Part shown: piece after piece, positions 1-64,000 of the stretch
How positions within the stretch are numbered: the first letter of the stretch is position 1
How the letters are laid out: each line of letters starts with the position of its first letter
Source of the DNA: Streptomyces camelliae
Lineage (GTDB): Bacteria > Actinomycetota > Actinomycetes > Streptomycetales > Streptomycetaceae
Length of the DNA stretch: 64,000 bases
Direction: 5' to 3'
Assembly: GCF_027625935.1 (NCBI RefSeq)
Contig: NZ_CP115300.1
Location: 8,184,001-8,248,000, forward strand
Notes under the pieces: model-generated
What the model was told of the DNA's origin: nothing
The model's database searches: none
Seen by the model: only the letters and a program-made list of their open reading frames with translations
Translations under genes and position numbers: made by a program

Positions 1-1498
1 GCCGGGTACGGCAGTGGGTCTGGATGTCGGCCAGGGAGGGCCGGGACGCTCCCTCGCGCAGCTGCACCACGGCCGCCACATGGTTGCCCCAGGTCGCGTC
101 CGGTACTCCGGCGACGAGCGCGTCGTACACGTCCGGATGCGCCTTGAGCGCCTGCTCGACCTCCTCGGGATAGACCTTCTCGCCCCCGGTGTTGATGCAC
201 TGCGAACCCCGGCCGAGCACGGTGACCACGCCGTCCTCGTCGACCGTCGCCATGTCGCCGAGCAGCACCCAGCGCTGTCCGTCCTGCTCGAAGAAGGTCT
301 CGGCGGTCTTGCGCGGGTCGTTGTAGTAGCCGAGCGGCACATGGCCGCACTGGGCGACCCGGCCGACCTCGCCCACCGCGACCGGCTCGTGTGTCCCCGG
401 ATCCACCACCTGCGTACGGGAGTTGACCCGGATGCGAAAGCCCCGCTCGGGCCCGGAGTCCTCGGTCGCCGTGCCGTTGAAGCCAGACTCGGAGGAGCCG
501 AAGTTGTTCAGGAGCATCGCGTTCGGGATCAGCTCCCGGAACTGCCTGCGCACCGTCTCCGACATGATCGCGCCGGAGGAGGAGACGCTGAACAGGGTCG
601 AGCAGTCCGTGCCCTTCAGCGGTCCGCCGAGCGCGTCGATCAGCGGGCGGAGCATCGCGTCGCCGACCAGCGACATGCTGGTGACCTTCTCCTTCTCGAT
701 GGTCCGCAGCACCTCTTCCGGCACGAACTTGCGGTGCAGGACGACGCGTTGGCCGAAGTTGAAGCCGATGAACGCGGTGAGCGTCGAGGTGCCGTGCATC
801 AGCGGGGGAGTGGGGAAGAAGGTGATCCCGGTGCCGCCGGCCGCGACTCGTTCGGCCAGTTCCTCCGGCGTCTTCACCGGCTCCCCGGTCGGTGCCCCAC
901 CGCCCAGCCCCGCGAAGAACAGGTCTTCCTGACGCCACATCACCCCTTTGGGCATACCCGTCGTGCCACCGGTGTAGATGATGAACTGGTCGTCCCCGGA
1001 ACGCGCCGGGAAACCCCGCTCGGGCGACCCGGCCGCCTCCGCGTCCGCGAACGGCACCGCCCCCGGCACCTCTGCCGCCCCCGCCCCCACGCACAGCAGA
1101 TGCCGCAGCCCCGGTGCCCGCGGCAGCGCCCCCGCCACCCGGTCCGCGAACTCCGCGTCGAAGACCAGCGCGACCAGGTCGGCGTCCCGGTAGAGGTACA
1201 CCAACTCCTCTTCGACATAACGGTAGTTGACGTTGACCGGGACGACCCGTGCCTTCAGGCAGGCCAGCACCGTCTGGAGGTATTCGACGCCGTTGTACAG
1301 GTGGAGGCCCAGGTGTTCCCCGGGGCGGATCCCGCTGTCGATCAGGTGGTGGGCGACGCGGTTGGCGGCCGCGTCCAGCTCCGCGTAGGTCAGACGGCGT
1401 TCCGCGCCGGTGCCGGGACGGTCGAGGTACACGAGCGCCTCGCGGTCCGCGGCCACGTCGACGACCGACTCGAACAGATCGGCAAGGTTGTACTCCAC
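1..1498 (-). CDS. FadD19-like fatty-acid/sterol-acyl-CoA ligase (3' end cut by the window)
   Basis: ATP-dependent acyl-CoA ligase that would activate a carboxylic acid to its CoA thioester through an acyl-AMP. Translating the minus strand gives an uninterrupted reading frame of about 499 residues that runs off the window, so the C-terminus is missing. It starts MEYNLADLFESVVD and carries the P-loop YTGGTTGMPKGVMWR (about residue 190), SSSGAIM, a GSSESGFNG segment, and LGRGSQCINTGGEKVYPEEVE in the C-terminal subdomain. The GTG start at 1498 follows AGGAGG closely. The sequence resembles mycobacterial FadD19, and the divergent pairing with an EchA19-like hydratase is the same as Rv3515c/Rv3516. 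A sterol side-chain substrate is inferred from that resemblance only. Confidence 0.85.
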   Translation of the reverse strand, partial: MEYNLADLFESVVDVAADREALVYLDRPGTGAERRLTYAELDAAANRVAHHLIDSGIRPGEHLGLHLYNGVEYLQTVLACLKARVVPVNVNYRYVEEELVYLYRDADLVALVFDAEFADRVAGALPRAPGLRHLLCVGAGAAEVPGAVPFADAEAAGSPERGFPARSGDDQFIIYTGGTTGMPKGVMWRQEDLFFAGLGGGAPTGEPVKTPEELAERVAAGGTGITFFPTPPLMHGTSTLTAFIGFNFGQRVVLHRKFVPEEVLRTIEKEKVTSMSLVGDAMLRPLIDALGGPLKGTDCSTLFSVSSSGAIMSETVRRQFRELIPNAMLLNNFGSSESGFNGTATEDSGPERGFRIRVNSRTQVVDPGTHEPVAVGEVGRVAQCGHVPLGYYNDPRKTAETFFEQDGQRWVLLGDMATVDEDGVVTVLGRGSQCINTGGEKVYPEEVEQALKAHPDVYDALVAGVPDATWGNHVAAVVQLREGASRPSLADIQTHCRTR

Positions 1499-1598
1499 CG
1501 CTCCTCCTGACCCCGGCAGCCCCGGCGAAGAAAGGTGCTCGCTTCGCCGGTCATCAGAGCAAAGGGCGCTGCAACTGTGAAGGGTCCTCACCAACAAA

Positions 1599-1615
1599 TC
1601 TGACTGTCTGTCAGA
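1599..1615. promoter_or_regulatory. Palindromic operator candidate between fadD-like and echA-like genes
   Basis: TCTGAC-N5-GTCAGA is a perfect 6-bp inverted repeat with a 5-bp spacer, in the 182-bp divergent intergenic region. The shape suits a dimeric TetR-type repressor that senses an acyl-CoA. No regulator gene is visible nearby, so the protein that binds it is unknown. Confidence 0.5.
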
Positions 1616-1680
1616 AAACCCTTGAAGTGCCTCCCCGGCTACTGCAACCTGTTCTCGTTCTCACCGAGGGAGGATGGCCC

Positions 1681-2481
1681 ATGGGCGGGACGGAACACCT
1701 CACCGTGCGGCGCGAGGGCGCCACACTGGTGCTCACACTCAACCGGCCCGACGCCAGGAACGCGCTCTCGCTTCCGATGCTCGTCGGCCTGTACGACGGC
1801 TGGCTGGAGGCCGACGCGGACGACGCGATCCGCTCGATCGTGCTCACCGGCGCGGGCGGATCCTTCTGCGCCGGCATGGACCTGAAGGCGCTCGCCGGGA
1901 ACGGCATGGCGGGAGAGCACTACCGCGACCGGCTCAAGGCCGACCCCGATCTGCACTGGAAGGCGATGTTGCGCCACCACCGCCCGCGCAAACCGGTCAT
2001 CGCCGCCGTCGAGGGGTACTGCGTCGCGGGCGGCACCGAGATCCTCCAGGGCACCGACATCCGGGTCGCGGGCCAGTCCGCCACCTTCGGCCTCTTCGAG
2101 GTCCGGCGCGGCCTGTTCCCGATCGGCGGCTCCACCGTGCGCCTGCAACGCCAGATCCCGCGCACCCACGCCCTGGAGATGCTGCTCACCGGACGGCCGT
2201 ACACCGCCGAGGAAGCCGCCCGCATCGGCCTGATCGGCCATGTCGTCCCCGACGGCACGGCACTCGGCAAGGCTCTGGAGATCGCCGAGCGGATCAACGC
2301 CTGCGGCCCGCTCGCCGTCGAGGCCGTCAAGGCGTCCGTGTACGAGACCGCCGAGCTGACGGAGGCCGACGGCCTCGCCGCCGAACTCACCCGCGGCTGG
2401 CCGGTTTTCGACACCGCCGACGCCAAGGAGGGCGCCCGCGCCTTCGCCGAGAAACGGCCCCCCGTCTACAAGCGCGCCTGA
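1681..2481 (+). CDS. Enoyl-CoA hydratase/isomerase (crotonase family, EchA19-like)
   Basis: A 266-residue crotonase-fold protein, the normal family length, expected to hydrate a 2-enoyl-CoA in a beta-oxidation pathway. Visible signatures are LNRPDARNALS near the N-terminus, the first oxyanion-hole segment GAGGSFCAGMDLKAL (about residues 58-72), and AAVEGYCVAGGTEILQGTDIRVA (about 113-135), where the second oxyanion glycines and the catalytic region lie. The ATG at 1681 is chosen because GGGAGGA lies just upstream; a much longer in-frame extension has no family similarity. It is the first gene of a co-directional set with the DUF35 and Ltp-like genes and is divergent from the acyl-CoA ligase. 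Confidence 0.88.
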   Translation: MGGTEHLTVRREGATLVLTLNRPDARNALSLPMLVGLYDGWLEADADDAIRSIVLTGAGGSFCAGMDLKALAGNGMAGEHYRDRLKADPDLHWKAMLRHHRPRKPVIAAVEGYCVAGGTEILQGTDIRVAGQSATFGLFEVRRGLFPIGGSTVRLQRQIPRTHALEMLLTGRPYTAEEAARIGLIGHVVPDGTALGKALEIAERINACGPLAVEAVKASVYETAELTEADGLAAELTRGWPVFDTADAKEGARAFAEKRPPVYKRA

Positions 2482-2503
2482 ACCGCCGAAGGAGTCCCCA
2501 AGG

Positions 2504-3445
2504 ATGCCCGAAGTCCTCCGAGCCCCCCTCGTCGTCGAGTTCCCCTTCACCCGCTCCCTCGGCCCCGTCCAGAGCGCCTTCCTCACCGGCCTGCGCGAAC
2601 GCGTCGTACTCGGCGTGCGGACCACCGACGGACGCATCCTCGTCCCGCCCGTCGAGTACGACCCCGGCACCGCCGAGGAGATCCACGACCTGGTGGAGGT
2701 CGCCCCCACGGGTACGGTCACCACCTGGGCCTGGAACCACGCCCCGCGCCGCGGCCAGCCCCTCGGCAGCCCCTTCGCCTGGGTCCTCGTCCGGCTCGAC
2801 GGCGCCGACACCGCTCTCCTGCACGCCCTCGACGCCCCCGGCCCCGACGCCGTCAGCACCGGCATGCGGGTGCGCATCCGCTGGGCCGAGGAGCGCACCG
2901 GCGCCATCACCGACATCGCCTGCTTCGAGCCGTACGACGGAGAGCCCCAGCGACCCGACGGCCACACCGGCGAGTTCGAGGACCCGCTCACCGGGATCGT
3001 CGCCCCGGCCCGCCTGGACTACACCTACTCGCCCGGCCGTGCCCAATCCGCGTACATCGACGCCCTCTCCGAGCGGCACACCGTCGGCGAGCGCTGCCCG
3101 TCCTGCCGCAAGGTGTACGTCCCGCCCAGGGGGGCCTGCCCCACATGTGGTGTCGCCACATCCGAACGGGTCGAGGTAGGTCCCCGGGGCACGGTCACCA
3201 CCTTTTGCATCGTCAACATCAAGGCCAGAAACCTGGACATCGAGGTGCCGTACGTCTACGCGCACATCGCCCTCGACGGCGCGGACCTCGCCCTGCACGC
3301 CCGTATCGGCGGCATCCCCTACGACCAGGTGCGCATGGGCCTGCGGGTCGAGCCGGTGTGGGCGGAAGGGGCTCGGTTTCCCGACCACTACCGCCCCACC
3401 GGCGAACCCGACGCTCCGTACGAGACCTACAAGGAGCTGCTTTGA
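2504..3445 (+). CDS. DUF35 OB-fold/zinc-ribbon acyl-CoA-associated protein
   Basis: A 313-residue protein built from two OB-fold DUF35-type halves. The second half is preceded by a rubredoxin-like zinc ribbon, with Cys pairs in ERCPSCRKVY and GACPTCGVA (about residues 196-217). DUF35 proteins partner thiolase-fold Ltp or hydratase subunits (for example ChsH2-Ltp2 in sterol side-chain degradation), and Rv3521 has a similar length and sits beside ltp3/ltp4. The gene starts at ATG 2504, 22 bp after the hydratase stop, behind AAGGAG-like bases. Its TGA stop at 3443-3445 coincides with the edge of an IS605-like remnant, which may have replaced the original terminus. Confidence 0.8.
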   Translation: MPEVLRAPLVVEFPFTRSLGPVQSAFLTGLRERVVLGVRTTDGRILVPPVEYDPGTAEEIHDLVEVAPTGTVTTWAWNHAPRRGQPLGSPFAWVLVRLDGADTALLHALDAPGPDAVSTGMRVRIRWAEERTGAITDIACFEPYDGEPQRPDGHTGEFEDPLTGIVAPARLDYTYSPGRAQSAYIDALSERHTVGERCPSCRKVYVPPRGACPTCGVATSERVEVGPRGTVTTFCIVNIKARNLDIEVPYVYAHIALDGADLALHARIGGIPYDQVRMGLRVEPVWAEGARFPDHYRPTGEPDAPYETYKELL

Positions 3446-3631
3446 ATCCTCCCCCTCGCGAACGACGGGGATTCCTGGCTCACGCTGCTCGATCGCTCAG
3501 CGAACAATCCAGTCTCACGCGATCAGCGCCAGCCGGGTTGAAACCAGCCCGGTTGTATGAAGTTTTGGAAGGAACTGCCATGCGGGCTTGGCTCTCGCTC
3601 CGCAGTCAGGACTCTACAGCCTGGAGACCTC
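3442..3631 (-). mobile_element. IS200/IS605-like remnant (solo right end)
   Basis: On the minus strand this ~190-bp segment ends with GAATCCCCGTC...GGGGGAGGATTCAA, the imperfect hairpin (3444-3474) that closes the right end and the guide-RNA 3' end of many Streptomyces tnpB elements. A second dyad, CCGGG-N10-CCCGG, lies at about 3534-3553. No tnpA or tnpB frame remains; the frame matching a TnpB C-terminus contains a stop. The element lies exactly between two operon genes. An AAGGAG at 3431-3436 sits right before it, at the correct distance to have served the next gene if the insert were removed. Boundaries are inferred. Confidence 0.5.
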
Positions 3632-4681
3632 GTGACGCGTGAGATCGCAGTAATCGCCTTCGCCCAGACCGACCACCGGCGCTCCACCGAGGAATCCTCC
3701 GAGGTCGAGCTGCTCATGCCGGTGCTGCACGACGTCCTCGCGCAGACCGGCCTGAAGACCGCCGACATCGGCTTCACCTGCTCCGGCTCCAGCGACTACC
3801 TCGCCGGCCGCGCCTTCTCCTTCACCCTCACCCTCGACGGCGTCGGCGCCTGGCCGCCCCTCTCCGAGTCGCACGTCGAGATGGACGGCGCCTGGGCCCT
3901 GTACGAGGCCTGGACCAAGCTGCTCACCGGCGACGCCGACACCGCGCTCGTCTACTCCTACGGCAAGTGCTCACCCGGCTCCGTACGCGACGTGCTGACC
4001 CGGCAGCTCGACCCGTACTACGTCGCCCCTCTGTGGCCCGATTCCATAGCTCTGGCCGCCCTGCAGGCGCAGGCCCTCATAGACGCCGGCCACACCGACG
4101 AACCGGCGCTCGCCGCCGTCGGTGCCCGCAGCCGGGCCGATGCCGAAGCCAACCCGCACGCCCAGCTCAGGGGCCGGGTCCCCCAAGGCGACTACGCCGT
4201 ACGGCCGCTGCGCACCGGCGACTGCCCGCCCGTCGGCGACGGCGCCGCCGCCGTGATCCTCGCAGCGGGGGAGCGGGCCCGCCGGCTGTGCGCGCGGCCT
4301 GCCTGGATCCGCGGCATCGACCACCGCATCGAGGCGCACGGCCTCGGCGTCCGGGACCTCACCGACTCGCCCTCGGCCCGGCTCGCCGCCGAGCGGGCCG
4401 GCGCCTTCGAACGGCCCGTCGACACCGCCGAGCTGCACGCGCCGTTCACCGCCCAGGAGGTGATCCTGCGCAGGGCCTTCAGGCTCGGCGACGACGTGCG
4501 CGTCAACCCCTCCGGCGGGGCGCTGGCCGCCAACCCGCTGATGGCCGCCGGACTCATCCGCATCGGCGAGGCCGCCGCCCGCATCCACCGCGGTGCCTCC
4601 GACCGCGCCCTCGCCCACGCCACCTCCGGCCCCTGCCTCCAGCAGAACCTGGTCGCCGTACTCGAAGGGGATCCACGATGA
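3632..4681 (+). CDS. Thiolase-fold lipid-transfer protein (Ltp-like), first paralogue
   Basis: A 349-residue thiolase-fold protein of the SCP-x/Ltp group. Where true thiolases carry a nucleophilic Cys, the corresponding stretch here reads SHVEMDGAWALYEA, so normal thiolytic cleavage is unlikely; an aldolase or acyl-CoA-handling role with the DUF35 partner fits better. C-terminal motifs are LHAPFTAQE and NPSGGALAANPLMAAG. GTG 3632 is chosen because family similarity begins there (TREIAVIAFAQT) and GGAG lies 6 bp upstream. The frame is open to an ATG at 3557, but that extension is encoded by the IS605-like remnant. It overlaps the next gene by 4 bp (ATGA). Confidence 0.78.
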   Translation: MTREIAVIAFAQTDHRRSTEESSEVELLMPVLHDVLAQTGLKTADIGFTCSGSSDYLAGRAFSFTLTLDGVGAWPPLSESHVEMDGAWALYEAWTKLLTGDADTALVYSYGKCSPGSVRDVLTRQLDPYYVAPLWPDSIALAALQAQALIDAGHTDEPALAAVGARSRADAEANPHAQLRGRVPQGDYAVRPLRTGDCPPVGDGAAAVILAAGERARRLCARPAWIRGIDHRIEAHGLGVRDLTDSPSARLAAERAGAFERPVDTAELHAPFTAQEVILRRAFRLGDDVRVNPSGGALAANPLMAAGLIRIGEAAARIHRGASDRALAHATSGPCLQQNLVAVLEGDPR

Positions 4682-5844
4682 GCAAGGAGCCCGTGGCCGT
4701 CACCGGCATCGGCCAGACCAGGCACGTGGCCGCCCGCCGGGACGTGTCGATCGCCGGACTCGTCCGCGAAGCGGCCCGAAGGGCATTGGCCGACGCCGAG
4801 TTGACATGGGCCGACATCGACGCCGTCGTCATCGGCAAGGCGCCCGACTTCTTCGAGGGCGTCATGATGCCCGAGCTGTACCTCGCCGACGCGCTCGGCG
4901 CCGTGGGCAAACCCATGCTGCGGGTGCACACGGCCGGTTCGGTGGGCGGGTCGACCGCGCTGGTCGCCGCCAACCTGGTCGCCGCCCGGGTCCACGGCAC
5001 CGTACTGACCCTGGCCTTCGAGAAACAGTCCGAGTCGAACGCCATGTGGGGCCTGTCCCTGCCCATCCCCTTCCAACAGCCCCTGCTGGCCGGGGCGGGC
5101 GGCTTCTTCGCCCCGCATGTGCGCGCGTACATGCGGCGCAGCGGCGCTCCCGACACGATCGGCGCCCTCGTCGCCTACAAGGACCGCCGCAACGCCCTGA
5201 AGAACCCCTACGCCCACCTCCACGAGCACGACATCACGCTGGAAAAGGTGTTGGGCTCACCCATGTTGTGGGACCCCATCCGCTACTCCGAGACGTGCCC
5301 CTCCTCCGACGGCGCCTGCGCCATGGTCCTCACCGACCGCGCCGGAGCCGCCCGCGCGCCCCGCCCGCCCGCCTGGATGCTCGGCGGCGCCATGCGCAGC
5401 GAACCGACCCTGTTCGCCGGGAAGGACTTCGTCTCCCCGCGGGCCGGCCAGGACTGCGCCGCCGACGTCTACCGGCAGGCCGGTGTCGCCGACCCGCGCC
5501 GGGACATCGACGCCGTCGAGATGTACGTGCCGTTCTCCTGGTACGAGCCCATGTGGCTGGAGAACCTCGGCTTCGCAGCGGCGGGCGAGGGCTGGAAGCT
5601 CACCGAGTCCGGCGTGACCGAACTCGACGGGGACCTGCCCGTCAACATGTCGGGCGGCGTGCTGTCCGCCAACCCCATCGGCGCCTCCGGCATGATCCGC
5701 TTCGCCGAGGCGGCGCTCCAGGTGCGCGGCCAGGCCGGGGAACACCAGGTGGACGGTGCCCGGAAGGTCCTCGGGCACGCCTACGGCGGCGGCTCGCAGT
5801 TCTTCTCCATGTGGCTCGTGGGATCCGCGCCGCCCGACGCCTGA
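4678..5844 (+). CDS. Thiolase-fold lipid-transfer protein (Ltp-like), second paralogue
   Basis: A 388-residue thiolase-superfamily protein, translationally coupled to the preceding paralogue through ATGA. It begins VAVTGIGQTRHV and keeps the fold markers FEKQSESNAMW, EMYVPFSWYEPMWLENLG and NMSGGVLSANPIGASGMIRFAEAALQ. In the active-site loop AGSVGGSTALVAAN a Ser appears where SCP2 thiolases have Cys. The pair probably forms a heteromeric complex with the DUF35 protein, as Ltp3/Ltp4/Rv3521 neighbours suggest in Mycobacterium. It ends the cluster; the substrate is inferred to be a branched or sterol-derived acyl-CoA. Confidence 0.8.
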   Translation: MSKEPVAVTGIGQTRHVAARRDVSIAGLVREAARRALADAELTWADIDAVVIGKAPDFFEGVMMPELYLADALGAVGKPMLRVHTAGSVGGSTALVAANLVAARVHGTVLTLAFEKQSESNAMWGLSLPIPFQQPLLAGAGGFFAPHVRAYMRRSGAPDTIGALVAYKDRRNALKNPYAHLHEHDITLEKVLGSPMLWDPIRYSETCPSSDGACAMVLTDRAGAARAPRPPAWMLGGAMRSEPTLFAGKDFVSPRAGQDCAADVYRQAGVADPRRDIDAVEMYVPFSWYEPMWLENLGFAAAGEGWKLTESGVTELDGDLPVNMSGGVLSANPIGASGMIRFAEAALQVRGQAGEHQVDGARKVLGHAYGGGSQFFSMWLVGSAPPDA

Positions 5845-5885
5845 CCGACCGGGCGGCGACTGACCGAAGTCCTTCCCACGTGGCC

Positions 5886-5914
5886 TGTCGGCCGTCGTGA
5901 CCGGTCGCTAGGCT
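5886..5914 (+). promoter_or_regulatory. Promoter candidate for the DUF397 gene
   Basis: TGTCGG and TAGGCT are separated by 17 bp, matching a Streptomyces housekeeping-type promoter. The -10 element is 35 bp before the GTG start at 5949. Confidence 0.45.
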
Positions 5915-5948
5915 GACCCGCGGACGACGAACCGGGAGGAGCACGGAC

Positions 5949-6191
5949 GTGGCCGAGAGCACCATCCAGCAGCAGCCGTTCGCGGGCTGGGACAAGCCGG
6001 ACCTCGACCTCAGCAACGCTGAATGGCAGTCCAGCAGCCGGGGTCTGGGCGATGTCCAGATCGCGTTTGTCGAGGGCTTCATCGCGATGCGCAACAGCGG
6101 CCGCCCGCAGAGCCCTTCGCTGATCTTCACGCCCGCCGAGTGGGGAGCCTTCGTCTCCGGCGCGCGCGAGGGGGAGTTCGACCTGACCTGA
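5949..6191 (+). CDS. DUF397 small protein
   Basis: An 80-residue protein ending in SLIFTPAEWGAFVSGAREGEFDL, the hallmark C-terminal block of DUF397, with the WQSS motif at about residues 26-29. DUF397 proteins are abundant in Streptomyces and normally sit beside an XRE-type regulator and often an RsbW-like ATPase, forming BldB/WhiJ/AbaA-like developmental sets. Here no such regulator is adjacent, so it is an orphan. The GTG start is set by GGGAGGA nine bases upstream. Confidence 0.85.
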   Translation: MAESTIQQQPFAGWDKPDLDLSNAEWQSSSRGLGDVQIAFVEGFIAMRNSGRPQSPSLIFTPAEWGAFVSGAREGEFDLT

Positions 6192-6313
6192 GCCGGACCG
6201 GGGGTGATCCGGCCGGATTTCCGGACACGCGACCAGCGGCGCCGCGCTGGGGCCGAGCCTTGCGTCAGGCTGGCCCCAGCACGGGGTAGGTCGTGTTCCG
6301 GAGGTGAGGAACG

Positions 6314-7216
6314 ATGAGCACTGCGCCGGTCATCGCCGCGGTCGACGGTTCGGACGACAGTCTGCGCGCGCTGGACTGGGCTGTCGATGCCGCCCGGCGC
6401 CGCGCGGCACCGCTGCGGGTGGTCCACGTACGGCAGTACGCCGCCTGGGGACAGGCCGACGTGCTGGTCGCCGGGCCGCCCGATGCGGAGGGCGATCCGG
6501 TCCTGGACGAGGTGCGCGCCCGGCTCGCGGACCGCGCCGGGGAACCCGCCGTGGAGTACGTCGCCCTGGAGGGCGTACCGGGCGCCGTACTGCCCGAACT
6601 CGGCAGCGACGCCGAGCTGTTGGTCCTCGGGTCCCGTGGCCGCGGCGGTTTCGCCAGCCTGCTGCTCGGCTCCAACGGCCTCGCCGCGGCCCGGGACGCC
6701 GGGTGCCCGGTGGTCGTCGTACCCCGGCCCGGCCGGGAGGTGCACGGCGACGGGCCGGCCGAGCCCGGACCCCGGGTGGTCGTCGGCCTGCACGTCGACA
6801 GCCCCGACGACGGAACCCTCGCGTTCGCCTTCGCCGAGGCCGCCCTGCGCGCGGCCCGGGTGCAGGTGATCGCCGCGTACCCGTGGCCGGTGCAGACCTG
6901 GTCCGCGCCCGGACAGCTGATGCCGCCCGCGCTCGACCAGGACGCCGTGGAGAGCGAGACCCGCACGCTCGCCGAGGGCTTCCTCGCCCCGCACCGCGAA
7001 CGGCACCCCGAGGTCCGCGCCGACACCGAGGCCCTGCCCGGCGACGCGGCCGGCCACCTCGTCGCCGCCTCCAAGGAAGCCGACCTGGTGGTGGTCGGCC
7101 GCCACCGCCGCCGCCTGCTCGCCCCGGCCCGCATGATGGGTTCGGTCACCCAGGCAGTCCTGCTCCACGCGGCCAGCCCGATCGCGGTCGTACCACCGGC
7201 ACCGGCGGGGGACTGA
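6314..7216 (+). CDS. Tandem universal stress protein (two UspA domains)
   Basis: A 300-residue cytoplasmic protein with two UspA folds. Domain 1 begins APVIAAVDGSDDSLRALDWA and has the ATP-binding motif GSRGRGGFASLLLGSNG (about residues 107-123). Domain 2 begins GPRVVVGLHVDS and ends GRHRRRLLAPARMMGSVTQAVLLHAASPIAVV, with a less canonical glycine motif. Tandem Usp proteins of this length are common in Streptomyces and bind ATP; their exact role is usually unknown. TGAGGAACG upstream of ATG 6314 supports the start. It is monocistronic, followed by a long gene-free stretch. Confidence 0.88.
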   Translation: MSTAPVIAAVDGSDDSLRALDWAVDAARRRAAPLRVVHVRQYAAWGQADVLVAGPPDAEGDPVLDEVRARLADRAGEPAVEYVALEGVPGAVLPELGSDAELLVLGSRGRGGFASLLLGSNGLAAARDAGCPVVVVPRPGREVHGDGPAEPGPRVVVGLHVDSPDDGTLAFAFAEAALRAARVQVIAAYPWPVQTWSAPGQLMPPALDQDAVESETRTLAEGFLAPHRERHPEVRADTEALPGDAAGHLVAASKEADLVVVGRHRRRLLAPARMMGSVTQAVLLHAASPIAVVPPAPAGD

Positions 7217-7926
7217 GGCCGGCTCGCCTGCCACTCCACCGCCCCGCGCGCGTCCCCGCCGATCCCGAGCCGCTGAGGCCGAGGGGGCTCGGTGCGTCCG
7301 GTCGGGTTCGTGGCTTGGGCACGGGCGAGGGAGCGAAGGCGGCACGTACGACGACCGTGCCGAGCGCGACAGCACCGGCGCGCAGGCTTCCCGGCCCGGT
7401 CCGTGCCGCGTGCCCGGCCGTCGGCCCGGCACCTGTCCGGCCACGTGCTCGTGGCCCACGCGCGCGTGGTCTCCAGGAACCGCCGGGCCTCGGGCCGGTT
7501 CATCCGTCGAGCGGCGCTCACCCGTGGCCACGGCGGCTTACCGGGCCGGGCGCCCGGAGCGGCGGGTTGTGCGCGGCGGCAGGCCGACGGCCACAGCGGT
7601 TCCTCACCTCACGCCGTCGCCCGCCCGGCACCTTCCCCCGGGCAGCGTGGGCCGGTCGTCCCGGGCCGCAGGTGCCCGTCGTTCGCCGGGTGCGGTCCGT
7701 GATGCCCGGTCGTGCCCGCACGGCCGATCCGCGGAGCGGATGCAGCCCGTGCCTCCCGGGCTTCTCCGGCGCCCGGTCCGAAGCCGCTGCCGGTCGGCCG
7801 CTTCACCGGCCCCCGCCGGGCCTTCCCCGGCGGCCCCGGCCGCGCCTGTCACCCACACCGCCCCCGCCCCCCCTGCTCGGGTGCCCGCAGGTCACCCCCC
7901 GAGGCGTGGGCACGTACCATGGCCGC
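7217..7926. other. 710-bp stretch without a recognisable gene
   Basis: Every open frame here is Arg/Pro-rich and lacks the G/C third-position pattern of real genes in this window. The best candidate is a minus-strand run beginning near 7500 (MNRPEARRFLETTRAW), where about 25 codons look normal before decaying; it may be a relic. No repeat, tRNA or strong hairpin was seen. The last ~60 bp should contain the promoter of the gene at 7927. Confidence 0.4.
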
Positions 7927-8424
7927 ATGTCGTTCCTCCGCCGCCGCAGCGCCACTCCTGCCGGACCCGACTTCGATGTGCTGGCCATGGATCCGGGCGA
8001 CTGGCCCGGCAATCTCGGTGCGGGTCTGCTGCCCGCCCCCGACGGCACCTGCCAGGGTGTCTTCCTGCGCTACGACCTCTTCGGCGGCCGTGGGCCCGCG
8101 ATGATCATCGGCAATCTCCCCGAGGGCTCCCCGGCCCGCGAGGTCGCCGAGGGCGAGATCCCCTTCGAGGTGGGTCAGCTGCTGCTCGCGCTGGAGAACG
8201 ACGAGGAGGTCACCGTCGTCGGCACCGAGGACACCCCCGTCCTGCAGGGCGACAACCTTCTGATCGTGCGGCGGCTGAAGCTCTCGGAGAGCCGGATCTC
8301 CTGCGTCCAGTTCGACCGCAGCGACGGCGTGCTCGTGACCATCGCCGCCTGGGACCGCCCCATCACCGACGACCTGTACGCCCTGCTGAAGCCGCTCCCG
8401 GCGGAGCTTTTCCAGCAGGGCTGA
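7927..8424 (+). CDS. Conserved hypothetical protein
   Basis: A 165-residue protein without signal peptide or membrane segment. It starts MSFLRRRS and continues DFDVLAMDPGDWPGNLGAGLLPAPDGTCQGVFLRYDLF. The acidic, hydrophobic-patterned sequence with good codon bias indicates a real cytoplasmic protein. I recognise it as a type common in streptomycetes but cannot name a domain or function. ATG 7927 is the first start in the frame that keeps normal codon bias. It converges on the amidase gene with 22 bp between stops. Confidence 0.6.
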   Translation: MSFLRRRSATPAGPDFDVLAMDPGDWPGNLGAGLLPAPDGTCQGVFLRYDLFGGRGPAMIIGNLPEGSPAREVAEGEIPFEVGQLLLALENDEEVTVVGTEDTPVLQGDNLLIVRRLKLSESRISCVQFDRSDGVLVTIAAWDRPITDDLYALLKPLPAELFQQG

Positions 8425-8446
8425 GCGACCGCCGGCGCCCGGGGCC

Positions 8447-10414
8447 CTAGCCGGCCGAGTCCTCCAGGGTGACGTCCGCGGCACGGACGAACGCGACCCG
8501 GTGGCCGTACTGGATCTCGTAGTACAGGTCCTTGCCCACCACGACCTGGTGCGAGTCGGTGGTGAAGGTGACCGAGTAGTAGTACTCGCCCGGCACCTCG
8601 TCACCGACCACGTACCGTTGCCCGGCCGGGATCGTGTACGGCAGCGGCACGACAGACTGCGCGGGGACGCCCGTCGGGTAGGCCTCCTTCTCCGGGTAGG
8701 CGCGGCCGTACACGGGAACGCTCGCCAGGCCCTCCTTCGGCGTCACCACCAGGCCCTTCGCCGCGACAGCCGTCGGCGCGGTGCGCGGGTTCCGGAACCA
8801 GGCCTTCTGCCCCAGGTACCAGATGGCCGTCCAGTCGCCCCAGCGATCCGCCATCGCGTACTGCTGGCCGGTGGAGGCCCGTGAGGACAGGTCGTTGACG
8901 TCGGTCGTCGGGTCCTTGCCCAGGCCGATGTCCTTGATCAGCGGCGCGGTCACGTCGTGGTCCGCGTACAGCCGCACCTCGCTGGAGCCGTGCGCGGTGC
9001 AGGGCTGGCCCGATGTGGTGCAGCCCGTGTACGCCGGCTGGTTCGTGGCGTAGTCCGGCAGGATCGTCACCAGGCCGGACCGCTTGCCGGCGGTGCGCTT
9101 GAAGGGGTGGCCCAGCAGCTGGAAGTAGTGCCGCCAGTCCCAGTACGGGCCCGGGTCCGTGTGCATGCCGGGGATGGTCGACGTGGTCGGACCGGGCACG
9201 TTGTCGTGGCCCAGGATGTGCTGCCGGTCCAGCGGGATGCCGTACGTACGGCTCAGATACTTCACCAGCCGCGCAGAGGACCGGTACATCGCCTCCGTGT
9301 ACCAGGCGTCCGGGTTGGCGAGGAAACCTTCATGCTCGATGCCGACGGACTTGGCGTTGATGTACCAGTTGCCCGCGTGCCAGGCCACGTCCTTCGCCTT
9401 CACATGCTGGGCGATCAGACCGTCCGTGGAGCGGATCGTGTAGTTCCACGACACATAGGTGGGGTCCTGGATCAGATTCAGTACGCCGTCCCAGGCGCCC
9501 TCCGTGTCATGGATGACGATGTACTTGATGCTCTGCGACGCCGGCCGGCCGCCGAGGTCGTGATTGCCGTAGTCGTTGTTCCCGAACTGGGAGTACGGCG
9601 CCCACACCGCCTCGCAGGACACCGACTTCGGGCACTCGACGCCGTCCGTGGGCAGCGTGCGCAGGCCGGCGTGGATCAGCTGGGCCGTGTCGGCGGCCAG
9701 CCGCGGCTGGGCGGCCAGCGCGACCAGCTGGCCGTCGTCCGTGGTGCGTTCCTCGCCCGTGCGCAGGACGTCGTACACGTCGTTCGCGTACGCCGCGGCC
9801 GTCGCGGTGTCGTCCGCGCCGGAGAAACGGGCCACCGCGCCGTACCAGTCGGCCGGGTCCTCGCTCAGCGGCTCGCCCAACTGCTTCTGAGTGGCGGCGA
9901 GCAGGGCGGCGCCGCCGGTCACGTTCGCCGCCGGATCGGTGCGCAGCCGTTCGGCGGACAGGCCCGTCAGCTGCGCCGCCCTGGGCAGCGTCTTCAGCCG
10001 GGCCGGGAGCGCGGACTCGGCCGGCGCCTTGACGGCGGGACGCACGGCCGGGCGGGTGCCGTCGCCGCGGGCGTCCTCGGTGCCTTCCGCGTAGTGCTCC
10101 GTGGTGGCGATCGCGGTCCGGGCGTCGGTCAGATGCATGGGGCCGTAGCCGCCGGTCACGCTGGGCGCACCGCCGTGCCAGTCCCAGCGGGACTGCAGGT
10201 AGGAGACGGCCAGCAGAACGCTCTGCGGCACGTGGTACTCGGTAGCGGCGGTGGCGAACGCGTGCTGGAGCCGGCCCGCGGAGGAGCCGCCGACGCTCTG
10301 CGCGGGGGCTGCGCCGAGCAGCGGCAGCAGCAGGGCCGCGGTGGCCAGGGGGGCGGCGGCGCGGCGGAGATGTCTGTGGGGTCTGGTCGTGGGATCGGTG
10401 GCGGAACCTCGCAA
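8447..10414 (-). CDS. Secreted N-acetylmuramoyl-L-alanine amidase (PGRP/Amidase_2)
   Basis: A 655-residue exported peptidoglycan hydrolase. An N-terminal signal peptide (HLRRAAAPLATAALLLPLLGAAPAQS) is followed by a helical region, then the zinc amidase domain from YIVIHDTEGAWDGV to GHDNVPGPTTSTIPGMHTDPGPYWDW. The candidate Zn ligands are the His in VIHDTEG and the His in MHTDPG, with GIEHEG supplying the acidic residue. About 170 residues follow that look like SH3-type wall-binding modules. The TTG start at 10414 is chosen over longer in-frame extensions because AGGAGG lies five bases upstream. It would cleave the MurNAc-L-Ala bond outside the cell. Confidence 0.85.
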   Translation of the reverse strand: MRGSATDPTTRPHRHLRRAAAPLATAALLLPLLGAAPAQSVGGSSAGRLQHAFATAATEYHVPQSVLLAVSYLQSRWDWHGGAPSVTGGYGPMHLTDARTAIATTEHYAEGTEDARGDGTRPAVRPAVKAPAESALPARLKTLPRAAQLTGLSAERLRTDPAANVTGGAALLAATQKQLGEPLSEDPADWYGAVARFSGADDTATAAAYANDVYDVLRTGEERTTDDGQLVALAAQPRLAADTAQLIHAGLRTLPTDGVECPKSVSCEAVWAPYSQFGNNDYGNHDLGGRPASQSIKYIVIHDTEGAWDGVLNLIQDPTYVSWNYTIRSTDGLIAQHVKAKDVAWHAGNWYINAKSVGIEHEGFLANPDAWYTEAMYRSSARLVKYLSRTYGIPLDRQHILGHDNVPGPTTSTIPGMHTDPGPYWDWRHYFQLLGHPFKRTAGKRSGLVTILPDYATNQPAYTGCTTSGQPCTAHGSSEVRLYADHDVTAPLIKDIGLGKDPTTDVNDLSSRASTGQQYAMADRWGDWTAIWYLGQKAWFRNPRTAPTAVAAKGLVVTPKEGLASVPVYGRAYPEKEAYPTGVPAQSVVPLPYTIPAGQRYVVGDEVPGEYYYSVTFTTDSHQVVVGKDLYYEIQYGHRVAFVRAADVTLEDSAG

Positions 10415-10626
10415 TGCGGCCTCCTGTGACGGGCGGGCGTGGCGGGGCGTACGGCGCCGAGCTGGGTCAGTGGTACCCGCTTGCCGACGATCCGTCAATA
10501 ATGCCTTCGGATCGGCGATTTCCCACGTCACGGAGGGTTTTCGGCGAGTTTCGCCGTGATGGCGCCCGGGCCTGCGGGGCGTCACTGGCATACACCAGTG
10601 GCCGCGGACCGGCCCGGACGCACGAA
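10415..10626. promoter_or_regulatory. Upstream region of the amidase gene
   Basis: About 210 bp between the amidase start and the terminator of the next upstream gene. It contains relatively AT-rich bases (10490-10530) likely to hold the amidase promoter; no specific operator was identified. Confidence 0.3.
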
Positions 10627-10664
10627 GGTCCGCGATGCGCCGCCGCTCTGGCGCACCGCGGACC
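10627..10664 (-). terminator. Strong hairpin terminator after the APH-like gene
   Basis: GGTCCGCG pairs with CGCGGACC, and an inner GCGCC/GGCGC stem continues the same hairpin. It lies 12 bp beyond the stop of the gene at 10676, in the right place for intrinsic termination without a U-tract, as is usual in Streptomyces. Confidence 0.65.
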
Positions 10665-10675
10665 CGTCGTCCCCG

Positions 10676-11821
10676 TCAGCGAGTACCGACCGCCGCCCGG
10701 ACGGCCTTGCGGGCCATCTGGCAGTCGTCGTGCAGCCGCCGGAGCAGCAGCCGCTGTTCCTCGCCGGACGGCGCGGCACCCGGGTGGGCCGTACCCGGAG
10801 CCGCCGGGGCCACCTCGTGCATCGAACGCTGCACGGCCGTCTCGTACGTCCGGATCTCCCGGGTCAGCAGCAGCATCAGGTTCACCAGGAAGGCGTCCCG
10901 GGAGGCCGGGCCCGCCGACTGGGCGATCTGGCTGATCTGACGCCGTGCCACCGGCGCGTCCCCGAGGACCAGCCACAGCGTCGCCAGGTCGTACCCCGGC
11001 AGATACCAGCCGGCGTGATCCCAGTCCACCAGCACTGGACCGGCCGGGGACAGCAGGATGTTCGACAGCAGGGCGTCGCCGTGGTTGAACTGGAGCATGC
11101 CGTGCCGGCCCACCTCGTGGGCGATGCCGTGCAGCAGCTTCTGGAGGTCGCCGAGATCCCGGTCGGTGAGCAGGCCCAGCTCGTGGAACCGGGAGATCCG
11201 GGCGCCGTAGTCCAGCGGCATGTCGAACGTGCCGGCCGGGGGCCGCCAGGCGTTCAGCCGGCAGATCGCGCCCAGCGCGGCCCGGACGTCCGGGCGCGGC
11301 GGCGCCTCCACCGGATGCCGCTGCAGCGCCGTCACCCGGCCCGGCATCCGCTCGATCACCAGGGTGCAGTTGTCCGGATCCGCTGCGATCAGCCGGGGCA
11401 CACGGACCGGGGGCCGGTGCCGGACGAACGAGCGGTATGCGGCTATTTCGTGGCGGATCCGCTCCGCCCAGGCGGGCGAGTGGTCCAGCAGACACTTGGC
11501 CACGGCCGTACTGCGCCCGGTCGTCCCGACGATGAGCACGGACCGCCCGCTGCGGCGCAGCACCTGCACCGGAGCGAACTCCGGACAGATCCGGTGCACC
11601 GAGGCGATCGCGGAGCGCAGCTGCGCCCCCTGGGGACCGGACAAGTCGAGTCTCCCGCTGAGCGGTGGCGTGCCCGGCTGTCCCGGGACCCGCCGGAGCC
11701 GGCCCGCGACCGGCACGGGCGCGCCCGGACGCGCCACCGGGTCGAGGTACGGCCCGCCGCCCGCCGGGCGGGAGCGCAGCGGCCGGGGCGGGGCGGACAC
11801 GGAGGACGATGCTGCGTACAT
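10676..11821 (-). CDS. Aminoglycoside-phosphotransferase-fold kinase
   Basis: A 381-residue protein of the APH/choline-kinase fold. Kinase features are the catalytic loop [12 protein letters not shown] (about residues 257-268), the metal-binding LVDWDHAGW and the N-lobe strand [11 protein letters not shown]. The N-terminal ~80 residues are Pro/Arg-rich and probably disordered. The start is taken at ATG 11821; the ribosome binding site is weak. It lies divergent from the NsdA-like regulator. The substrate is unknown; many Streptomyces homologues are not resistance enzymes. Confidence 0.7.
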
Positions 11822-12082
11822 GGGAGATACAGATCCCTTCGTGTGCCTGCGGTGCCTGCCTGTGCAAGTCCTTGCGCGCAACCCGGCCCGGTCGCCCAAG
11901 GGGCACCCTGGGGAATGCCTCTGTCATATTGACGGGAGACCGGGTCGGGGTGGCGCGTTCCTACCTGACACCCGATGGGCAGTGGCACACCATCTGGCGC
12001 ACCCTGGCGAACCGTGGCGAATAGTCGCTCGGCAACCTCCACAGGGCTACTGTCAACTCAGCCGAGAACCTGGGGGCTTGAC

Positions 12083-13576
12083 GTGAGCGGACAACCCAAC
12101 ACCCGCCTATCGGACCTGTTCGGCCTGGCCGGCTGGTCCAAGGGCGAACTCGCGAGGCTGGTCAACAAGCAGGCGGCGGCCATGGGCCACCCCCAGTTGT
12201 CGACCGACACCTCCCGGGTGCGGCGGTGGATCGACATGGGAGAGATCCCGCGCGATCCCGTGCCGCGGGTGCTGGCGGCGCTGTTCACCGAGCGTCTCGG
12301 CCGTGTCGTGACCATCGAGGACCTCGGTCTGGTGCGGCACGGGCGTAACGGGAAACGGCAGGGCGACGGGATCGAGGAACATCCCGACGGCGTGCCGTGG
12401 GCGCCCGAACGGACCGCCGCGGTCCTCACCGAATTCACGGGAATGGACCTCATGCTCAACCGACGCGGCTTGGTGGGCGCGGGTGCCGCGCTCGCCGCGG
12501 GATCCACACTCAGCAGCGCCATGTACGACTGGTTGCACACCGACCCGGCCCTGAAGGCCGACGCCCCCGTCCTCGACGATCCCCTGCACGCCGACCCCGC
12601 TGGGTTCGACCGCTATGAGGCCGCCCCCATCGGGTCGCAGGAGATCGAGGAACTGGAGCGCTCGGTCGAGGTGTTCCGCGCCTGGGACGCGGCCCGCGGC
12701 GGCGGGCTTCAGCGCAAGGCGGTCGTGGGCCAGCTCAACGAGGTGGGCGGCATGCTCGCCTACCACCACCCTCCCCATCTCCAGCGCCGCCTGTGGGGCG
12801 TCGCCGCCAACCTCGCGGTCCTCGCGGGCTGGATGTCGCACGACGTGGGCCTGGAGCCCACGGCGCAGAAGTACTTCGTCATCGCCGCCCACGCCGCCCG
12901 TGAGGGCGGTGACCGGCCCCGCGCCGGAGAGGCCCTGTCCCGGGCGGCCCGGCAGATGGTGCACCTCGGCCGGCCCGACGACGCGCTGGACCTGATGAAG
13001 CTCGCCCAGGACGGCGCCGGCGACCGCCTGCAGCCGCGCACGAAGGCGATGTTCCACACCATCGAGGCCTGGGCGCAGGCGTCGATGGGCAAGGGCCAGG
13101 CGATGCGCCGCACCCTCGGCCAGGCGGAGGACCTCTTCGTCTCCGACCGGCAGAACGAGGAGACGCCGGACTGGATGCAGACCTTCAAGGACGAGGACCT
13201 GTACGGCATGCAGGCCCTCGCCTACCGCACGCTCGCGGAGTTCGACCCGGCCGCGGCCGCGTACGCCCAGCACTACGCGGAGAAGGCGCTCGCCCTGCGC
13301 ATCGACGGGCGGGAGCGCTCGAAGATCTTCGACCATCTGTCCATGGCCTCGGCCTGCTTCATCGCCGACGACCCGGAACAGGCCGACCGCTTCGCCCGGC
13401 TGGCCCTGATGTCGATGGGTTCGAACTCCTCCCGCCGCACCTGGGACCGGCTGCGCCAGATGTACCAGCTCACCGCCCAGTACGCCGAGTACCCGAAGAT
13501 CCACGAACTGCGGGAGGAGATCAGGAACGCCCTGCCCAAGCCGAGGGCCAAGGGCGGTAACAGCGCACAGGCGTGA
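12083..13576 (+). CDS. NsdA-like TPR developmental regulator
   Basis: A 497-residue protein with an N-terminal helix-turn-helix-like region (LSDLFGLAGWSKGELARLVNKQ, then DTSRVRRWIDMGEIPR) and a C-terminal half of helical TPR-type repeats (from about residue 200 to 480). It resembles NsdA and paralogues of S. coelicolor, reported to repress sporulation and antibiotic production. Alternative hits would be other large HTH-TPR regulators. The GTG at 12083 follows a GGGGG stretch; an in-frame extension upstream runs through non-coding DNA. It ends at a bidirectional terminator shared with the SpoIIE-type phosphatase gene. Confidence 0.65.
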   Translation: MSGQPNTRLSDLFGLAGWSKGELARLVNKQAAAMGHPQLSTDTSRVRRWIDMGEIPRDPVPRVLAALFTERLGRVVTIEDLGLVRHGRNGKRQGDGIEEHPDGVPWAPERTAAVLTEFTGMDLMLNRRGLVGAGAALAAGSTLSSAMYDWLHTDPALKADAPVLDDPLHADPAGFDRYEAAPIGSQEIEELERSVEVFRAWDAARGGGLQRKAVVGQLNEVGGMLAYHHPPHLQRRLWGVAANLAVLAGWMSHDVGLEPTAQKYFVIAAHAAREGGDRPRAGEALSRAARQMVHLGRPDDALDLMKLAQDGAGDRLQPRTKAMFHTIEAWAQASMGKGQAMRRTLGQAEDLFVSDRQNEETPDWMQTFKDEDLYGMQALAYRTLAEFDPAAAAYAQHYAEKALALRIDGRERSKIFDHLSMASACFIADDPEQADRFARLALMSMGSNSSRRTWDRLRQMYQLTAQYAEYPKIHELREEIRNALPKPRAKGGNSAQA

Positions 13577-13605
13577 GCCCACGGGCACAGGAAGTCCGTG
13601 GGCTC
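13575..13605. terminator. Bidirectional hairpin terminator
   Basis: GAGCCCACGG and CCGTGGGCTC form a perfect 10-bp stem with an 11-nt loop. It starts at the stop codon of the NsdA-like gene and precedes the convergent phosphatase stop, so it can terminate both. Confidence 0.75.
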
Positions 13606-13629
13606 GACGTCCCTGCCATCACTGCCGGT

Positions 13630-15069
13630 TCACGCGGTGACCCTGGCGACGAGTACGCATGCCTCGTCCTCGCGCCCGGCTCCGCCGAACTCCTCGACCA
13701 CTGTCCGGACACAGTCCTGCGCGGTGCGCGCCGCGTCGAACCGTGGGGCGAGGTCGAGCAGTCGGTCCACGGCTGCCGTGGTGATCCGGCCCGGTACCAG
13801 CCCGTCGGTGTGCAGCAGCAGCAGGTCGCCCGGCTGGAGGGTCTCCTCGGCCTGCCCGTAGACGGCGCCCGAGGTCGCGCCGAGCAGCACGCCGTCCGGC
13901 GCGGTCAGTACACGCCCCGTCCCGTCGCGGTAGAGCAGCGGGGCGGGGTGTCCTGCCTGGGCCCAGACCAGGGTGCAGGTCTCGGGCCGGTAGCGGCAGC
14001 AGACGGCGCTGCCCAGGGCGGGCTGCACGGTGGTGTCCAGTAACCGGTTGAGCAGGCCGAGGAGTTCACCGGGCCGGGTGCCGGCCACCGCCATGCCGCG
14101 TACGGCGCCGAGCACCATCGCCATGCCCGAGGCGACGGCCACCCCATGTCCGGTGAGGTCGCCGACGCTGAGCAGCATCTCGCCGTCGGGCAGGTCCAGC
14201 GCGTCGTACCAGTCACCGCCGATCAGGGTGCTCGTCTCCGCCGGCAGATGGTGCGCGGCGAGGTCCAGGGTGCCCGGTCCCCGGTGCGGGAGCCGCAGGG
14301 AGCCGAGCCAGGGCGGCAGCACGGCTTCCTGCAGTTCGGCCGCGATCCGGTGCTCGGTCTGCTCCTGCCTGCGCTGACGGTGCAGCGAGTCACGGGTCTC
14401 GCGCACCGTGCGCTGACTGCGGCGCAGTTCACTGACGTCCCGCAGCACCGCCCACATCGAGGAGGTGCCGCCGTCGGCGCCGAGCACCGGCTCGCCCATC
14501 ATGTGGACCGTGCGCACCGAGCCGTCCGGCCGTACGATGCGGAACTCGCCGTCGATCGGCCTGCCGTCGACCAGACAGCCCGTGACCATCGCGGTGAGCT
14601 GCGGCCGGTCCTCTTCCAGGACCAGCGAGGGCAGCTCGTCCAGGGTGAGGGCGGGGTCGGCCGGGGCGCGGCCGAGGATCTGGTACAGCTCACCGGACCA
14701 GGTCGCCTCGTCCGTCAGCAGGTTCCACTCCGCGCTGCCGACCCGGCTGAGCAGCGAGCCGCGCGGGCTCACGGCCGGTGCCGTGCGCAGTCCGGACGCC
14801 TCGGCGGGCTCGGCCGGGGCCTCGGGCGCCGGGTCCGGGCCGTCGCGAAGCTGGGCCAAGTGGGCGTCCAGATCGTTCAGTTGATGCAGCGCGAGGTCGT
14901 ACAGAGCGCGCTGCCAGCGTTCCTCGGGGTCCGCGCCGTCGCTCTGGGTGTCCCGCCGTACGGCGTCCACGTCGCCCCGGAGTCGCCGTGCCTGCGTGAT
15001 CAACGCCTCGACCGAGCCGTGTCCGGGTGGCTGGGCGGCTGGGCGGCCCGCGGAGACTGGGGACGGCAT
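13630..15069 (-). CDS. PAS domain-SpoIIE (PP2C) serine phosphatase
   Basis: A 479-residue cytoplasmic signalling phosphatase. Order: helical N-terminus (about 1-130), a PAS fold (VGSAEWNLLTDEATWSGELY to WAVLRDVSELRRSQ, about 135-245), a coiled linker, then the SpoIIE/PP2C domain with GGDWYDALDLPDGEMLLSVGDLTGHG (metal-binding Asp residues) and TDGLVPGR. Such proteins dephosphorylate anti-anti-sigma factors in partner-switching cascades controlling stress sigma factors and development. GGAG lies seven bases before ATG 15069, which favours this start over in-frame upstream ones. No anti-sigma gene is adjacent, although an RsbW-like gene occurs at 56446. Confidence 0.85.
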   Translation of the reverse strand: MPSPVSAGRPAAQPPGHGSVEALITQARRLRGDVDAVRRDTQSDGADPEERWQRALYDLALHQLNDLDAHLAQLRDGPDPAPEAPAEPAEASGLRTAPAVSPRGSLLSRVGSAEWNLLTDEATWSGELYQILGRAPADPALTLDELPSLVLEEDRPQLTAMVTGCLVDGRPIDGEFRIVRPDGSVRTVHMMGEPVLGADGGTSSMWAVLRDVSELRRSQRTVRETRDSLHRQRRQEQTEHRIAAELQEAVLPPWLGSLRLPHRGPGTLDLAAHHLPAETSTLIGGDWYDALDLPDGEMLLSVGDLTGHGVAVASGMAMVLGAVRGMAVAGTRPGELLGLLNRLLDTTVQPALGSAVCCRYRPETCTLVWAQAGHPAPLLYRDGTGRVLTAPDGVLLGATSGAVYGQAEETLQPGDLLLLHTDGLVPGRITTAAVDRLLDLAPRFDAARTAQDCVRTVVEEFGGAGREDEACVLVARVTA

Positions 15070-15415
15070 GACGCACTCCGATGGGGGACGATACGGCCAA
15101 GCAGGACGGGGGACCGTTACGACTCTTGCACAGCCCGCGACGCCCTGTAAGGGATTTGGCAACACACGATACGGTGGTGCTTCTGACATATGCCAGAGTC
15201 TCCCCGGAGTGATCCGGAGGCGTGAATGACGTACGCGCCCGGCGGTCCAAGTCGTAGAAATCCTACGAGAGTTGTCCCGCGTCGGCGATCTTCGTGTAGC
15301 GCTCACTCGACTGTTCGACGCACCTGTGTTCGCCCGTGCCGTGACCGGCCGGTACCCGTCGAACTCTGACCGGATTTGGGGGCATGCGAACGGCCTTCGC
15401 GCACTCCATATAAGC

Positions 15416-15829
15416 ATGGACACCACTGTCGAACAGCCCGTGCTCGCCCGGCTCATCACCGCGGAGGACCAGGAGATCCCCGTGTCCGCCACGCTGCGCT
15501 ACACCACCGGGGATCCGCTCGCCGTCTTCGTGGACTTCCCCGCCGAGGCAGCCCTGGAGGGCGAGGACGTCACGTGGACGTTCGCGCGCTCCCTGCTCGA
15601 CCAGGGGCTGCGGGCCCCGGCGGGTCACGGGGACGTGCAGATCTGGCCGTACGGGCGCACCCGGACGGTCATCGAGTTCCACTCGCCGCACGGCCTCGCC
15701 CTGCTGCAGTTCCACGCCCTCGCCCTGCGCCGCTTCCTGCTGCGCAGCTACGAGGTGGTGGCGCCCGGACAGGAGGACGTGGCCAGGGTGGTGGAACGAG
15801 GGCTCAGCGCCCTGTTCGGCGGGGTGTGA
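15416..15829 (+). CDS. SsgA-like protein (SALP family)
   Basis: A 137-residue protein with the SsgA/SsgB family pattern: LRYTTGDPLAVFVDFPAE, VTWTFARSLLDQGLRAPAGHGDVQIWP and a C-terminal helix ending VVERGLSALFGG. SALPs act in sporulation-specific cell division, FtsZ positioning and peptidoglycan maintenance in mycelial actinomycetes. Length is typical. It is not obviously SsgB, so no symbol is given. ATG 15416 has no clear ribosome binding site, but the family alignment starts here. It stands alone between the phosphatase promoter and the phospholipase C gene. Confidence 0.85.
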   Translation: MDTTVEQPVLARLITAEDQEIPVSATLRYTTGDPLAVFVDFPAEAALEGEDVTWTFARSLLDQGLRAPAGHGDVQIWPYGRTRTVIEFHSPHGLALLQFHALALRRFLLRSYEVVAPGQEDVARVVERGLSALFGGV

Positions 15830-15855
15830 GCGGCCCGGGGCCGACTTTGACTTTT

Positions 15856-15877
15856 GTTCACCTTCGCCTCACCACGC
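15856..15877 (+). promoter_or_regulatory. PHO-box-like PhoP operator upstream of phospholipase C
   Basis: GTTCACCTTCG is followed immediately by CCTCACCACGC, two 11-bp direct-repeat units matching the PhoP pattern (GTTCACC every 11 bp; first perfect, second 5 of 7). It lies about 85-105 bp before the phospholipase start, a suitable position for phosphate-starvation activation. Confidence 0.55.
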
Positions 15878-15959
15878 GGGTATGGACCCTGACGTTCCGC
15901 CCGTGCACCCTGTCGCGCGGTGTGCCGGAGGGGCACACGAAGTGACGAGGACGGGGCGA

Positions 15960-17987
15960 ATGACACCGATCAGCCGCAGAGGCTTCGTGGGACTGGGCGC
16001 GTCCGTCGCGGCGGGGGTGGCGCTGGGCGCCGGCACCTCCCGGACGGCGGCTGCCGCACCGGCCACGGCGACCGGCACGATCAAGGACGTCCGGCACGTG
16101 GTGATCCTGATGCAGGAGAACCGCAGCTTCGACCACTACTTCGGCCGTCTGAAGGGTGTGCGCGGCTTCGACGACCGCAGTGGCATCACCCTGAGCGGCG
16201 GGTACCCGGTCTTCGACCAGCCGAACGGGCTGGGCCGCCAGTACCCGTGGAAGCTCAGCGCGACCCCGTCCGCCGCGGGCGCGGACGGCGAGACCCTGGC
16301 CCAGTGCAACGGCGACCTGCCCCACTCCTGGTCCTCGCAGCACTCCGCGTGGAACAAGGGCCGGATGGACAACTGGGTCGCGGGCGTCGGCAACGTCCGC
16401 TCGCTCGGTTACCTGGACCGCTCCGACATCCCGTTCCACTACGCGCTCGCCGACAACTACACGATCTGCGACGCCTACTTCTGCTCCACACTCAGCGCCA
16501 CCGGCCCCAACCGCACCTACCTGTGGAGCGGCAAGGTCGACTCCTCCTCTTACGACGGCGGCGACGAGTCCGGTCTGACCTGGCAGACCTACGCGGAGGC
16601 GCTGCAGGCCGCCGGGGTGAGCTGGAAGGTCTACCAGAACGCGGCCGACAACTACGGCGACAACGGCTGCGCCTACTTCAAGAACTTCGCGAACGCCAAG
16701 GCGGGCGACCCGCTGTACGACCGCGGCATGTCCTCGGTGCCGAAGGTGACCGGCTCGACCCCGGACGACATCGCCGCCGCGATCAAGGCCGACGTCCTCG
16801 CGGGGACCCTCCCGCAGGTCTCCTGGATCGTCCCCAACCAGGCCTTCTCCGAGCACCCGTACGCCCCGCCCGGCGACGGCGCCCACTTCGTCAGCCTCGT
16901 CTACCAGGCCCTCGCTGCCGACCAGGACGTCTTCGACTCGACCGTCCTGTTCCTCAACTACGACGAGAACGACGGCTACTTCGACCACGTGCCCCCGCCG
17001 GTGCCGCCGGCCGGAACGGCCGGGGAGTTCCTCAACGGGGTGCCGTACGGCTTCGGCTTCCGGGTCCCGATGATCGTCGTCTCGCCCTGGACGCGCGGCG
17101 GTTGGGTCTCCTCGGAGGTCTTCGAGCACACCTCGGTGCTGCGCTTCCTGGAGACCTGGACCGCCGCCCTCGGCACGCCCGCCACGTGCCCCAACGTCAG
17201 CGACTGGCGGCGCACGGTGAGCGGCGACCTGACCGGCGTCTTCGACTTCGCCAACCCGGTCCACGGCGCGGTCTCGCTGCCCGCGACCAGCGTCATCGGC
17301 ATCAACACCTGTGGCCCGCTGCCCAATCCGGTGCCGACGGACAACGCCCTGCCCGCCCAGGAGCCCGGCACCCGGCCCGCCCGCGCGCTGCCGTATCAGC
17401 CGAACGGCTATCTGGACCACCTGGAGTTCGGCGCGGCCGGCCAGATCCTCGCCTGGTTCACCATGACGAACCAGGGCGGCCCGGCCACCCGCGCGGCCCA
17501 CTTCTCCATCCACCCCAACGCCTACCGGGACACCACGCCGTACCAGTACACGGTGGGCGCGGGCGGCACCGCGTCGGACTCCTTCAACATCGGCACGGGC
17601 TTCGGCGGCGGCAGGTACGACCTGACCATGGTCGGCCCCAACCGCTTCCTGCGCCGCTTCCAGGGCGACGCCACCAAGGCGGGCAAGTCGGCGGAGGTGA
17701 GCAGCCGTTACGCGGTCGAGCCGGGCACGGGCAAGCTCGCGATCTACTTCAGGATGGCCAACTCCGGTGCGTCGCCGGTGAAGTTCACGATCACCTCCCA
17801 CCACTACCGCAGCGACGGTCCGTGGACCTACACCGTGGCCGCGGGTGGCTCGGCGGAGGACTTCTTCAACGCCGTCGCGTACCAGAACGGCTGGTACGAC
17901 TTCACGGTGACCGTCGACTCCGACGCGACCTGGTCGCGCCGGTTCACCGGGCACCTGGAGACGGGCGCCGCGAGCGTCAGCGGCTGA
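15960..17987 (+). CDS. Tat-exported phospholipase C (phosphocholine-specific type)
   Basis: A 675-residue secreted phosphoesterase. The N-terminus has a twin-arginine signal ([16 protein letters not shown], then a hydrophobic stretch to about residue 37). The catalytic domain contains [18 protein letters not shown] and [14 protein letters not shown], typical of bacterial non-haemolytic phospholipase C/acid phosphatases. Two C-terminal beta domains (about 480-675) match the repeats of the Pseudomonas-type family. ATG 15960 is chosen; a GTG at 15942 with its own GGAGG is nearly as good. It overlaps the convergent oxidoreductase by 11 bp. The PHO-box-like site upstream suggests a role in phosphate release from lipids. 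Confidence 0.85.
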
Positions 17988-19011
17988 CCCCGGCGCGGGG
18001 ATCGTACAGGTCCGGGCGCGGGGCCAGGCCGACGGTCACCCGGCCGCCGCTCTCCAGCGCCCGGACCCCCGCCTCGGCGACGACCGAGGACGCGTAGCCG
18101 TCCCACACGCTCGCGCCGGTGACCTCGCCGCGCCGGGTGGCGTCGACCCAGGCCTGCACCTCGCGGTCGTAGGCGGCGGCGAAGCGGACGAGGTAGTCCT
18201 GCGCCACCTCCTCGCGGGCGGCGCCGCCGGTGGTCACCACCATGGTGTGCTCGTCGCCGATCCGGGCGCTGCCCCGCTCGCACACGGCCTCGCAGCGCAC
18301 CTGGTAGCCGAAGCCGCAGTTGACGAAGACCTCGACGTCGACCAGCGCGCCGCCGTCGGTCTCGAACAGCACGAACTGCGGATCGAGCAGGCCGGCCGGA
18401 GCGTCCGAGGACGGTGCGGGCCGCAGCACGGTCACCGCCGTCAGTTCTTGTCCGAGCAGCCAGCGGGCCGCGTCGATCTCGTGCGAGACCGAGCTGTTGA
18501 CCAGCATCGCGCTGGTGAAGTCGGGCGGCGAGGAGACATTGCGGTGGGTGCAGTGCAGCATCAGCGGCCGGCCGAGACTGCCCCCGTCCAGCAGCGACTT
18601 CAGCCGCCGGTACTCGGCGTCGTAGCGGCGCATGAAGCCGATCTGTGCCAGCCGGCGGCCCACCCTGGTCTCGGCCTCCACGATGCGCAGCGCGCCGGTG
18701 GAGTCCGGCACCATGGGCTTCTCGCACAGCACTGGCAGACCCCGGGCGAAGGCGGCGAGCAGTGCCTCCTCATGGGCCGGGCCGGGAGAGGCGATCAGCA
18801 CGGCCGCGACCCCGGGTGCGTCGAGCGCGGCCTCCGCGTCCGGGCGGACACTCACCCCGGTGAGGCCGGCCACCGCTTCCTTCGCCCGCTCGACGTCCGG
18901 GTCGGCCACGGCCACGACCCTGGCTCCGCTCACCACCTGGTCGAGTCGTCGTATGTGATCGGCCCCCATGTGTCCGGCACCCAGTACCGCCACACCCAGC
19001 AGGTCACCCAT
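17977..19011 (-). CDS. Gfo/Idh/MocA-family NAD(P)-dependent oxidoreductase (inositol-dehydrogenase-like)
   Basis: A 344-residue cytoplasmic enzyme. The Rossmann motif [15 protein letters not shown] is at residues 8-22, the conserved CEKPM at about 95-99, and the catalytic [11 protein letters not shown] segment at about 175. This arrangement fits myo-inositol or scyllo-inositol dehydrogenases and related sugar oxidoreductases, but the real substrate cannot be read from sequence. The start at ATG 19011 matches the usual short N-terminus. No inositol-catabolic neighbours are present. Confidence 0.8.
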
Positions 19012-19078
19012 GCGTGCGCTCCCCTACGCCGACGATCACGCCGTAGCGTACGCCGCGCAGGGAGCGCCGCCAGTGGGC

Positions 19079-20173
19079 TCAGTACCGCAGCACTCCCGCG
19101 ATCCCGTCGGCGTCGCCCAGGGTGCCGTCGGGCACGAAGCGGACGTCGGCGCCGGTCTGCAGGCACTGCTCGACGATCTCGTCCACGATGTCCTCGCGGG
19201 CGTCCAGATCGCCGGGCTCGGCCGGCACCAGATGCGCGCCGAGGTCGCGGACGGTCGCCCGGAAGTTCTCCTCGACGGCGAGCAGCCGGACCCGGCCCTC
19301 GCGGGCGCTCTGCCACAGCTCGTCCAGACCGGCCGCGTAGGTCTTGTGGCCACGCGCGGAGGTCAGCTCGTCGATCACGGACCTGGTGTCCTTGCGGGCC
19401 TCGTCCTGCAGCACCGGCCGCAGCGCCTGCCACACGGCCTCCGGACCGGCGTGCGCGAGGCCGCCGTGCGGGACCTGGACGGCTTCCTTGGTCACCTGGC
19501 CGGCCTCCTCCAGCAGGGACAGCGCGGCCTGTTCACCGGTGATGTAGAGCGGCCGGGGCTGCTCGCGCAGCAGCGCGGCCATGGCGATGTCGGCCTCGCG
19601 CAGGAACTGACGGGTGGCCTCGTCGCTGTACGCGCTCGGCATGTCGCCGATCTGCTCCTGGCGTTCGGGGTCGAAGTTCGGCTGCCGCCGCTCCAGCGGG
19701 AAGCCGCCGGACTCGTCCGCCACGACACGGCCCTCGCCGCCGCTCCACAGGGCGACGCGGTCCGCGGACACCGACAGCACCCAGAAGGGCCGTTCGGCCG
19801 CCTGTGCGGCGACCAGGTTGCGGGTGAGGAAGGTGTCCGAGAGCACCACCCGCTCGGGGACGGATCGGGCCAGGGACCAGACCTGGTGCTCGCCCGGCGC
19901 GGCGAAGATCACCAGACCGTCCTCGGCGTGGGCCAGGTCCACCTCGGCCAGTGCCCGGTCGAGCTGGGCCTCGACGTCGTTGCGCCGTTCACGGGTGACG
20001 GCGGGATCGGCCTCCAGGCGCTTGCGCGCCTCGGTGAGGACATTGCGCAGCCGGACGGGATCCTGCCCGTTCTCCGGTTCACGGCGGTGCGTCGGGGTCA
20101 GTACCGACACCGCCGGGTAGGGACGCGGGCGCCGCAGTTCGGCCAGGGTCGCGGGACTCAGTGCGTGCTCCAT
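19079..20173 (-). CDS. BaeRF-like (bacterial release-factor-1-related) protein
   Basis: A 364-residue soluble protein beginning HALSPATLAELRRPRPYPAVSVLTPTHR, continuing with a helical block (LRNVLTEARKRLEADPAVTRER) and later PLYITGEQAALSLLEEAG and LGAHLVPAEPGD. The layout resembles bacterial archaeo-eukaryotic release-factor homologues (BaeRF families), proposed ribosome-associated or nucleic-acid-acting proteins of unproven role. ATG 20173 is preferred over the in-frame ATG 20197, though neither has a strong ribosome binding site. It is divergent from the alpha/beta hydrolase gene. Confidence 0.5.
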   Translation of the reverse strand: MEHALSPATLAELRRPRPYPAVSVLTPTHRREPENGQDPVRLRNVLTEARKRLEADPAVTRERRNDVEAQLDRALAEVDLAHAEDGLVIFAAPGEHQVWSLARSVPERVVLSDTFLTRNLVAAQAAERPFWVLSVSADRVALWSGGEGRVVADESGGFPLERRQPNFDPERQEQIGDMPSAYSDEATRQFLREADIAMAALLREQPRPLYITGEQAALSLLEEAGQVTKEAVQVPHGGLAHAGPEAVWQALRPVLQDEARKDTRSVIDELTSARGHKTYAAGLDELWQSAREGRVRLLAVEENFRATVRDLGAHLVPAEPGDLDAREDIVDEIVEQCLQTGADVRFVPDGTLGDADGIAGVLRY

Positions 20174-20331
20174 GACAGCACGATAGGGCGGATTCACGCG
20201 TACGGCATTCGGGGTAAACCGGACCCGCCTGCCACCGGGAGTTCCCCGGCGGAAGGCGGTGACGCGCCGCCCGGGGCCGGATACCGTACCCGCCAGTAAC
20301 TACATGCTGCCGCACCCCTCAGGAGGCCCCC

Positions 20332-21132
20332 ATGCCGCAGTTCGACGTCGCCGGAGCGACCCTGACGTACGACGACGAGGGTCCCCGGGATGCGCCGGAG
20401 GTGCCCCTGGTGTTCGTGCACGGCTGGACCGCGAACCGGCACCGCTGGGACCACCAGACGGCGCACTTCTCCGAAAGACGCCGGGTGATCCGGCTGGACC
20501 TGCGCGGGCACGGGGAGAGCAGCGGGGCCGGCGTGCGCACGATCGCCGAGCTGGCCTACGACGTGCTCGCCCTGCTCGATCATCTGCAGGTCGAGCGGTT
20601 CGCGCTGGTCGGCCACTCGATGGGCGGGATGATCGCGCAGACCATCGCCCTCGCCCACCCCGCGCGGGTGGAGCGGCTGGTGCTGGTCGGTTCCATCGCC
20701 CGGATGGCGTACAGCCGCGGCCGGGGGCTGCTCATGGCCGCCTCCACGCTGGTGCCGTTCAGGCTGTTCGTGGCGGCCAACATCCGGCGCGCCTTCGCGC
20801 CGGGCCATCCGCGCGAGGAGATCCGCGCGCACATCCGCGCCTCGGCCGGCACCCCGCGCGAGGTCGTCATGACGCTCTACGGCGCCATGCGCGCCTTCGA
20901 CGTCCTCGACCGGGCCGGTGAGATCCGCACGCCCACCCTGATGGTGCACGGCTACCACGACGTCCAGCTGCCGGTGCGGCAGATGCTGCGGATGGCCAGG
21001 GTCTGGCCGGACGCGGTCGTGCGCATCCTTGACGCGGGCCATGAGCTGCCCCTGGAGAGGCCTGCCGAGCTGACCGACGCACTGGACCGGTTCCTGACCG
21101 AAGCCCGCCCCCTCCTGACCGAAAACAACTGA
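20332..21132 (+). CDS. Alpha/beta hydrolase
   Basis: A 266-residue cytoplasmic alpha/beta-fold hydrolase. The nucleophile elbow GHSMGGMIA (Ser about residue 98), oxyanion segment VFVHGWTANRHRWD, acid loop MVHGYHDVQLP and the final His in DAGHELPLERP form a complete catalytic set. The order matches carboxylesterase/lactonase-type family members; the substrate is unknown. AGGAGG stands six bases before the ATG. It is monocistronic. Confidence 0.82.
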   Translation: MPQFDVAGATLTYDDEGPRDAPEVPLVFVHGWTANRHRWDHQTAHFSERRRVIRLDLRGHGESSGAGVRTIAELAYDVLALLDHLQVERFALVGHSMGGMIAQTIALAHPARVERLVLVGSIARMAYSRGRGLLMAASTLVPFRLFVAANIRRAFAPGHPREEIRAHIRASAGTPREVVMTLYGAMRAFDVLDRAGEIRTPTLMVHGYHDVQLPVRQMLRMARVWPDAVVRILDAGHELPLERPAELTDALDRFLTEARPLLTENN

Positions 21133-21413
21133 CCGGTGTAACGCTTGGGGAAGTTTTTGCCTCTGGCCGGTTCCTGGTGGCGCCGGCCCGACGGTGCGGC
21201 CTCCACCGGATTTCGCGCGAGCAAAAAGCGGCCGAAAGCAAGGGGGATGTGGGGCCGTCCGTGTTACGCCCACGTTGACTGCCTCGGGCAACTGACGGAC
21301 GCTCGTAGCTGTAGGTGCTCAATACAACTGGTTTGCCGACCGGAACCCGGATCACCACGGAACGCACAGGTGAAAGCGGAGAACGGCAGCGAACCGGAGG
21401 CAGGAGGCAGCGC
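21133..21413 (+). promoter_or_regulatory. Leader region of asnB
   Basis: 281 bp without a gene. TTGACT occurs at 21275-21280 as a possible -35 element, but the -10 is poor. No riboswitch-like structure was recognised. Confidence 0.25.
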
Positions 21414-23255
21414 ATGTGCGGCATCACCGGATGGGTGTCCTTCGACCGTGATCTGACCGCCGAGGCCACCACATTGGATGCGATGACCGAGACGATGGCC
21501 TGCCGGGGCCCCGACGACCGCGGCATCTGGACCGAGGGTCCGGCTGCCCTGGGACACCGCCGGCTCGCGATCATCGACCTTCCCGGCGGCCGTCAGCCGA
21601 TGTCCCTGCCGACCCCCCAGGGAACCATCGCCATGGTCTACTCCGGGGAGGCCTACAACTTCACCGAGCTGCGCCGCGAACTCGAAGGCCGCGGCCACCG
21701 GTTCACCACCGACTCCGACACCGAGGTCGTGCTGCACGGCTACCTCGAATGGGGCGACGAGGTCGCCGAACGCCTCAACGGGATGTACGCGTTCGCCGTC
21801 TGGGACGGCCGGCACGACAAGCTCGTGATGATTCGCGACCGCATGGGCATCAAGCCGTTCTACTACCACCCCACCCCCGACGGCGTGCTGTTCGGCTCCG
21901 AGCCCAAGGCCATTCTCGCCAACCCGCTGGCCCGCCGCCGGGTCACGCTGGACGGCCTGCGCGAGCTGTTCGTGCTGATCAAGACGCCCGGGCACGCGAT
22001 CTGGGACGGCATGCGCGAGGTGGAGCCCGGCACCGTCGTCACCGTCGACCGCTCCGGCATCAGCACCCGCGTCTACTGGCGGCTGCGGACCCTCGCGCAC
22101 CCCGACGACCGTGACACCACCATCGCCACCGTGCGCTCCCTCCTCGACGACATCGTGCGCCGCCAGCTCGTCGCCGACGTGCCGCGCTGCACCTTGCTCT
22201 CCGGCGGTCTCGACTCCTCCGCGATGACCGCGATCGCCTCCCGGCAGCTCGCCGAACAGGGCGAGCGGGTACGGAGTTTCGCCGTCGACTTCGTCGGCCG
22301 GACCGACAACTTCGTCGCCGACGACCTGCGCGGCACCCCCGACACGCCCTTCGTGCACGACGTGGCCGAGCTCGCCCGGACCGACCACCAGGACATCGTG
22401 CTCGACGCCCAGTCCCTCGCCGACCCCGCCGTGCGCGAGCGGGTGATCCGCGCCCGCGACCTGCCGGCCGGCTTCGGTGACATGGACTCCTCGCTGCTGC
22501 TGCTCTTCCGCGCCATCCGCGAGAAGTCCACCGTCGCCCTGTCGGGCGAGTCCGCCGACGAAGTCTTCGGCGGCTACCTGCAGTTCTTCGACGAGGAGGC
22601 GCGCCGCGCCGAGACCTTCCCCTGGCTGGCCAGTTTCAACCGGCACTTCGGCGCGGACGGCGACGTACTGCGCGCCGACCTGACCAAGTCCCTCGACCTG
22701 GAGGGCTACGTAGCCGATGGCTACCGCACCGCCGTCGCCGGCATCGAACGGCTCGACAGCGAGAGTGACTTCGAGTACCGGATGCGGCGCATGAGCCATC
22801 TGCACCTGACCCGCTTCGTGCGCGCCCTGCTCGACCGCAAGGACCGGATGAGCATGGCCGTGGGCCTGGAGGTCCGGGTGCCGTTCTGCGACCACCGGCT
22901 GGTCGAGTACGTCTACAACGCCCCCTGGGCTCTGAAGTCCTTCGACGGCCGGGAGAAGAGCCTGCTGCGCGAGGCGGCCGCGGACGTCCTGCCGCGCTCG
23001 GTGTACGAGCGGGTGAAGAGCCCGTACCCCTCCACCCAGGACCCGCGGTACGCCGCCGCTCTGCAGGAACAGGTCAAGGAACTGCTCGCCCGGCCCTCCC
23101 ACCCGGTGTTCGACCTGGTGGACCGGGAGCGGGTCCGTGCGGCCGCCGAGCGCGAGGAACCGGTGAGCACCCAGGTGGAGCGGCGCGGGCTGGAGCGCGC
23201 CCTGGACCTCGCGGGCTGGCTGGACGCCTATTCCCCCGAGGTGGAGCTCAGCTGA
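21414..23255 (+). CDS. asnB: Glutamine-hydrolysing asparagine synthetase
   Basis: A 613-residue enzyme converting Asp, Gln and ATP to Asn. The N-terminal Ntn amidotransferase domain starts with the exposed nucleophile Cys2 (MCGITGWVSF), followed by CRGPDDRG and the LGHRRLAIIDL block. The C-terminal synthetase domain has the PP-loop LLSGGLDSSAMTA (about residues 260-272) and SGESADEVFGGYLQFF. Full length and all core motifs are present. CAGGAGGC precedes ATG 21414; upstream in-frame extension would bury the essential Cys2, so this start is secure. It is transcribed alone and might serve primary metabolism or modify an amide-containing product. Confidence 0.92.
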   Translation: MCGITGWVSFDRDLTAEATTLDAMTETMACRGPDDRGIWTEGPAALGHRRLAIIDLPGGRQPMSLPTPQGTIAMVYSGEAYNFTELRRELEGRGHRFTTDSDTEVVLHGYLEWGDEVAERLNGMYAFAVWDGRHDKLVMIRDRMGIKPFYYHPTPDGVLFGSEPKAILANPLARRRVTLDGLRELFVLIKTPGHAIWDGMREVEPGTVVTVDRSGISTRVYWRLRTLAHPDDRDTTIATVRSLLDDIVRRQLVADVPRCTLLSGGLDSSAMTAIASRQLAEQGERVRSFAVDFVGRTDNFVADDLRGTPDTPFVHDVAELARTDHQDIVLDAQSLADPAVRERVIRARDLPAGFGDMDSSLLLLFRAIREKSTVALSGESADEVFGGYLQFFDEEARRAETFPWLASFNRHFGADGDVLRADLTKSLDLEGYVADGYRTAVAGIERLDSESDFEYRMRRMSHLHLTRFVRALLDRKDRMSMAVGLEVRVPFCDHRLVEYVYNAPWALKSFDGREKSLLREAAADVLPRSVYERVKSPYPSTQDPRYAAALQEQVKELLARPSHPVFDLVDRERVRAAAEREEPVSTQVERRGLERALDLAGWLDAYSPEVELS

Positions 23256-23736
23256 GACCGATGGCCCGGTCCGCGGCCGCCGCCGTGGGCTGCCAGCACG
23301 TCGTCACCGGCTCCCACACCAGGACCTGCCTCCCGGTGCCGAGCCGGCCGGCGGTGAAGGCGCGGCCCCGCTGCGCGGCCGAGGCGGCCACGGTGAGGTC
23401 GTCCGTCCGGCGGGCCTGACGGTCCGCCGGGTCGGCGATGGTCCGTACGTCCGCGTAGGCGCTCCGGCCCGCCGCGAGCCGGTAGGTGCCCGTGCCGCCC
23501 GCCGGCACCGGCAGTGCCGCTCCGTCGAGGTTCCCGAACGTCACGGTGGGCACGAGGTCGACCACGCAGGCGCGGGCGCCGCGGTTGGTGACGCTCGTGC
23601 GCACCACCGTCGGGTGGCCGGGCACGGCCCTCGCCCGGAGCGTCAGCGACGTCTCGGCGCAGCCGACGGTCCGCGCGTGCTCCCCGTCGGCCGTGGCGGC
23701 GTGACCCGGCTGCGCGGTCGGCAGCAGGGCCGTCAC
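23248..23736 (-). CDS. Secreted DUF4232-like protein
   Basis: A small exported beta-rich protein. From GTG 23736 it has 162 residues, with AQPGHAATADG marking a signal-peptide cleavage site, then VGCAETSLTLRARA, RTSVTNRGARACVVDLVPTVTF and YRLAAGRSAYADVRTIADP, the pattern of DUF4232 proteins. The signal peptide appears to extend upstream (IRIRAALAVPATAAV), but that segment begins with ATA rather than ATG/GTG/TTG, behind a well-spaced GGGAGA. Either the GTG inside the signal is used or the original start codon has mutated. It overlaps the convergent asnB end by 8 bp. Confidence 0.6.
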   Translation of the reverse strand: MTALLPTAQPGHAATADGEHARTVGCAETSLTLRARAVPGHPTVVRTSVTNRGARACVVDLVPTVTFGNLDGAALPVPAGGTGTYRLAAGRSAYADVRTIADPADRQARRTDDLTVAASAAQRGRAFTAGRLGTGRQVLVWEPVTTCWQPTAAAADRAIGLS

Positions 23737-23812
23737 GGCGGCCGTGGCGGGTACGGCGAGGGCGGCGCGGATACGTATGGCGGTCTCTCCCTGTCGCGGT
23801 CACGTACACCTG

Positions 23813-25459
23813 TCATCCGTCGTCGGTGTTCGCGGTCGCGCTCCAGTCTTCCCCGTCCGCCGGGCAGGAGCTGCCGTTCGGCGGCAGGGTGCCGTACAGC
23901 AGGAAGTCGTCGATCTTCCGGTGGACGCATGGCGAGGAGTCGTACCCGGTGTGGCCGTCCCCCTTGTTGTCGAGCACCACCGCCGACGGGCCGAGCCGCG
24001 CCGCCGTCTCCACGGTCCACCGGTACGGCGTGGCCGGGTCGCCGCGCGTGCCCACGAGCAGCATCTTCGCGGTGTCGACGGCCTTCACCCGGTCGCGGAT
24101 GAAGTCGGTGCCCCTGGGGCGGCCGTAGCACATCAGCAGCTCACTGAGCCGGTAGCGGCCGAAGACCGGGGAGGCCTGCTCGTACCGGGCCGGCAGGTTT
24201 TTGAGGTTCTCGGTGATCCGGGCCGCGCCGGGCCGGTCGGGGTCGTCCGCGCAGTTGATCGCCATCAGCGCGGCCAGGAGGTTGTCGGCCGGGACGTCCT
24301 GCGGCTCGACCAGCCCGCCGTCCGTACGGATCCCGGCGTACGACGTTGCCGTTGCCGTTGCCGTTGCCGTGCCCGAACGGACCGGCAGGCTGGTGCCCCC
24401 GGCCGCGAAGTCCAGCACGCCCCGGGTGTCGCCGTCCTGGACCAGCGAGGCCAGCGCCCGCTCCAGCGAGGGCCACAACTGCTTGCTGTAGAGGGCCTGT
24501 CCGATGGCTCCCACCAGGTCCTGGCCGGAGAACGTGCCGCCGACGCCGGTGGGGACCGGCTTCTCGTCGAGCCAGTTCACCAGCCGTACGACCTGGTCCC
24601 CGGCCGCCCGCCGGTCCCGTCCGAACGGACACGCGATGTCCGTCGTGCACCAGTCCAGGAAATCGTCCAGCGCGGTCTGCTGCCCCTCGGCCCCGGCCAC
24701 CCCCTGCTCGGCGAGCGGTTCGGTCAGGGTGTCCACGCCGTCGAGGGCGAAACGGCCGACCTTGTGCGGGAACTGCGCCGCGTACACCGCGCCGAGCCGG
24801 GTTCCGTAGGAGAAGCCCAGGTAGTTGAGCTTCTTGTCGCCGAGCGCCTGGCGGATGACGTCCAGGTCGCGGGAGGCGTCCACGGTGCCGATGTGGGCCA
24901 GCACCGGGCCGGAGTACCGGGCGCACTCCTCGGCGGTCCGCTTCAACTGCCGCAGCAGTGCCTGCGGATGGCCGAGGTCGGTGTGGTCGTCCGTCGTGCC
25001 GGAGGCGTCGTCGCCGCCCTCGCCGCAGCTGACGGGGGAGGAACGGCCGACGCCGCGCGGATCGAAGGTCACCACGTCGTAGCCGTTGGTCAGGTCCATG
25101 AACTTCCGGCCGTCGGAGGCGAGTTCACTGACCCCCGGACCGCCGGGACCGCCGAAGTTCAGCAGCACCGAGCCCTGTGACGTCCCTGTCGCCCGGTAGC
25201 GGGCCAGGGCTATGTCGAGAGTGCCGGCGCGGGGGCGGGCGTAGTCGAGCGGGACGGTGACCTTGGCGCACTGCAGGTCCTTCGGCATGTCCGGACCCTT
25301 GCAGCCCGTCCAGGTCGGCTTCTGCCGGTAGAACCGGGACAGGTCGGGTTGCGGCGGCCGGTCGGCCGCGGGCAGCCCGGCGCCGAGCAGCGCCAGGGTG
25401 AGGGCTCCGGCGCCCGCGCAGCGCCGCACGGCGGGCCGTGGGGACAGCTTGACCAGCAT
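23813..25459 (-). CDS. Secreted tripeptidyl-aminopeptidase-like serine hydrolase
   Basis: A 548-residue exported alpha/beta hydrolase. The signal region (KLSPRPAVRRCAGAGALTLALLGAGLPA) precedes LNFGGPGGPGVSEL (oxyanion hole), the nucleophile LGFSYGTRLGAVYA, an acid loop LVGTRGDPATPY and the catalytic-His motif GDGHTGYDSSPC, in the order of the Streptomyces Tap/SlpD/SlpE peptidases. It likely removes N-terminal tripeptides from extracellular proteins. GGGAGG lies six bases before ATG 25459; longer in-frame starts are not supported. A (GTTGCC)4 run encodes an Ala-Thr repeat at about residue 365. Confidence 0.85.
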   Translation of the reverse strand: MLVKLSPRPAVRRCAGAGALTLALLGAGLPAADRPPQPDLSRFYRQKPTWTGCKGPDMPKDLQCAKVTVPLDYARPRAGTLDIALARYRATGTSQGSVLLNFGGPGGPGVSELASDGRKFMDLTNGYDVVTFDPRGVGRSSPVSCGEGGDDASGTTDDHTDLGHPQALLRQLKRTAEECARYSGPVLAHIGTVDASRDLDVIRQALGDKKLNYLGFSYGTRLGAVYAAQFPHKVGRFALDGVDTLTEPLAEQGVAGAEGQQTALDDFLDWCTTDIACPFGRDRRAAGDQVVRLVNWLDEKPVPTGVGGTFSGQDLVGAIGQALYSKQLWPSLERALASLVQDGDTRGVLDFAAGGTSLPVRSGTATATATATSYAGIRTDGGLVEPQDVPADNLLAALMAINCADDPDRPGAARITENLKNLPARYEQASPVFGRYRLSELLMCYGRPRGTDFIRDRVKAVDTAKMLLVGTRGDPATPYRWTVETAARLGPSAVVLDNKGDGHTGYDSSPCVHRKIDDFLLYGTLPPNGSSCPADGEDWSATANTDDG

Positions 25460-25666
25460 CGATCGCCTCCCGGGACGCCTGTCGCGGACCGGGGGACGGC
25501 GCCCTCGGATCACCATAAGCGGGCCCCGGAGCGGCCGCCTCCGGACGAGCGAGGCGGCGCAGGGTGTCGTATGATCCGCCCCTTCTGTCACTTGTTGATG
25601 ATCATTGATCCGCTTTACATGCGGTTCGGAACAGGTGTCACTCGATGGGGTGAAAGAGGGATAAGC

Positions 25667-25694
25667 CATAACTCGGATGGTTCGCCTGCGTTTT
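25667..25694 (+). promoter_or_regulatory. BldN-type promoter candidate for the chaplin gene
   Basis: CATAAC is followed after exactly 16 bp by CGTTTT, close to the CGTAAC-N16-CGTT pattern reported for the developmental ECF sigma factor BldN, which transcribes chaplin and rodlin genes. It lies about 50 bp before the chaplin start. Confidence 0.55.
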
Positions 25695-25745
25695 TACAGG
25701 GTGCGGGTGAGTGCCCGTGATGATGTCTGGAAGGCAGGGAACCTC

Positions 25746-26474
25746 ATGAGACGGGCTACCCGAAACGGCGTGATCGCCCTCGTCGCAGCCTCCGGGGCGA
25801 TGGCCGTGGCGCTGCCGGTGTCCGCCGCCTTCGCGGCCGACGGCGCCTCCGCCGACGGCTCCGCGGCCGACTCGCCCGGGTTGATCTCCGGCAACGGCAT
25901 CCAGCTCCCGGTACACGTACCGGTGAACGTGTGCGGCAACACCGTGAACGTGGTGGGACTGCTCAACCCTGCCGCGGGTAACGGCTGCGCGAACACCGGC
26001 GGTACGGCACAGGCCGGCTCGGCCACCACCGGCGGCGCCTCGGCTCATGGCACCGCCCAGGACTCGCCCGGCGTGCTCTCCGGCAACGGCGTCCAGCTCC
26101 CGGTGCACGTACCGGTGAACGTGTGCGGCAACACCGTGAACGTGGTGGGACTGCTCAACCCTGCCGCGGGTAACGGCTGCGCGAACACCGGCACCGCCAC
26201 CCAGCCCCCGCGCAGCCGGCCCTCCACGCCGCCGGTCTCCACGCCGCCGGTCTCGACACCCCCGGTCTCCACACCCCCGGTGTCTGCACCTCCGGTCTCC
26301 ACACCCCGAGGGTCCGTGAAGCACCGCCCAGCCCCGGCCACACCACGGCAGACCGTGTCCTCCCTGGCCCACACCGGTACGGACGTCACCCTCCCTGCCG
26401 TCGCCGGCAGCGCCGCGCTGCTCCTCAGCGGCGCGATCCTCTACCGCCGCTTCCGCCCGGCCCGCACGTCCTGA
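25746..26474 (+). CDS. Long chaplin with two chaplin domains and sortase signal
   Basis: A 242-residue surface protein of the ChpA/B/C class. A signal peptide ends in SAAFAADG. Two chaplin domains follow (about residues 43-85 and 107-149), each with SPG...SGNG...QLPVHVPVNVCGNTVNVVGLLNPAAGNGC and two Cys residues. Then comes a Pro-rich spacer of PPVST repeats (about 160-188), the LAHTG sortase motif, a hydrophobic helix (LPAVAGSAALLLSGAILY) and an RRFRPAR tail. Long chaplins are anchored to the wall by sortase and display amyloid-forming domains that make aerial hyphae hydrophobic. Which of chpA, B or C it equals cannot be decided. Confidence 0.9.
   Translation: MRRATRNGVIALVAASGAMAVALPVSAAFAADGASADGSAADSPGLISGNGIQLPVHVPVNVCGNTVNVVGLLNPAAGNGCANTGGTAQAGSATTGGASAHGTAQDSPGVLSGNGVQLPVHVPVNVCGNTVNVVGLLNPAAGNGCANTGTATQPPRSRPSTPPVSTPPVSTPPVSTPPVSAPPVSTPRGSVKHRPAPATPRQTVSSLAHTGTDVTLPAVAGSAALLLSGAILYRRFRPARTS
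25901..26000 (+). repeat. Direct repeat, first chaplin domain
   Basis: This 100-bp segment recurs at 26093-26192 with a single apparent difference (GTACACGTA versus GTGCACGTA), while the intervening and flanking DNA has diverged. It encodes the core of chaplin domain 1. Confidence 0.8.
26093..26192 (+). repeat. Direct repeat, second chaplin domain
   Basis: Partner of the repeat at 25901-26000, 192 bp downstream, encoding the core of chaplin domain 2. Near-identity, even at silent positions, suggests recent duplication or gene conversion. Confidence 0.8.
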
Positions 26475-26490
26475 ATCCCCCACGCCGCAT

Positions 26491-26520
26491 GGCCCCACCG
26501 GACGCCGGCCCGGTGGGGCC
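26491..26520 (+). terminator. Terminator after the chaplin gene
   Basis: GGCCCCACCGG and CCGGTGGGGCC form a perfect 11-bp stem with an 8-nt loop, 17 bp after the chaplin stop. Confidence 0.75.
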
Positions 26521-26547
26521 GGATCATGGGTGCAGTACGTTGTCCCG

Positions 26548-27057
26548 GTGACGGACGGCATACGCGGACGATGGCGGGCGCTGCCGCGCCGGGCGCGGGC
26601 GGTTCTCGTGGTCTACGCTGCCGGATTCCTGGAAGGGACCGGCGACCACGCCCTGTACCTGGCGCGCGGCGGACTGCACGCCTATGCCGGCTTCGGCCCC
26701 CCGCCGTTGCAGGTGTTCTTCGTCGCTCTGGTCGTCCTCGACCCGCTCGCCGCTGCTCTGACGCTCTGGCTACGGCCCTGGGGCTTCCGGCTGGCGGCCG
26801 CTGTCATGACACTGGACGTCCTCGGCAACTGGTACGTCAACTGGCGCTGGGTGAAGGCGCATCACGAAGAACTGCTGCGGCCGGTGGGGCTGCTGCCCAT
26901 CACCCTCTTCGGGCTGTTCGTGGTCGCGACGGCGCCGGTGATGACGCGCGTGGTGCGGGGTGCCGTAACGGCTGATCTTCCCGTGGCGCGGCCCCCGTTG
27001 ATCCGGAAGGATGCGGCACGGCAGTCCGGTCCCGACGGAAATGGAGCGCACCGATGA
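26548..27057 (+). CDS. Four-helix integral membrane protein of unknown function
   Basis: A 169-residue protein with about four hydrophobic helices (around AVLVVYAAGF, LQVFFVALVVLDPLAAALTLW, LAAAVMTLDVLGNWYVNW and LLPITLFGLFVVATAPVM) and a polar tail. I do not recognise the family. GTG 26548 is preferred over GTG 26530 because TACGTT lies about seven bases before it, as for a leaderless transcript. The stop overlaps the next ATG (ATGA), so it is probably co-translated with the GNAT protein. Confidence 0.65.
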   Translation: MTDGIRGRWRALPRRARAVLVVYAAGFLEGTGDHALYLARGGLHAYAGFGPPPLQVFFVALVVLDPLAAALTLWLRPWGFRLAAAVMTLDVLGNWYVNWRWVKAHHEELLRPVGLLPITLFGLFVVATAPVMTRVVRGAVTADLPVARPPLIRKDAARQSGPDGNGAHR

Positions 27058-27908
27058 CCTCTGCGGCCCCCCACGACCTCGTCGTCACCCAGGCCACCCT
27101 CGCCGACTGGCAGGTGATCGCCGGGTGGGCGGCGGCGGAGGGCTGGAATCCGGGGGTGTCCGACGGGCCCGCGTTCTTCGCGCAGGACCCGGACGGATTC
27201 TTTCTCGGCCGGATCGACGGGGAGCCGGTCTCGGCCATCTCGGTCGTCACCTACGGCCCCGACTACGCCTTCCTGGGCTGCTACCTGGTCCGCCCCGACC
27301 TGCGCGGCCACGGGCACGGCCTCACCACCTGGAAGACCGCCCTGGCCCACGCCGGGAACCGCACCGTGGGCCTGGACGGAGTCGTCGCCCAGCAGCACAA
27401 CTACCGCCAGTCCGGGTTCGAACTCGCCTACCGCACCGTCCGGTTCACCGGCACCGCCCCCGAGGCCCAGGTGCCCGCCGGTGTCCGGCCGGCCGGTCTC
27501 GCCGACCTCGCCGCCCTCAGCGCCTACGACGGTGCCTGCTTCCCGGCCGACCGTCCGCGCTTCCTCGCCGAGTGGCTCACCGGCCCCGGCCACCGGGCCT
27601 TCGTCCGCCACGACGGCGAGCGCGTCACCGGCTACGGCGTGCTGCGCCCCGGCCACGACAGCCTGCGCATCGGCCCCCTCTTCGCCGACACCCCCGAGGA
27701 CGCCCGGGCCCTGTTCGCCGCCCTCACGGCCGAGGCCGCCGGGCGCGAGGTCGCCATCGACGTGCCCGAGCCGAACACGGCCGGCGTCGCCCTCGCCGAA
27801 GCGGCCGGATTCCAGGCCTCGTTCGAGACCGCCCGGATGTACACCGGACCGGTCCGCGCCCATGCCCAGCACCGCGTGTTCGGCGTCACCACCCTCGAAC
27901 TGGGCTGA
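27054..27908 (+). CDS. GNAT-family N-acetyltransferase, tandem-domain type
   Basis: A 284-residue acetyltransferase. The first GNAT fold has VVTYGPDYAFLGCYLVRPDLRGHGHGLTTWK with the acetyl-CoA loop RGHGHG (about residues 84-89). A second, degenerate GNAT half follows, ending EPNTAGVALAEAAGFQ. This matches the YitH/HolE-like tandem GNAT group with a C-terminal acetyltransferase_18-type domain. The substrate is unknown. It is coupled to the preceding membrane-protein gene by a 4-bp overlap. Confidence 0.8.
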   Translation: MTSAAPHDLVVTQATLADWQVIAGWAAAEGWNPGVSDGPAFFAQDPDGFFLGRIDGEPVSAISVVTYGPDYAFLGCYLVRPDLRGHGHGLTTWKTALAHAGNRTVGLDGVVAQQHNYRQSGFELAYRTVRFTGTAPEAQVPAGVRPAGLADLAALSAYDGACFPADRPRFLAEWLTGPGHRAFVRHDGERVTGYGVLRPGHDSLRIGPLFADTPEDARALFAALTAEAAGREVAIDVPEPNTAGVALAEAAGFQASFETARMYTGPVRAHAQHRVFGVTTLELG

Positions 27909-27948
27909 AACAACCAGGAGTTGTCGGAATCGGCTGAGAAGCAGGGGG

Positions 27949-28425
27949 CTACGACAGGAGGCGGCGCCGGTGCAGCTCCCGGACCTGGTCCAGCAGCTCC
28001 GGCACCGGCCCCTCCACGGCCACGCCGGGCGCGATGTCCTGGACGGGCAGCGGCCGAACCGGCGGCTGCGGCGCGCCCAACTCCGTGAGCCATCCGGACA
28101 TTTGGGCGGACGAGGCGACGTACACGATACGGCCGAGCCCCACCCAGGCGTGCGCGGCCGCACACATCGGGCAGTGCTCGCCGGAGGTGTAGACGGTCGC
28201 CCCCGCCCGCTCCCCGGGCGTCAGATGCGCGGCCGACCAGCGGGCCAGCTCGAACTCGGGATGCCGGGTGTGGTCCCCGCCGGCCACCCGGTTGCGGTCC
28301 TCGGCCAGCACCGTGCCGTCCGCCGCCACGAGCACCGAGCCGAACGGCTCGTCACCGTCCCGAAGCGCCTCGCCGGCCAGCTCCACACAGCGGCGCAGAT
28401 ACCGCAGCTCACTTTCCTTCACCAT
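27949..28425 (-). CDS. Nucleoside/cytidine deaminase-family zinc enzyme
   Basis: A 158-residue deaminase. The zinc site is complete: HPEFELARW (His ligand and catalytic Glu) at about residues 55-63 and SGEHCPMCAAAHAW (two Cys ligands) at about 81-94. The layout fits guanine/cytosine deaminase-like CMP/dCMP_cyt_deam_1 proteins rather than TadA, which has an arginine-rich RNA-binding surface. It overlaps the upstream MFS gene by 17 bp, so the two form an operon; a shared role, such as processing a nucleoside-like compound that is also exported, is inferred. Confidence 0.78.
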   Translation of the reverse strand: MVKESELRYLRRCVELAGEALRDGDEPFGSVLVAADGTVLAEDRNRVAGGDHTRHPEFELARWSAAHLTPGERAGATVYTSGEHCPMCAAAHAWVGLGRIVYVASSAQMSGWLTELGAPQPPVRPLPVQDIAPGVAVEGPVPELLDQVRELHRRRLLS

Positions 28426-29716
28426 CGTCCACCGACCTCCTCACGGCATGATCTCCGGCGGCGCACGGTACGGCCACCTCGCAGGGCTCGGACGGCGGGT
28501 TCGCCTCCGGGGCAACACCGCGCCGCACGGCGGGGAAGGCGTACCGGCGCCCCGCCGCGACCACCCCGAGCGCCACTACGGCCGGTGCCAGCGCGGTCCA
28601 GGGCAGGGCCCCGGCACCCAGCACGTCCAGCGCCACCCGGCCGGTGAGCGAACCGGCCGCGATGCCCGCGTTGTACACCGTGGTCTGCAGCGAGGTCGCC
28701 ACATCGGCGTCGGCCGGACCGGAGGCGTCGACCAGCGCGGTCTGGATCAGCGTCGGCGCCCCGCCGAAGGCCACGCCCCACGCCGCGACCGCCCCGACCA
28801 GCAGCACATGCGCCGCCGCGCCCAGGCCCAGCACCAGCAGCACGCCCGCGAACAGGGCGAGCGCCATCAGCAGTGTGCGGCGCGGCCACCGGTCGATCAG
28901 CACCCCGGTGAGCCAGATCCCGGCCACCGTGGCCGTCCCGAACACCGCGAGCAGCAGTCCTGTGCGGTGGTATCCCGCGTGCGCGGCGAACGGGGCGACA
29001 TACGTGTACATCACCTGGTGCCCCAGCAGCAGGAACAGTGTCACGGACAGCACCGGGCGGATCCCGGGCCGTCGTGCGACCCCGGTGAGCGGCACGCGCG
29101 CGTGCGCCGGTTCGCCGGGGAAGGCGGGCACGCGCAGCCGTATCCACGCCACGAGCAGCACCGCGAGCACGGCCAGTGTGCCGAACGCCGCGCGCCAGCC
29201 CACCGCACCGGCCAGCGCCGTACCGGCGGGCACCCCGAGCGCCAGGGCCAGGGTGATCCCGGCGAGCACGATCGCGATGGCCCGCCCGCGCCGGTCGGCC
29301 GGCACCATCCGGGCCGCGTAGCCGGCCAGCATCGCCCACAGCGTGCCGCCCATCGCACCAGCCAGCAGCCGGGCCGCGAAGGTGAGCGGGTACGCCGAGG
29401 ACAGCGCGACCAGCGCGTCGCTCGCGGCGAACCCGAGCAGCGCCCCGCACAGCACCGTCCGCCGCGGCAGCCCGCGCAGCGCCGCGGTGACCGGGACCGC
29501 GGCCGCGAACGAGGCTGCCGCGTAGGCGGTGACGAGGAAGCCGACCCGGGACTCGGCGACCCCCAGCGGCGGCGCCATCACGGGCAGCAGCCCGGCCGGG
29601 AGCAGCTCCGTCAGGACGGCGGTGAACGCGGCACAGGACAGGGCGAGCAGCCCCGACCACGGCAACCGACCGCCCTTGAGCTGGGGATACGTGGAAGACA
29701 CGGAGAACACGGTCAT
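28409..29716 (-). CDS. MFS drug/metabolite exporter
   Basis: A 435-residue, 12-helix major facilitator of the DHA1 (YdhP/AraJ, chloramphenicol-efflux-like) group. Visible features are LTELLPAGLLPVMAPPLGV (helix 1 motif D1-like), LRGLPRRTVL (motif A) and LAGITLALALGVPAGTALAGAVGWRAAF (motif C). It is divergent from a MerR regulator with a dyad operator between them, so expression is probably switched on by a compound sensed by that regulator. The transported compound cannot be deduced. Confidence 0.82.
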   Translation of the reverse strand: MTVFSVSSTYPQLKGGRLPWSGLLALSCAAFTAVLTELLPAGLLPVMAPPLGVAESRVGFLVTAYAAASFAAAVPVTAALRGLPRRTVLCGALLGFAASDALVALSSAYPLTFAARLLAGAMGGTLWAMLAGYAARMVPADRRGRAIAIVLAGITLALALGVPAGTALAGAVGWRAAFGTLAVLAVLLVAWIRLRVPAFPGEPAHARVPLTGVARRPGIRPVLSVTLFLLLGHQVMYTYVAPFAAHAGYHRTGLLLAVFGTATVAGIWLTGVLIDRWPRRTLLMALALFAGVLLVLGLGAAAHVLLVGAVAAWGVAFGGAPTLIQTALVDASGPADADVATSLQTTVYNAGIAAGSLTGRVALDVLGAGALPWTALAPAVVALGVVAAGRRYAFPAVRRGVAPEANPPSEPCEVAVPCAAGDHAVRRSVDDGEGK

Positions 29717-29732
29717 GCGACCATGGTGGGAG

Positions 29733-29755
29733 CTTCACATCAGTATGAAGGTCAA
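29733..29755 (-). promoter_or_regulatory. MerR-type operator and -35 element
   Basis: CTTCA-N8-TGAAG is an inverted repeat in the 59-bp divergent intergenic region. Reading toward the MFS gene, TTGACC (29755-29750) directly abuts the dyad, as in MerR-controlled promoters where the regulator binds between -35 and -10. Confidence 0.55.
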
Positions 29756-29775
29756 ACATGTGCCGGGAGAACATG

Positions 29776-30162
29776 ATGCGGATCGGTGAGCTGTCGCGCC
29801 GCACCGGCGTCCCGACCCGGCTGCTGCGCTACTACGAGGAACAGGACCTGCTCCACCCCGAGCGCTCCGGGAACGGCTACCGCAGCTATCCCGAGTCCGC
29901 GGTGGCCGACGTCCAGCAGATCCGCGGCCTGCTGGACTCCGGGCTCACCACCGAGATGATCCGTGTGATCCTGCCGTACCTGTCCGGACCCGGCGAGCTC
30001 CATCCGCCCGCCGCGTGCGTGACCCCGCAGACGGCCGCCCTGCTCCAGGGGCACATCGACCGCATCCAGGCGCGCATCGACTGCCTGGCCCGCAACCGCG
30101 ACCGGCTGACCGCCTACCTCGCCGCCGTACGGCCGGACGGAAGCGGGCCCGACGCGCGGTAA
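29776..30162 (+). CDS. MerR-family transcriptional regulator
   Basis: A 128-residue activator. The winged-helix N-terminus reads MRIGELSRRTGVPTRLLRYYEEQDLLHPERSGNGYRSY, with the diagnostic RYYEEQGLL-like helix. A dimerisation coiled coil follows (LLQGHIDRIQARIDCLARNRDRL). A Cys at about residue 77 (AACVTPQT) and one in the coiled coil exist, but no clear metal-binding pair, so it is likely a small-molecule sensor. ATG 29776 is chosen because GGGAGA lies five bases upstream; ATG 29758 and 29773 are in frame. It presumably controls the divergent MFS/deaminase operon. Confidence 0.82.
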   Translation: MRIGELSRRTGVPTRLLRYYEEQDLLHPERSGNGYRSYPESAVADVQQIRGLLDSGLTTEMIRVILPYLSGPGELHPPAACVTPQTAALLQGHIDRIQARIDCLARNRDRLTAYLAAVRPDGSGPDAR

Positions 30163-30202
30163 TCCCGTTGCCCGGCCGGGGCCGGACTGATCGGCTGGGC
30201 GC

Positions 30203-30979
30203 ATGGATCACACCACGGTACTCGCCCGCTACGACCGCGACATGCGCGAACGCGCACGCCCCGACGGCCCTGGCGCCCGGATCGAACGGGCCGGCGCGGT
30301 CGTGCGCCAGGTCGCGGACGCCCACGGCTGGAACGGCGTGCTCTGGAGCGCTCTGGACGCGGCCGGCGCCGACCGGGCGATCCGCGAGCAGATCGACCAC
30401 TTCACCGCCCTCGGCCGGGACTTCGAGTGGAAGCTCTACGGCCACGACCGGCCCGTGGATCTCGCCGCCCGGCTCACCGCCGCCGGATTCCGGGCCGAGC
30501 CGGAGGAGACGTTGCTCGTCGCCGACGTCGACTCCCTCGCCCTGGACGCCGAACCGCCCGCGGGCATCCGGCTCGTGGCGGCCGATGACGAGGCCGGCGT
30601 CGATCTCGTCGTCGGCGTGCACGAGCAGGCCTTCGGCACCGACGGCACCCGGCTGCGGCACCGGCTGCTCGCGCGACTGGCCGCCGACCCCGGCACGGTC
30701 GTCGCCGTGGTCGCGCTCGCCGGGGACGAACCGGTCAGCGCCGCCCGCATGGAGTTGGTGCCCGGCACCCCGTTCGCCGGGCTGTGGGGCGGCGGCACCG
30801 CCCCGGCCTGGCGCGGCCGGGGCATCTACCGCGCCCTGGTCGCCCACCGTGCCCGCGTCGCCGCCGCCCGCGGCTACCGCTACCTCCAGGTCGACGCCTC
30901 ACCCATGAGCCGCCCGATCCTCCAGCGCCTCGGTTTCCACGCCCTGAGCACCACCACGCCGTATCTGTACGGGGATTGA
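30203..30979 (+). CDS. GNAT-family N-acetyltransferase
   Basis: A 258-residue acetyltransferase. The N-terminal half is a helical/degenerate GNAT region. The C-terminal GNAT fold carries GLWGGGTAPAWRGRGIYRALVAHRARVAAARGYRYLQVDASPMSRPILQRLGF, with the acetyl-CoA loop WRGRGIYRAL (about residue 205). The substrate is unknown. Its stop codon lies inside the first unit of a 3 x 32 bp repeat, so the repeat has expanded over the gene end. Confidence 0.78.
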   Translation: MDHTTVLARYDRDMRERARPDGPGARIERAGAVVRQVADAHGWNGVLWSALDAAGADRAIREQIDHFTALGRDFEWKLYGHDRPVDLAARLTAAGFRAEPEETLLVADVDSLALDAEPPAGIRLVAADDEAGVDLVVGVHEQAFGTDGTRLRHRLLARLAADPGTVVAVVALAGDEPVSAARMELVPGTPFAGLWGGGTAPAWRGRGIYRALVAHRARVAAARGYRYLQVDASPMSRPILQRLGFHALSTTTPYLYGD

Positions 30980-31066
30980 GCTCGGACCCGCCGAGAGGGG
31001 ACGGGGATTGAGCTCGGACCCGCCGAGAGGGGACGGGGATTGAGCTCGGACCCGCCGAGAGGGGAG
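30971..31066 (+). repeat. Three tandem 32-bp hairpin repeats
   Basis: A 32-bp unit starting GGGGATTGAGCTCGG occurs three times head to tail (30971, 31003, 31035); the copies are identical except at the very last base. Each unit contains CTCGG-N5-CCGAG, a short hairpin. The first unit encodes the last residues and stop codon of the GNAT gene. The array could act as serial terminators, a protein-binding array or simple slippage product. Confidence 0.85.
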
Positions 31067-31141
31067 GGCGGGGCCGGCTCGTTCATTGCCTGGACTTTCT
31101 GTTCACCGGACCGTCATGCCATGTACCTTTCAAACAGTCCA

Positions 31142-31175
31142 CGCGTGTAGAACCCTCAATCCGGTTCTACGCGCG
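31142..31175. promoter_or_regulatory. Large dyad upstream of the secreted two-domain protein
   Basis: CGCGTGTAGAACC and GGTTCTACGCGCG form 13-bp arms with one mismatch around an 8-nt loop, 53 bp before the start codon. It could be a repressor operator or a 5'-UTR hairpin. A GTTCACC about 40 bp upstream is a weak PHO-box-like half site. Confidence 0.5.
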
Positions 31176-31228
31176 CAGATTTGGCGTCCCCCACCGCCAC
31201 TCCCCACCCCTCAACGGAGGTTCGCCGG

Positions 31229-32698
31229 ATGCTTGGATCCATGAGATCCCGCCGCAGACTCACCACCGCCCTGGCCGGATTTGGGCTGCTCCTCACCGGA
31301 GCCGCCGTCCAGGTCGGCAGCGGCAGCACCCCCGCCCACGCGGCGACCACACACCGCATCCTGTTCGACAACGCCCACGCCGAGACGGCCGGCAACGCAG
31401 ACTGGATCATCTCGACCAGTCAGCCCGACCCGCTCGGCGAGAACTCGTCCCCGTCCGCCGAGACCGACTGGACCGGCGCCATCTCCTCCTGGGGCGTGGC
31501 GCTGCAGAAGACCGGCAACTACAGCCTGAAGACGCTGCCGTCGGGCTCCAGCCTCAGCTACGGCGGCTCGTCCTCGCTCGACCTGTCGAACTTCGACACG
31601 CTGGTCCTGCCGGAGCCCAACACGCTGTTCACGAGCGCCGAGAAGACGGCGATCATGAACTTCGTGAAGAACGGCGGCGGGCTGTTCATGATCTCCGACC
31701 ACACCGGAGCCGACCGCAACAACGACGGCTACGACGCGGTCCAGATCCTGAACGACCTGATGACGAACAACAGCGTCGACTCCAGCGACCCGTTCGGCTT
31801 CTCGATCGACTCGCTGAACATCTCCTCCGACCACCCGGCCGCGATCAGCGACAGCACCGACCCGGTCCTGCACGGCTCCTTCGGCACCGTCACCAAGAGC
31901 CTGATCGCCAACGGCACCACGGCCACCCTCAAGCCGTCGGACAACTCCGCCGTCAAGGGCCTGCTGTACCGCACCGGTTACTCCGGCAACACCGGCGCCT
32001 TCTTCCTGACGTCCACGTTCGGCAGCGGCCGCGTCGCCTTCTGGGGCGACAGCTCCCCGATCGACGACGGCACCGGCCAGTCCGGCAACACCCTGTACGA
32101 CGGCTGGAACGACTCCAGCGCCACCAACGCGGCCCTCGCCCTCAACGCCACCGAATGGCTCTCCGGCGCCAGTGGCACCAGCGGTGGCGGCGGGACCGGT
32201 GGCGGCACCGGCGGAGGTACCGGCACCTGCACCGCCGCGCAGCTCCTCGGCAACCCGGGCTTCGAGTCCGGCAACACCACCTGGAGTGCCTCCAGCGGTG
32301 TCATCACCAACTCGACCGGCGAGTCGGCCCGTTCGGGCTCGTACTACGCCTGGCTCGACGGCTACGGCACCGCCACCACCGACACGCTCTCCCAGTCGGT
32401 GACCATCCCGTCCGGGTGCTCGGCCACGCTGAGCTTCTACCTGCACATCGACACCGCCGAGACCTCCACCAGCACCGCATACGACACCCTCAAGGTTCAG
32501 GTGCTGAACAGCTCGGGCACGGTCCTGGGCACCCTGGCCACGTACTCGAACCTCAACGCGGCCTCCGGTTACACCCAGCGCAGCTTCGACCTCAGCAGCT
32601 ACGCCGGGCAGACCGTCACGCTGAAGTTCACCGGCACCGAGGGCTCCCAGTACCAGACGTCCTTCGTCGTGGACGACACCGCGCTCAACGTCGCCTGA
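31229..32698 (+). CDS. Secreted two-domain protein (ThuA/GATase-like fold plus beta-sandwich)
   Basis: A 489-residue exported protein. A signal peptide ([33 protein letters not shown]) is followed by a ~300-residue domain with [50 protein letters not shown] and [15 protein letters not shown]. This alternation resembles class-I glutamine-amidotransferase-like or ThuA-type folds, although no Cys nucleophile is seen. A Gly/Thr linker (GGGGTGGGTGGGTG) leads to a carbohydrate-binding-like beta-sandwich starting [15 protein letters not shown], often found on secreted Streptomyces hydrolases. ATG 31229 has GGAGG upstream. The reaction is unknown. Confidence 0.65.
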
Positions 32699-32712
32699 GC
32701 CGAACAGCGGTA

Positions 32713-32741
32713 CGGGGGCGGGCCGTCCGGGCCCGCCCCCG
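32713..32741 (+). terminator. Strong terminator after the secreted protein gene
   Basis: CGGGGGCGGGCC and GGCCCGCCCCCG form a perfect 12-bp stem with a 5-nt loop, 14 bp after the stop codon. Confidence 0.8.
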
Positions 32742-32782
32742 CTCCGTATGTCCGTCATGCCGCCGGGACCGTCCGCTCCGGT

Positions 32783-33130
32783 GTGTGCCAGCCGGTGCCC
32801 CGCACACTCGGCGCCGAGCCGTGCAGATCGGCCGTGCGGTACGCCGCGGGCAGCGTCGCCGTCGTGGTCGACAGCCCGTCCGACGCGCTCGTGGCCGCCG
32901 TCACCGAGACCGGCACCCGGGCCGTCGAGGAGAGCCCCTTGAGGTCGGCCTGGCCGGACCGCGTTCGCGTCGGTCTTCACCTGCCTGCTCGGCGGCTCCC
33001 GCGTCCTCCACGGGTGTGATCACCGCGGTCGGCTTCCTGATCGGCCGGCGCACCGACCTCGCCGCGCTGATCCAGTTGCTCACCACGGTCATGGTGATCG
33101 TCCAGGCGCTGCGGGCGCGGCGAAGGCCGG
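32783..33130 (+). pseudogene. Degraded coding remnant, possibly a small membrane protein
   Basis: No intact gene, but two adjacent frames carry protein-like sequence with normal codon bias: AVVVDSPSDALVAAVTETGT up to about 32970, then, after a frame change near 33015, VITAVGFLIGRRTDLAALI followed by a hydrophobic helix. The halves would join as a membrane segment interrupted by a frameshift. I do not recognise the family. Confidence 0.35.
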
Positions 33131-33208
33131 TCCACCCGGGCGGACCGGCCTCACCTGGTCACCTGTCCTTCCTCGCCTCTTCCTCTTCCTTCTCTCTCGC
33201 GTCTCCAG

Positions 33209-33646
33209 CTACGGCCTGGGTGTGCTCTTCGCCGCCGTGCCGGCGCAGAGCAGTCCGAGGAGAAGCGCCAGGGCGCCGATGACGACGTTGTTGATGATCA
33301 CGCCCTTGTCCGGGCCGCTGCCCACGATCCACGGGGCGATGATCAGCCAGACGCCCATGGCGCACATGGCCCAGCTGAGGCCGTACATCCGCTCGGGGGC
33401 CCTGGTGAAACCGAGTGCCAGCAGGCCGATCGCTATGCCCATGATCAGGTTGTGGGTCATGAGCGCCGGCTGGCTCGCCGTGTAGTGCACGATCCACGGT
33501 GATGCCGCGCAGTACAGGCCGAGCAGGAACACCGGCCCGTCCACGAGCGCCACATCACGACCGCCGAGCATGCGGGCGTAGCGTGCCCGCATTTCGGAGA
33601 CATCGGGGTGAGTCGTCATGTCACCCCTGTGCGAGACGTTGGCCAT
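33209..33646 (-). CDS. SPW-repeat integral membrane protein
   Basis: A 145-residue protein with four hydrophobic helices and the defining paired motifs SPWIVHY and APWIVG (about residues 49 and 103). SPW-repeat proteins are small actinobacterial membrane proteins of unknown function. AAAGGAG eight bases before ATG 33646 supports the start; an internal in-frame ATG (MTTHPD) is less well supported. It is divergent from the sulfur locus, separated by an intergenic region containing an unusually AT-rich tract. Confidence 0.82.
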   Translation of the reverse strand: MANVSHRGDMTTHPDVSEMRARYARMLGGRDVALVDGPVFLLGLYCAASPWIVHYTASQPALMTHNLIMGIAIGLLALGFTRAPERMYGLSWAMCAMGVWLIIAPWIVGSGPDKGVIINNVVIGALALLLGLLCAGTAAKSTPRP

Positions 33647-33861
33647 GACTCGTCTCCTTTGACTTCGCTGGCCAGACCGCGTCTGGTGCGGTGCGGGTAA
33701 ACACCGCTTGCTACCATTTTGCTCTTATTTCTTCTTTATGTGTAGGCCTGTGGCGGGCCGTCCCGGACCCGCGCCGGACCCGCGCCCGGCGCGGGTCCGG
33801 GATACGAGACCGGTCGGGTTTTCCTTGACGGTCCTCACCGGCGGCTGCCACGATCAACGGC
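33647..33861. promoter_or_regulatory. Divergent promoter region between SPW gene and sulfur locus
   Basis: 215 bp without a gene. Bases 33712-33744 are about 73% A/T, in sharp contrast to the surrounding DNA, and strongly pyrimidine-biased on the plus strand. They probably hold promoter or UP-like elements for one or both directions. Confidence 0.4.
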
Positions 33862-33945
33862 ATGACGATGCGACTGGACCTCACGCGGCGACGCCATGTC
33901 GACCTCGCGCGCGTTGCCAGCGCCTCCTGTTGCGCCGCGGCCTGA
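33862..33945 (+). CDS. Cysteine-rich leader peptide (27 residues) of the sulfur operon
   Basis: ATG at 33862 opens a 27-codon frame encoding MTMRLDLTRRRHVDLAR followed by VASASCCAAA. The RR-H-DL-R-V-SA-C pattern is that of small leader peptides preceding sulfate/sulfonate genes in actinomycetes. Two consecutive Cys codons (TGT TGC, 33928-33933) sit near the end, ideal for ribosome stalling when Cys-tRNA is scarce. The next genes are flavin reductase and alkanesulfonate monooxygenase, so it probably controls them by cysteine-dependent attenuation. The mechanism is inferred. Confidence 0.72.
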   Translation: MTMRLDLTRRRHVDLARVASASCCAAA

Positions 33946-34075
33946 TCACTTCTCGGCGATCCGCCGCGCTTTCTCCTTTTCCCGCCTGAATTCACCGTGC
34001 CGGCACCTCTCTTGGCGTGCCCGCGCACCCCTTGAGTTCGGCGTGCCTGAAGACTCTCCGCACCAGGAGTCCGGC

Positions 34076-34153
34076 GGGTGCTGCCACCGACGTGCGGGCG
34101 AAGAACCGGAGTTGGTCTCCGTCGCGGCCCACGGCTGACCGCCGGCAGCACCC
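34076..34153 (+). promoter_or_regulatory. Long-range inverted repeat ahead of ssuE-like gene
   Basis: GGGTGCTGCC (34076-34085) and GGCAGCACCC (34144-34153) are perfect 10-bp complements 58 nt apart, between the Cys leader and the flavin reductase gene. They could form the attenuator stem; this is a suggestion only. Confidence 0.35.
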
Positions 34154-34177
34154 CGCACTCCCAGAAACGAGGCACCC

Positions 34178-34732
34178 ATGGCCACCGTCCTGTCCGTCTC
34201 CGGCAGCCCCTCCGCCACCTCCCGCACCGGCCGTCTGCTGCGCCACCTGGACCAGCGCCTGACCGCCCAGGGGCATGACGTGATCCCGCTCGACGTCCGC
34301 ACCCTCCCGGCCGAGGCCCTGCTGGGTGCGGACGTCCGGCACCCGGCGATCGCCCGGGCCGCCGAGCTGGTCGCCCGCGCCGACGGCGTCGTGATCGGCA
34401 CGCCCATCTACAAGGCGTCGTACTCCGGTGTCCTCAAGGCGCTGCTCGACCTGCTCCCGCAGTACGCCCTCACCGGCAAGACCGTGCTGCCGCTCGCCAC
34501 CGGCGGCTCCACCGCGCACGTCCTCGCCATCGACTACGCGCTGCGCCCGGTCCTGAACTCCATGGGTGCCGCCCACATAGTCCAGGGCTGGTTCACCCTC
34601 GACAAGGACATCACCGTACGCGAGGACGGCTCGCTGACCATCGCCCCGGCCACCGCCGAGGCGCTCGGTGAGGTGGTGGACCGGTTCTCGGCCGCCCTCG
34701 GCCGGACCCCGGTCCTGGCGGCGGCGAGCTGA
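34178..34732 (+). CDS. ssuE: NAD(P)H-dependent FMN reductase, SsuE-like
   Basis: A 184-residue flavodoxin-fold reductase starting VLSVSGSPSATSRTGRLL (phosphate-binding loop) with GTPIYKASYSGVLKALLDLLPQ, the signature of the SsuE/MsuE group. It supplies FMNH2 to a two-component alkanesulfonate monooxygenase; the SsuD-like partner is the next gene, 148 bp downstream. ATG 34178 has only a weak ribosome binding site. Expression is likely controlled by the Cys leader. Confidence 0.85.
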   Translation: MATVLSVSGSPSATSRTGRLLRHLDQRLTAQGHDVIPLDVRTLPAEALLGADVRHPAIARAAELVARADGVVIGTPIYKASYSGVLKALLDLLPQYALTGKTVLPLATGGSTAHVLAIDYALRPVLNSMGAAHIVQGWFTLDKDITVREDGSLTIAPATAEALGEVVDRFSAALGRTPVLAAAS

Positions 34733-34880
34733 GCGGCCCGCGCGCTTCGTGGCCGGCACCCGTTCGGCGCCCAACTCCTCCCACCCGTGCCGTGATCGGC
34801 GCGGCACCCGCATCCACACCCGGTACCCCCCCGACCCGCCGCGGCCTGCTCTGACGCACGATCCCGAACGGAGAGTCCCC

Positions 34881-36023
34881 GTGTCCCTCACCTTCCACTG
34901 GTTCCTGCCCACCAACGGCGACAGCCGCGATGTCGTCGGCGGCGGTCACGGCACCCCGGCGACCGCCTCCGGTCTGGACCGGCCGCCCACGGTCGGCTAT
35001 CTGAGCCAGATCGCCCGGGCCGCCGAGCAGCTCGGCTTCGCCGCCGCGCTCACGCCGACCGGTGCCTGGTGCGAGGACGCCTGGCTGACCACCGCCATGG
35101 TCAGCCAGAACTCCGAGCGGCTGAAGTTCCTGGTCGCCTTCCGGCCCGGCTCCGTCTCGCCGACGCTCGCCGCGCAGATGGCGTCCACCTTCCAGCGGCA
35201 GAGCGGCGGCCGGCTGCTGCTCAACGTCGTCACCGGCGGCGAGACCCAGGAGCAGCGGGCCTACGGCGACTTCCTCGACAAGGACGCCCGCTACCGCCGT
35301 ACCGGTGAATTCCTGCACATCGTGCGCCAGTTGTGGGAGGGCAAGAGCGTCGATCTGCACGGGGAGCACCTCCAGGTGGAGGACGCGAAGCTGAGCCGGC
35401 TGCCCGACCCGGTGCCCGAGGTGTACTTCGGCGGCTCCTCGCCCGCCGCCGGCGAGGTCGCGGCCAAGTACGCCGATGTGTACCTGACCTGGGGCGAGCC
35501 GCCCGCTCAGGTCGCCGAGAAGATCGCCTGGATCCGTGAACTGGCCGCCGCCCACGGCCGTACCCTGCGCTTCGGCATCCGGCTGCACGTCATCACCCGG
35601 GACACCTCGGAGCAGGCCTGGGCGGAGGCGGACCGGCTGCTCGACGGCTTCGACCCCGAGACCGTCAAGGCCGTCCAGACGGGGCTCGCGCGCAGCGAGT
35701 CCGAGGGCCAGCAGCGCATGCTCGCCCTGCACGGCGGCAGCCGGGAGAGCCTGGAGATCCACCCCAACCTGTGGGCCGGCATCGGCCTGGTGCGCGGCGG
35801 CGCGGGCACGGCTCTGGTCGGCAGCCATGACGAGGTCGTGGAGCGGATCAAGGAGTACCACGCCCTCGGCATCGACGAGTTCGTCCTCTCCGGCTACCCG
35901 CATCTGGAGGAGGCGTACTGGTTCGGCGAGGGCGTACTGCCCCGGCTCGCCGCCCAGGGACTGTGGACCCATCCCGACGCCCCCGTGTCGGGCCCCTCGG
36001 CGCAGGTGCCGTTCGCGAGCTGA
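34881..36023 (+). CDS. ssuD: FMNH2-dependent alkanesulfonate monooxygenase, SsuD-like
   Basis: A 380-residue luciferase-like (LLM) flavin monooxygenase. It begins FHWFLPTNGDSRDV and has LTPTGAWCEDAW (the Cys typical of SsuD), LKFLVAFRPGSVSPTLAAQMASTFQRQSGGRLLLNVVTGG and YFGGSSPAAGEVAAKYADVYLTWGEP. It would release sulfite and an aldehyde from alkanesulfonates, letting the cell use sulfonates when sulfate is scarce. GTG 34881 follows CGGAGAG. No SsuABC transporter genes are in this window. Confidence 0.88.
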   Translation: MSLTFHWFLPTNGDSRDVVGGGHGTPATASGLDRPPTVGYLSQIARAAEQLGFAAALTPTGAWCEDAWLTTAMVSQNSERLKFLVAFRPGSVSPTLAAQMASTFQRQSGGRLLLNVVTGGETQEQRAYGDFLDKDARYRRTGEFLHIVRQLWEGKSVDLHGEHLQVEDAKLSRLPDPVPEVYFGGSSPAAGEVAAKYADVYLTWGEPPAQVAEKIAWIRELAAAHGRTLRFGIRLHVITRDTSEQAWAEADRLLDGFDPETVKAVQTGLARSESEGQQRMLALHGGSRESLEIHPNLWAGIGLVRGGAGTALVGSHDEVVERIKEYHALGIDEFVLSGYPHLEEAYWFGEGVLPRLAAQGLWTHPDAPVSGPSAQVPFAS

Positions 36024-36051
36024 CCAACCCGCCCTGGCGGACTGCCGTTTC

Positions 36052-36580
36052 ATGACGCGAGCACCGGACGAGGCCCCCGCTGCCTTCACCTGGGGTCTGC
36101 CGGCCGCCTGGGCCCTGCACGACACCGAGGCAGTGGTCATGGTGCCGCGTGGGTGCGGGCGCATCTGCCGGAGCTGCGCAAGCGGTTCCGCCGGGTGCCG
36201 GAGGCGGTGTGGCGGGGGCCGGAGTCCGTGGACGCGCGGGAGTTGGCCATCGCGGTCGGCGCGATGGCGGTCGTGGTGGCGGCCGCGGCCGCCGACGGCC
36301 ACCGGAGCGGCGGCCGCTGCGCCGTCTGCCGGACCGCGCTCAACGCCTTCGGGCTGCACGGCCTGGTCCATCTGGCACAGGCGGCCGCGAGGCGCGGCTG
36401 CACACCGGTCCGGTGACCACCCCCCTGGTGGTTCTGCCCTTCACCGTGTGGGCCCGCGGCCGGCTGCGCCGCTCGGGCGTCCTGCGCCCCACCCGGCCCC
36501 GGGACCCGGCACCAGGGCCTCGCCTACGCCGCGGCCGCCGTGGACGCCACCCACGCGCCGACCCAGGGAGTACGACACCG
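36052..36580 (+). pseudogene. HXXEE-domain protein, broken by frameshifts
   Basis: Fragments of one HXXEE-type membrane protein appear in successive frames: MTRAPDEAPAAFTWGLPAAWALHDTE (36052 onward), then VRAHLPELRKRFRRVPEAVW to GLHGLVHLAQAAARRG in a second frame (about 36153-36400), TGPVTTPLVVLPFTVWARGRLRRSGVLRP in a third, and a final QGLAYAAAAVDATHA. At least three frameshifts are needed to join them. The order and spacing are otherwise intact, so this looks like a recent loss of function or a cluster of sequencing errors. Confidence 0.6.
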
Positions 36581-36591
36581 ACGGTGAAGGC

Positions 36592-37626
36592 TCAGCTGCC
36601 CGTCAGCGCCCGCAGATGGGCCGTACGCGTCTCGGCCGTCTGCCCCTGCACCAGCAGGAACAGCGCCTCCCGGGCGAGGCGCTGGGCCCGGCTCGTCAGG
36701 GCCATGGACCGGCCGCCCCCGGCGACCACCGCCGCCGTGGTGGCCGTACGCAGCAGCTCGTACGCCTGTGCCCGCACCGCCAGCCGTTCCTCGGCCCGCT
36801 CCAGCGGCACCGGGTGGTCGGCCAGGGCATAGGCCCGTCGGCGGACGTCGGCGAGCCGGGCGCGCAGCGGGGCGGCCCGCTCCTCGTCCAGCAGGGACAG
36901 GGCGGCCTCGGCGACGCCGAAGATCGCGGGGCCGGCGTTGAGGGTCCGGGCCCGGTCGCCGGGCGCCCAGCGTTCGTACCGCGTCCGCAGGGCCACCGCC
37001 TCCTCGGGCAGCCACAGCCCCGCCAGCTCCAGCGACACCGTGCGCGCGGCGGTGAGAGCGGCCAGGCGCATCGGCGCCGACGCCCGCAACCCCGGCTGGT
37101 CGCGGGCCTCGGCGAAGGCGAACAACACCTCGCCGGTGTCGGTCACCCCGGCGAGCAGCAGCACGTCGTTCAGCCCCCAGCCGGTGTACCAGGGCACGGT
37201 GCCGTCGAACCGCCAGCCGCCGCCCTCCCGGCGTACGCGCACCGGCACGCGCGGATACGACCGCAGATGCGCGTACGCGACCCCGGACAGCAGCTCCCCG
37301 CGCGCCAGCGGGCCCAACAACCGCTCCCGGACAGGCAGTTCGCTCTGTGTCAGGGTCTGCACCGGTGTGTGGTGCTGGGTCTGCACGAACCATGTCGCAC
37401 AGCACGCCCCGGCCAGGATCTCGGCGGTCTGCCGCAGTACGGCGGGCGGCGCGCCGGAGCCGCCGTACGCGACGGGTGCCACCACTCCCAGCAGTCCGGA
37501 CCGCTTCACCGCGGCGATGTGGCTCGCGGGTACGCCCTCCTGGTCCACCCGCTCGGCCTCGGGGACGAGCAGCTCGGCGGCGAGCCGCCGGGCCCGGGTG
37601 ACGAGGGGGTGTGCGCTGGTGGTCAT
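36592..37626 (-). CDS. Acyl-CoA-dehydrogenase-fold flavoprotein (possible SfnB/DszC-type oxygenase)
   Basis: A 344-residue protein with the N- and C-terminal helical domains of the acyl-CoA dehydrogenase fold: GVVAPVAYGGSGAPP, ATWFVQTQHHTPVQTL, GVAYAHLRSYPRVPVRV and FDGTVPWYTGWG. The usual catalytic Glu segment of true dehydrogenases is not evident. Flavin-dependent desulfurising enzymes (SfnB, DszC) share this fold, and it lies next to ssuE-ssuD with an FMN reductase at hand, so sulfur scavenging is an attractive reading, but a simple oxidoreductase is possible. The start at ATG 37626 has a weak ribosome binding site. Confidence 0.65.
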   Translation of the reverse strand: MTTSAHPLVTRARRLAAELLVPEAERVDQEGVPASHIAAVKRSGLLGVVAPVAYGGSGAPPAVLRQTAEILAGACCATWFVQTQHHTPVQTLTQSELPVRERLLGPLARGELLSGVAYAHLRSYPRVPVRVRREGGGWRFDGTVPWYTGWGLNDVLLLAGVTDTGEVLFAFAEARDQPGLRASAPMRLAALTAARTVSLELAGLWLPEEAVALRTRYERWAPGDRARTLNAGPAIFGVAEAALSLLDEERAAPLRARLADVRRRAYALADHPVPLERAEERLAVRAQAYELLRTATTAAVVAGGGRSMALTSRAQRLAREALFLLVQGQTAETRTAHLRALTGS

Positions 37627-37746
37627 GACGAAGATTCTTCCGGACTTTTCCCGGCGACTCGTGGGCCGGGTGTCGATCCGGGGGGCCGCCGTTCGTGTAG
37701 GAGGTGACAGGGAGCCGAGAGACCCTGAGAACACAAGGAGAACGTC

Positions 37747-38097
37747 ATGAAGCACTACCTGCTCAGCGTGGTCACCCCGGCCGGCGGCACCCCGCCCGCC
37801 CCGGACGCGCTCGCCGCGATCATGCGGGACGTCGAGGCCTTCAACGACGAGCTGCGCGCCGCCGGGGCCTGGGTCTTCGCCGGTGGACTGCACGGCCCCG
37901 AGACCGCCACCATGCTCCGCCCCCAAGGCGGCGACGTCCTGATCACCGACGGCCCCTATGCCGAGGGCAAGGAGTACCTCGGCGGACTCTGCCTGATCCG
38001 GGCCGCCGACCTGGACGAGGCGCTGGAGTGGGGGCGCAAGGCAGCGCTCGCGACCACGCTGCCGATCGAGGTGCGGCCCTTCGTCGACCAGCACTGA
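37747..38097 (+). CDS. YCII/DGPF-domain protein
   Basis: A 116-residue protein of the DGPF (YCII-related) group, with the diagnostic [19 protein letters not shown] (about residues 66-84). In actinobacteria these are commonly encoded directly before ECF42 sigma factors and are transcribed by them. Its stop overlaps the sigma start (TGATG), so the two are translationally coupled. AAGGAG seven bases upstream fixes the ATG. Biochemical function is unknown. Confidence 0.88.
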
Positions 38098-39305
38098 TGT
38101 CCGGCGCCCCCGACATCGAGGCCGTCTTCCGCGCCGAGTACGGGCGCGCGGTCTCCGTCCTCGTCCGCTTCCTCGGCGACATCGACCTCGCCGAGGAAGC
38201 GGTGCAGGACGCCTTCACCACCGCCGTACGCACCTGGCCGGAGACCGGCGTGCCGCCGAGCCCGGCCGGCTGGATCATCACCACCGCCCGGAACCGGGCG
38301 ATCGACCGCCTGCGCCGCGAGTCCTCCCGGGACGCGCGGCAGGCGGAGGCCGCGCTGCTGCACGCGCCCGACCCGTCCGCGCCCGACACATCGCCCGAGG
38401 AGGGCCCCGTGCGCGACGACCGGCTCCGCCTGATCTTCACCTGCTGCCACCCCGCGCTCGCCCTCCAGTCCCGCGTCGCCCTCACCCTGCGCCTGCTCGG
38501 CGGCCTCGGCACCGCACAGATCGCCCGCGCTTTCCTGGTGCCGGAGCCGACGCTCGCCCAGAGGCTGGTGCGGGCCAAGGCCAAGATCCGCGACGCGGGC
38601 ATCCCGTACCGTGTGCCGCGCGACGCCGACCTGCCCGACCGGCTCGGCGGAGTCCTCGCGGTGCTCTACCTGATCTTCAACGAGGGCTACACCGGCGACC
38701 CCGCCCTGTGCGCGGAGGCGTTGCGGCTCGGCCGGCTGCTCGCCGCGCTGATGCCGGACGAGCCCGAGGTCACCGGCCTGCTCGCGCTGATGTTGCTGAT
38801 CGAGGCACGCCGGCCGGCCCGGCAGGACGCGGACGGCGCCCTCGTACCGCTGCCCGAGCAGGACCGCAGCCGCTGGGACCGGGCGCTGCTCGCCGAGGGC
38901 CAGGACCTGGTCCGCCGCTGTCTGCGCCGGAACCGGCCGGGGCCGTACCAGATCCAGGCCGCGATCAACGCCGTGCACAGCGACGCCCCGACCGCCGGCG
39001 CCACCGACTGGGGGCAGATCCTGGCCCTGTACGACCAGCTCATGGCCGTGGCACCGTCCCCGGTCGTCGCCCTGAACCGGGCGGTCGCGGTGGCCGAGAC
39101 CGAGGGACCGGCCCGGGCGCTCGACCTGGTCGAGGCACTGGACCTCGGCCGCTACCACGTGCTGCACGCGGTCCGCGCCGACCTGCTGCGCCGGCTGGGC
39201 CGGACCGCCGAGGCGGCGACGGAGTACGGCGTGGCCGCCGGGCTGGCCGCGAGCGAAGCGGAGCGGGCTCATCTGGAGCGGCGCGGGCGCGACCTGGGCG
39301 TGTGA
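38097..39305 (+). CDS. ECF42-type RNA polymerase sigma factor with C-terminal extension
   Basis: A 402-residue alternative sigma factor. Sigma2 is [20 protein letters not shown] to [21 protein letters not shown]; sigma4 includes [36 protein letters not shown]. The long helical C-terminus (about residues 190-402, with [14 protein letters not shown] and [13 protein letters not shown]) is the TPR-like/DUF6596 extension typical of ECF42, which replaces a separate anti-sigma factor. It is co-translated with the DGPF protein, its usual target and partner. Confidence 0.9.
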
Positions 39306-39335
39306 GCGTGATCACTTCCCTCGGCCGGAATCAAT

Positions 39336-39364
39336 TTGAGGACCTGAAAGGTTGGCATTTACAT
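39336..39364 (+). promoter_or_regulatory. Promoter candidate for the aldehyde dehydrogenase gene
   Basis: TTGAGG and TTACAT are separated by exactly 17 bp, 60 bp before the GTG start. A small dyad, ACCT-N3-AGGT, lies within the spacer and could be an operator. Confidence 0.55.
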
Positions 39365-39423
39365 CCGACCGTGAGAGATCCGAGATCCGGGCCGAACCGC
39401 CCGGCACCACCAGCGAGGCACCC

Positions 39424-40746
39424 GTGAACCACCCTGCCATCGAGCAGCCCGCCGACATCGTGGCCCGGCTGCGCGCCACCTTCGCCACCGGCCGCACCAA
39501 GCCCGTCGAGTGGCGCACCGACCAGCTGCGCCGCCTGCGCGCGATGCTCACGGAACGTGGTGCGGACCTCGCCGCCGCCCTCCGCGCCGACCTGGGCAAG
39601 AGCCGCACCGAGGCCTACCGCACCGAGATCGACTTCACGATCCGCGAGATCGACCACACGCTGGAGCACCTCGCGGACTGGCTGCGACCCGAGCCCGCAC
39701 CCGTCCCCGCCCACCTCGGTGCCGACGCCACGGCCTGGACGCAAGTCGACCCGCTGGGCGTCGTCCTCGTCATCGCCCCGTGGAACTACCCGGCGCAGCT
39801 GCTGCTCGCCCCCGTGGTCGGCGCCCTGGCCTCCGGCAACGCGGTGGTCGCCAAGCCGAGCGAACTGGCCCCGGCCACCTCGGCCGTCCTCGCCGAGCTG
39901 ATCCCCGCCTACCTCGACACCGACGCGGTCGCCGTGGTCGAGGGCGGCATCCCGGAGACCACGGCCCTGCTGGCCGAGCGCTTCGACCACATCTTCTACA
40001 CCGGCAACGGCGCCGTCGGCCGTGTCGTGATGCGTGCCGCCGCCGAGCACCTCACCCCCGTCACCCTCGAACTCGGCGGCAAGTCCCCGGTGTTCGTGGA
40101 CCGTGACGCCGACCTCGACGTGGTCGCGGACCGGCTCGCCCGCGGCAAGTTCCTCAACGCCGGGCAGACCTGTGTCGCCCCCGACTACGTGCTGACCGAC
40201 CCGGAGACCGCCGCCGCGCTGGAGTCCGCGCTGGTGCGCGCCGTCGGGACGCTGTTCGGTGCCGATCCGGCCGAGTCGCCGGAGTACGGCCGCATCATCA
40301 ACGAGCGCCACTTCGACCGCCTGTCGGCACTGCTCGACTCGGGCCGGGTGGCGGTGGGCGGCACGAGCGACCGCACGGCCAAGTACATCGCGCCGACCGT
40401 CCTCGCGGATGTCGACCCGAAGGCGCCGGTCATGCAGGAGGAGATCTTCGGACCCATCCTGCCCATCGTCACCGTGTCCGGCCTGGACGAGGCGATCGCC
40501 TTCATCAACGACCGCGACAAGCCGCTCGCGCTGTACGTGTTCAGCGAGTCCGGTGAGACACGCGGGCGCATCGCCGCAGAGACCTCCTCCGGCGGCCTCG
40601 GCTACGGCCTGCCGCTCGCCCATCTCACCGTCTCCGACCTGCCGTTCGGCGGTGTGGGGGAGAGCGGTATGGGCAACTACCACGGCCGCTACTCCATCGA
40701 GACCTTCAGCCACCGCAAGGCGGTGCTGGACAAGCCGCTCGGCTGA
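39424..40746 (+). CDS. Aldehyde dehydrogenase (class-3-like)
   Basis: A 440-residue NAD(P)-dependent aldehyde dehydrogenase. Markers: [13 protein letters not shown] (residues about 115-127), [12 protein letters not shown] cofactor loop, [12 protein letters not shown] with the general-base Glu, and [13 protein letters not shown] with the catalytic Cys. The short length and lack of an N-terminal extension resemble class 3/fatty-aldehyde dehydrogenases. GTG 39424 follows GAGG by seven bases; an in-frame ATG at 39352 lies at or before the putative -10 element and is less likely. Physiological substrate unknown. Confidence 0.87.
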
Positions 40747-40787
40747 ACTCCCTTGTCCGGTGGGCCGGATGTGCGAAACTCCGCCGA

Positions 40788-41693
40788 ATGACTGCTGACA
40801 CGATCACCGCGGACGCCTCCGGCACCTGGGAACTCGGCGACCTGCCCGTCCACCGCATCGGCCTCGGAGCCATGCGGCTGACGGGCAGCGCCGCGTTCCA
40901 TCTCGGCACCCCCAGCGACCGGGAACGCTCGATCGCCGTGCTGCGACGGGCGGTGGAGCTCGGCGTGAACCACATCGACACGGCCGCGTTCTACTTCTCC
41001 GCCACACGCTCGGCCAACGAACTGATCAACACGGCCCTCGCCCCGTACGCCGACGACCTGGTGATCACCACCAAGGTCGGCCCCTTCCGGGACTACCACG
41101 GCGAGTGGGGCGCCTCGGCCCGCCCCGACCAGCTGCGCGGTCACGTCGAGGAGAACCTGCGCCAGCTCGGCCGCGACCACCTCGACGTCGTCAATCTGCG
41201 CCGGATGCGCCAGGACTCGATCGCCGAACACTTCGGCGCCCTCGCGGAGCTGCGTGAGGCCGGCCTGATCCGCCACCTCGGCATCTCCGGCGTCGAACCG
41301 CGCCACCTCGCCGAGGCGCTGGAGATCGCCCCGGTGGTGTGCGTGCAGAACCGCTACGCCCTGGACCGCCCAGACCCCGTCGACGACGAGATGCTCCGCC
41401 TGTGCGGCGAGCACGGCATCGCGTTCGTCCCCTTCTTCGCCGTCGCCGGAGAGGCGGGTCCCCAGGCCGCACCCGACACCCACGGCGACGAGGTGCGCTC
41501 CATCGCCCAGGCCCATGGCGCGACCCCCGCCCAGATCCGCATCGCCTGGACCCTCCACCAGGGCCCCCACGTGCTGGCCATCCCCGGCACCGGCAATCCC
41601 GCCCACGTGACCCAGAACATCGCCGCCGGCGCCCTGCACCTCACGCCGGAGGAACTGGCCCGGCTGAACGCCGTGCACGACGCGGACCGGTGA
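40788..41693 (+). CDS. Aldo/keto reductase (pyridoxal-reductase-like)
   Basis: A 301-residue NADPH-dependent TIM-barrel reductase. The catalytic Asp and Tyr lie in NHIDTAAFYFS and the Lys in VITTKVGPF. The usual barrel His segment reads LDVVNLRRM, as in YdbC/PdxI-like members. The cofactor-binding end IPGTGNPAHVTQN is intact. It follows the aldehyde dehydrogenase by 41 bp and may be co-transcribed. Substrate not determined. Confidence 0.82.
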   Translation: MTADTITADASGTWELGDLPVHRIGLGAMRLTGSAAFHLGTPSDRERSIAVLRRAVELGVNHIDTAAFYFSATRSANELINTALAPYADDLVITTKVGPFRDYHGEWGASARPDQLRGHVEENLRQLGRDHLDVVNLRRMRQDSIAEHFGALAELREAGLIRHLGISGVEPRHLAEALEIAPVVCVQNRYALDRPDPVDDEMLRLCGEHGIAFVPFFAVAGEAGPQAAPDTHGDEVRSIAQAHGATPAQIRIAWTLHQGPHVLAIPGTGNPAHVTQNIAAGALHLTPEELARLNAVHDADR

Positions 41694-41836
41694 GGCGGGG
41701 CGGGGGCTTCTGGTGGGGGGCTCGGTGGCTGCCACCTCCCGTCGCGCCGGCCCCCGCATCCTCGGCCGCCGTCCCTCCCGCCGCCGCGCTCTCCCATAAT
41801 GGGCATGTCGGCGCACAGCCGTGCGAAGGTGCGGTT

Positions 41837-41854
41837 GACTACCATCGTGTAGAC
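41837..41854. promoter_or_regulatory. BlaI-type operator candidate
   Basis: GACTAC-N6-GTAGAC forms an imperfect dyad (CTAC/GTAG core) 52 bp before the BlaI-like start, resembling the TACA/TGTA palindromes bound by BlaI/MecI repressors. Autorepression of the blaI-M56 pair is inferred. Confidence 0.5.
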
Positions 41855-41905
41855 GGTCTCCGGGCCGCAGAGAAGGGCAGCGAAGGACGGGGTGAGGAAC
41901 GTTTC

Positions 41906-42283
41906 ATGACCGAGGCGAAGGACGAGCGCCGGCCGGCCGGTGAGCTCGAAGCGAGTGTCATGGCCGCGCTCTGGGCCGCGGGCGGGCCGCAGACGCCCGG
42001 CCAGGTCCAGTCGACCCTCGGCGCGGAGCTGGCCCGGACGACGGTGACGACGATCCTCACCCGGCTGTACGACAAGGGGGTCGTCCAGCGGCACCGACAG
42101 GGCCGCGGGTACGCCTACTACCCCGTGCGGGACGCCCAGGACGCCCAGGGGCTGACCGCCCGCCGGATGCACAGCGAGCTGGACCGGGACAGCGACCGCC
42201 AGACCGTGCTCGCCCGGTTCGTCGCCCAGCTCACCCCCGACGACGAACGCATCCTGCGGGACCTGCTCGAATCCGACGAGTGA
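41906..42283 (+). CDS. BlaI/MecI-family transcriptional repressor
   Basis: A 125-residue winged-helix repressor: GELEASVMAALWAAGGPQTPGQVQSTLG, then RTTVTTILTRLYDKGVVQRHRQGRGYAYYP, followed by a dimerisation helix. Family members repress genes for wall-stress or beta-lactam responses and are cleaved when the partner M56 peptidase is activated. It is directly coupled to that M56 gene (TGATG). GAGGAACGTTTC upstream supports ATG 41906. Confidence 0.88.
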   Translation: MTEAKDERRPAGELEASVMAALWAAGGPQTPGQVQSTLGAELARTTVTTILTRLYDKGVVQRHRQGRGYAYYPVRDAQDAQGLTARRMHSELDRDSDRQTVLARFVAQLTPDDERILRDLLESDE

Positions 42284-43209
42284 TGACCGGCCTTCTCCTG
42301 CTGCCCCTGCTGCTGCCGTTCGCGCTGCCGGCCCTGGCCCGCCGGGCGCTGGACCGGCTGGCCCCGGTCGCCGCGCTGTGGGCCGTCACCGGCTGCGCGG
42401 TCGTCCTCGCAGGCTGCTCACTGGCCGCGCTCGGCGGTTTCGTGCTGATCGGTCTGCTGAAGATGCCGCTCTTCGCCGCGCTCGGCCGGCTGGTCCAGCC
42501 GTTGCACACCGCCTCGGACCTCGTCGTCCTGCCCGCGGCCGCGACGTCCGTCGGCGTGCTCGCCGTGTGCGGCTGGACCCTCGTACGGTCCGTGCTGCAC
42601 CAGACCCGCGCCTTCCGCGCCGCCCGCACCCAGGCCGGGAGCGGGCCCGCCGCCGGTGATCTGTGCGTCGTGGACTCGCCCCGTCCGGACGCCTACGCCC
42701 TGCCCGGCCGCCCGCACCGCATCGTCGTCACCACCGCGATGCTGCGCAGCCTGGACGGCCCCGAGCGGGAGGCGCTGTTCGCGCACGAGCGGGCGCACAA
42801 CGACGGCCGTCATCACTACTTCCTTGCCGCCGCCGAGCTCACCGCACATTGCCACCCCGCCCTGCGCCGGGTCCGTGAGACGATCCGCCTCGCCGTCGAG
42901 CGCGCCGCCGACGAGGCCGCCGCGGCCCGGGTCGGCGACCGGCGGCTGATCGCCCGGGCCATCGCCCGCGCGGCCCTGGCCGGACAGGCCACCCGCTCCG
43001 AGCGCCCCGACTTCGCGCCCGCCGCGAACGCAGGCCCTGTCCCGCTGCGCGTCCAGGCCCTGCTCACCGCCCCGCGCGCCGCCCGGACCGGGCGTACGAT
43101 CGCCGCCCTCCTCCTCGCCTGCACCGCCGTCTCCGGCGTGGCCGCGGTCGCCGGGATGGCCGACGTACACCACCGGGTGGAGGTCGCCCAGGGCGAGGAT
43201 CGGCCCTGA
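42283..43209 (+). CDS. M56-family (BlaR1-like) membrane metallopeptidase
   Basis: A 308-residue polytopic protein. Hydrophobic helices lie at about residues 1-25, 30-60, 85-105 and near 275-295. The zinc motif FAHERAHNDGRHH (HExxH, about residues 166-170) sits on the cytoplasmic side. It lacks the C-terminal penicillin-binding sensor of BlaR1/MecR1, as is usual in actinobacterial M56 proteins. It probably inactivates the BlaI-like repressor by proteolysis after an unidentified membrane signal. ATG 42283 is chosen; an overlapping GTG 42280 adds one residue. Confidence 0.85.
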   Translation: MTGLLLLPLLLPFALPALARRALDRLAPVAALWAVTGCAVVLAGCSLAALGGFVLIGLLKMPLFAALGRLVQPLHTASDLVVLPAAATSVGVLAVCGWTLVRSVLHQTRAFRAARTQAGSGPAAGDLCVVDSPRPDAYALPGRPHRIVVTTAMLRSLDGPEREALFAHERAHNDGRHHYFLAAAELTAHCHPALRRVRETIRLAVERAADEAAAARVGDRRLIARAIARAALAGQATRSERPDFAPAANAGPVPLRVQALLTAPRAARTGRTIAALLLACTAVSGVAAVAGMADVHHRVEVAQGEDRP

Positions 43210-43352
43210 GCCTGCCTGCCCCACACCACCCGCGCCACCCCTGCGCAGACCCGCGCCGGGACGCCCTGGTGCGACGCGCGTAGAACGGGACTGGCGCCCG
43301 TGAAGTTTTACGTATAACCTCACCGGCTAACCAACCCCACCGGAAGGTCCCG

Positions 43353-43745
43353 ATGCGACGCGTCGCCCTGGTCACCCTTGTCGTGGACGACTACGACGAG
43401 GCCATCCGCTTCTACACCGAGGCCCTCGGCTTCCGGCTCGCCGAGGACGCCCCGCGCCCCGACGGCTCCCGCTGGGTCGTCGTGGAGCCCGGCGGCCCCG
43501 CGGCCGGCACCGGGCTGCTGCTCGCCCGCGCCAAGGACGAGGAGCAGCGCGCCCGCGTCGGCGACCAGACCGGCGGACGCGTCGGGTTCTTCCTGCACAC
43601 CGACGACTTCGCCCGCGACCACGCCCGCATGACCGCGGCCGGAGTGACCTTCCTGGAGGACCCTCGGCACGAGCCCTACGGCACCGTCGCCGTCTTCCAG
43701 GACCTCTACGGCAACCGCTGGGACCTGCTCCAGCCCGCCTCCTGA
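43353..43745 (+). CDS. Glyoxalase/VOC-family protein
   Basis: A 130-residue single VOC module: [34 protein letters not shown] and the closing [12 protein letters not shown]. Potential metal ligands are few, so activity (isomerase, dioxygenase, or antibiotic-binding) is uncertain. An unusually AT-rich element (GTTTTACGTATAAC, about 43303-43316) upstream is a likely promoter. It is followed after 35 bp by adenosine deaminase. Confidence 0.8.
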
Positions 43746-43780
43746 TCACCGCTGAACCACCTGCCGAGGAAAGCCCTGCC

Positions 43781-44860
43781 ATGACCGCGCCCCGCATCGA
43801 CACCGAGACCCTCCGCCGGCTCCCCAAGGCCGTGCTGCACGACCACCTCGACGGCGGCCTGCGTCCCGCCACCGTCGTCGAACTCGCGGCGGAGATCGGT
43901 CACACCCTGCCCACCACCGACCCCGACGAGCTGGCCGCCTGGTACTTCGAGGCCGCCAACTCCGGCGACCTGGTCCGCTACATCGCCACCTTCGAGCACA
44001 CCCTTGCCGTCATGCAGACCCGCGAGGGCCTGCTGCGCACCGCCGAGGAGTACGTGCTGGACCTCGCCGCCGACGGCGTCGTCTACGCCGAGGTGCGCTA
44101 CGCCCCCGAGCTGAACACCCGCGGCGGGCTGACGATGCGCGAGGTCGTCGAGACCGTCCAGGAGGGCCTCGCCGCGGGCATGGCCAAGGCGGCCGCCGCC
44201 GGCAGCCCGGTCCGCGTCGGCACCCTGCTGTGCGGCATGCGGATGTTCGACCGGGTCCGCGAGGCCGCCGACCTGGCCGTCGCCTACCGGGACGCCGGCG
44301 TCGTCGGCTTCGACATCGCCGGTGCCGAGGACGGCTTCCCGCCCGCCGACCACCTGGCCGCCTTCGAGCACCTGCGCCGCGAGAGCGTGCCGTTCACCAT
44401 CCACGCCGGTGAGGCGCACGGCCTGCCCAGCATCCACCAGGCCCTGCAGGTGTGCGGCGCCCAGCGCATAGGCCACGGTGTGCGCCTCACCGAGGACATC
44501 CCCGACCTCGCGGCCGGCAAGCTCGGCCGGCTCGCCTCCTGGGTGCGCGACCGCCGAATCGCGCTGGAGATGTGCCCCACCTCCAACCTGCAGACCGGCT
44601 GCGCCACCTCGATCGCCGAGCACCCGATCACGGCCCTGAAGGACCTCGGCTTCCGGGTCACCCTCAACACCGACAACCGCCTGGTGTCGGGCACGACGAT
44701 GACCCGCGAGATGTCCCTGCTGGTCGAGGAGGCCGGCTGGACCGTCGAGGACCTGCGCACCGTCACGGTGAACGCCCTCAAGAGCGCGTTCATCCCGTTC
44801 GACGAGCGCACGGCCCTCATCGAGGACGTGGTCCTGCCGGGTTACAAGGCAGCGCTCTGA
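43781..44860 (+). CDS. add: Adenosine deaminase
   Basis: A 359-residue zinc enzyme converting adenosine to inosine in purine salvage. The [10 protein letters not shown] motif supplies two His ligands (about residues 20-22); IHAGEAHG provides the His and catalytic Glu (about 207-214); IGHGVRL the catalytic His; and [11 protein letters not shown] the final Asp ligand. Full length and complete. GAGGAAAG lies upstream of ATG 43781. It overlaps the convergent DinB gene by 19 bp. Confidence 0.93.
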
Positions 44861-45357
44861 GCGAGCCCCCTGAGGTAGGCGGCCTGTCCGACGTGCTGAA
44901 GGTCGTCGGACAGGACGCTCACCAGGCGCACCCCCAGTGAGACCGGGGGATCCCAGCGCTCGTCCACGATCCGTTCCAGGTCCTTGGCGGCGAGCCCCCT
45001 GAGCGCGTGGAGGGTCTGCTCGTGGACGGCGTCGTAGTACCCGGTCAGCAGGTCGGCGGAGTCGACCCTGACCTTCGCGACCTGCGCGGGGGAGTGCCCG
45101 AACCCGTGGTCACGGGGCGGCAGGTCGAGGCCGAAGCGCTTGTGCCAGTCCTGGTCCAGCCAGACCTGTTCGAGTCCGAACGCGTCGGCGATGTGGTCGT
45201 CCTGCACCCGGGTGAGGTGCCAGATCAGCCAGGTGATGGAGTTGGCGTCGGGTGCCGGGCGGTGATTGAGCTCGTCCGGTCCGAGGCCGTCGAGGGCGGC
45301 GTGGACTTCTTCCTGGATGCGGCCGTAGCCGTCGATGAGGATGTCCTTGGCATGCAT
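44842..45357 (-). CDS. DinB/mycothiol-dependent maleylpyruvate-isomerase-fold protein
   Basis: A 171-residue four-helix-bundle protein. [19 protein letters not shown] holds one likely metal-binding His, and [15 protein letters not shown] another, the typical DinB_2 pattern. In actinobacteria this fold often serves mycothiol-dependent transferases or detoxifying enzymes. ATG 45357 is taken; ATG 45369 is in frame with a similar ribosome binding site. The role is unknown. Confidence 0.8.
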
Positions 45358-45554
45358 ACCGTCCACCATCCCAAACGACGGCCGTTCACGCGCCCGGAAA
45401 TTCAGCTCCGTGCACTCCCGCACCACGAGGACCGTGCCCACCGCGCCGGGCTCGGCCCGGCAGGCCGGACGCCGTCAACTCCCTTGCGCGGCAAGCCGAT
45501 GCAGGGCGCCGGGCGACGGCCTTGAGCCCGGTGCGGCGGACGGCCCGGCGGGCA

Positions 45555-46469
45555 TCAGGAGGCCTCGGTCCCTTCCCGGAGCGGTGCCAGGCCCTCGGTC
45601 TCCAGAAGCGTGACGAGCGCGCGGGCGGCGGGGCTGGTGGCGCGATCCGGGGGCAGCAGGGCGACGGTCTCGTACTCCGCCTCTTCCGTGCCCTTCAGCG
45701 GCAGCGCCGTGAGCGCGGGCCGCTTGTGCCGGAAGTGCCGGGGGACGACCGCGATCCCCAGGTTCTCGTCCACCAGGTCCAGCAGGCTGTGCACGTCGTT
45801 CACCTCCAGCGCCACCGTGCGCCGGATCCCGGCCGCGGTGAACGCGGCGTCGGTCGTGCGGCGCGGACCCCAGTCCGGATGGAAGTCCACGAAGACCTCC
45901 CCGGCCAGGTCCTCAGGGATGAGCGCCGCGCCCGACGAGGCCAGCCGGTGCCCGGGATGGCACAGCACGGTCATCGGCTCGCTCGTCAGCGCCACCGAGC
46001 GCAGCTGGTCGGAGTCCGCCTGGGTGCGGTAGGCGAAGGCCAGGTCGAGCCGCCCGGCCGCGACCTCCTCGGCCAGCGCGCCCGAGCCGGCCTGCCGCAG
46101 CCGGATCTCCACGTCCGGGTGCCGCCTCCGGAACCCGGCCAGCAGCCGCGCCACATGCACCCCGGCGATGCACTGCTCGGTGCCGAGCGCCAGCGTGCCG
46201 CGCAGCACGCCCTGCACCGCGGCCACCGCCTCGTGCGCCGAGCGCACCTGCGCCAGGATCCGCTCGGCCTCCACCAGCAGTGCGCGCCCCGCCTCGGTGA
46301 GCGTCACCCGCCGGGTGGTCCGCACGAACAGCGGCGCCCGCAGCTCCCGCTCCAGCGCCCGGATCGACGCCGACAGGCCCGACTGGGACACCATCAGGCG
46401 TTCGGCGGCCCGGGTGAAATGCTGGTCCTCGGCGACCGCGACGAAGTGCTGGAGATGACGCAGTTCCAT
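45555..46469 (-). CDS. LysR-family transcriptional regulator
   Basis: A 304-residue LTTR. The winged helix reads MELRHLQHFVAVAEDQHFTRAAERLMVSQSGLSASIRALERELRAPLFVRTTRRVTLTEAG. The co-inducer domain runs from about residue 90 to the end. It is divergent from an aldo/keto reductase, and a near-ideal T-N11-A operator lies between them, so it very likely controls that gene and itself. No strong ribosome binding site precedes ATG 46469. Confidence 0.9.
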   Translation of the reverse strand: MELRHLQHFVAVAEDQHFTRAAERLMVSQSGLSASIRALERELRAPLFVRTTRRVTLTEAGRALLVEAERILAQVRSAHEAVAAVQGVLRGTLALGTEQCIAGVHVARLLAGFRRRHPDVEIRLRQAGSGALAEEVAAGRLDLAFAYRTQADSDQLRSVALTSEPMTVLCHPGHRLASSGAALIPEDLAGEVFVDFHPDWGPRRTTDAAFTAAGIRRTVALEVNDVHSLLDLVDENLGIAVVPRHFRHKRPALTALPLKGTEEAEYETVALLPPDRATSPAARALVTLLETEGLAPLREGTEAS

Positions 46470-46482
46470 GATTGAGAAGCTT

Positions 46483-46503
46483 ATCCGCTGAATTCCATCG
46501 GAT
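46483..46503. promoter_or_regulatory. LysR-type operator (T-N11-A)
   Basis: ATCCG and CGGAT are separated by exactly 11 bp, a textbook LTTR recognition site, 13 bp from the LysR start and 78 bp before the aldo/keto reductase start. Confidence 0.7.
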
Positions 46504-46580
46504 TCTTCTGTTGGACCACTGCACGGCACCCGGTGAAGAGTGGGTCCGGTAGACCGTGTGCCAACCCCTCTGGAGTCGCG

Positions 46581-47573
<993 letters not shown>

Positions 47574-47595
47574 GAACGCCGGGCGGCGGCTGCCG

Positions 47596-47847
47596 TCAGG
47601 GGTCAGGGGGTGAGCCGAGACCCCGGGGCAGGCCGTATGCCACGGGGAGGTCGGCGACCGCTTGCCGGGTCGTACGGCGCCCGGCCGGCCCGTAGCCGCG
47701 GGGCGGCCCGTGGCCACCGACCGGGGTGCGCGGTGCCGGCCTGGGTCGCCTGCCGAGGGTGGGCCGTGGCCGCTTGTCCGGCGCCCGCGCGGTCGCCCGC
47801 CGGGCCTCCTCGGAGACGTGCTGGGCGAGAGCGGCGTCGAAGACCAT
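47596..47847 (-). CDS. Doubtful small hypothetical protein
   Basis: An 83-codon frame beginning MVFDAALAQHVSEEARRATARA, then Pro/Arg/Gly-rich. The first ~25 codons have normal bias; the rest is low complexity. No ribosome binding site or family recognised. It occupies part of an otherwise gene-free 520-bp stretch (47574-48094), which holds nothing else recognisable. Confidence 0.25.
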   Translation of the reverse strand: MVFDAALAQHVSEEARRATARAPDKRPRPTLGRRPRPAPRTPVGGHGPPRGYGPAGRRTTRQAVADLPVAYGLPRGLGSPPDP

Positions 47848-48094
47848 GCCGGGCTGCACGGCGAAGGGCCATGCCCTTCGCCCGGCCCCGCGCCTGATGC
47901 ACACAGGCCCCGCCCACCCCTGGCAGGTGTGGAGGAGCGGACCCGGACCACCCCCGTCGACCGCTTCCGACAGGCCGAGGATGCGGCGCCGCTCACCTGT
48001 CTGCGGTACCGGCGAGGAGCGCCCTCCGGCGGACCGGCGCCGCCGCGCCGCCCCTGTCGGGGGACCGCCGGGAGCTGAGCCACCGCAGCCTGTC

Positions 48095-48490
48095 TCAGAC
48101 GCCCGCCGGCACCCGGTCCAGGAAGCCCAGCACCTGGCGGATCCGGCCCTCCTCGTCCAGGGTGACCACGTCGAAACCGGCGACCGGGGCCGAGCCTCCT
48201 CCAGTACCCCCGGACTCGCTGACCAGCTCCCAGGCGAAGCGCGCGGTGTCGTGGTGGCCGTCGACCGGGCCGAGCGGGCGGAAGACGAACCCGGGGAACT
48301 GCTCGTGGACCGCGGCGATCACGGCGGCGACGCCCTCGTGGCCGCGGACGTCCGCGAGGGGGTCGGTGTACCCGCCGTCCGTGGTCCACGCGGCGGCGAC
48401 CGCCTTCCGCAGCGCCTCCGGCTCGGTGGCGTTCCAGGCCTCGAAGTAACGGGCGGCCGCGGTCTCGTAACGGTTGGTGTTCACGGACAT
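48095..48490 (-). CDS. SnoaL-like/NTF2-fold protein
   Basis: A 131-residue cone-shaped NTF2-like domain: AAARYFEAWNATEPEALRKAV, YTDPLADVRGHEGVAAVIAAVHEQFPGF, and ARFAWELVS, typical of SnoaL-like polyketide cyclases and related small binding or catalytic proteins. The catalytic identity cannot be assigned, and no polyketide genes are nearby. Confidence 0.75.
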   Translation of the reverse strand: MSVNTNRYETAAARYFEAWNATEPEALRKAVAAAWTTDGGYTDPLADVRGHEGVAAVIAAVHEQFPGFVFRPLGPVDGHHDTARFAWELVSESGGTGGGSAPVAGFDVVTLDEEGRIRQVLGFLDRVPAGV

Positions 48491-48806
48491 GGTGAATCAG
48501 CCTCCATCGAGGTCGTCACTGCTGGTCAGGCCCGGATCCGGGGCTTCGCCGATCCGGTGTGACCACCATGCCGGAGACCGAGGGGGCCGGTCGATTACCT
48601 CCCCGGTAAAGCCGGGTGGCCCGCACACGCCGGTGCAATCTCGGCCAGAACGGGCACCGAATATGCCAACAGGCTGGCCGGAAAGTCATGGTGACAGTGT
48701 TTCGGGAGAGGCGATACTCGAACGTCAGGGGCACTTCACCGCACAGGAGCCGCACGGGAAGCGAGGCCTGAGCCGGCACACGAGCGAGGCGACGGGGGAG
48801 TGAGAC
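48491..48806. other. 316-bp intergenic region
   Basis: Divergent region between the SnoaL-like and the 48807 gene. No coding potential. The segment near 48690-48720 (GTGTTTCGGGAGAGGCGATACTC) looks promoter-like but was not assigned to a sigma class. Confidence 0.3.
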
Positions 48807-49217
48807 GTGCACGACGAATTCCTGTGCCATGTCACGGCATACGGCATGTGCGACGGCCGGCGCATCGGCGTACCGCTCGGCACCTATCGCGCGCCGACGC
48901 TGGCCCTGGCCCTGTGGTGGCTGCGGGACCGTGCGTCCTGGATCGCCGAGCGGCTCGACCCCAGCCCGGAGGATCCCGCCTTCCCCGCGGGTGCGCTGGT
49001 GCCGGTGGCCGAAACCGTCGCCGACGTGCCCGCGCTGCTGCGTGCCTGGTGTGCCGACGACGTCCGGCAGGAACTGGTCGCCGACGAGCTGGCGGCCGGC
49101 CGGCTGGTGCGGATCGCCGCCAGCGACGACACCACCGAGTACGAGCTGCTCGCCGAGTCCGTCGACGCCCTGCGGATGCAGCGGACCCTGCCCGTCCTCG
49201 TCGTACCCGTCGCCTGA
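48807..49217 (+). CDS. Conserved hypothetical streptomycete protein
   Basis: A 136-residue soluble protein beginning HDEFLCHVTAYGMCDGRRIG, then a Trp-rich helix ALALWWLRDRASWIAERL and AWCADDVRQELVADELAAGRL. I do not recognise a domain. GTG 48807 follows GGGGGAGTGAGAC. It lies 73 bp upstream of the FHA/ABC gene in the same direction and might be part of that signalling module. Confidence 0.55.
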   Translation: MHDEFLCHVTAYGMCDGRRIGVPLGTYRAPTLALALWWLRDRASWIAERLDPSPEDPAFPAGALVPVAETVADVPALLRAWCADDVRQELVADELAAGRLVRIAASDDTTEYELLAESVDALRMQRTLPVLVVPVA

Positions 49218-49290
49218 CACGTGTCCGCACGCCGGGCACCGCACCACCTCGCTGCGGCGCGTATGTGAACAAATCGGTAGAATTCTGGCC

Positions 49291-51630
49291 ATGGCGGAGC
49301 GACCGGTCGCCCCGACGGCCCCTGAGCTCGTCCTGGAGACCGACACGGGCTCCACGGTGATGAGCCCGGGGCGCGACTACCACGTCGGACGCGACCCGTT
49401 GAGCGACATCGTCTTCGACGATGCCCGGGTCTCGTGGCACCACGCCGTGCTGCGCTGCGACCACGATCACTGGACCCTGGCGGACCGGCACAGCACCAAC
49501 GGCACCTACGCCGACGGTCGCAGGATCGAGGAGTGGGAGGTGCGTCCCGGGAGCGAGATCCGCTTCGGCAACCCCGCCGACGGCCCCCGCGCGGTGCCGG
49601 CCGGTGCGCCGCCGCCCACCCCCGACCGCCCCTCCGCGGTGTCGCTGCCCCTGCTGACCGGCACCTTCCGCCGCCCCACCAGCGTGCGTCCGCTGCCCGT
49701 GCGCACCGTGCGGATCGGCCGGGCACCGGACAGCGACCTGGTGGTGGACGACCTGACCGTCTCCCGCCGGCACGCGGAACTGCGCGCCCACGCCGACGGC
49801 ACGTACGAGATCGCCGACGTCGGCAGCCACAACGGCACCTACCTCAACGGCCGGCCCGTCACCCGCGCCACCCTCGGCCCCGGCGACATCGTCGGCATCG
49901 GGCACTCGGCGTTCTGCCTGGTCGGCGACGAACTGCAGGAGTACGTCGACACCGGCGAGGTCTCCCTCGACGTGCAGGAACTCACCGTCGCCGTCGACCG
50001 CGGCCGCAAGATCCTGCTGGACGGCGTCTCCTTCCCGGTGCAGGAGAAGTGCCTGCTCGCCGTGGTCGGGCCGAGCGGCGCCGGCAAGTCCACCCTGCTG
50101 AACGCCCTGACCGGGCAGCGGCCCGCCGACCACGGCACCGTCCTCTACGACGGCCGTGACCTCTACCGCGACTACGCCGAACTGCGCCAGCGCATCGGCC
50201 TGGTCCCCCAGGACGACATCCTGCACGTCCAGCTGACCGTGCGCAGCGCCCTCACCTACGCCGCCGAACTGCGCTTCCCCGAGGACACCGCGAAGTCCGA
50301 GCGCGTGCAGCGGGTCGAGGAGGTGATCCGGGAGCTGGGCCTCGAACAGCGTGCCGAGCAGCCCGTGCACAGCCTCTCCGGTGGGCAGCGCAAGCGGGTC
50401 AGCGTGGCCCTGGAGCTGCTGACCAAGCCCTCCCTGCTCTTCCTCGACGAGCCGACCTCCGGCCTCGACCCGGGCATGGACCGCTCGGTGATGAACATGT
50501 TGCGCGGCCTCGCGGACGACGGCCGTACCGTCATCGTCGTCACCCACAGCGTGCTCAGCCTGGACGTCTGCGACCGCCTTCTGGTGCTGGCGCCCGGCGG
50601 GCGGACCGCCTGGTTCGGCCCGCCCGGCGACGCCCTCGGCTTCTTCGGGTTCGAGGAGTGGCCGGAGGCCTTCGAGGCGTTCGAGCGGGACACCGGCCGG
50701 GACTGGGCGGGGGAGTACCGCGCCTCGTCGTACCACCGGGAGTACATCGTGAACTCCGGCGCGCAGCCGCGTGTGCCGCGTACCGGCCCGGTCGCCCTCG
50801 CCCCGCCGCCGAGGCCGCGCAGCTGGGGAGCCCAGTTCGCCACCCTGGTGCGCCGCTACGCGGCCGTCCTCGCCGCCGACCGCACCTTCCTCGCCATCAT
50901 GATCGGGCTGCCGTTCGTCATGGGCGCGATGGCCCGGGCCGTCGCCGGCAGCAAGCTGACCGTCGACACCGCGACCAACGCGCTGCTCACCCTGTGCGTG
51001 GGCGGGGTGCTGACGGGCGCCGCCAACGCCGTGCGCGAGCTGGTCAAGGAACGCGTCGTCTACCGGCGTGAGAGAGCCGTCGGCCTGCCCCGCTCGGCCT
51101 ACGTGATGTCGAAGGTCGCCGTCCTCGGTGTGCTCACCGTGCTGCAGGCGGTCGTCCTCACCCTCGTCGGACTCGCCGGTGTCGACCTGAACGCGCCCCG
51201 CGGCGACGGGGTGCTGCTGCCACCCCTGCTGGAGATCACCGTCGCCGTGGCCGTGCTCGCCTTCACCGCGATGCTGCTCGGCCTGCTGATCTCCGCGCTG
51301 GTCCGCAAGGAGGAGGTGACGATGCCGCTGCTGGTGCTGCTCACCGTCGTCCAGGTCGTCTTCTGCGGGGCCCTGCTGAAACTGAACGGCGTGCCCGGCC
51401 TGGAGCAGTTCGCCTGGCTGGTGCCCTCGCGGTGGGCGCTGGGCGCCATGGCCGGCACCGTCGACCTGGGCCGGATCGTGCCGGGCACGCTCACCGCGGA
51501 CCCGTTCTTCCGGCACTCGGCCGGCGTGTGGCTGCGCAACATGATCATGCTGGTGGTGCTCGCGGCCGTCTTCGGCTCCGCGCTCTCCCGGCTGCTGCGC
51601 CGGCACGAGCCGGCCGTGACGCGGAGGTAG
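49291..51630 (+). CDS. ABC-2-type exporter with two N-terminal FHA domains (Rv1747-like)
   Basis: A 779-residue fusion. FHA1 lies at about residues 10-90 (YHVGRDPLSDIVF, SWHHAVL, STNGTYADG) and FHA2 at about 145-215 (VRIGRAPDSDLVVDD, SRRHAEL, SHNGTYLNG), both with intact phosphothreonine-binding Arg/Ser/Asn. The ATPase follows: Walker A GPSGAGKST (about 263), signature LSGGQRKR, Walker B LLFLDEP, and H-loop VTHSV. Six membrane helices form the C-terminal ABC2 domain. The architecture equals M. tuberculosis Rv1747, which is regulated by kinase PknF. A Ser/Thr kinase gene lies two genes downstream. The transported substrate is unknown. Confidence 0.9.
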   Translation: MAERPVAPTAPELVLETDTGSTVMSPGRDYHVGRDPLSDIVFDDARVSWHHAVLRCDHDHWTLADRHSTNGTYADGRRIEEWEVRPGSEIRFGNPADGPRAVPAGAPPPTPDRPSAVSLPLLTGTFRRPTSVRPLPVRTVRIGRAPDSDLVVDDLTVSRRHAELRAHADGTYEIADVGSHNGTYLNGRPVTRATLGPGDIVGIGHSAFCLVGDELQEYVDTGEVSLDVQELTVAVDRGRKILLDGVSFPVQEKCLLAVVGPSGAGKSTLLNALTGQRPADHGTVLYDGRDLYRDYAELRQRIGLVPQDDILHVQLTVRSALTYAAELRFPEDTAKSERVQRVEEVIRELGLEQRAEQPVHSLSGGQRKRVSVALELLTKPSLLFLDEPTSGLDPGMDRSVMNMLRGLADDGRTVIVVTHSVLSLDVCDRLLVLAPGGRTAWFGPPGDALGFFGFEEWPEAFEAFERDTGRDWAGEYRASSYHREYIVNSGAQPRVPRTGPVALAPPPRPRSWGAQFATLVRRYAAVLAADRTFLAIMIGLPFVMGAMARAVAGSKLTVDTATNALLTLCVGGVLTGAANAVRELVKERVVYRRERAVGLPRSAYVMSKVAVLGVLTVLQAVVLTLVGLAGVDLNAPRGDGVLLPPLLEITVAVAVLAFTAMLLGLLISALVRKEEVTMPLLVLLTVVQVVFCGALLKLNGVPGLEQFAWLVPSRWALGAMAGTVDLGRIVPGTLTADPFFRHSAGVWLRNMIMLVVLAAVFGSALSRLLRRHEPAVTRR

Positions 51631-51638
51631 ACGGCACG

Positions 51639-51689
51639 ATGACCCATGCCCCGGACACAGACACGGACACCCTGGCAGGCGCCCGATGA
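51639..51689 (+). CDS. 16-residue coupling ORF
   Basis: ATG 51639 opens MTHAPDTDTDTLAGAR, whose TGA overlaps the next start (ATGA). GCGGAGG lies upstream at suitable spacing. It fills the only gap between the transporter and SH3-like genes and may couple their translation, or be a short peptide of its own. Confidence 0.35.
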   Translation: MTHAPDTDTDTLAGAR

Positions 51690-52237
51690 GCAAAGCGCCC
51701 GGCCCCGGATTCCGGCCCACGCACGTCGTCCCGCCGCGCGGCATGCCCGCCTGGGAAGCCCCCGACCCGGCCCGGCCCACCGTGCCCCTCGACCCGCTGC
51801 TGCCGGTCCAGCTCATGGAACGGCGCGGCGACTGGAGCCACATCCGCTGCGCCAACGGCTGGGCCGCCTGGGTCGACGGCCGCCACCTCATCGCCGTACC
51901 CGAGGATCCGCCGGCCGCCGAAGGCCCGGCCGGCACCGCCGACCCCCGGCCTCTGCTGGCCCGCGCCGCCGAGGCCCTCGCCGACTACCGCGCCGCGGTG
52001 GGTGAACTGACGGCCGGCGCGCTCGACGGCGAGGACTTCGCGGACCGCACCCGGGACCTGAGAATCGGGATCGTCGTCGACGGGGAGAAGATGTGGCTGT
52101 ACGACCCCGAGGAGAGCCGCTGGATGTACGGCGACGGACGGCGCCTGACCACCTACGCCACCGACCGCCCGGTCACCGGCGACACCGACGCCGGACACGC
52201 TCCGACCCGGCTGGTGGCGTCCGACGGTGAGCCCTGA
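51686..52237 (+). CDS. SH3-like-domain protein of the kinase/transporter operon
   Basis: A 183-residue soluble protein. Residues about 20-75 read WEAPDPARPTVPLDPLLPVQLMERRGDWSHIRCANGWAAWVDGRHL, a bacterial SH3-type fold; a helix (LARAAEALADYRAAVGELTAGA) and a short C-terminal segment with EKMWLYDPEESRWMYGDG follow. No signal peptide, so it probably acts inside the cell, perhaps as an adaptor between kinase and transporter. Its stop overlaps the kinase start (TGATG). Confidence 0.65.
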   Translation: MSKAPGPGFRPTHVVPPRGMPAWEAPDPARPTVPLDPLLPVQLMERRGDWSHIRCANGWAAWVDGRHLIAVPEDPPAAEGPAGTADPRPLLARAAEALADYRAAVGELTAGALDGEDFADRTRDLRIGIVVDGEKMWLYDPEESRWMYGDGRRLTTYATDRPVTGDTDAGHAPTRLVASDGEP

Positions 52238-53220
52238 TGGCGCGCGAGACCAGCCTGTTCTCCGGCCGGCCCTCCGAACTGATCGGCCGGAAGGTGGCGA
52301 ACTACCTGGTCGAGAGCGAGGTCGGGCGCGGCGGCATGGCGGTCGTCTTCCGCGCCCGCGACCTGCGCCTGGACCGCACGGTCGCCCTCAAACTGCTCGC
52401 GCCCGAACTCGCCCGCAACGACACCTTCCGCAAACGCTTCACCCACGAGTCCCAGGTGGCCGCCGCGATCGACCACCCGCACATCGTGCCGGTCTTCGAC
52501 GCCGGCGAGACGGACGGCGTGCTCTACCTCGCCATGCGGTACGTCTCCGGCAGCGACCTGCGCCATCTGCTGGACGCACGCGGCCCGCTGCCGCCCCCCG
52601 ACGCCGTCCGCATCGCCGCGCAGGTGGCCTCCGCCCTCGACGCCGCCCACGAGCACGGCCTGGTCCACCGGGACGTCAAGCCCGGCAACGTCCTGATCGC
52701 CGAGGGCACCGACAGCGACCACCCCGAGCACGTGTACCTCACCGACTTCGGCCTCACCAAGAAGTCGCTGTCCCTGACCGGTTTCACCAGCGTCGGCCAG
52801 TTCGTCGGCACCCTCGACTACGTGGCCCCCGAGCAGATCTCCGGCCGCCCGGTCGACGGCCGCTGCGACGTCTACGGCCTCGCCTGCGTCGCCTACGAGA
52901 CCCTCGCCGGCCGTCCGCCCTTCCAGCGCGACGACGACATGGCCCTGCTGTGGGCCCACCAGTACGACGAACCGCCCCCGCCGAGCGCGGCCCGGCCCGG
53001 TATCCCCCCGGCCGTCGACGCCGTGTTCGCCAAGGCCCTCGCCAAGAGCCCGGACGACCGGTACGACACCTGTCTCGACTTCGTGGCCGCCCTGCGCGCC
53101 AGCCTGGCGACCGGCCCGGCCGAGGTCCGCCCGGCGCCGGAGACCGGGCCGGAGCCGGCCCGCACGGTGACCGAGACCCCGCCGCCTCCGCACTGGGCCG
53201 GGCCGGTGTTCCACGGCTGA
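52237..53220 (+). CDS. Soluble Ser/Thr protein kinase (PknF-like partner)
   Basis: A 327-residue Hanks-type kinase. Motifs in order: VGRGGMAVVFRA, VALKLL (ATP Lys), HRDVKPGN (catalytic loop), DFGLTKKSL (DFG), and VGTLDYVAPEQ (activation end). After about residue 275 a Pro-rich tail follows. There is no transmembrane helix or extracellular sensor, unlike most actinobacterial kinases. Its coupling to the SH3-like gene and proximity to the double-FHA exporter suggest it phosphorylates threonines recognised by those FHA domains, as PknF does for Rv1747. Confidence 0.9.
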   Translation: MARETSLFSGRPSELIGRKVANYLVESEVGRGGMAVVFRARDLRLDRTVALKLLAPELARNDTFRKRFTHESQVAAAIDHPHIVPVFDAGETDGVLYLAMRYVSGSDLRHLLDARGPLPPPDAVRIAAQVASALDAAHEHGLVHRDVKPGNVLIAEGTDSDHPEHVYLTDFGLTKKSLSLTGFTSVGQFVGTLDYVAPEQISGRPVDGRCDVYGLACVAYETLAGRPPFQRDDDMALLWAHQYDEPPPPSAARPGIPPAVDAVFAKALAKSPDDRYDTCLDFVAALRASLATGPAEVRPAPETGPEPARTVTETPPPPHWAGPVFHG

Positions 53221-53238
53221 GCGCGCCTGGACGCCGGC

Positions 53239-54513
53239 TCAGTGCGGCGGTTCGCCGACGTCACCCCGGCGGCGCACCGGCAGGGCCAGCAGCCCGCCCA
53301 GCAGCCCGGCGACCAGTCCCCACAGCGCGCCCAGGCCCACCGCCTGCCAGAGCATCGGCCTGAGGAACAGCTCGCCCGACAGACCGCCGCCCAGATCGCC
53401 GATGCCGAGCAGGGACAGGCCGTAATGCGCCGAGACACGGACCGTCAGACAGATCATCAGCACCGTCAGCGCCAGCGCGACGGCCAGGTGCAGGGCGTGC
53501 TGCCACAGCCGGATCCGGGCCGGTGAGCTCACCGCCATCCGGAAGGCCACGGCGAGCAGCAGGAGCGCGTCCACGACCACCAGCCACCACCAGCGGCCGT
53601 CATAGCCGGTGAGCGAGCGCAGACTCAGCACGGACACGTCCGGGGTGCGCAGCAGCACGTCCAGGACATGCGGCATCGGCAGCCCGAACGGGCCGTCCAC
53701 CCGGCCGTGCCAGGTCGCGCCCAGACCGATGGTGAGGGCCAGCCAGGCCAGGTTGGGCAGGCCGAGCAGGATCAGCGCGAAGGTCGCGGAGGCATGTCCG
53801 CGGCCGGCCGCCGTGATCAGCGCGACGACCAGGGCGACGACGACGTAGGCGAGGAGCAGGACCACCATCGCGTGGGCCGCCGGGCGCACCGACTCCTGGC
53901 AGCGCAGCAGCCGCCCCGGGAGCGGAGCCCCGCGCGCGACCAGCACCGCCAGCAACAGCACCCCGGCCAGCCACACCAGCCCGAACAGCACGGTCAACGG
54001 CACGTCGGTGGTGAAGCCGACCCTCGGTGCGGCCTCGAACAGCCCGGTCAGATCGCTGAGGGTGCCGCTGCCCACGTCGACGGCGAAGGTCTGCCGGGCG
54101 CCGAGGGCCAGGCCGATCAGCACCAGCAGCCACAGCGCCGCGATCCGGGCGGCCCAGCCGGCCAGCTCCGCGGCCGAGGCCACCGCCCGGTGCCGCAGCG
54201 GGCGCAGAAAGCCCGCCCCGATCACCAGGGCACCGGCCAGCGTGACCGACAGCGGGAGCACGGTGAGACCGGCCCGGCTCTGCGCCAGCGCCCCCGCGTT
54301 GCCGGACAGCTCCACGCTGCCGCCGACGGCCGTGGCCAGGGTCGCGGCCACCACCCTCGGGAACGCGCCGTCCGGCAGACCCGCCGCACCGGCCGCCCAC
54401 AGCCCCAGTGCCGCCACCAGGACCATGACGGCCAGGCCGGTCAGCACCACACCCAGGGCATGGGCCCAGCCGTGGCGGGAGGCGGGCCGCGCGGTGACGG
54501 TCGGAGGGCTCAC
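53239..54513 (-). CDS. Streptophobe-family integral membrane protein
   Basis: A 424-residue polytopic protein with about ten hydrophobic helices, a streptomycete-specific family of unknown function. Characteristic stretches are VGFTTDVPLTVLFGLVWLAGVLLLAVLVARGAPLP and LRTPDVSVLSLRSLTGYDGRWWWL. GTG 54513 is preferred over GTG 54522 because TTAGCG stands about seven bases before it, fitting a leaderless transcript. It converges on the kinase gene and is divergent from the DUF6777 gene. Confidence 0.72.
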   Translation of the reverse strand: MSPPTVTARPASRHGWAHALGVVLTGLAVMVLVAALGLWAAGAAGLPDGAFPRVVAATLATAVGGSVELSGNAGALAQSRAGLTVLPLSVTLAGALVIGAGFLRPLRHRAVASAAELAGWAARIAALWLLVLIGLALGARQTFAVDVGSGTLSDLTGLFEAAPRVGFTTDVPLTVLFGLVWLAGVLLLAVLVARGAPLPGRLLRCQESVRPAAHAMVVLLLAYVVVALVVALITAAGRGHASATFALILLGLPNLAWLALTIGLGATWHGRVDGPFGLPMPHVLDVLLRTPDVSVLSLRSLTGYDGRWWWLVVVDALLLLAVAFRMAVSSPARIRLWQHALHLAVALALTVLMICLTVRVSAHYGLSLLGIGDLGGGLSGELFLRPMLWQAVGLGALWGLVAGLLGGLLALPVRRRGDVGEPPH

Positions 54514-54678
54514 ACCGGCCACGCTAAGCAGCGGCCGGGCATCCCGCCCGTCAGCTTGCGAGCAGCGCGACCCTGAGACACACAATGGGACCAATGTGCA
54601 GCCAAATGCATGAAACGGAACTTGACTGCGAAAAGCCGCACTGAGAAAAGCCGCGCATCGCGACGGGAAGAAGTGCTC

Positions 54679-56331
54679 GTGAGCGTCGAACCTCCGTCAT
54701 CAGGCCGCCCCACCGGGCCGCCCTCCGGCCCGCTGTCGGGAGGGTCCCAGCCGCCCTCCGGCCCGCCGCCCGCAGGGCCGCCCCCCGGCGGCACCGGGCC
54801 CAAGGGGCCGCACGGGCCGTGGTGGAAGTCCGTACCGCGCGTCGGAGCCATCAGCGCCCTCGTGGTCGCCGCCGTGGTACTCGCCGTCGTCTTCACCCGT
54901 CCGGGTGGCGGCAAGGGCGGCGAGGTCTTCCTGCAGTCCGCGGCCAGCACCGGCCAGGATCCCTTCACGGAGTCGACGGCCAAGCAGAGTTCCGCCCCGC
55001 CGCCCCCCTCGGCCTCCGCCGCGCCCTCCGGCACGGCCAACGCGGTGCAGGGCGTGCAGGGCGGGGCGCCCGGCCTGTACGGCGGCACCCAGAAGGTCGC
55101 CGCCTGCGACGTGGAGCAGCAGATCAAGGCACTCCAGGCGGACCCGGCCAAGAACAGGGCGTTCGCGTCCGTGGCCGGCGTCCAGCCGTCCGGCGTGCCC
55201 GCCTATCTGCGCTCGCTCACCCCGGTCCAGCTGCGCGTCGACACGCGCGTCACCAACCACGGCTTCCGCAACGGCGCCGCCACCAGCTACCAGTCCGTGC
55301 TCCAGGCGGGCACCGCCGTACTGGTCGACAACCGCGGCGTGCCCCGGGTGCGCTGCGCCTGCGGCAACCCGCTGACCTCCCCGGTCGCCGAGAAGAACAC
55401 GCCCAAGCTGGTGGGCCCGCGCTGGCCGGCGTACCGGCCCTCGAACGTGGTCGTCGTGACGCCCGCGCCGGTGGTCGTCAACGTCTTCGTGCTCTACGAC
55501 TCCCACCACGACGACTGGATCCACCGCCCGCACGGCGACCAGGGCTGGCACCACGACGAGCACGCCAGGCCGCCGGAGCATCCCCACCCCTGGAACCCGC
55601 CGCCGTCCCCGTCGCCGTCCCCGTCCCGGTCGTGCCCGCCCGGTGCGAAGCACTGCCCGTCCCCGTCGCCGTCTCCGTCCCGGTCGTGCCCGCCCGGTGC
55701 GAAGCACTGCCCGTCCCCGTCTCCGTCTCCGTCCCGGTCGTGCCCGCCCGGTGCGAAGCACTGCCCGTCCCCGTCGCCGTCTCCGTCCCGGTCGTGCCCG
55801 CCCGGTGCGAAGCACTGCCCGTCGCCGTCCGCGTCCTCCACATCGGGCAAGCCGAGCCCGTCGACGTCGTCCTCCTCGTCGAGCGCGTCCCCGTCGTCCT
55901 CGTCCAGCAGCGTGTCCCCCTCGACCTCGGCGTCCTCCTCGTCCTCGGCGCCGTCCTCCTCCTCGTCATCGCCGTCGTCGTCGAGCACGTCCCCGTCCTC
56001 CTCGTCGTCCGCACCTTCGACCTCGGCCTCGTCGTCATCCGCGCCGTCGACCTCGTCCTCGGGACCGAACTCGGTCGTGTCGACCTCGGCAGGGTCGTCG
56101 TCGGCCTCGTCGTCCTCCGCCGGGCCGTCGTCACCGGCCCCGGGCTCGCCGGGAGGTACGACGCAGCAGTCCACGCAGCAGCAGACGAGCGTCTCCGCGC
56201 CTCCGCCCACGCAGAGCTCCGCGCCTCCGCCCCCGCAGAGTTCCGCGCCCGGCGAGGTGACCCCCGGGACCACCGGCGCGCCGCCGATGCCCGCCACCCA
56301 GCAGCAGTCGCAGGGCTCCTCGCAAGGGTGA
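54679..56331 (+). CDS. DUF6777-like membrane-anchored protein with a long Ser/Pro tail
   Basis: A ~550-residue protein: Pro/Gly-rich cytoplasmic N-terminus, one transmembrane helix (ISALVVAAVVLAVVF, about residues 55-69), an extracellular domain of about 220 residues with CDVEQQIKALQADPAKNRAFASVAG and VPRVRCACGNPL, then an extended tail. The tail has four 18-residue CPSPSPSPSRSCPPGAKH repeats and about 170 Ser/Pro/Thr/Gln-rich residues. The tail could span the wall and be heavily glycosylated. GTG 54679 follows GGGAAG; ATG 54610 is in frame but upstream of the likely promoter. Function unknown. Confidence 0.72.
   Translation: MSVEPPSSGRPTGPPSGPLSGGSQPPSGPPPAGPPPGGTGPKGPHGPWWKSVPRVGAISALVVAAVVLAVVFTRPGGGKGGEVFLQSAASTGQDPFTESTAKQSSAPPPPSASAAPSGTANAVQGVQGGAPGLYGGTQKVAACDVEQQIKALQADPAKNRAFASVAGVQPSGVPAYLRSLTPVQLRVDTRVTNHGFRNGAATSYQSVLQAGTAVLVDNRGVPRVRCACGNPLTSPVAEKNTPKLVGPRWPAYRPSNVVVVTPAPVVVNVFVLYDSHHDDWIHRPHGDQGWHHDEHARPPEHPHPWNPPPSPSPSPSRSCPPGAKHCPSPSPSPSRSCPPGAKHCPSPSPSPSRSCPPGAKHCPSPSPSPSRSCPPGAKHCPSPSASSTSGKPSPSTSSSSSSASPSSSSSSVSPSTSASSSSSAPSSSSSSPSSSSTSPSSSSSAPSTSASSSSAPSTSSSGPNSVVSTSAGSSSASSSSAGPSSPAPGSPGGTTQQSTQQQTSVSAPPPTQSSAPPPPQSSAPGEVTPGTTGAPPMPATQQQSQGSSQG
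55603..55818 (+). repeat. Four 54-bp tandem repeats in the DUF6777 gene
   Basis: The segment CGGTCGTGCCCGCCCGG recurs at 55627, 55681, 55735 and 55789, exactly 54 bp apart, giving four 18-residue repeats with two Cys each. Units differ only at a few third positions. Confidence 0.9.
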
Positions 56332-56445
56332 CCATCGCCACTGTGCGCGGTCGGCGAACGCTTCGGGGGACTGCCGGGCCCGGCTCGGGGTACCAGAACC
56401 GGTGCAACAGGCGACCGGCCCGACCCGGCATTCGAGAGAGACAGC

Positions 56446-56898
56446 ATGACCGAGCACCTGGGCGGGGACGTGATACCGACTGGTTTCGACGTACCCGTGG
56501 AACCGCTGAGACGCGCGGCGCACTACACCGGCGAACCTGGCTCCATCGCGGAGGCACGGGCCTTCGCCGCACGGTTTCTGGAGCAGTTGAAGACCGAGTG
56601 GTGCGCCATGCCCGACCGCCGTGCCGACGGCGAGCTGCTCCTGCTCGTGAGCGAGCTGGTCACCAATGCCGAGCAGCACAGCAACGGCCCCTACATCCTG
56701 GAGCTGGAGGGCACGGACAGCGCGGTCACGGTGTGCGTCTACGACAGCAGCTCCGCCCTGCCCCGCCGTTACCCCAGGGACCCCGCGCGCGTCGGGCGGC
56801 ACGGCCTGGAGATCGTGGATGCCCTGGCCACCGAGGTCACCGCCGAGCGCGTGCCGGTCGGCAAGCGGGTCCGCGCCCGCTTCCCGCTCAAGCGCTGA
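56446..56898 (+). CDS. RsbW-like anti-sigma/histidine-kinase-type ATPase
   Basis: A 150-residue HATPase_c protein. The N-box is LLLVSELVTNAEQHS (about residues 65-79), the G1 box is degenerate (CVYDSSS), and the G2 box is GRHGLEIVDALAT (about 124-136). Hundreds of such RsbW-like proteins occur in streptomycetes; some are anti-sigma kinases, most are uncharacterised. It could be a partner for the SpoIIE phosphatase at 13630 or for an unlinked DUF397/XRE set. Confidence 0.85.
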   Translation: MTEHLGGDVIPTGFDVPVEPLRRAAHYTGEPGSIAEARAFAARFLEQLKTEWCAMPDRRADGELLLLVSELVTNAEQHSNGPYILELEGTDSAVTVCVYDSSSALPRRYPRDPARVGRHGLEIVDALATEVTAERVPVGKRVRARFPLKR

Positions 56899-56930
56899 GT
56901 CGGTTTCCCTCAGGGCGCAACGCCGGGCCC

Positions 56931-56958
56931 TTGTCCCGCGGCCCCCGGCGCCTAGGCT
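56931..56958 (+). promoter_or_regulatory. Leaderless promoter for the ClgR/PopR-like gene
   Basis: TTGTCC and TAGGCT are spaced by 16 bp; the -10 element ends seven bases before GTG 56966, so transcription is expected to start at or next to the start codon. Confidence 0.65.
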
Positions 56959-56965
56959 GACGCGG

Positions 56966-57364
56966 GTGAGCAACCAGGCGAGCAACGAAGCCCGAGTGAT
57001 CCCGCTGCGACCGGCGCCCGCCCGCCCGCAGCTGCCCGAGCCGGAGCCCCGGGAGGCCGCGAAGGAGCCCCTGTGGCGCGATCTGGTCGGTGAGGTGCTG
57101 CGGCGCGAGCGGCGAGCGCAGGACCGCACCCTGAAGGACGTGGCCGACGCGGCCCGGATCTCGCTGCCCTACCTGTCCGAGGTCGAGCGCGGCCGCAAGG
57201 AGGCCTCCTCGGAGGTCCTCGCCGCCGCCGCGCACGCCCTCGGTCTGGACCTCGGCGACCTGCTGTCGCTGGCGCACGGCGAGCTGACCCGGCGGACAAG
57301 GTCGCACCGCCGCCCGGCCGGCGCGCCGCACCGGCCCTACAACGGACTCTGCCTGGTCGCCTGA
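56966..57364 (+). CDS. ClgR/PopR-like XRE transcriptional regulator
   Basis: A 132-residue regulator with a helix-turn-helix reading LVGEVLRRERRAQDRTLKDVADAARISLPYLSEVERGRKEASSEVLAAAAHAL, the ClgR signature (YLSEVERG-KEASSE). ClgR and PopR activate clp protease genes and are themselves degraded by Clp through C-terminal degrons. This protein ends in a short hydrophobic NGLCLVA tail, compatible with such a degron. No clp gene is adjacent, so it is a paralogue. The start is fixed by the leaderless promoter. Confidence 0.75.
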   Translation: MSNQASNEARVIPLRPAPARPQLPEPEPREAAKEPLWRDLVGEVLRRERRAQDRTLKDVADAARISLPYLSEVERGRKEASSEVLAAAAHALGLDLGDLLSLAHGELTRRTRSHRRPAGAPHRPYNGLCLVA

Positions 57365-57431
57365 CCCGGCGCCCGGCACACGTCCGCACCGGCCCGAGGG
57401 ACCTCACGTCTCCGGCGGCTGCCGGGGGAGC

Positions 57432-58640
57432 TCACTTCTCCCGCAGCTGCCGGAAGAACGCCCGCACATCGCCGACCAGCAGGTCCGGCTCCTCCATGGC
57501 CGCGAAGTGCCCGCCCCGGTCGAACTCCGTCCAGCGCACGAGGTTCTCGGTCCGCTCCGCCCGGTGCCGTAGCGGAAGCTGGAGCTCGGCCGGGAACACG
57601 GCGAGCGCCGTCGGCGCCGTGGACGGCTCGGCGGGCTCGGCCCTGCGACCGGTGGCGTGCGCCCGTTCGTAGTAGATGCGCGCCGACGAACCGGCCGTGC
57701 CGGTCAGCCAGTACAGCATCACGCCGGTGAGCATCCGGTCCCGGTCCACCGCCTCCTCCGGCAGTTCCTCGGAGTCCGTCCACGCCCGGAACTTCTCGAC
57801 GATCCAGGCGAGTTGACCGACCGGCGAGTCCGTCAGCGCATAGCCGAGGGTGTGCGGCCGGGTGGACTGCAGAGCGGCGTACGCGCTGTCCTCGCGGGAC
57901 CAGTCCGCCCACCGGCGCCAGGACCGCAGCGTCCGCTCCCGCTCCTCGGGCCCGAGCGCGGCCAGCTCCTCCTCGGTCGGCTCGGCCGTCGCCTGCGCGC
58001 CGGGCAGCAGATTGAGGTGGACGCCGATGATCCGGTCCGGGTGGGCGCGGCCCAGCTCGCGGGAGATCGCCGCGCCCCAGTCGCCGCCCTGCGCCCCGAA
58101 CCGCTCGTAGCCGAGCCGCCGCATCAGCTCCACCCAGGCGTCGGCCACCCGGCCCGCCTCCCAGCCCGGCTCGGTGGTGGGCCCGGACAGCCCGAAGCCG
58201 GGGATGCCGGGCATGACGACATGGAAGGCGTCGGCCGGGTCGACGCCGTGCGCCACCGGGTCGGTGAGCGGGCCGACGACGTCCAGGAACTCCACGAGCG
58301 AGCCCGGCCAGCCGTGGGTCAGCAGCAGCGGGGTGGCGTCCGGTTCGGGCGAGCGGACATGGGCGAAGTGGACATTTGCGCCGTCGACCGTGGTGGTGAA
58401 CTGCGGCCACCGGTTCAGCTCGGCCTCGGCCGCGCGCCAGTCGTACGTGTGCCGCCAGTAGTGGACGAGCTCCCGGAGATAGCCGGCCGGGACGCCGTAC
58501 TCCCAGCCCGCGCCGGGCAGCTCGGCGGGCCAGCGGGTGCGGTCGAGGCGGTCGTACAGGTCGTCGAGGTCGCTCTGCGGCACCGACAGCCGGAAGGGTT
58601 CGATGCGCTCGCCGGATGTCTCGCCAGGTGTGGAGGTCAT
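57432..58640 (-). CDS. Epoxide hydrolase (EHN/microsomal type)
   Basis: A 402-residue alpha/beta hydrolase with an N-terminal EHN cap (FRLSVPQSDLDDLYDRLDRTRWP). Catalytic residues: LLTHGWPGSLVEF (oxyanion hole), the nucleophile GGDWGAAISRELG (Asp about residue 188), and the terminal His in EFDRGGHFAAMEEPDLL. It would open xenobiotic or metabolic epoxides to diols. TAGCAT seven bases before ATG 58640 suggests a leaderless transcript. Monocistronic. Confidence 0.88.
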   Translation of the reverse strand: MTSTPGETSGERIEPFRLSVPQSDLDDLYDRLDRTRWPAELPGAGWEYGVPAGYLRELVHYWRHTYDWRAAEAELNRWPQFTTTVDGANVHFAHVRSPEPDATPLLLTHGWPGSLVEFLDVVGPLTDPVAHGVDPADAFHVVMPGIPGFGLSGPTTEPGWEAGRVADAWVELMRRLGYERFGAQGGDWGAAISRELGRAHPDRIIGVHLNLLPGAQATAEPTEEELAALGPEERERTLRSWRRWADWSREDSAYAALQSTRPHTLGYALTDSPVGQLAWIVEKFRAWTDSEELPEEAVDRDRMLTGVMLYWLTGTAGSSARIYYERAHATGRRAEPAEPSTAPTALAVFPAELQLPLRHRAERTENLVRWTEFDRGGHFAAMEEPDLLVGDVRAFFRQLREK

Positions 58641-58762
58641 GATCCGGATGCTAGGCGGGAACGCGCGCTCACCCAGGTGGATTTTCCGCCGGTCCGGCCG
58701 ATGAGTTTCGCCGCGCGGAGCGGTCGATACAGATGACTGTGTTCCCCGCCCAGGAGGTATCC

Positions 58763-59245
58763 ATGACCACCGACGGTTTCGTCACCTGTCTCTGGTTCGA
58801 CGGCCGGGCCGAGGAGGCCGCCGAGTTCTACGTCTCGGTCTTCAAGAACTCCAGCGTCGGCCGTGTCAGCCGCTACACCGAGGCCGGGCCCGGTGAGACC
58901 GGCTCCGTGCTGACCGTCGAGTTCACGGCCAACGGCCAGAGGTTCATCGCGCTCAACGGCGGCCCCCAGTTCACGTTCAACGAGGCCGTCTCCTTCCAGA
59001 TCCTGTGCGCCGACCAGGAGGAGATCGACTACTACTGGACCAAGCTCACCGAGAACGGCGGCGAGCCCGGCCCCTGCGGCTGGCTCAAGGACAGGTACGG
59101 CGTCTCCTGGCAGGTCGTCTACGACCGGCTGTCCGAGATGATCCACGACCCCGACCGGGAAAAGGTCGACCGTGCCATGAAAGCCATGATGGCCATGGGC
59201 AAACTGGACGTCGCCGCGCTCGACAGGGCGTACGCGGGGGAGTAG
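58763..59245 (+). CDS. PhnB-like (3-demethylubiquinone-methyltransferase-fold) VOC protein
   Basis: A 160-residue VOC-fold protein with TCLWFDGRAEEAAEFYVSVFKNSSVG, FIALNGGPQFTFNEAVSFQI and GWLKDRYGVSWQVV, the standard PhnB/3-dmu-9_3-mt pattern. Despite the family name it is not a methyltransferase, and function is unknown. CAGGAGG lies before ATG 58763. It converges with the APH-like gene. Confidence 0.85.
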   Translation: MTTDGFVTCLWFDGRAEEAAEFYVSVFKNSSVGRVSRYTEAGPGETGSVLTVEFTANGQRFIALNGGPQFTFNEAVSFQILCADQEEIDYYWTKLTENGGEPGPCGWLKDRYGVSWQVVYDRLSEMIHDPDREKVDRAMKAMMAMGKLDVAALDRAYAGE

Positions 59246-59258
59246 CCGCAGGCGCTTG

Positions 59259-60161
59259 TCATCCGGCCTCGGCGAGGATCTCGGCGATGACATGCCGGGA
59301 GTTCTCCGCCAGCGCCGGATTGGTGGCCCAGTAGTACGGCAGCTGGATCAGCGAGATCGACAGGGCCCAGCCGCGGCCGCGCGCCCACTGGGCGTCGTCG
59401 GCGCCGACAGCCTCGCGGAAGGCGTCCCGGGCGCTCGCCGGCAGCAGGTTCCAGGCGACGATCAGATCCACGGCCGGATCGCCGACGCCGGCGCAGCCGA
59501 AGTCGATCACGGCGGTCAGCCGGCCGCCGTCGACCAGCACATTGCCGGGAGAGAGGTCTCCGTGGGCCCACACGGCGGGCCCGGTGTGGTCCGGGGCGTC
59601 GAGGGCCCGCTCCCACAGGGCGGTGACCGCGTCGGTGTCGATACGTCCGCCCAGTTCGGAGATGGCCGTGCGGGTCGGCTCGTCCCGTTCCCGGAGCGGA
59701 CCGGCCCGGTAGCCGGGCGGTGCGTCCCGCGGGTCGACACGGCGCAGCGCGCGGACGAACGCCCCGAGATCCGCGGCGAGTCGGCCGGGTCCCCGGATGG
59801 CCGTAGGCACCGGATTGTGTCCCTCCAGCCACCGGTAGACGGACCACGGCCAGGGGAACTCCCCGTCAGGTTCCCCGATCCCGAGCGGCTCGGGCACGGC
59901 CACCGGAAGGTGCGGCCCGAGCCGGGGCAGCCAGTGCTGCTCGTGCAGCACGTCCGGTACGGCGCCGGGCCGCCGGGGCAGCCGTACCAGCAGATCGGCG
60001 CCGAGCCGGAACATGGCGTTCTCGGTGCCGGAGGACACGAGGCGCCGTACCGGCAGGCCGGCCCAGTGCGGGAACCGGCGGGCGACCAGCCGGCCGACCA
60101 GCGGGGCGTCGAGGGGAACCTCGTCCGCGTGCATACGCGGCGGTGGGGTGAAGGCGTTCAT
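59259..60161 (-). CDS. Aminoglycoside-phosphotransferase-family kinase
   Basis: A 300-residue small-molecule kinase. N-lobe: GTENAMFRLGADLLVRLPR. Catalytic loop WAHGDLSPGNVLVDGGRLTAVIDFGCAGVGDPAVDL contains the HGDLSPGN and DFG equivalents. The family includes resistance enzymes and macrolide 2'-phosphotransferase-like proteins, but the substrate cannot be read. It lies in the same direction as the 2-MIB operon, 69 bp after it; a link to that pathway is not indicated. Confidence 0.83.
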   Translation of the reverse strand: MNAFTPPPRMHADEVPLDAPLVGRLVARRFPHWAGLPVRRLVSSGTENAMFRLGADLLVRLPRRPGAVPDVLHEQHWLPRLGPHLPVAVPEPLGIGEPDGEFPWPWSVYRWLEGHNPVPTAIRGPGRLAADLGAFVRALRRVDPRDAPPGYRAGPLRERDEPTRTAISELGGRIDTDAVTALWERALDAPDHTGPAVWAHGDLSPGNVLVDGGRLTAVIDFGCAGVGDPAVDLIVAWNLLPASARDAFREAVGADDAQWARGRGWALSISLIQLPYYWATNPALAENSRHVIAEILAEAG

Positions 60162-60230
60162 CGCCGGCCATCCCAGCGCCTCGGCGCCCGCGCTGTCGAC
60201 CGGATTTCGGTACGGCCGATCACCTTCGGC

Positions 60231-61106
60231 CTAGATACGGTCCGCCACGATCAGCAGATACTGGAAGCTGCCGTTGCGGTAGGCGTCCAGGAACGCGTCC
60301 TCGATGCCCGTCACCAGATGGTCGGCCTCCTTGCGCAGCTCCCAGTACGGGATCGTCGCGTCGGTCAGGTCCTCGACATGGACCGGCACCAGCCGGTTCT
60401 TGGCCATCGCGCGGAAGTACTCCGACCTCGGGTGGATGTCGCAGATGTAGTGCGCGTTGATCAGGGACACCTCGCGCGAGGCCCGGCCGTAGGTGTCGTT
60501 GTAGCAGCCGGTGATCGTCACATAGCGGCCGCCGCGGCGCAGCAGCCGGGCGTGCTCGGCGAACAGCAGGTCCAGCTCGACGTACATCGTGGACTCGTTG
60601 TTCCACGAGGCCGCGTACGCCCCCGACTCGAAGCCGGTGTCCAGCATGTTGCGGTGGTGGTAGCGCACCTTGTCGCCGACGCCCCGCTTGCGGGCCATCT
60701 CGTTGGCGAAGTCGCACTGCTTGGCGGAGATCGTGACCCCGTCGGCGTGGCAGCCGTGGCGCAGGTTCGCCACGATGCTGCCGCCGCCCCGGCCGCAGCC
60801 GGCGTCGAAGACCCGGTCGTCCGGGGTGAGCGGGCCGAGGTGCGAGGCCAGTACCTCGGCCTGGGCGTGCTCCAGGCGGTGCAGCTCGCCGGTGATCCGC
60901 TCCTTGCGCAGCTCGGGGTCGGGTTCGTCGAGCACCGACCGGTCGGCCTCACCGATGCCGTAGTGATGGTGGTACAGATCGTCGATCTTGCCGAGTTCGA
61001 GGTTGACCGGGTTCTCCTCGGCGTTCCAGTAGTCCGCGACCCGGTTCTGGTAGATGGACTGGGTCGGGACCGGAACCACGTGGGGTCGGGCGGGGGCGGT
61101 GGTCAA
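60231..61106 (-). CDS. Geranyl diphosphate 2-C-methyltransferase
   Basis: A 291-residue SAM-dependent methyltransferase that converts geranyl diphosphate to 2-methyl-GPP, the first step to 2-methylisoborneol. The SAM motif VFDAGCGRGGGSIV is at about residues 98-111; NEEWNN-type and NLLDTGF-like motifs are present as RNMLDTGFESGAYAASWNNESTMYV. The sequence matches GPPMT of S. coelicolor throughout. A TTG start at 61106 follows GAAGGAG. It is the third gene of the encapsulin-synthase-GPPMT operon, 67 bp after the synthase. Confidence 0.93.
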   Translation of the reverse strand: MTTAPARPHVVPVPTQSIYQNRVADYWNAEENPVNLELGKIDDLYHHHYGIGEADRSVLDEPDPELRKERITGELHRLEHAQAEVLASHLGPLTPDDRVFDAGCGRGGGSIVANLRHGCHADGVTISAKQCDFANEMARKRGVGDKVRYHHRNMLDTGFESGAYAASWNNESTMYVELDLLFAEHARLLRRGGRYVTITGCYNDTYGRASREVSLINAHYICDIHPRSEYFRAMAKNRLVPVHVEDLTDATIPYWELRKEADHLVTGIEDAFLDAYRNGSFQYLLIVADRI

Positions 61107-61173
61107 CGATGACTCCTTCGGTACGGATGTGACGGTGTTGCGGAGAGGCTGAAGGCACCCGTGGCCGGGCGCA

Positions 61174-62226
61174 TCACCAGTAGTCGGGCAGGTGGTAGCG
61201 GTTGCTGTTGGTGGCGTGCCACTCGTGGTTGCCGGAGACCCAGGCGGCCAGGCCCTCGGCGTAGCGCGCGATCAGGGGCGAGGTGGCGGACAGGGTGGCC
61301 GACTCCTCCTCGAAGGCCTCCATGACCTGGTTGTGGATCTCGACGGACTTCAGATAGGCCGCCTTCAGCCCGCATCGGTCGTTGGCGGCGACCACCTGCG
61401 GCAGATTGAGGTGGTCCGGATCGCTCGCCAGCTCCTTGGTGAAGGAGTACAGGTCGTTCACGATGGTGGTGGCGTTGCAGGCCAGGGCGGTGATCCGCTG
61501 GATCTCCGGGCTGGCGTAGAGCTGCTCGGGCAGTTCGTAGCCGTCCACGGCGTCGACCAGCGACAGACAGGGGCGGAAGTTGTTGAACTGCCGCATGACC
61601 AGGTACTCCCAGATCCGGGGCGTGTACCGGGTCTCCATCCAGGCGGCCTCGCCGAGATAGCCCAGGTGCAGCCGGGCCATGTCGTGCACGAACCGGTCGG
61701 TCTGGCTGGGCGTGGCGAAGGTGGCGTAGTCCGCGAGGGCGTGGTGGTACGAGCGCAACGCGGGGTCGGCCTGGAGGCCCTCGCGCCACTCGGCCTCCAG
61801 CTCCGGGACGCCGTGGAAGGGGTCGAGCGCCGACTGGGCGATGATCAGCGGGCCGCCGAGGCCGCGCCGCGATCCGCCCCGGCCCTCGTCCTCCTCGCAG
61901 TAGCAGGAGTCCACGATGTTCTCGGCGAGCAGCAGCTTGCCCGCGGCGGTGAGCCGGTCCAGGTCGAGGCCGCCCGGGTGCTGCAGGACGACGGCCCGGC
62001 CGCACTGGAAGTCCGAGAAGTCGCCCGTCCAGGACTCGGGGAACAGATCCAGCTCCCGGGCCCAGGCCTCCAGCCGGCGGTCGATCTCGGCGGCCTTCTC
62101 CGGGTCGGCGGGCACGGCCGGCCGGTGGCGCAGGCCGGGGATCACACCGGTGCGCCGGGCCGGGCGCAGGGCCTGGGCGATGTTCGGCGGGCCGGGCAGT
62201 GTGTAGGCGGTGGTGGGTGTGCTCAT
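61174..62226 (-). CDS. 2-methylisoborneol synthase (short form)
   Basis: A 350-residue class I terpene cyclase that converts 2-methyl-GPP to 2-methylisoborneol. The NSE metal motif is intact (NDLYSFTKE, Asn257/Ser261/Glu265), as are MRQFNNFRP and the terminal NHEWHATNSNRYHLPDYW. The first acidic motif reads VDSCYCEEDE (Asp106, Ser107), with Ser where related enzymes have a second Asp. The N-terminal extension before the cyclase core is only about 40-60 residues, shorter than the long disordered region of enzymes such as the ~440-residue S. coelicolor form. GGAG seven bases before ATG 62226 fixes the start, 17 bp after the shell gene. Confidence 0.9.
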   Translation of the reverse strand: MSTPTTAYTLPGPPNIAQALRPARRTGVIPGLRHRPAVPADPEKAAEIDRRLEAWARELDLFPESWTGDFSDFQCGRAVVLQHPGGLDLDRLTAAGKLLLAENIVDSCYCEEDEGRGGSRRGLGGPLIIAQSALDPFHGVPELEAEWREGLQADPALRSYHHALADYATFATPSQTDRFVHDMARLHLGYLGEAAWMETRYTPRIWEYLVMRQFNNFRPCLSLVDAVDGYELPEQLYASPEIQRITALACNATTIVNDLYSFTKELASDPDHLNLPQVVAANDRCGLKAAYLKSVEIHNQVMEAFEEESATLSATSPLIARYAEGLAAWVSGNHEWHATNSNRYHLPDYW

Positions 62227-62243
62227 GGCGTGCTCCAGGCCCC

Positions 62244-63677
62244 TCAGTCGGCGGTCCGGCCGAGCTGGACGTTCTCCAGGATCCCGGCCGCGTCGGGCAC
62301 GAGGATCGCCATCGAGTAGTAGGCGGTGACCAGGTAGTTGATGACGGCCTGCTCGTTGATGCCCATGAAGCGGACGTTCAGGCCCGGCTGGAACTCCTCC
62401 GGGATGCCGGTCTGGTACAGGCCGATGACGCCCTGGTCGGCCTCGCCGGTGCGCAGCGCGATGATGCTCGTGGTGTGGTCGTCGCTGATCGGGATCTTGC
62501 TGCACGGGTAGATCGGCACCCCGCGCCAGGCCGGCACCTCGTGCCCGTCGACGCTCGCGGTGCCGGGCACCAGACCGCGCCGGTTGCACTGGCGGAAGAA
62601 GGCCGCGATCGCCTTCGGGTGGGCGAGGAACACCTTGGTCTTGCGCCGCATGGACAGCAGCTCGTCCATGTCGTCCGGGCAGGGCGGGCCGGTGAAGGTG
62701 CTGATCCGCTGGCCGTAGTCGACGTTGTGCAGCAGCCCGAACTCGCGGTTGTTGACCAGCTCCCACTCCTGGCGCTCGCGGATCTCCTCCACGGTCAGGC
62801 GCAGCTGCTGCTGCGTCTGGTCCATGGGGTGGTTGTAGAGATCGGCGATGCGGGTGTGCACCCGCAGCACGGTCTGGGTGAGGGACAACTCGTATTCGCG
62901 CGGGGCGAGTTCGTAGTCCACGAAGCCGCCCTGCAGGGTCGGCTCGCCGGTGTGGCCGGCCTGCACCGGCACCTCGGCCTCGCCCTTGCGGTTCATGGGC
63001 CTGCGCTGCCGCTCGACGTACGCCTGGAGGTGCGCGGCGAGGGACGGCGCCCGGTCGGTGACCTCCCGGACGACGTTCCAGGGCAGGGCGAGGACCACGC
63101 CCGGGGTGTCGGCCCGCACCGAGGACAGCCACAGCGGGTCGGACTGGCCGACCGCCTCGTCGCCCATCTGGTCGCCCGCGGTGACGACCCCGGTGATCTC
63201 CTCGTCGCCGTACTTGCCGTTGGTGAAGCGGGTGAAACGGCCGTGGACGACGAGGTACGCCTCGGTCACGGGCTGGCCCGCCTCGAACAGCACCTGCCCG
63301 GCGCGCACCTCGCGGGGCTGGAAGCGTCCGGCGATCTCCTGCAGGACCTCGCCGTCGGGGTAGCCACGCAGGATCGGCAGCTCGGTCAGGGTCTCCGGGA
63401 TCACCCGGATGTCGTCGGCGCCGTTGTGCTCGAAGTGCACCCGGCCGCGTCCGGTGCGCAGCTGGAGCCGGCGGTTGACCCGGTAGGTGCCGCCCTTGAC
63501 GTCCACCCACGGCAGGGTCTTCAGCAGCCATCGGGAGGTGATGGCCTGCATCTGCGGTTCGGACTTGGTGGTGGTGGTGAGCTGGCGTGCCGCCCGGGTG
63601 CTCAGGCTGGTGAGCTGTCCGTCCGGGTCGGGGACGGGTTCATCGATGACGGAACCGGTGGCGTCCGGTGTGGACAC
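62244..63677 (-). CDS. eshA: Family 2B encapsulin shell protein (EshA-like), with inserted cNMP-binding domain
   Basis: A 477-residue protein easily mistaken for a CRP-type regulator. A short N-terminal arm and E-loop region ([19 protein letters not shown]) precede a cyclic-nucleotide-binding-like insert (about residues 95-225: [31 protein letters not shown]). The rest has the HK97-type phage-capsid fold pattern of EshA ([73 protein letters not shown]). There is no helix-turn-helix. Family 2B shells in Streptomyces enclose 2-MIB synthase, encoded next here. GTG 63677 follows GGAGGGAAT. Confidence 0.88.
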
Positions 63678-64000
63678 ATTCCCTCCAGCGGGGCGCAACG
63701 GGGGTGACGGGATTGGTCGGTGGTGCTCCGGGTGGAGCTGCGCACGGATCAGCCAAACAGGCCGGATGATCACCGGGTAAGGCGTGAAAGGGGCGGTTGA
63801 GCGCGCGGGTTGTGCAAACTCGCCGTTCGCGTCAAACAGTCGGCGCGCGGCTGTGTGCACGCTTCCGGTCGCCTCCGCGCAGAGGTTTCTTGGCCGCCCT
63901 TCACCCGTCCGGGCGAACTGATCGTGCCCGGAACATTACTCTCCGCGACCTTCCGGGCGGGCGGCTCCGGCCCCGGCCGCTCGGCGCGCGGGCCGACGGG
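63678..64000. promoter_or_regulatory. Upstream region of the encapsulin/2-MIB operon
   Basis: 323 bp with no credible gene; it should contain the operon promoter. A TTGACG on the minus strand near 63835 is a possible -35. No operator could be assigned. Confidence 0.3.

Follow-up and report, generated by a model that had tools for sequence, protein, structure and literature searches.

A short-tailed 2-methylisoborneol synthase-like cyclase beside a family 2B encapsulin in Streptomyces camelliae, and loss of the shell gene among its relatives

Introduction

Family 2B encapsulin operons with 2-methylisoborneol synthase (2-MIBS)-like terpene cyclases and C-methyltransferases have been described (PMC8346489), and most of the 2-MIBS-like cargos in that account carry a mostly disordered N-terminal region of 100-120 aa with the motif GPTGLGT. 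In Streptomyces venezuelae, such genes form the eshA-mibA-mibB operon, a direct target of BldC that is activated by it (PMC6428758). Short enzymes are also on record: the 2-MIB synthase of Longispora albida has 329 aa, and the S. coelicolor catalytic domain without its tail made 238% of the product of the full-length enzyme, such that the long tail dampens activity (PMC10520479). As for the shells, S. lydicus is reported to build a two-component family 2B shell from Enc1 and Enc2, of which Enc2 self-assembles, and the family 2B insert is reported not to bind cyclic nucleotides (PMC12407261).

Here we describe an operon of this kind in a window of 64,000 nucleotides from Streptomyces camelliae. 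Because eshA-mibA-mibB is already in print (PMC6428758), the kind of operon is known; the S. camelliae copy is ordinary in kind and already annotated, and is of moderate interest for the odd tail of its cyclase and for repeated loss of the shell gene among relatives. What is new here is that the shell gene has been lost in 14 of the 110 non-duplicate loci of the cyclase's clade, where the cyclase and methyltransferase genes remain behind a promoter-like block.

Results

Gene order and identities

The operon comprises three genes, whose products and domains are as follows.

62244..63677, minus strand: encapsulin shell gene (63677-62244; 477 aa; GTG start behind GGAGGG), a family 2B shell protein of the EshA type (NF041163 712.9 bits, cut-off 400; PF19307; PF00027; 9bhu 573 bits)
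63054..63314, minus strand: cNMP-binding-type insert, shell residues 122-208 (PF00027, 52.3 bits)
62259..63011, minus strand: SrpI-like, HK97-type part, shell residues 223-473 (PF19307, 442 bits, E 4.9e-133)
61174..62226, minus strand: cyclase gene (62226-61174; 350 aa), a 2-MIB-synthase-like class I terpene cyclase of a short-tail clade (NF041167 422.1 bits, cut-off 400; PF19086)
60231..61106, minus strand: methyltransferase gene (61106-60231; 291 aa; TTG start behind AAGGAG), a geranyl diphosphate 2-C-methyltransferase (NF041943 463.9 bits, cut-off 400; 4f84 363.5 bits; 3vc1 359.3 bits)

An earlier, sequence-only reading of the window had placed shell, cyclase and methyltransferase in this order at 60231..63677, with 17 nt between the first two. 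Coordinates, strand and gap all hold, and the equivalog model NF041943 agrees with its naming of the third gene as a GPP methyltransferase. A gap of 67 nt separates cyclase and methyltransferase. The two short gaps uphold the operon-like arrangement that had been claimed and, together with the S. venezuelae precedent, which has the same order and kinds of genes (EshA, 2-MIB synthase, 2-methyl-GPP methyltransferase) in one operon (PMC6428758), are consistent with a single transcription unit. BldC activation was demonstrated for the S. venezuelae operon in that study.

This order is widespread in the short-tail clade. The methyltransferase gene lies 3' of the cyclase in 94 of 96 shell-bearing and in all 14 shell-less loci, and in 76 of 81 loci (L013, the locus holding the window's operon, plus the best 80 of 176 genome-contig matches) the shell gene immediately precedes the cyclase. 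By the start rule used here, 33 of the 96 shell-bearing loci show a 4-nt overlap between the shell and cyclase genes. The longer open reading frame of the S. camelliae shell gene opens at GTG 63860; the start at 63677, GGAGGGAAT-GTG, is the one conserved among aligned relatives.

The shell protein

NCBIfam equivalog models name the first gene product as a family 2B encapsulin shell; the family 2A shell model stays below its cut-off (352.5 vs 380), and the cNMP-binding-type insert present here is a feature that family 2A lacks. Residues 23-473 align with the solved chain 9bhu_A at 573 bits, and 9bje and 9bix align likewise over about 450 residues. We take all three to be family 2B shells, with 9bix presumably a chain of the S. 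lydicus two-component shell. The TVWK motif printed in PMC12407261 supports this placement for 9bje, which would then be the Enc1 chain. The capsid part also matches 6x8m, 'Protein SrpI', a family 2A encapsulin structure (PMC8346489).

The S. camelliae protein would thus be homologous over its length to chains of the S. lydicus shell; that shell has two components (PMC12407261), whereas the S. camelliae operon has a single shell gene. The solved-chain alignments show MRRK in the motif 1 region of the S. camelliae protein, a diagnostic stretch that is here closer to the RRRK of Enc2 than to the TVWK of Enc1 (PMC12407261). Because Enc2 is the self-assembling component, this resemblance fits a single-shell system, and the S. 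camelliae protein would be expected to assemble into an icosahedral shell.

The cyclase and its clade

The 'exception' model NF041167 names the cyclase as a family 2 encapsulin cargo terpene cyclase, its match beginning at profile position 43, and many of the listed relatives already bear that name. Among solved structures the closest is 4zq8 (642 bits), named only 'Isoprenoid Synthase', as compared with 373 bits for the 2-MIB synthase 3v1v. Identity to five S. coelicolor-type enzymes is 50-53%. In a tree of 168 rows (quick method, midpoint root, without the short-protein rows L133 and L147 and six duplicates), the window cyclase's clade of 110 forms one branch with support 99, which pairs with three sister rows that are 66-67% identical to the window cyclase. 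In the motif that is DDCYC for 27 of 32 S. coelicolor-type rows, 95 of the 110 short-clade rows have S or N, and the acidic motif of the window cyclase is altered to VDSCYCEED. The catalytic part aligns gap-free with S. coelicolor-type enzymes around NDLYSFTKE and MRQFNNFRPC. We know of no product for the short-tail clade. The earlier designation '2-MIB synthase' is therefore supported in part: given the separate clade and the better match to 4zq8, 2-MIB is a likely product and no firmer than that.

A short tail with its own conserved motif

The cyclase combines the cyclase domain (NF041167, 422.1 bits) with an adjoining shell gene at 17 nt, the pairing that characterizes 2-MIBS-like cargo. 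The 100-120 aa region with GPTGLGT, which is said of 'most' such cargos and is not strictly defining, is absent: about 28 residues precede the PGL anchor. Absence of a long tail is a feature shared with the L. albida-type short enzyme (PMC10520479). The best conserved stretch of the short tail is:

62164..62199, minus strand: LPGPPNIAQALR, cyclase residues 10-21; proposed candidate for a divergent shell-docking motif (DNA match in genome G000)

Among the matches listed, PGPP is present in 119 of 120 relatives of the window cyclase and GPTG in 0 of 120, as against GPTG in 98 of 120 relatives of the S. coelicolor-type enzyme. The pattern GP[TSA]G[LIPMV]G occurs in no short-clade locus row; outside the clade, where three further rows with incomplete proteins were set aside, 51 of 55 carry the broader GP[TSANM]G.G. 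The four misses comprise two near variants (L162, L172) and two distant enzymes with neither shell nor methyltransferase nearby (L173, L174). All 74 of the 74 shell-bearing rows compared carry PGPP unchanged (two rows without the anchor, both with PGPP, were left out); an L precedes it in 64, an A follows it in 64, and two arginines farther along are present in 66 and 70; in the five columns before the tail's L, no residue exceeds 36 of 74. The wider set has PGPP in 92 of 96 shell-bearing loci; it is lacking in L193, L194 and L212, and the fourth miss, L195, is a mis-called start.

We propose that docking, if it occurs, proceeds through this PGPP tail. In favour of the proposal are its conservation amid a variable tail, a second PGPP in two long-tailed members (P0073 and P0079) and the adjoining shell gene. 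PGPP is also kept in 13 of 14 shell-less loci; the exception, with PGPH, is L091, a scar locus. The shell alone therefore does not account for its maintenance, and PGPP may have a structural role in the cyclase. Because GPxGxG likewise survives in shell-less loci of other groups (L125, L148, L153 and others), retention of a motif cannot tell its uses apart. We do not claim the PGPP-type tail as unpublished, as our literature searches covered encapsulins and 2-MIB.

Several further ideas about the tail were set aside. Decay of PGPP upon shell loss is unsupported by the counts (92/96 shell-bearing vs 13/14 shell-less). Descent of PGPP from GPTGLGT is suggested by its position and by the sister lineage, in which L124, L203 and L204 carry WLPGGP[TAS]G[IL]GT[AS]AARALL beside their own shell gene, but alignment statistics do not support it: no more than 14 of 109 rows scored above 95% of shuffles. 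Mimicry of the shell N-arm by the cargo motif (SLGTAAARNL vs GLGTSAAR) is weak and is not claimed: outside the clade the median z was 1.84 over 41 pairs, in 9 of which no more than one shuffle in 100 scored as high, and in the short clade the effect is absent (median z -0.49, 1/92). Separately, shell-less loci show a shortened spacing between motif and catalytic part, but so does L191, which belongs to the same genus and has its shell gene.

Loss of the shell gene behind a conserved block

Upstream of the shell gene lies the following element.

63749..63793, minus strand: conserved promoter-like block CCCCTTTCACGCCTTACC...CTGTTTGGCT, conserved in aligned relatives and the best weight-matrix match on the operon strand of L013

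The row of L013 itself in the upstream alignment is the wrong stretch, its gene start having been misplaced, and the conservation rests on the relatives' rows. For the weight matrix, 52 of the 96 shell-bearing loci served as the training set, namely those caught by a pattern written after the upstream alignment had been viewed; the shell-less loci stood outside this training, and the scan covered the operon strand. The distance from the block down to the cyclase match is 1568-1744 nt in the six displayed loci with a shell gene and 95-433 nt in 14 of 14 shell-less loci, where the block is the top match on that strand in each locus; scores are low in L091 (6.0), L188 (8.7) and L185 (10.8).

The 14 shell-less and 96 shell-bearing loci, counted after six duplicates had been dropped, are a partly selected set and do not give a frequency. 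By coordinates, the shell gene is missing beside the cyclase in 13 of 80 genomes (80 of 107 candidate genomes being covered), with 10 of 17 in genus g7 as against 3 of 63 outside it; one of these 63, G303, has only a sister-lineage cyclase. Every one of the 80 genomes nevertheless contains one or more matches to a family 2 shell.

Remnants of the gene persist at some loci. L091 retains protein-level remnants (residues 22-37 and 436-477), and DNA-level scars are clearest in L180 (start and end), L188 (end) and L054 (start) and weaker in L182 and L185; the DNA scar comparison, which left L059 aside, gave no convincing shell remnant in L176, L177 or L083. Because each scar score is the best over many references and its control is 20 shuffles against that one reference, small excesses mean little. 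The 5' matches of L090, L176, L187 and L188 to reference L013 are promoter, not gene, owing to the misplaced L013 start. In a side observation, the shell gene of L196 matches as two pieces in different frames, for which a sequencing error is possible.

Taken over all groups, the shell label has to change 15 times on the tree, at least eight of these changes being forced by well-supported branches, with the contig-edge rows L059 and L175 included under the shell-less label. Inside the clade, shell-less rows occur in three or more separate places: at L176, around L177, L083 and L091, and around g7. The shell would thus be an add-on that is dispensable for the pathway, since relatives lost the shell gene and kept the block, cyclase and methyltransferase; the pathway presumably still functions in these shell-less strains.

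Discussion

We propose, with a probability of roughly 0.7, that this is a methylated-monoterpene (C11) operon, most likely for 2-MIB, with its cyclase held within a family 2B shell that is not required. The methyltransferase would convert GPP to 2-methyl-GPP, which the cyclase would turn into a volatile C11 product, most probably 2-methylisoborneol, while the shell protein would form an icosahedral family 2B encapsulin around the cyclase. Any docking would be expected to use the short tail, LPGPPxxA with two arginines, in place of the long GPTGLGT tail. Gene identities, the clade, the motif difference and the shell losses are observed; operon co-regulation and shell assembly are extrapolated from published work on other strains.

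That the first gene encodes a CRP/FNR-type transcription regulator of the operon is highly improbable. The cNMP-binding domain is real, and some solved relatives are labelled, for example, 'Crp/Fnr family transcriptional regulator', but the 442-bit SrpI-like capsid domain and the 451 residues that align with solved shell-type chains point elsewhere, as does the Fnr model, which reaches 35.3 of 228 bits over residues 112-215, about the insert. Pfam reports no DNA-binding family, helix-turn-helix included, at E 0.001. A regulator is therefore rejected at the level of sequence, and the sequence-only reading was right to see an HK97 capsid layout with a cNMP insert, no DNA-binding domain and a family 2B shell rather than a CRP protein. 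The product is less firmly settled. With the same operon and shell, the cyclase could yield another compound from 2-methyl-GPP, for example 2-methylenebornane or a mixture, in keeping with its separate clade, its 50-53% identity to the five S. coelicolor-type enzymes, its altered VDSCYCEED motif and the fact that 2-methylenebornane synthase takes the same substrate (PMC10881772). We consider this fairly unlikely: the catalytic part is gap-free around NDLYSFTKE and MRQFNNFRPC, and a survey treats Streptomyces enzymes of three groups as 2-MIB synthases (PMC6604706), and the short clade may be one of these groups.

Loading of the cyclase must be weighed as well. In S. griseus, 2-MIBS has reportedly been shown inside the shell by Andreas and Giessen. 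The sequence-only reading had carried such published work over to this operon, a step that is not automatic, as the GPTGLGT described for most such cargos is absent here. The short-clade cyclase might instead be free in the cytoplasm, with the shell empty or holding other cargo and PGPP being part of the enzyme fold; the missing GPTGLGT tail, the survival of PGPP at 13 of 14 shell-less loci and the repeated shell losses would all agree with that. Yet the cyclase gene directly follows the shell gene in 76 of the 81 loci (L013 and the best 80 of 176), the 4 nt shell-cyclase overlap recurs in 33 of 96 shell-bearing loci under our start rule, and GPxGxG also outlives the shell in other groups, which makes retention uninformative as to the use of the motif. 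We judge an unloaded cyclase unlikely and retain the shell-enclosed cyclase as our preferred reading.

A bolder extension, which we offer tentatively and hold to be somewhat doubtful, is that the clade swapped GPTGLGT for a minimal LPGPPxxA signal fitting its own shell and is becoming shell-independent, the shell gene having been excised several times, sometimes with scars at start or end, and promoter, cyclase and methyltransferase being left intact. If so, strains with and without the shell are ready-made natural tests of its purpose. EshA is reported as dispensable for 2-MIB (PMC6428758), yet the shell gene adjoins the cyclase in most of the loci just cited. The minimal tail, the close relatives that lost the shell but keep the same block, and a second, long-tailed pair in the S. 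camelliae genome open the docking signal and the benefit of the shell to direct tests.

Other shells and cargo candidates in the genome

A genome-wide motif search for GP[TS]GLGT and PGPP gave no new cargo. In genome DNA the GP[TS]GLGT pattern had six matches against three for a reversed control: one in the second cyclase described below, four reading GYDGP(T/S)GLGTP in unrelated open frames, and one at the end of a 232-residue frame. PGPP matched twice, in the window cyclase and in an unlikely frame, and its control also gave two matches.

The S. camelliae genome holds two more family 2 shells. In the vicinity of one there is a polyprenyl transferase, likewise named an encapsulin cargo by NCBIfam (469, cut-off 450). 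The other precedes a cyclase of 676 residues whose long tail contains GPTG five times; next comes a methyltransferase that scores 535 bits to the GPP methyltransferase model, and the frame beyond it is, we assume, oxygenase-like.

Features within the window
61888-61914, minus strand: VDSCYCEED of the cyclase, at the position of the DDCYC motif
63749-63793: conserved block on the upstream side of the shell gene, CCCCTTTCRCGCC-TACC ... CTGTTTGGCT
59259-60161, minus strand, as the methyltransferase gene: APH-type phosphotransferase gene

The second Asp of the DDCYC motif is replaced by Ser or Asn in 95 of the 110 rows of the short-tail cyclase clade and is retained in 7, the remaining 8 having no motif match. 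The conserved block, which is perhaps a promoter or regulator site, is retained in loci that have lost the shell gene. In a relative's locus, L196 (G370:C11:311800-318900), the shell gene matches as two pieces in different frames (residues 16-175 and 178-477), with the break falling within the insert; this split may reflect decay or a sequencing error. Downstream of the methyltransferase gene, 69 nt separate it from the phosphotransferase gene.

Other shell loci of the same genome
L011:5349-11297 (within C1:6305000-6320000): second operon, with shell, cyclase and methyltransferase genes and a further frame that we take to be oxygenase-like
L012:6142-9781: third shell gene, placed at the level of family 2 (SrpI-like), either 2A or 2B

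The L011 cyclase (676 aa) has a long tail with five GPTG copies and shares only 38-39% identity with the window cyclase. Close to the L012 shell gene lies a polyprenyl transferase gene, whose product is an encapsulin cargo by NCBIfam naming.
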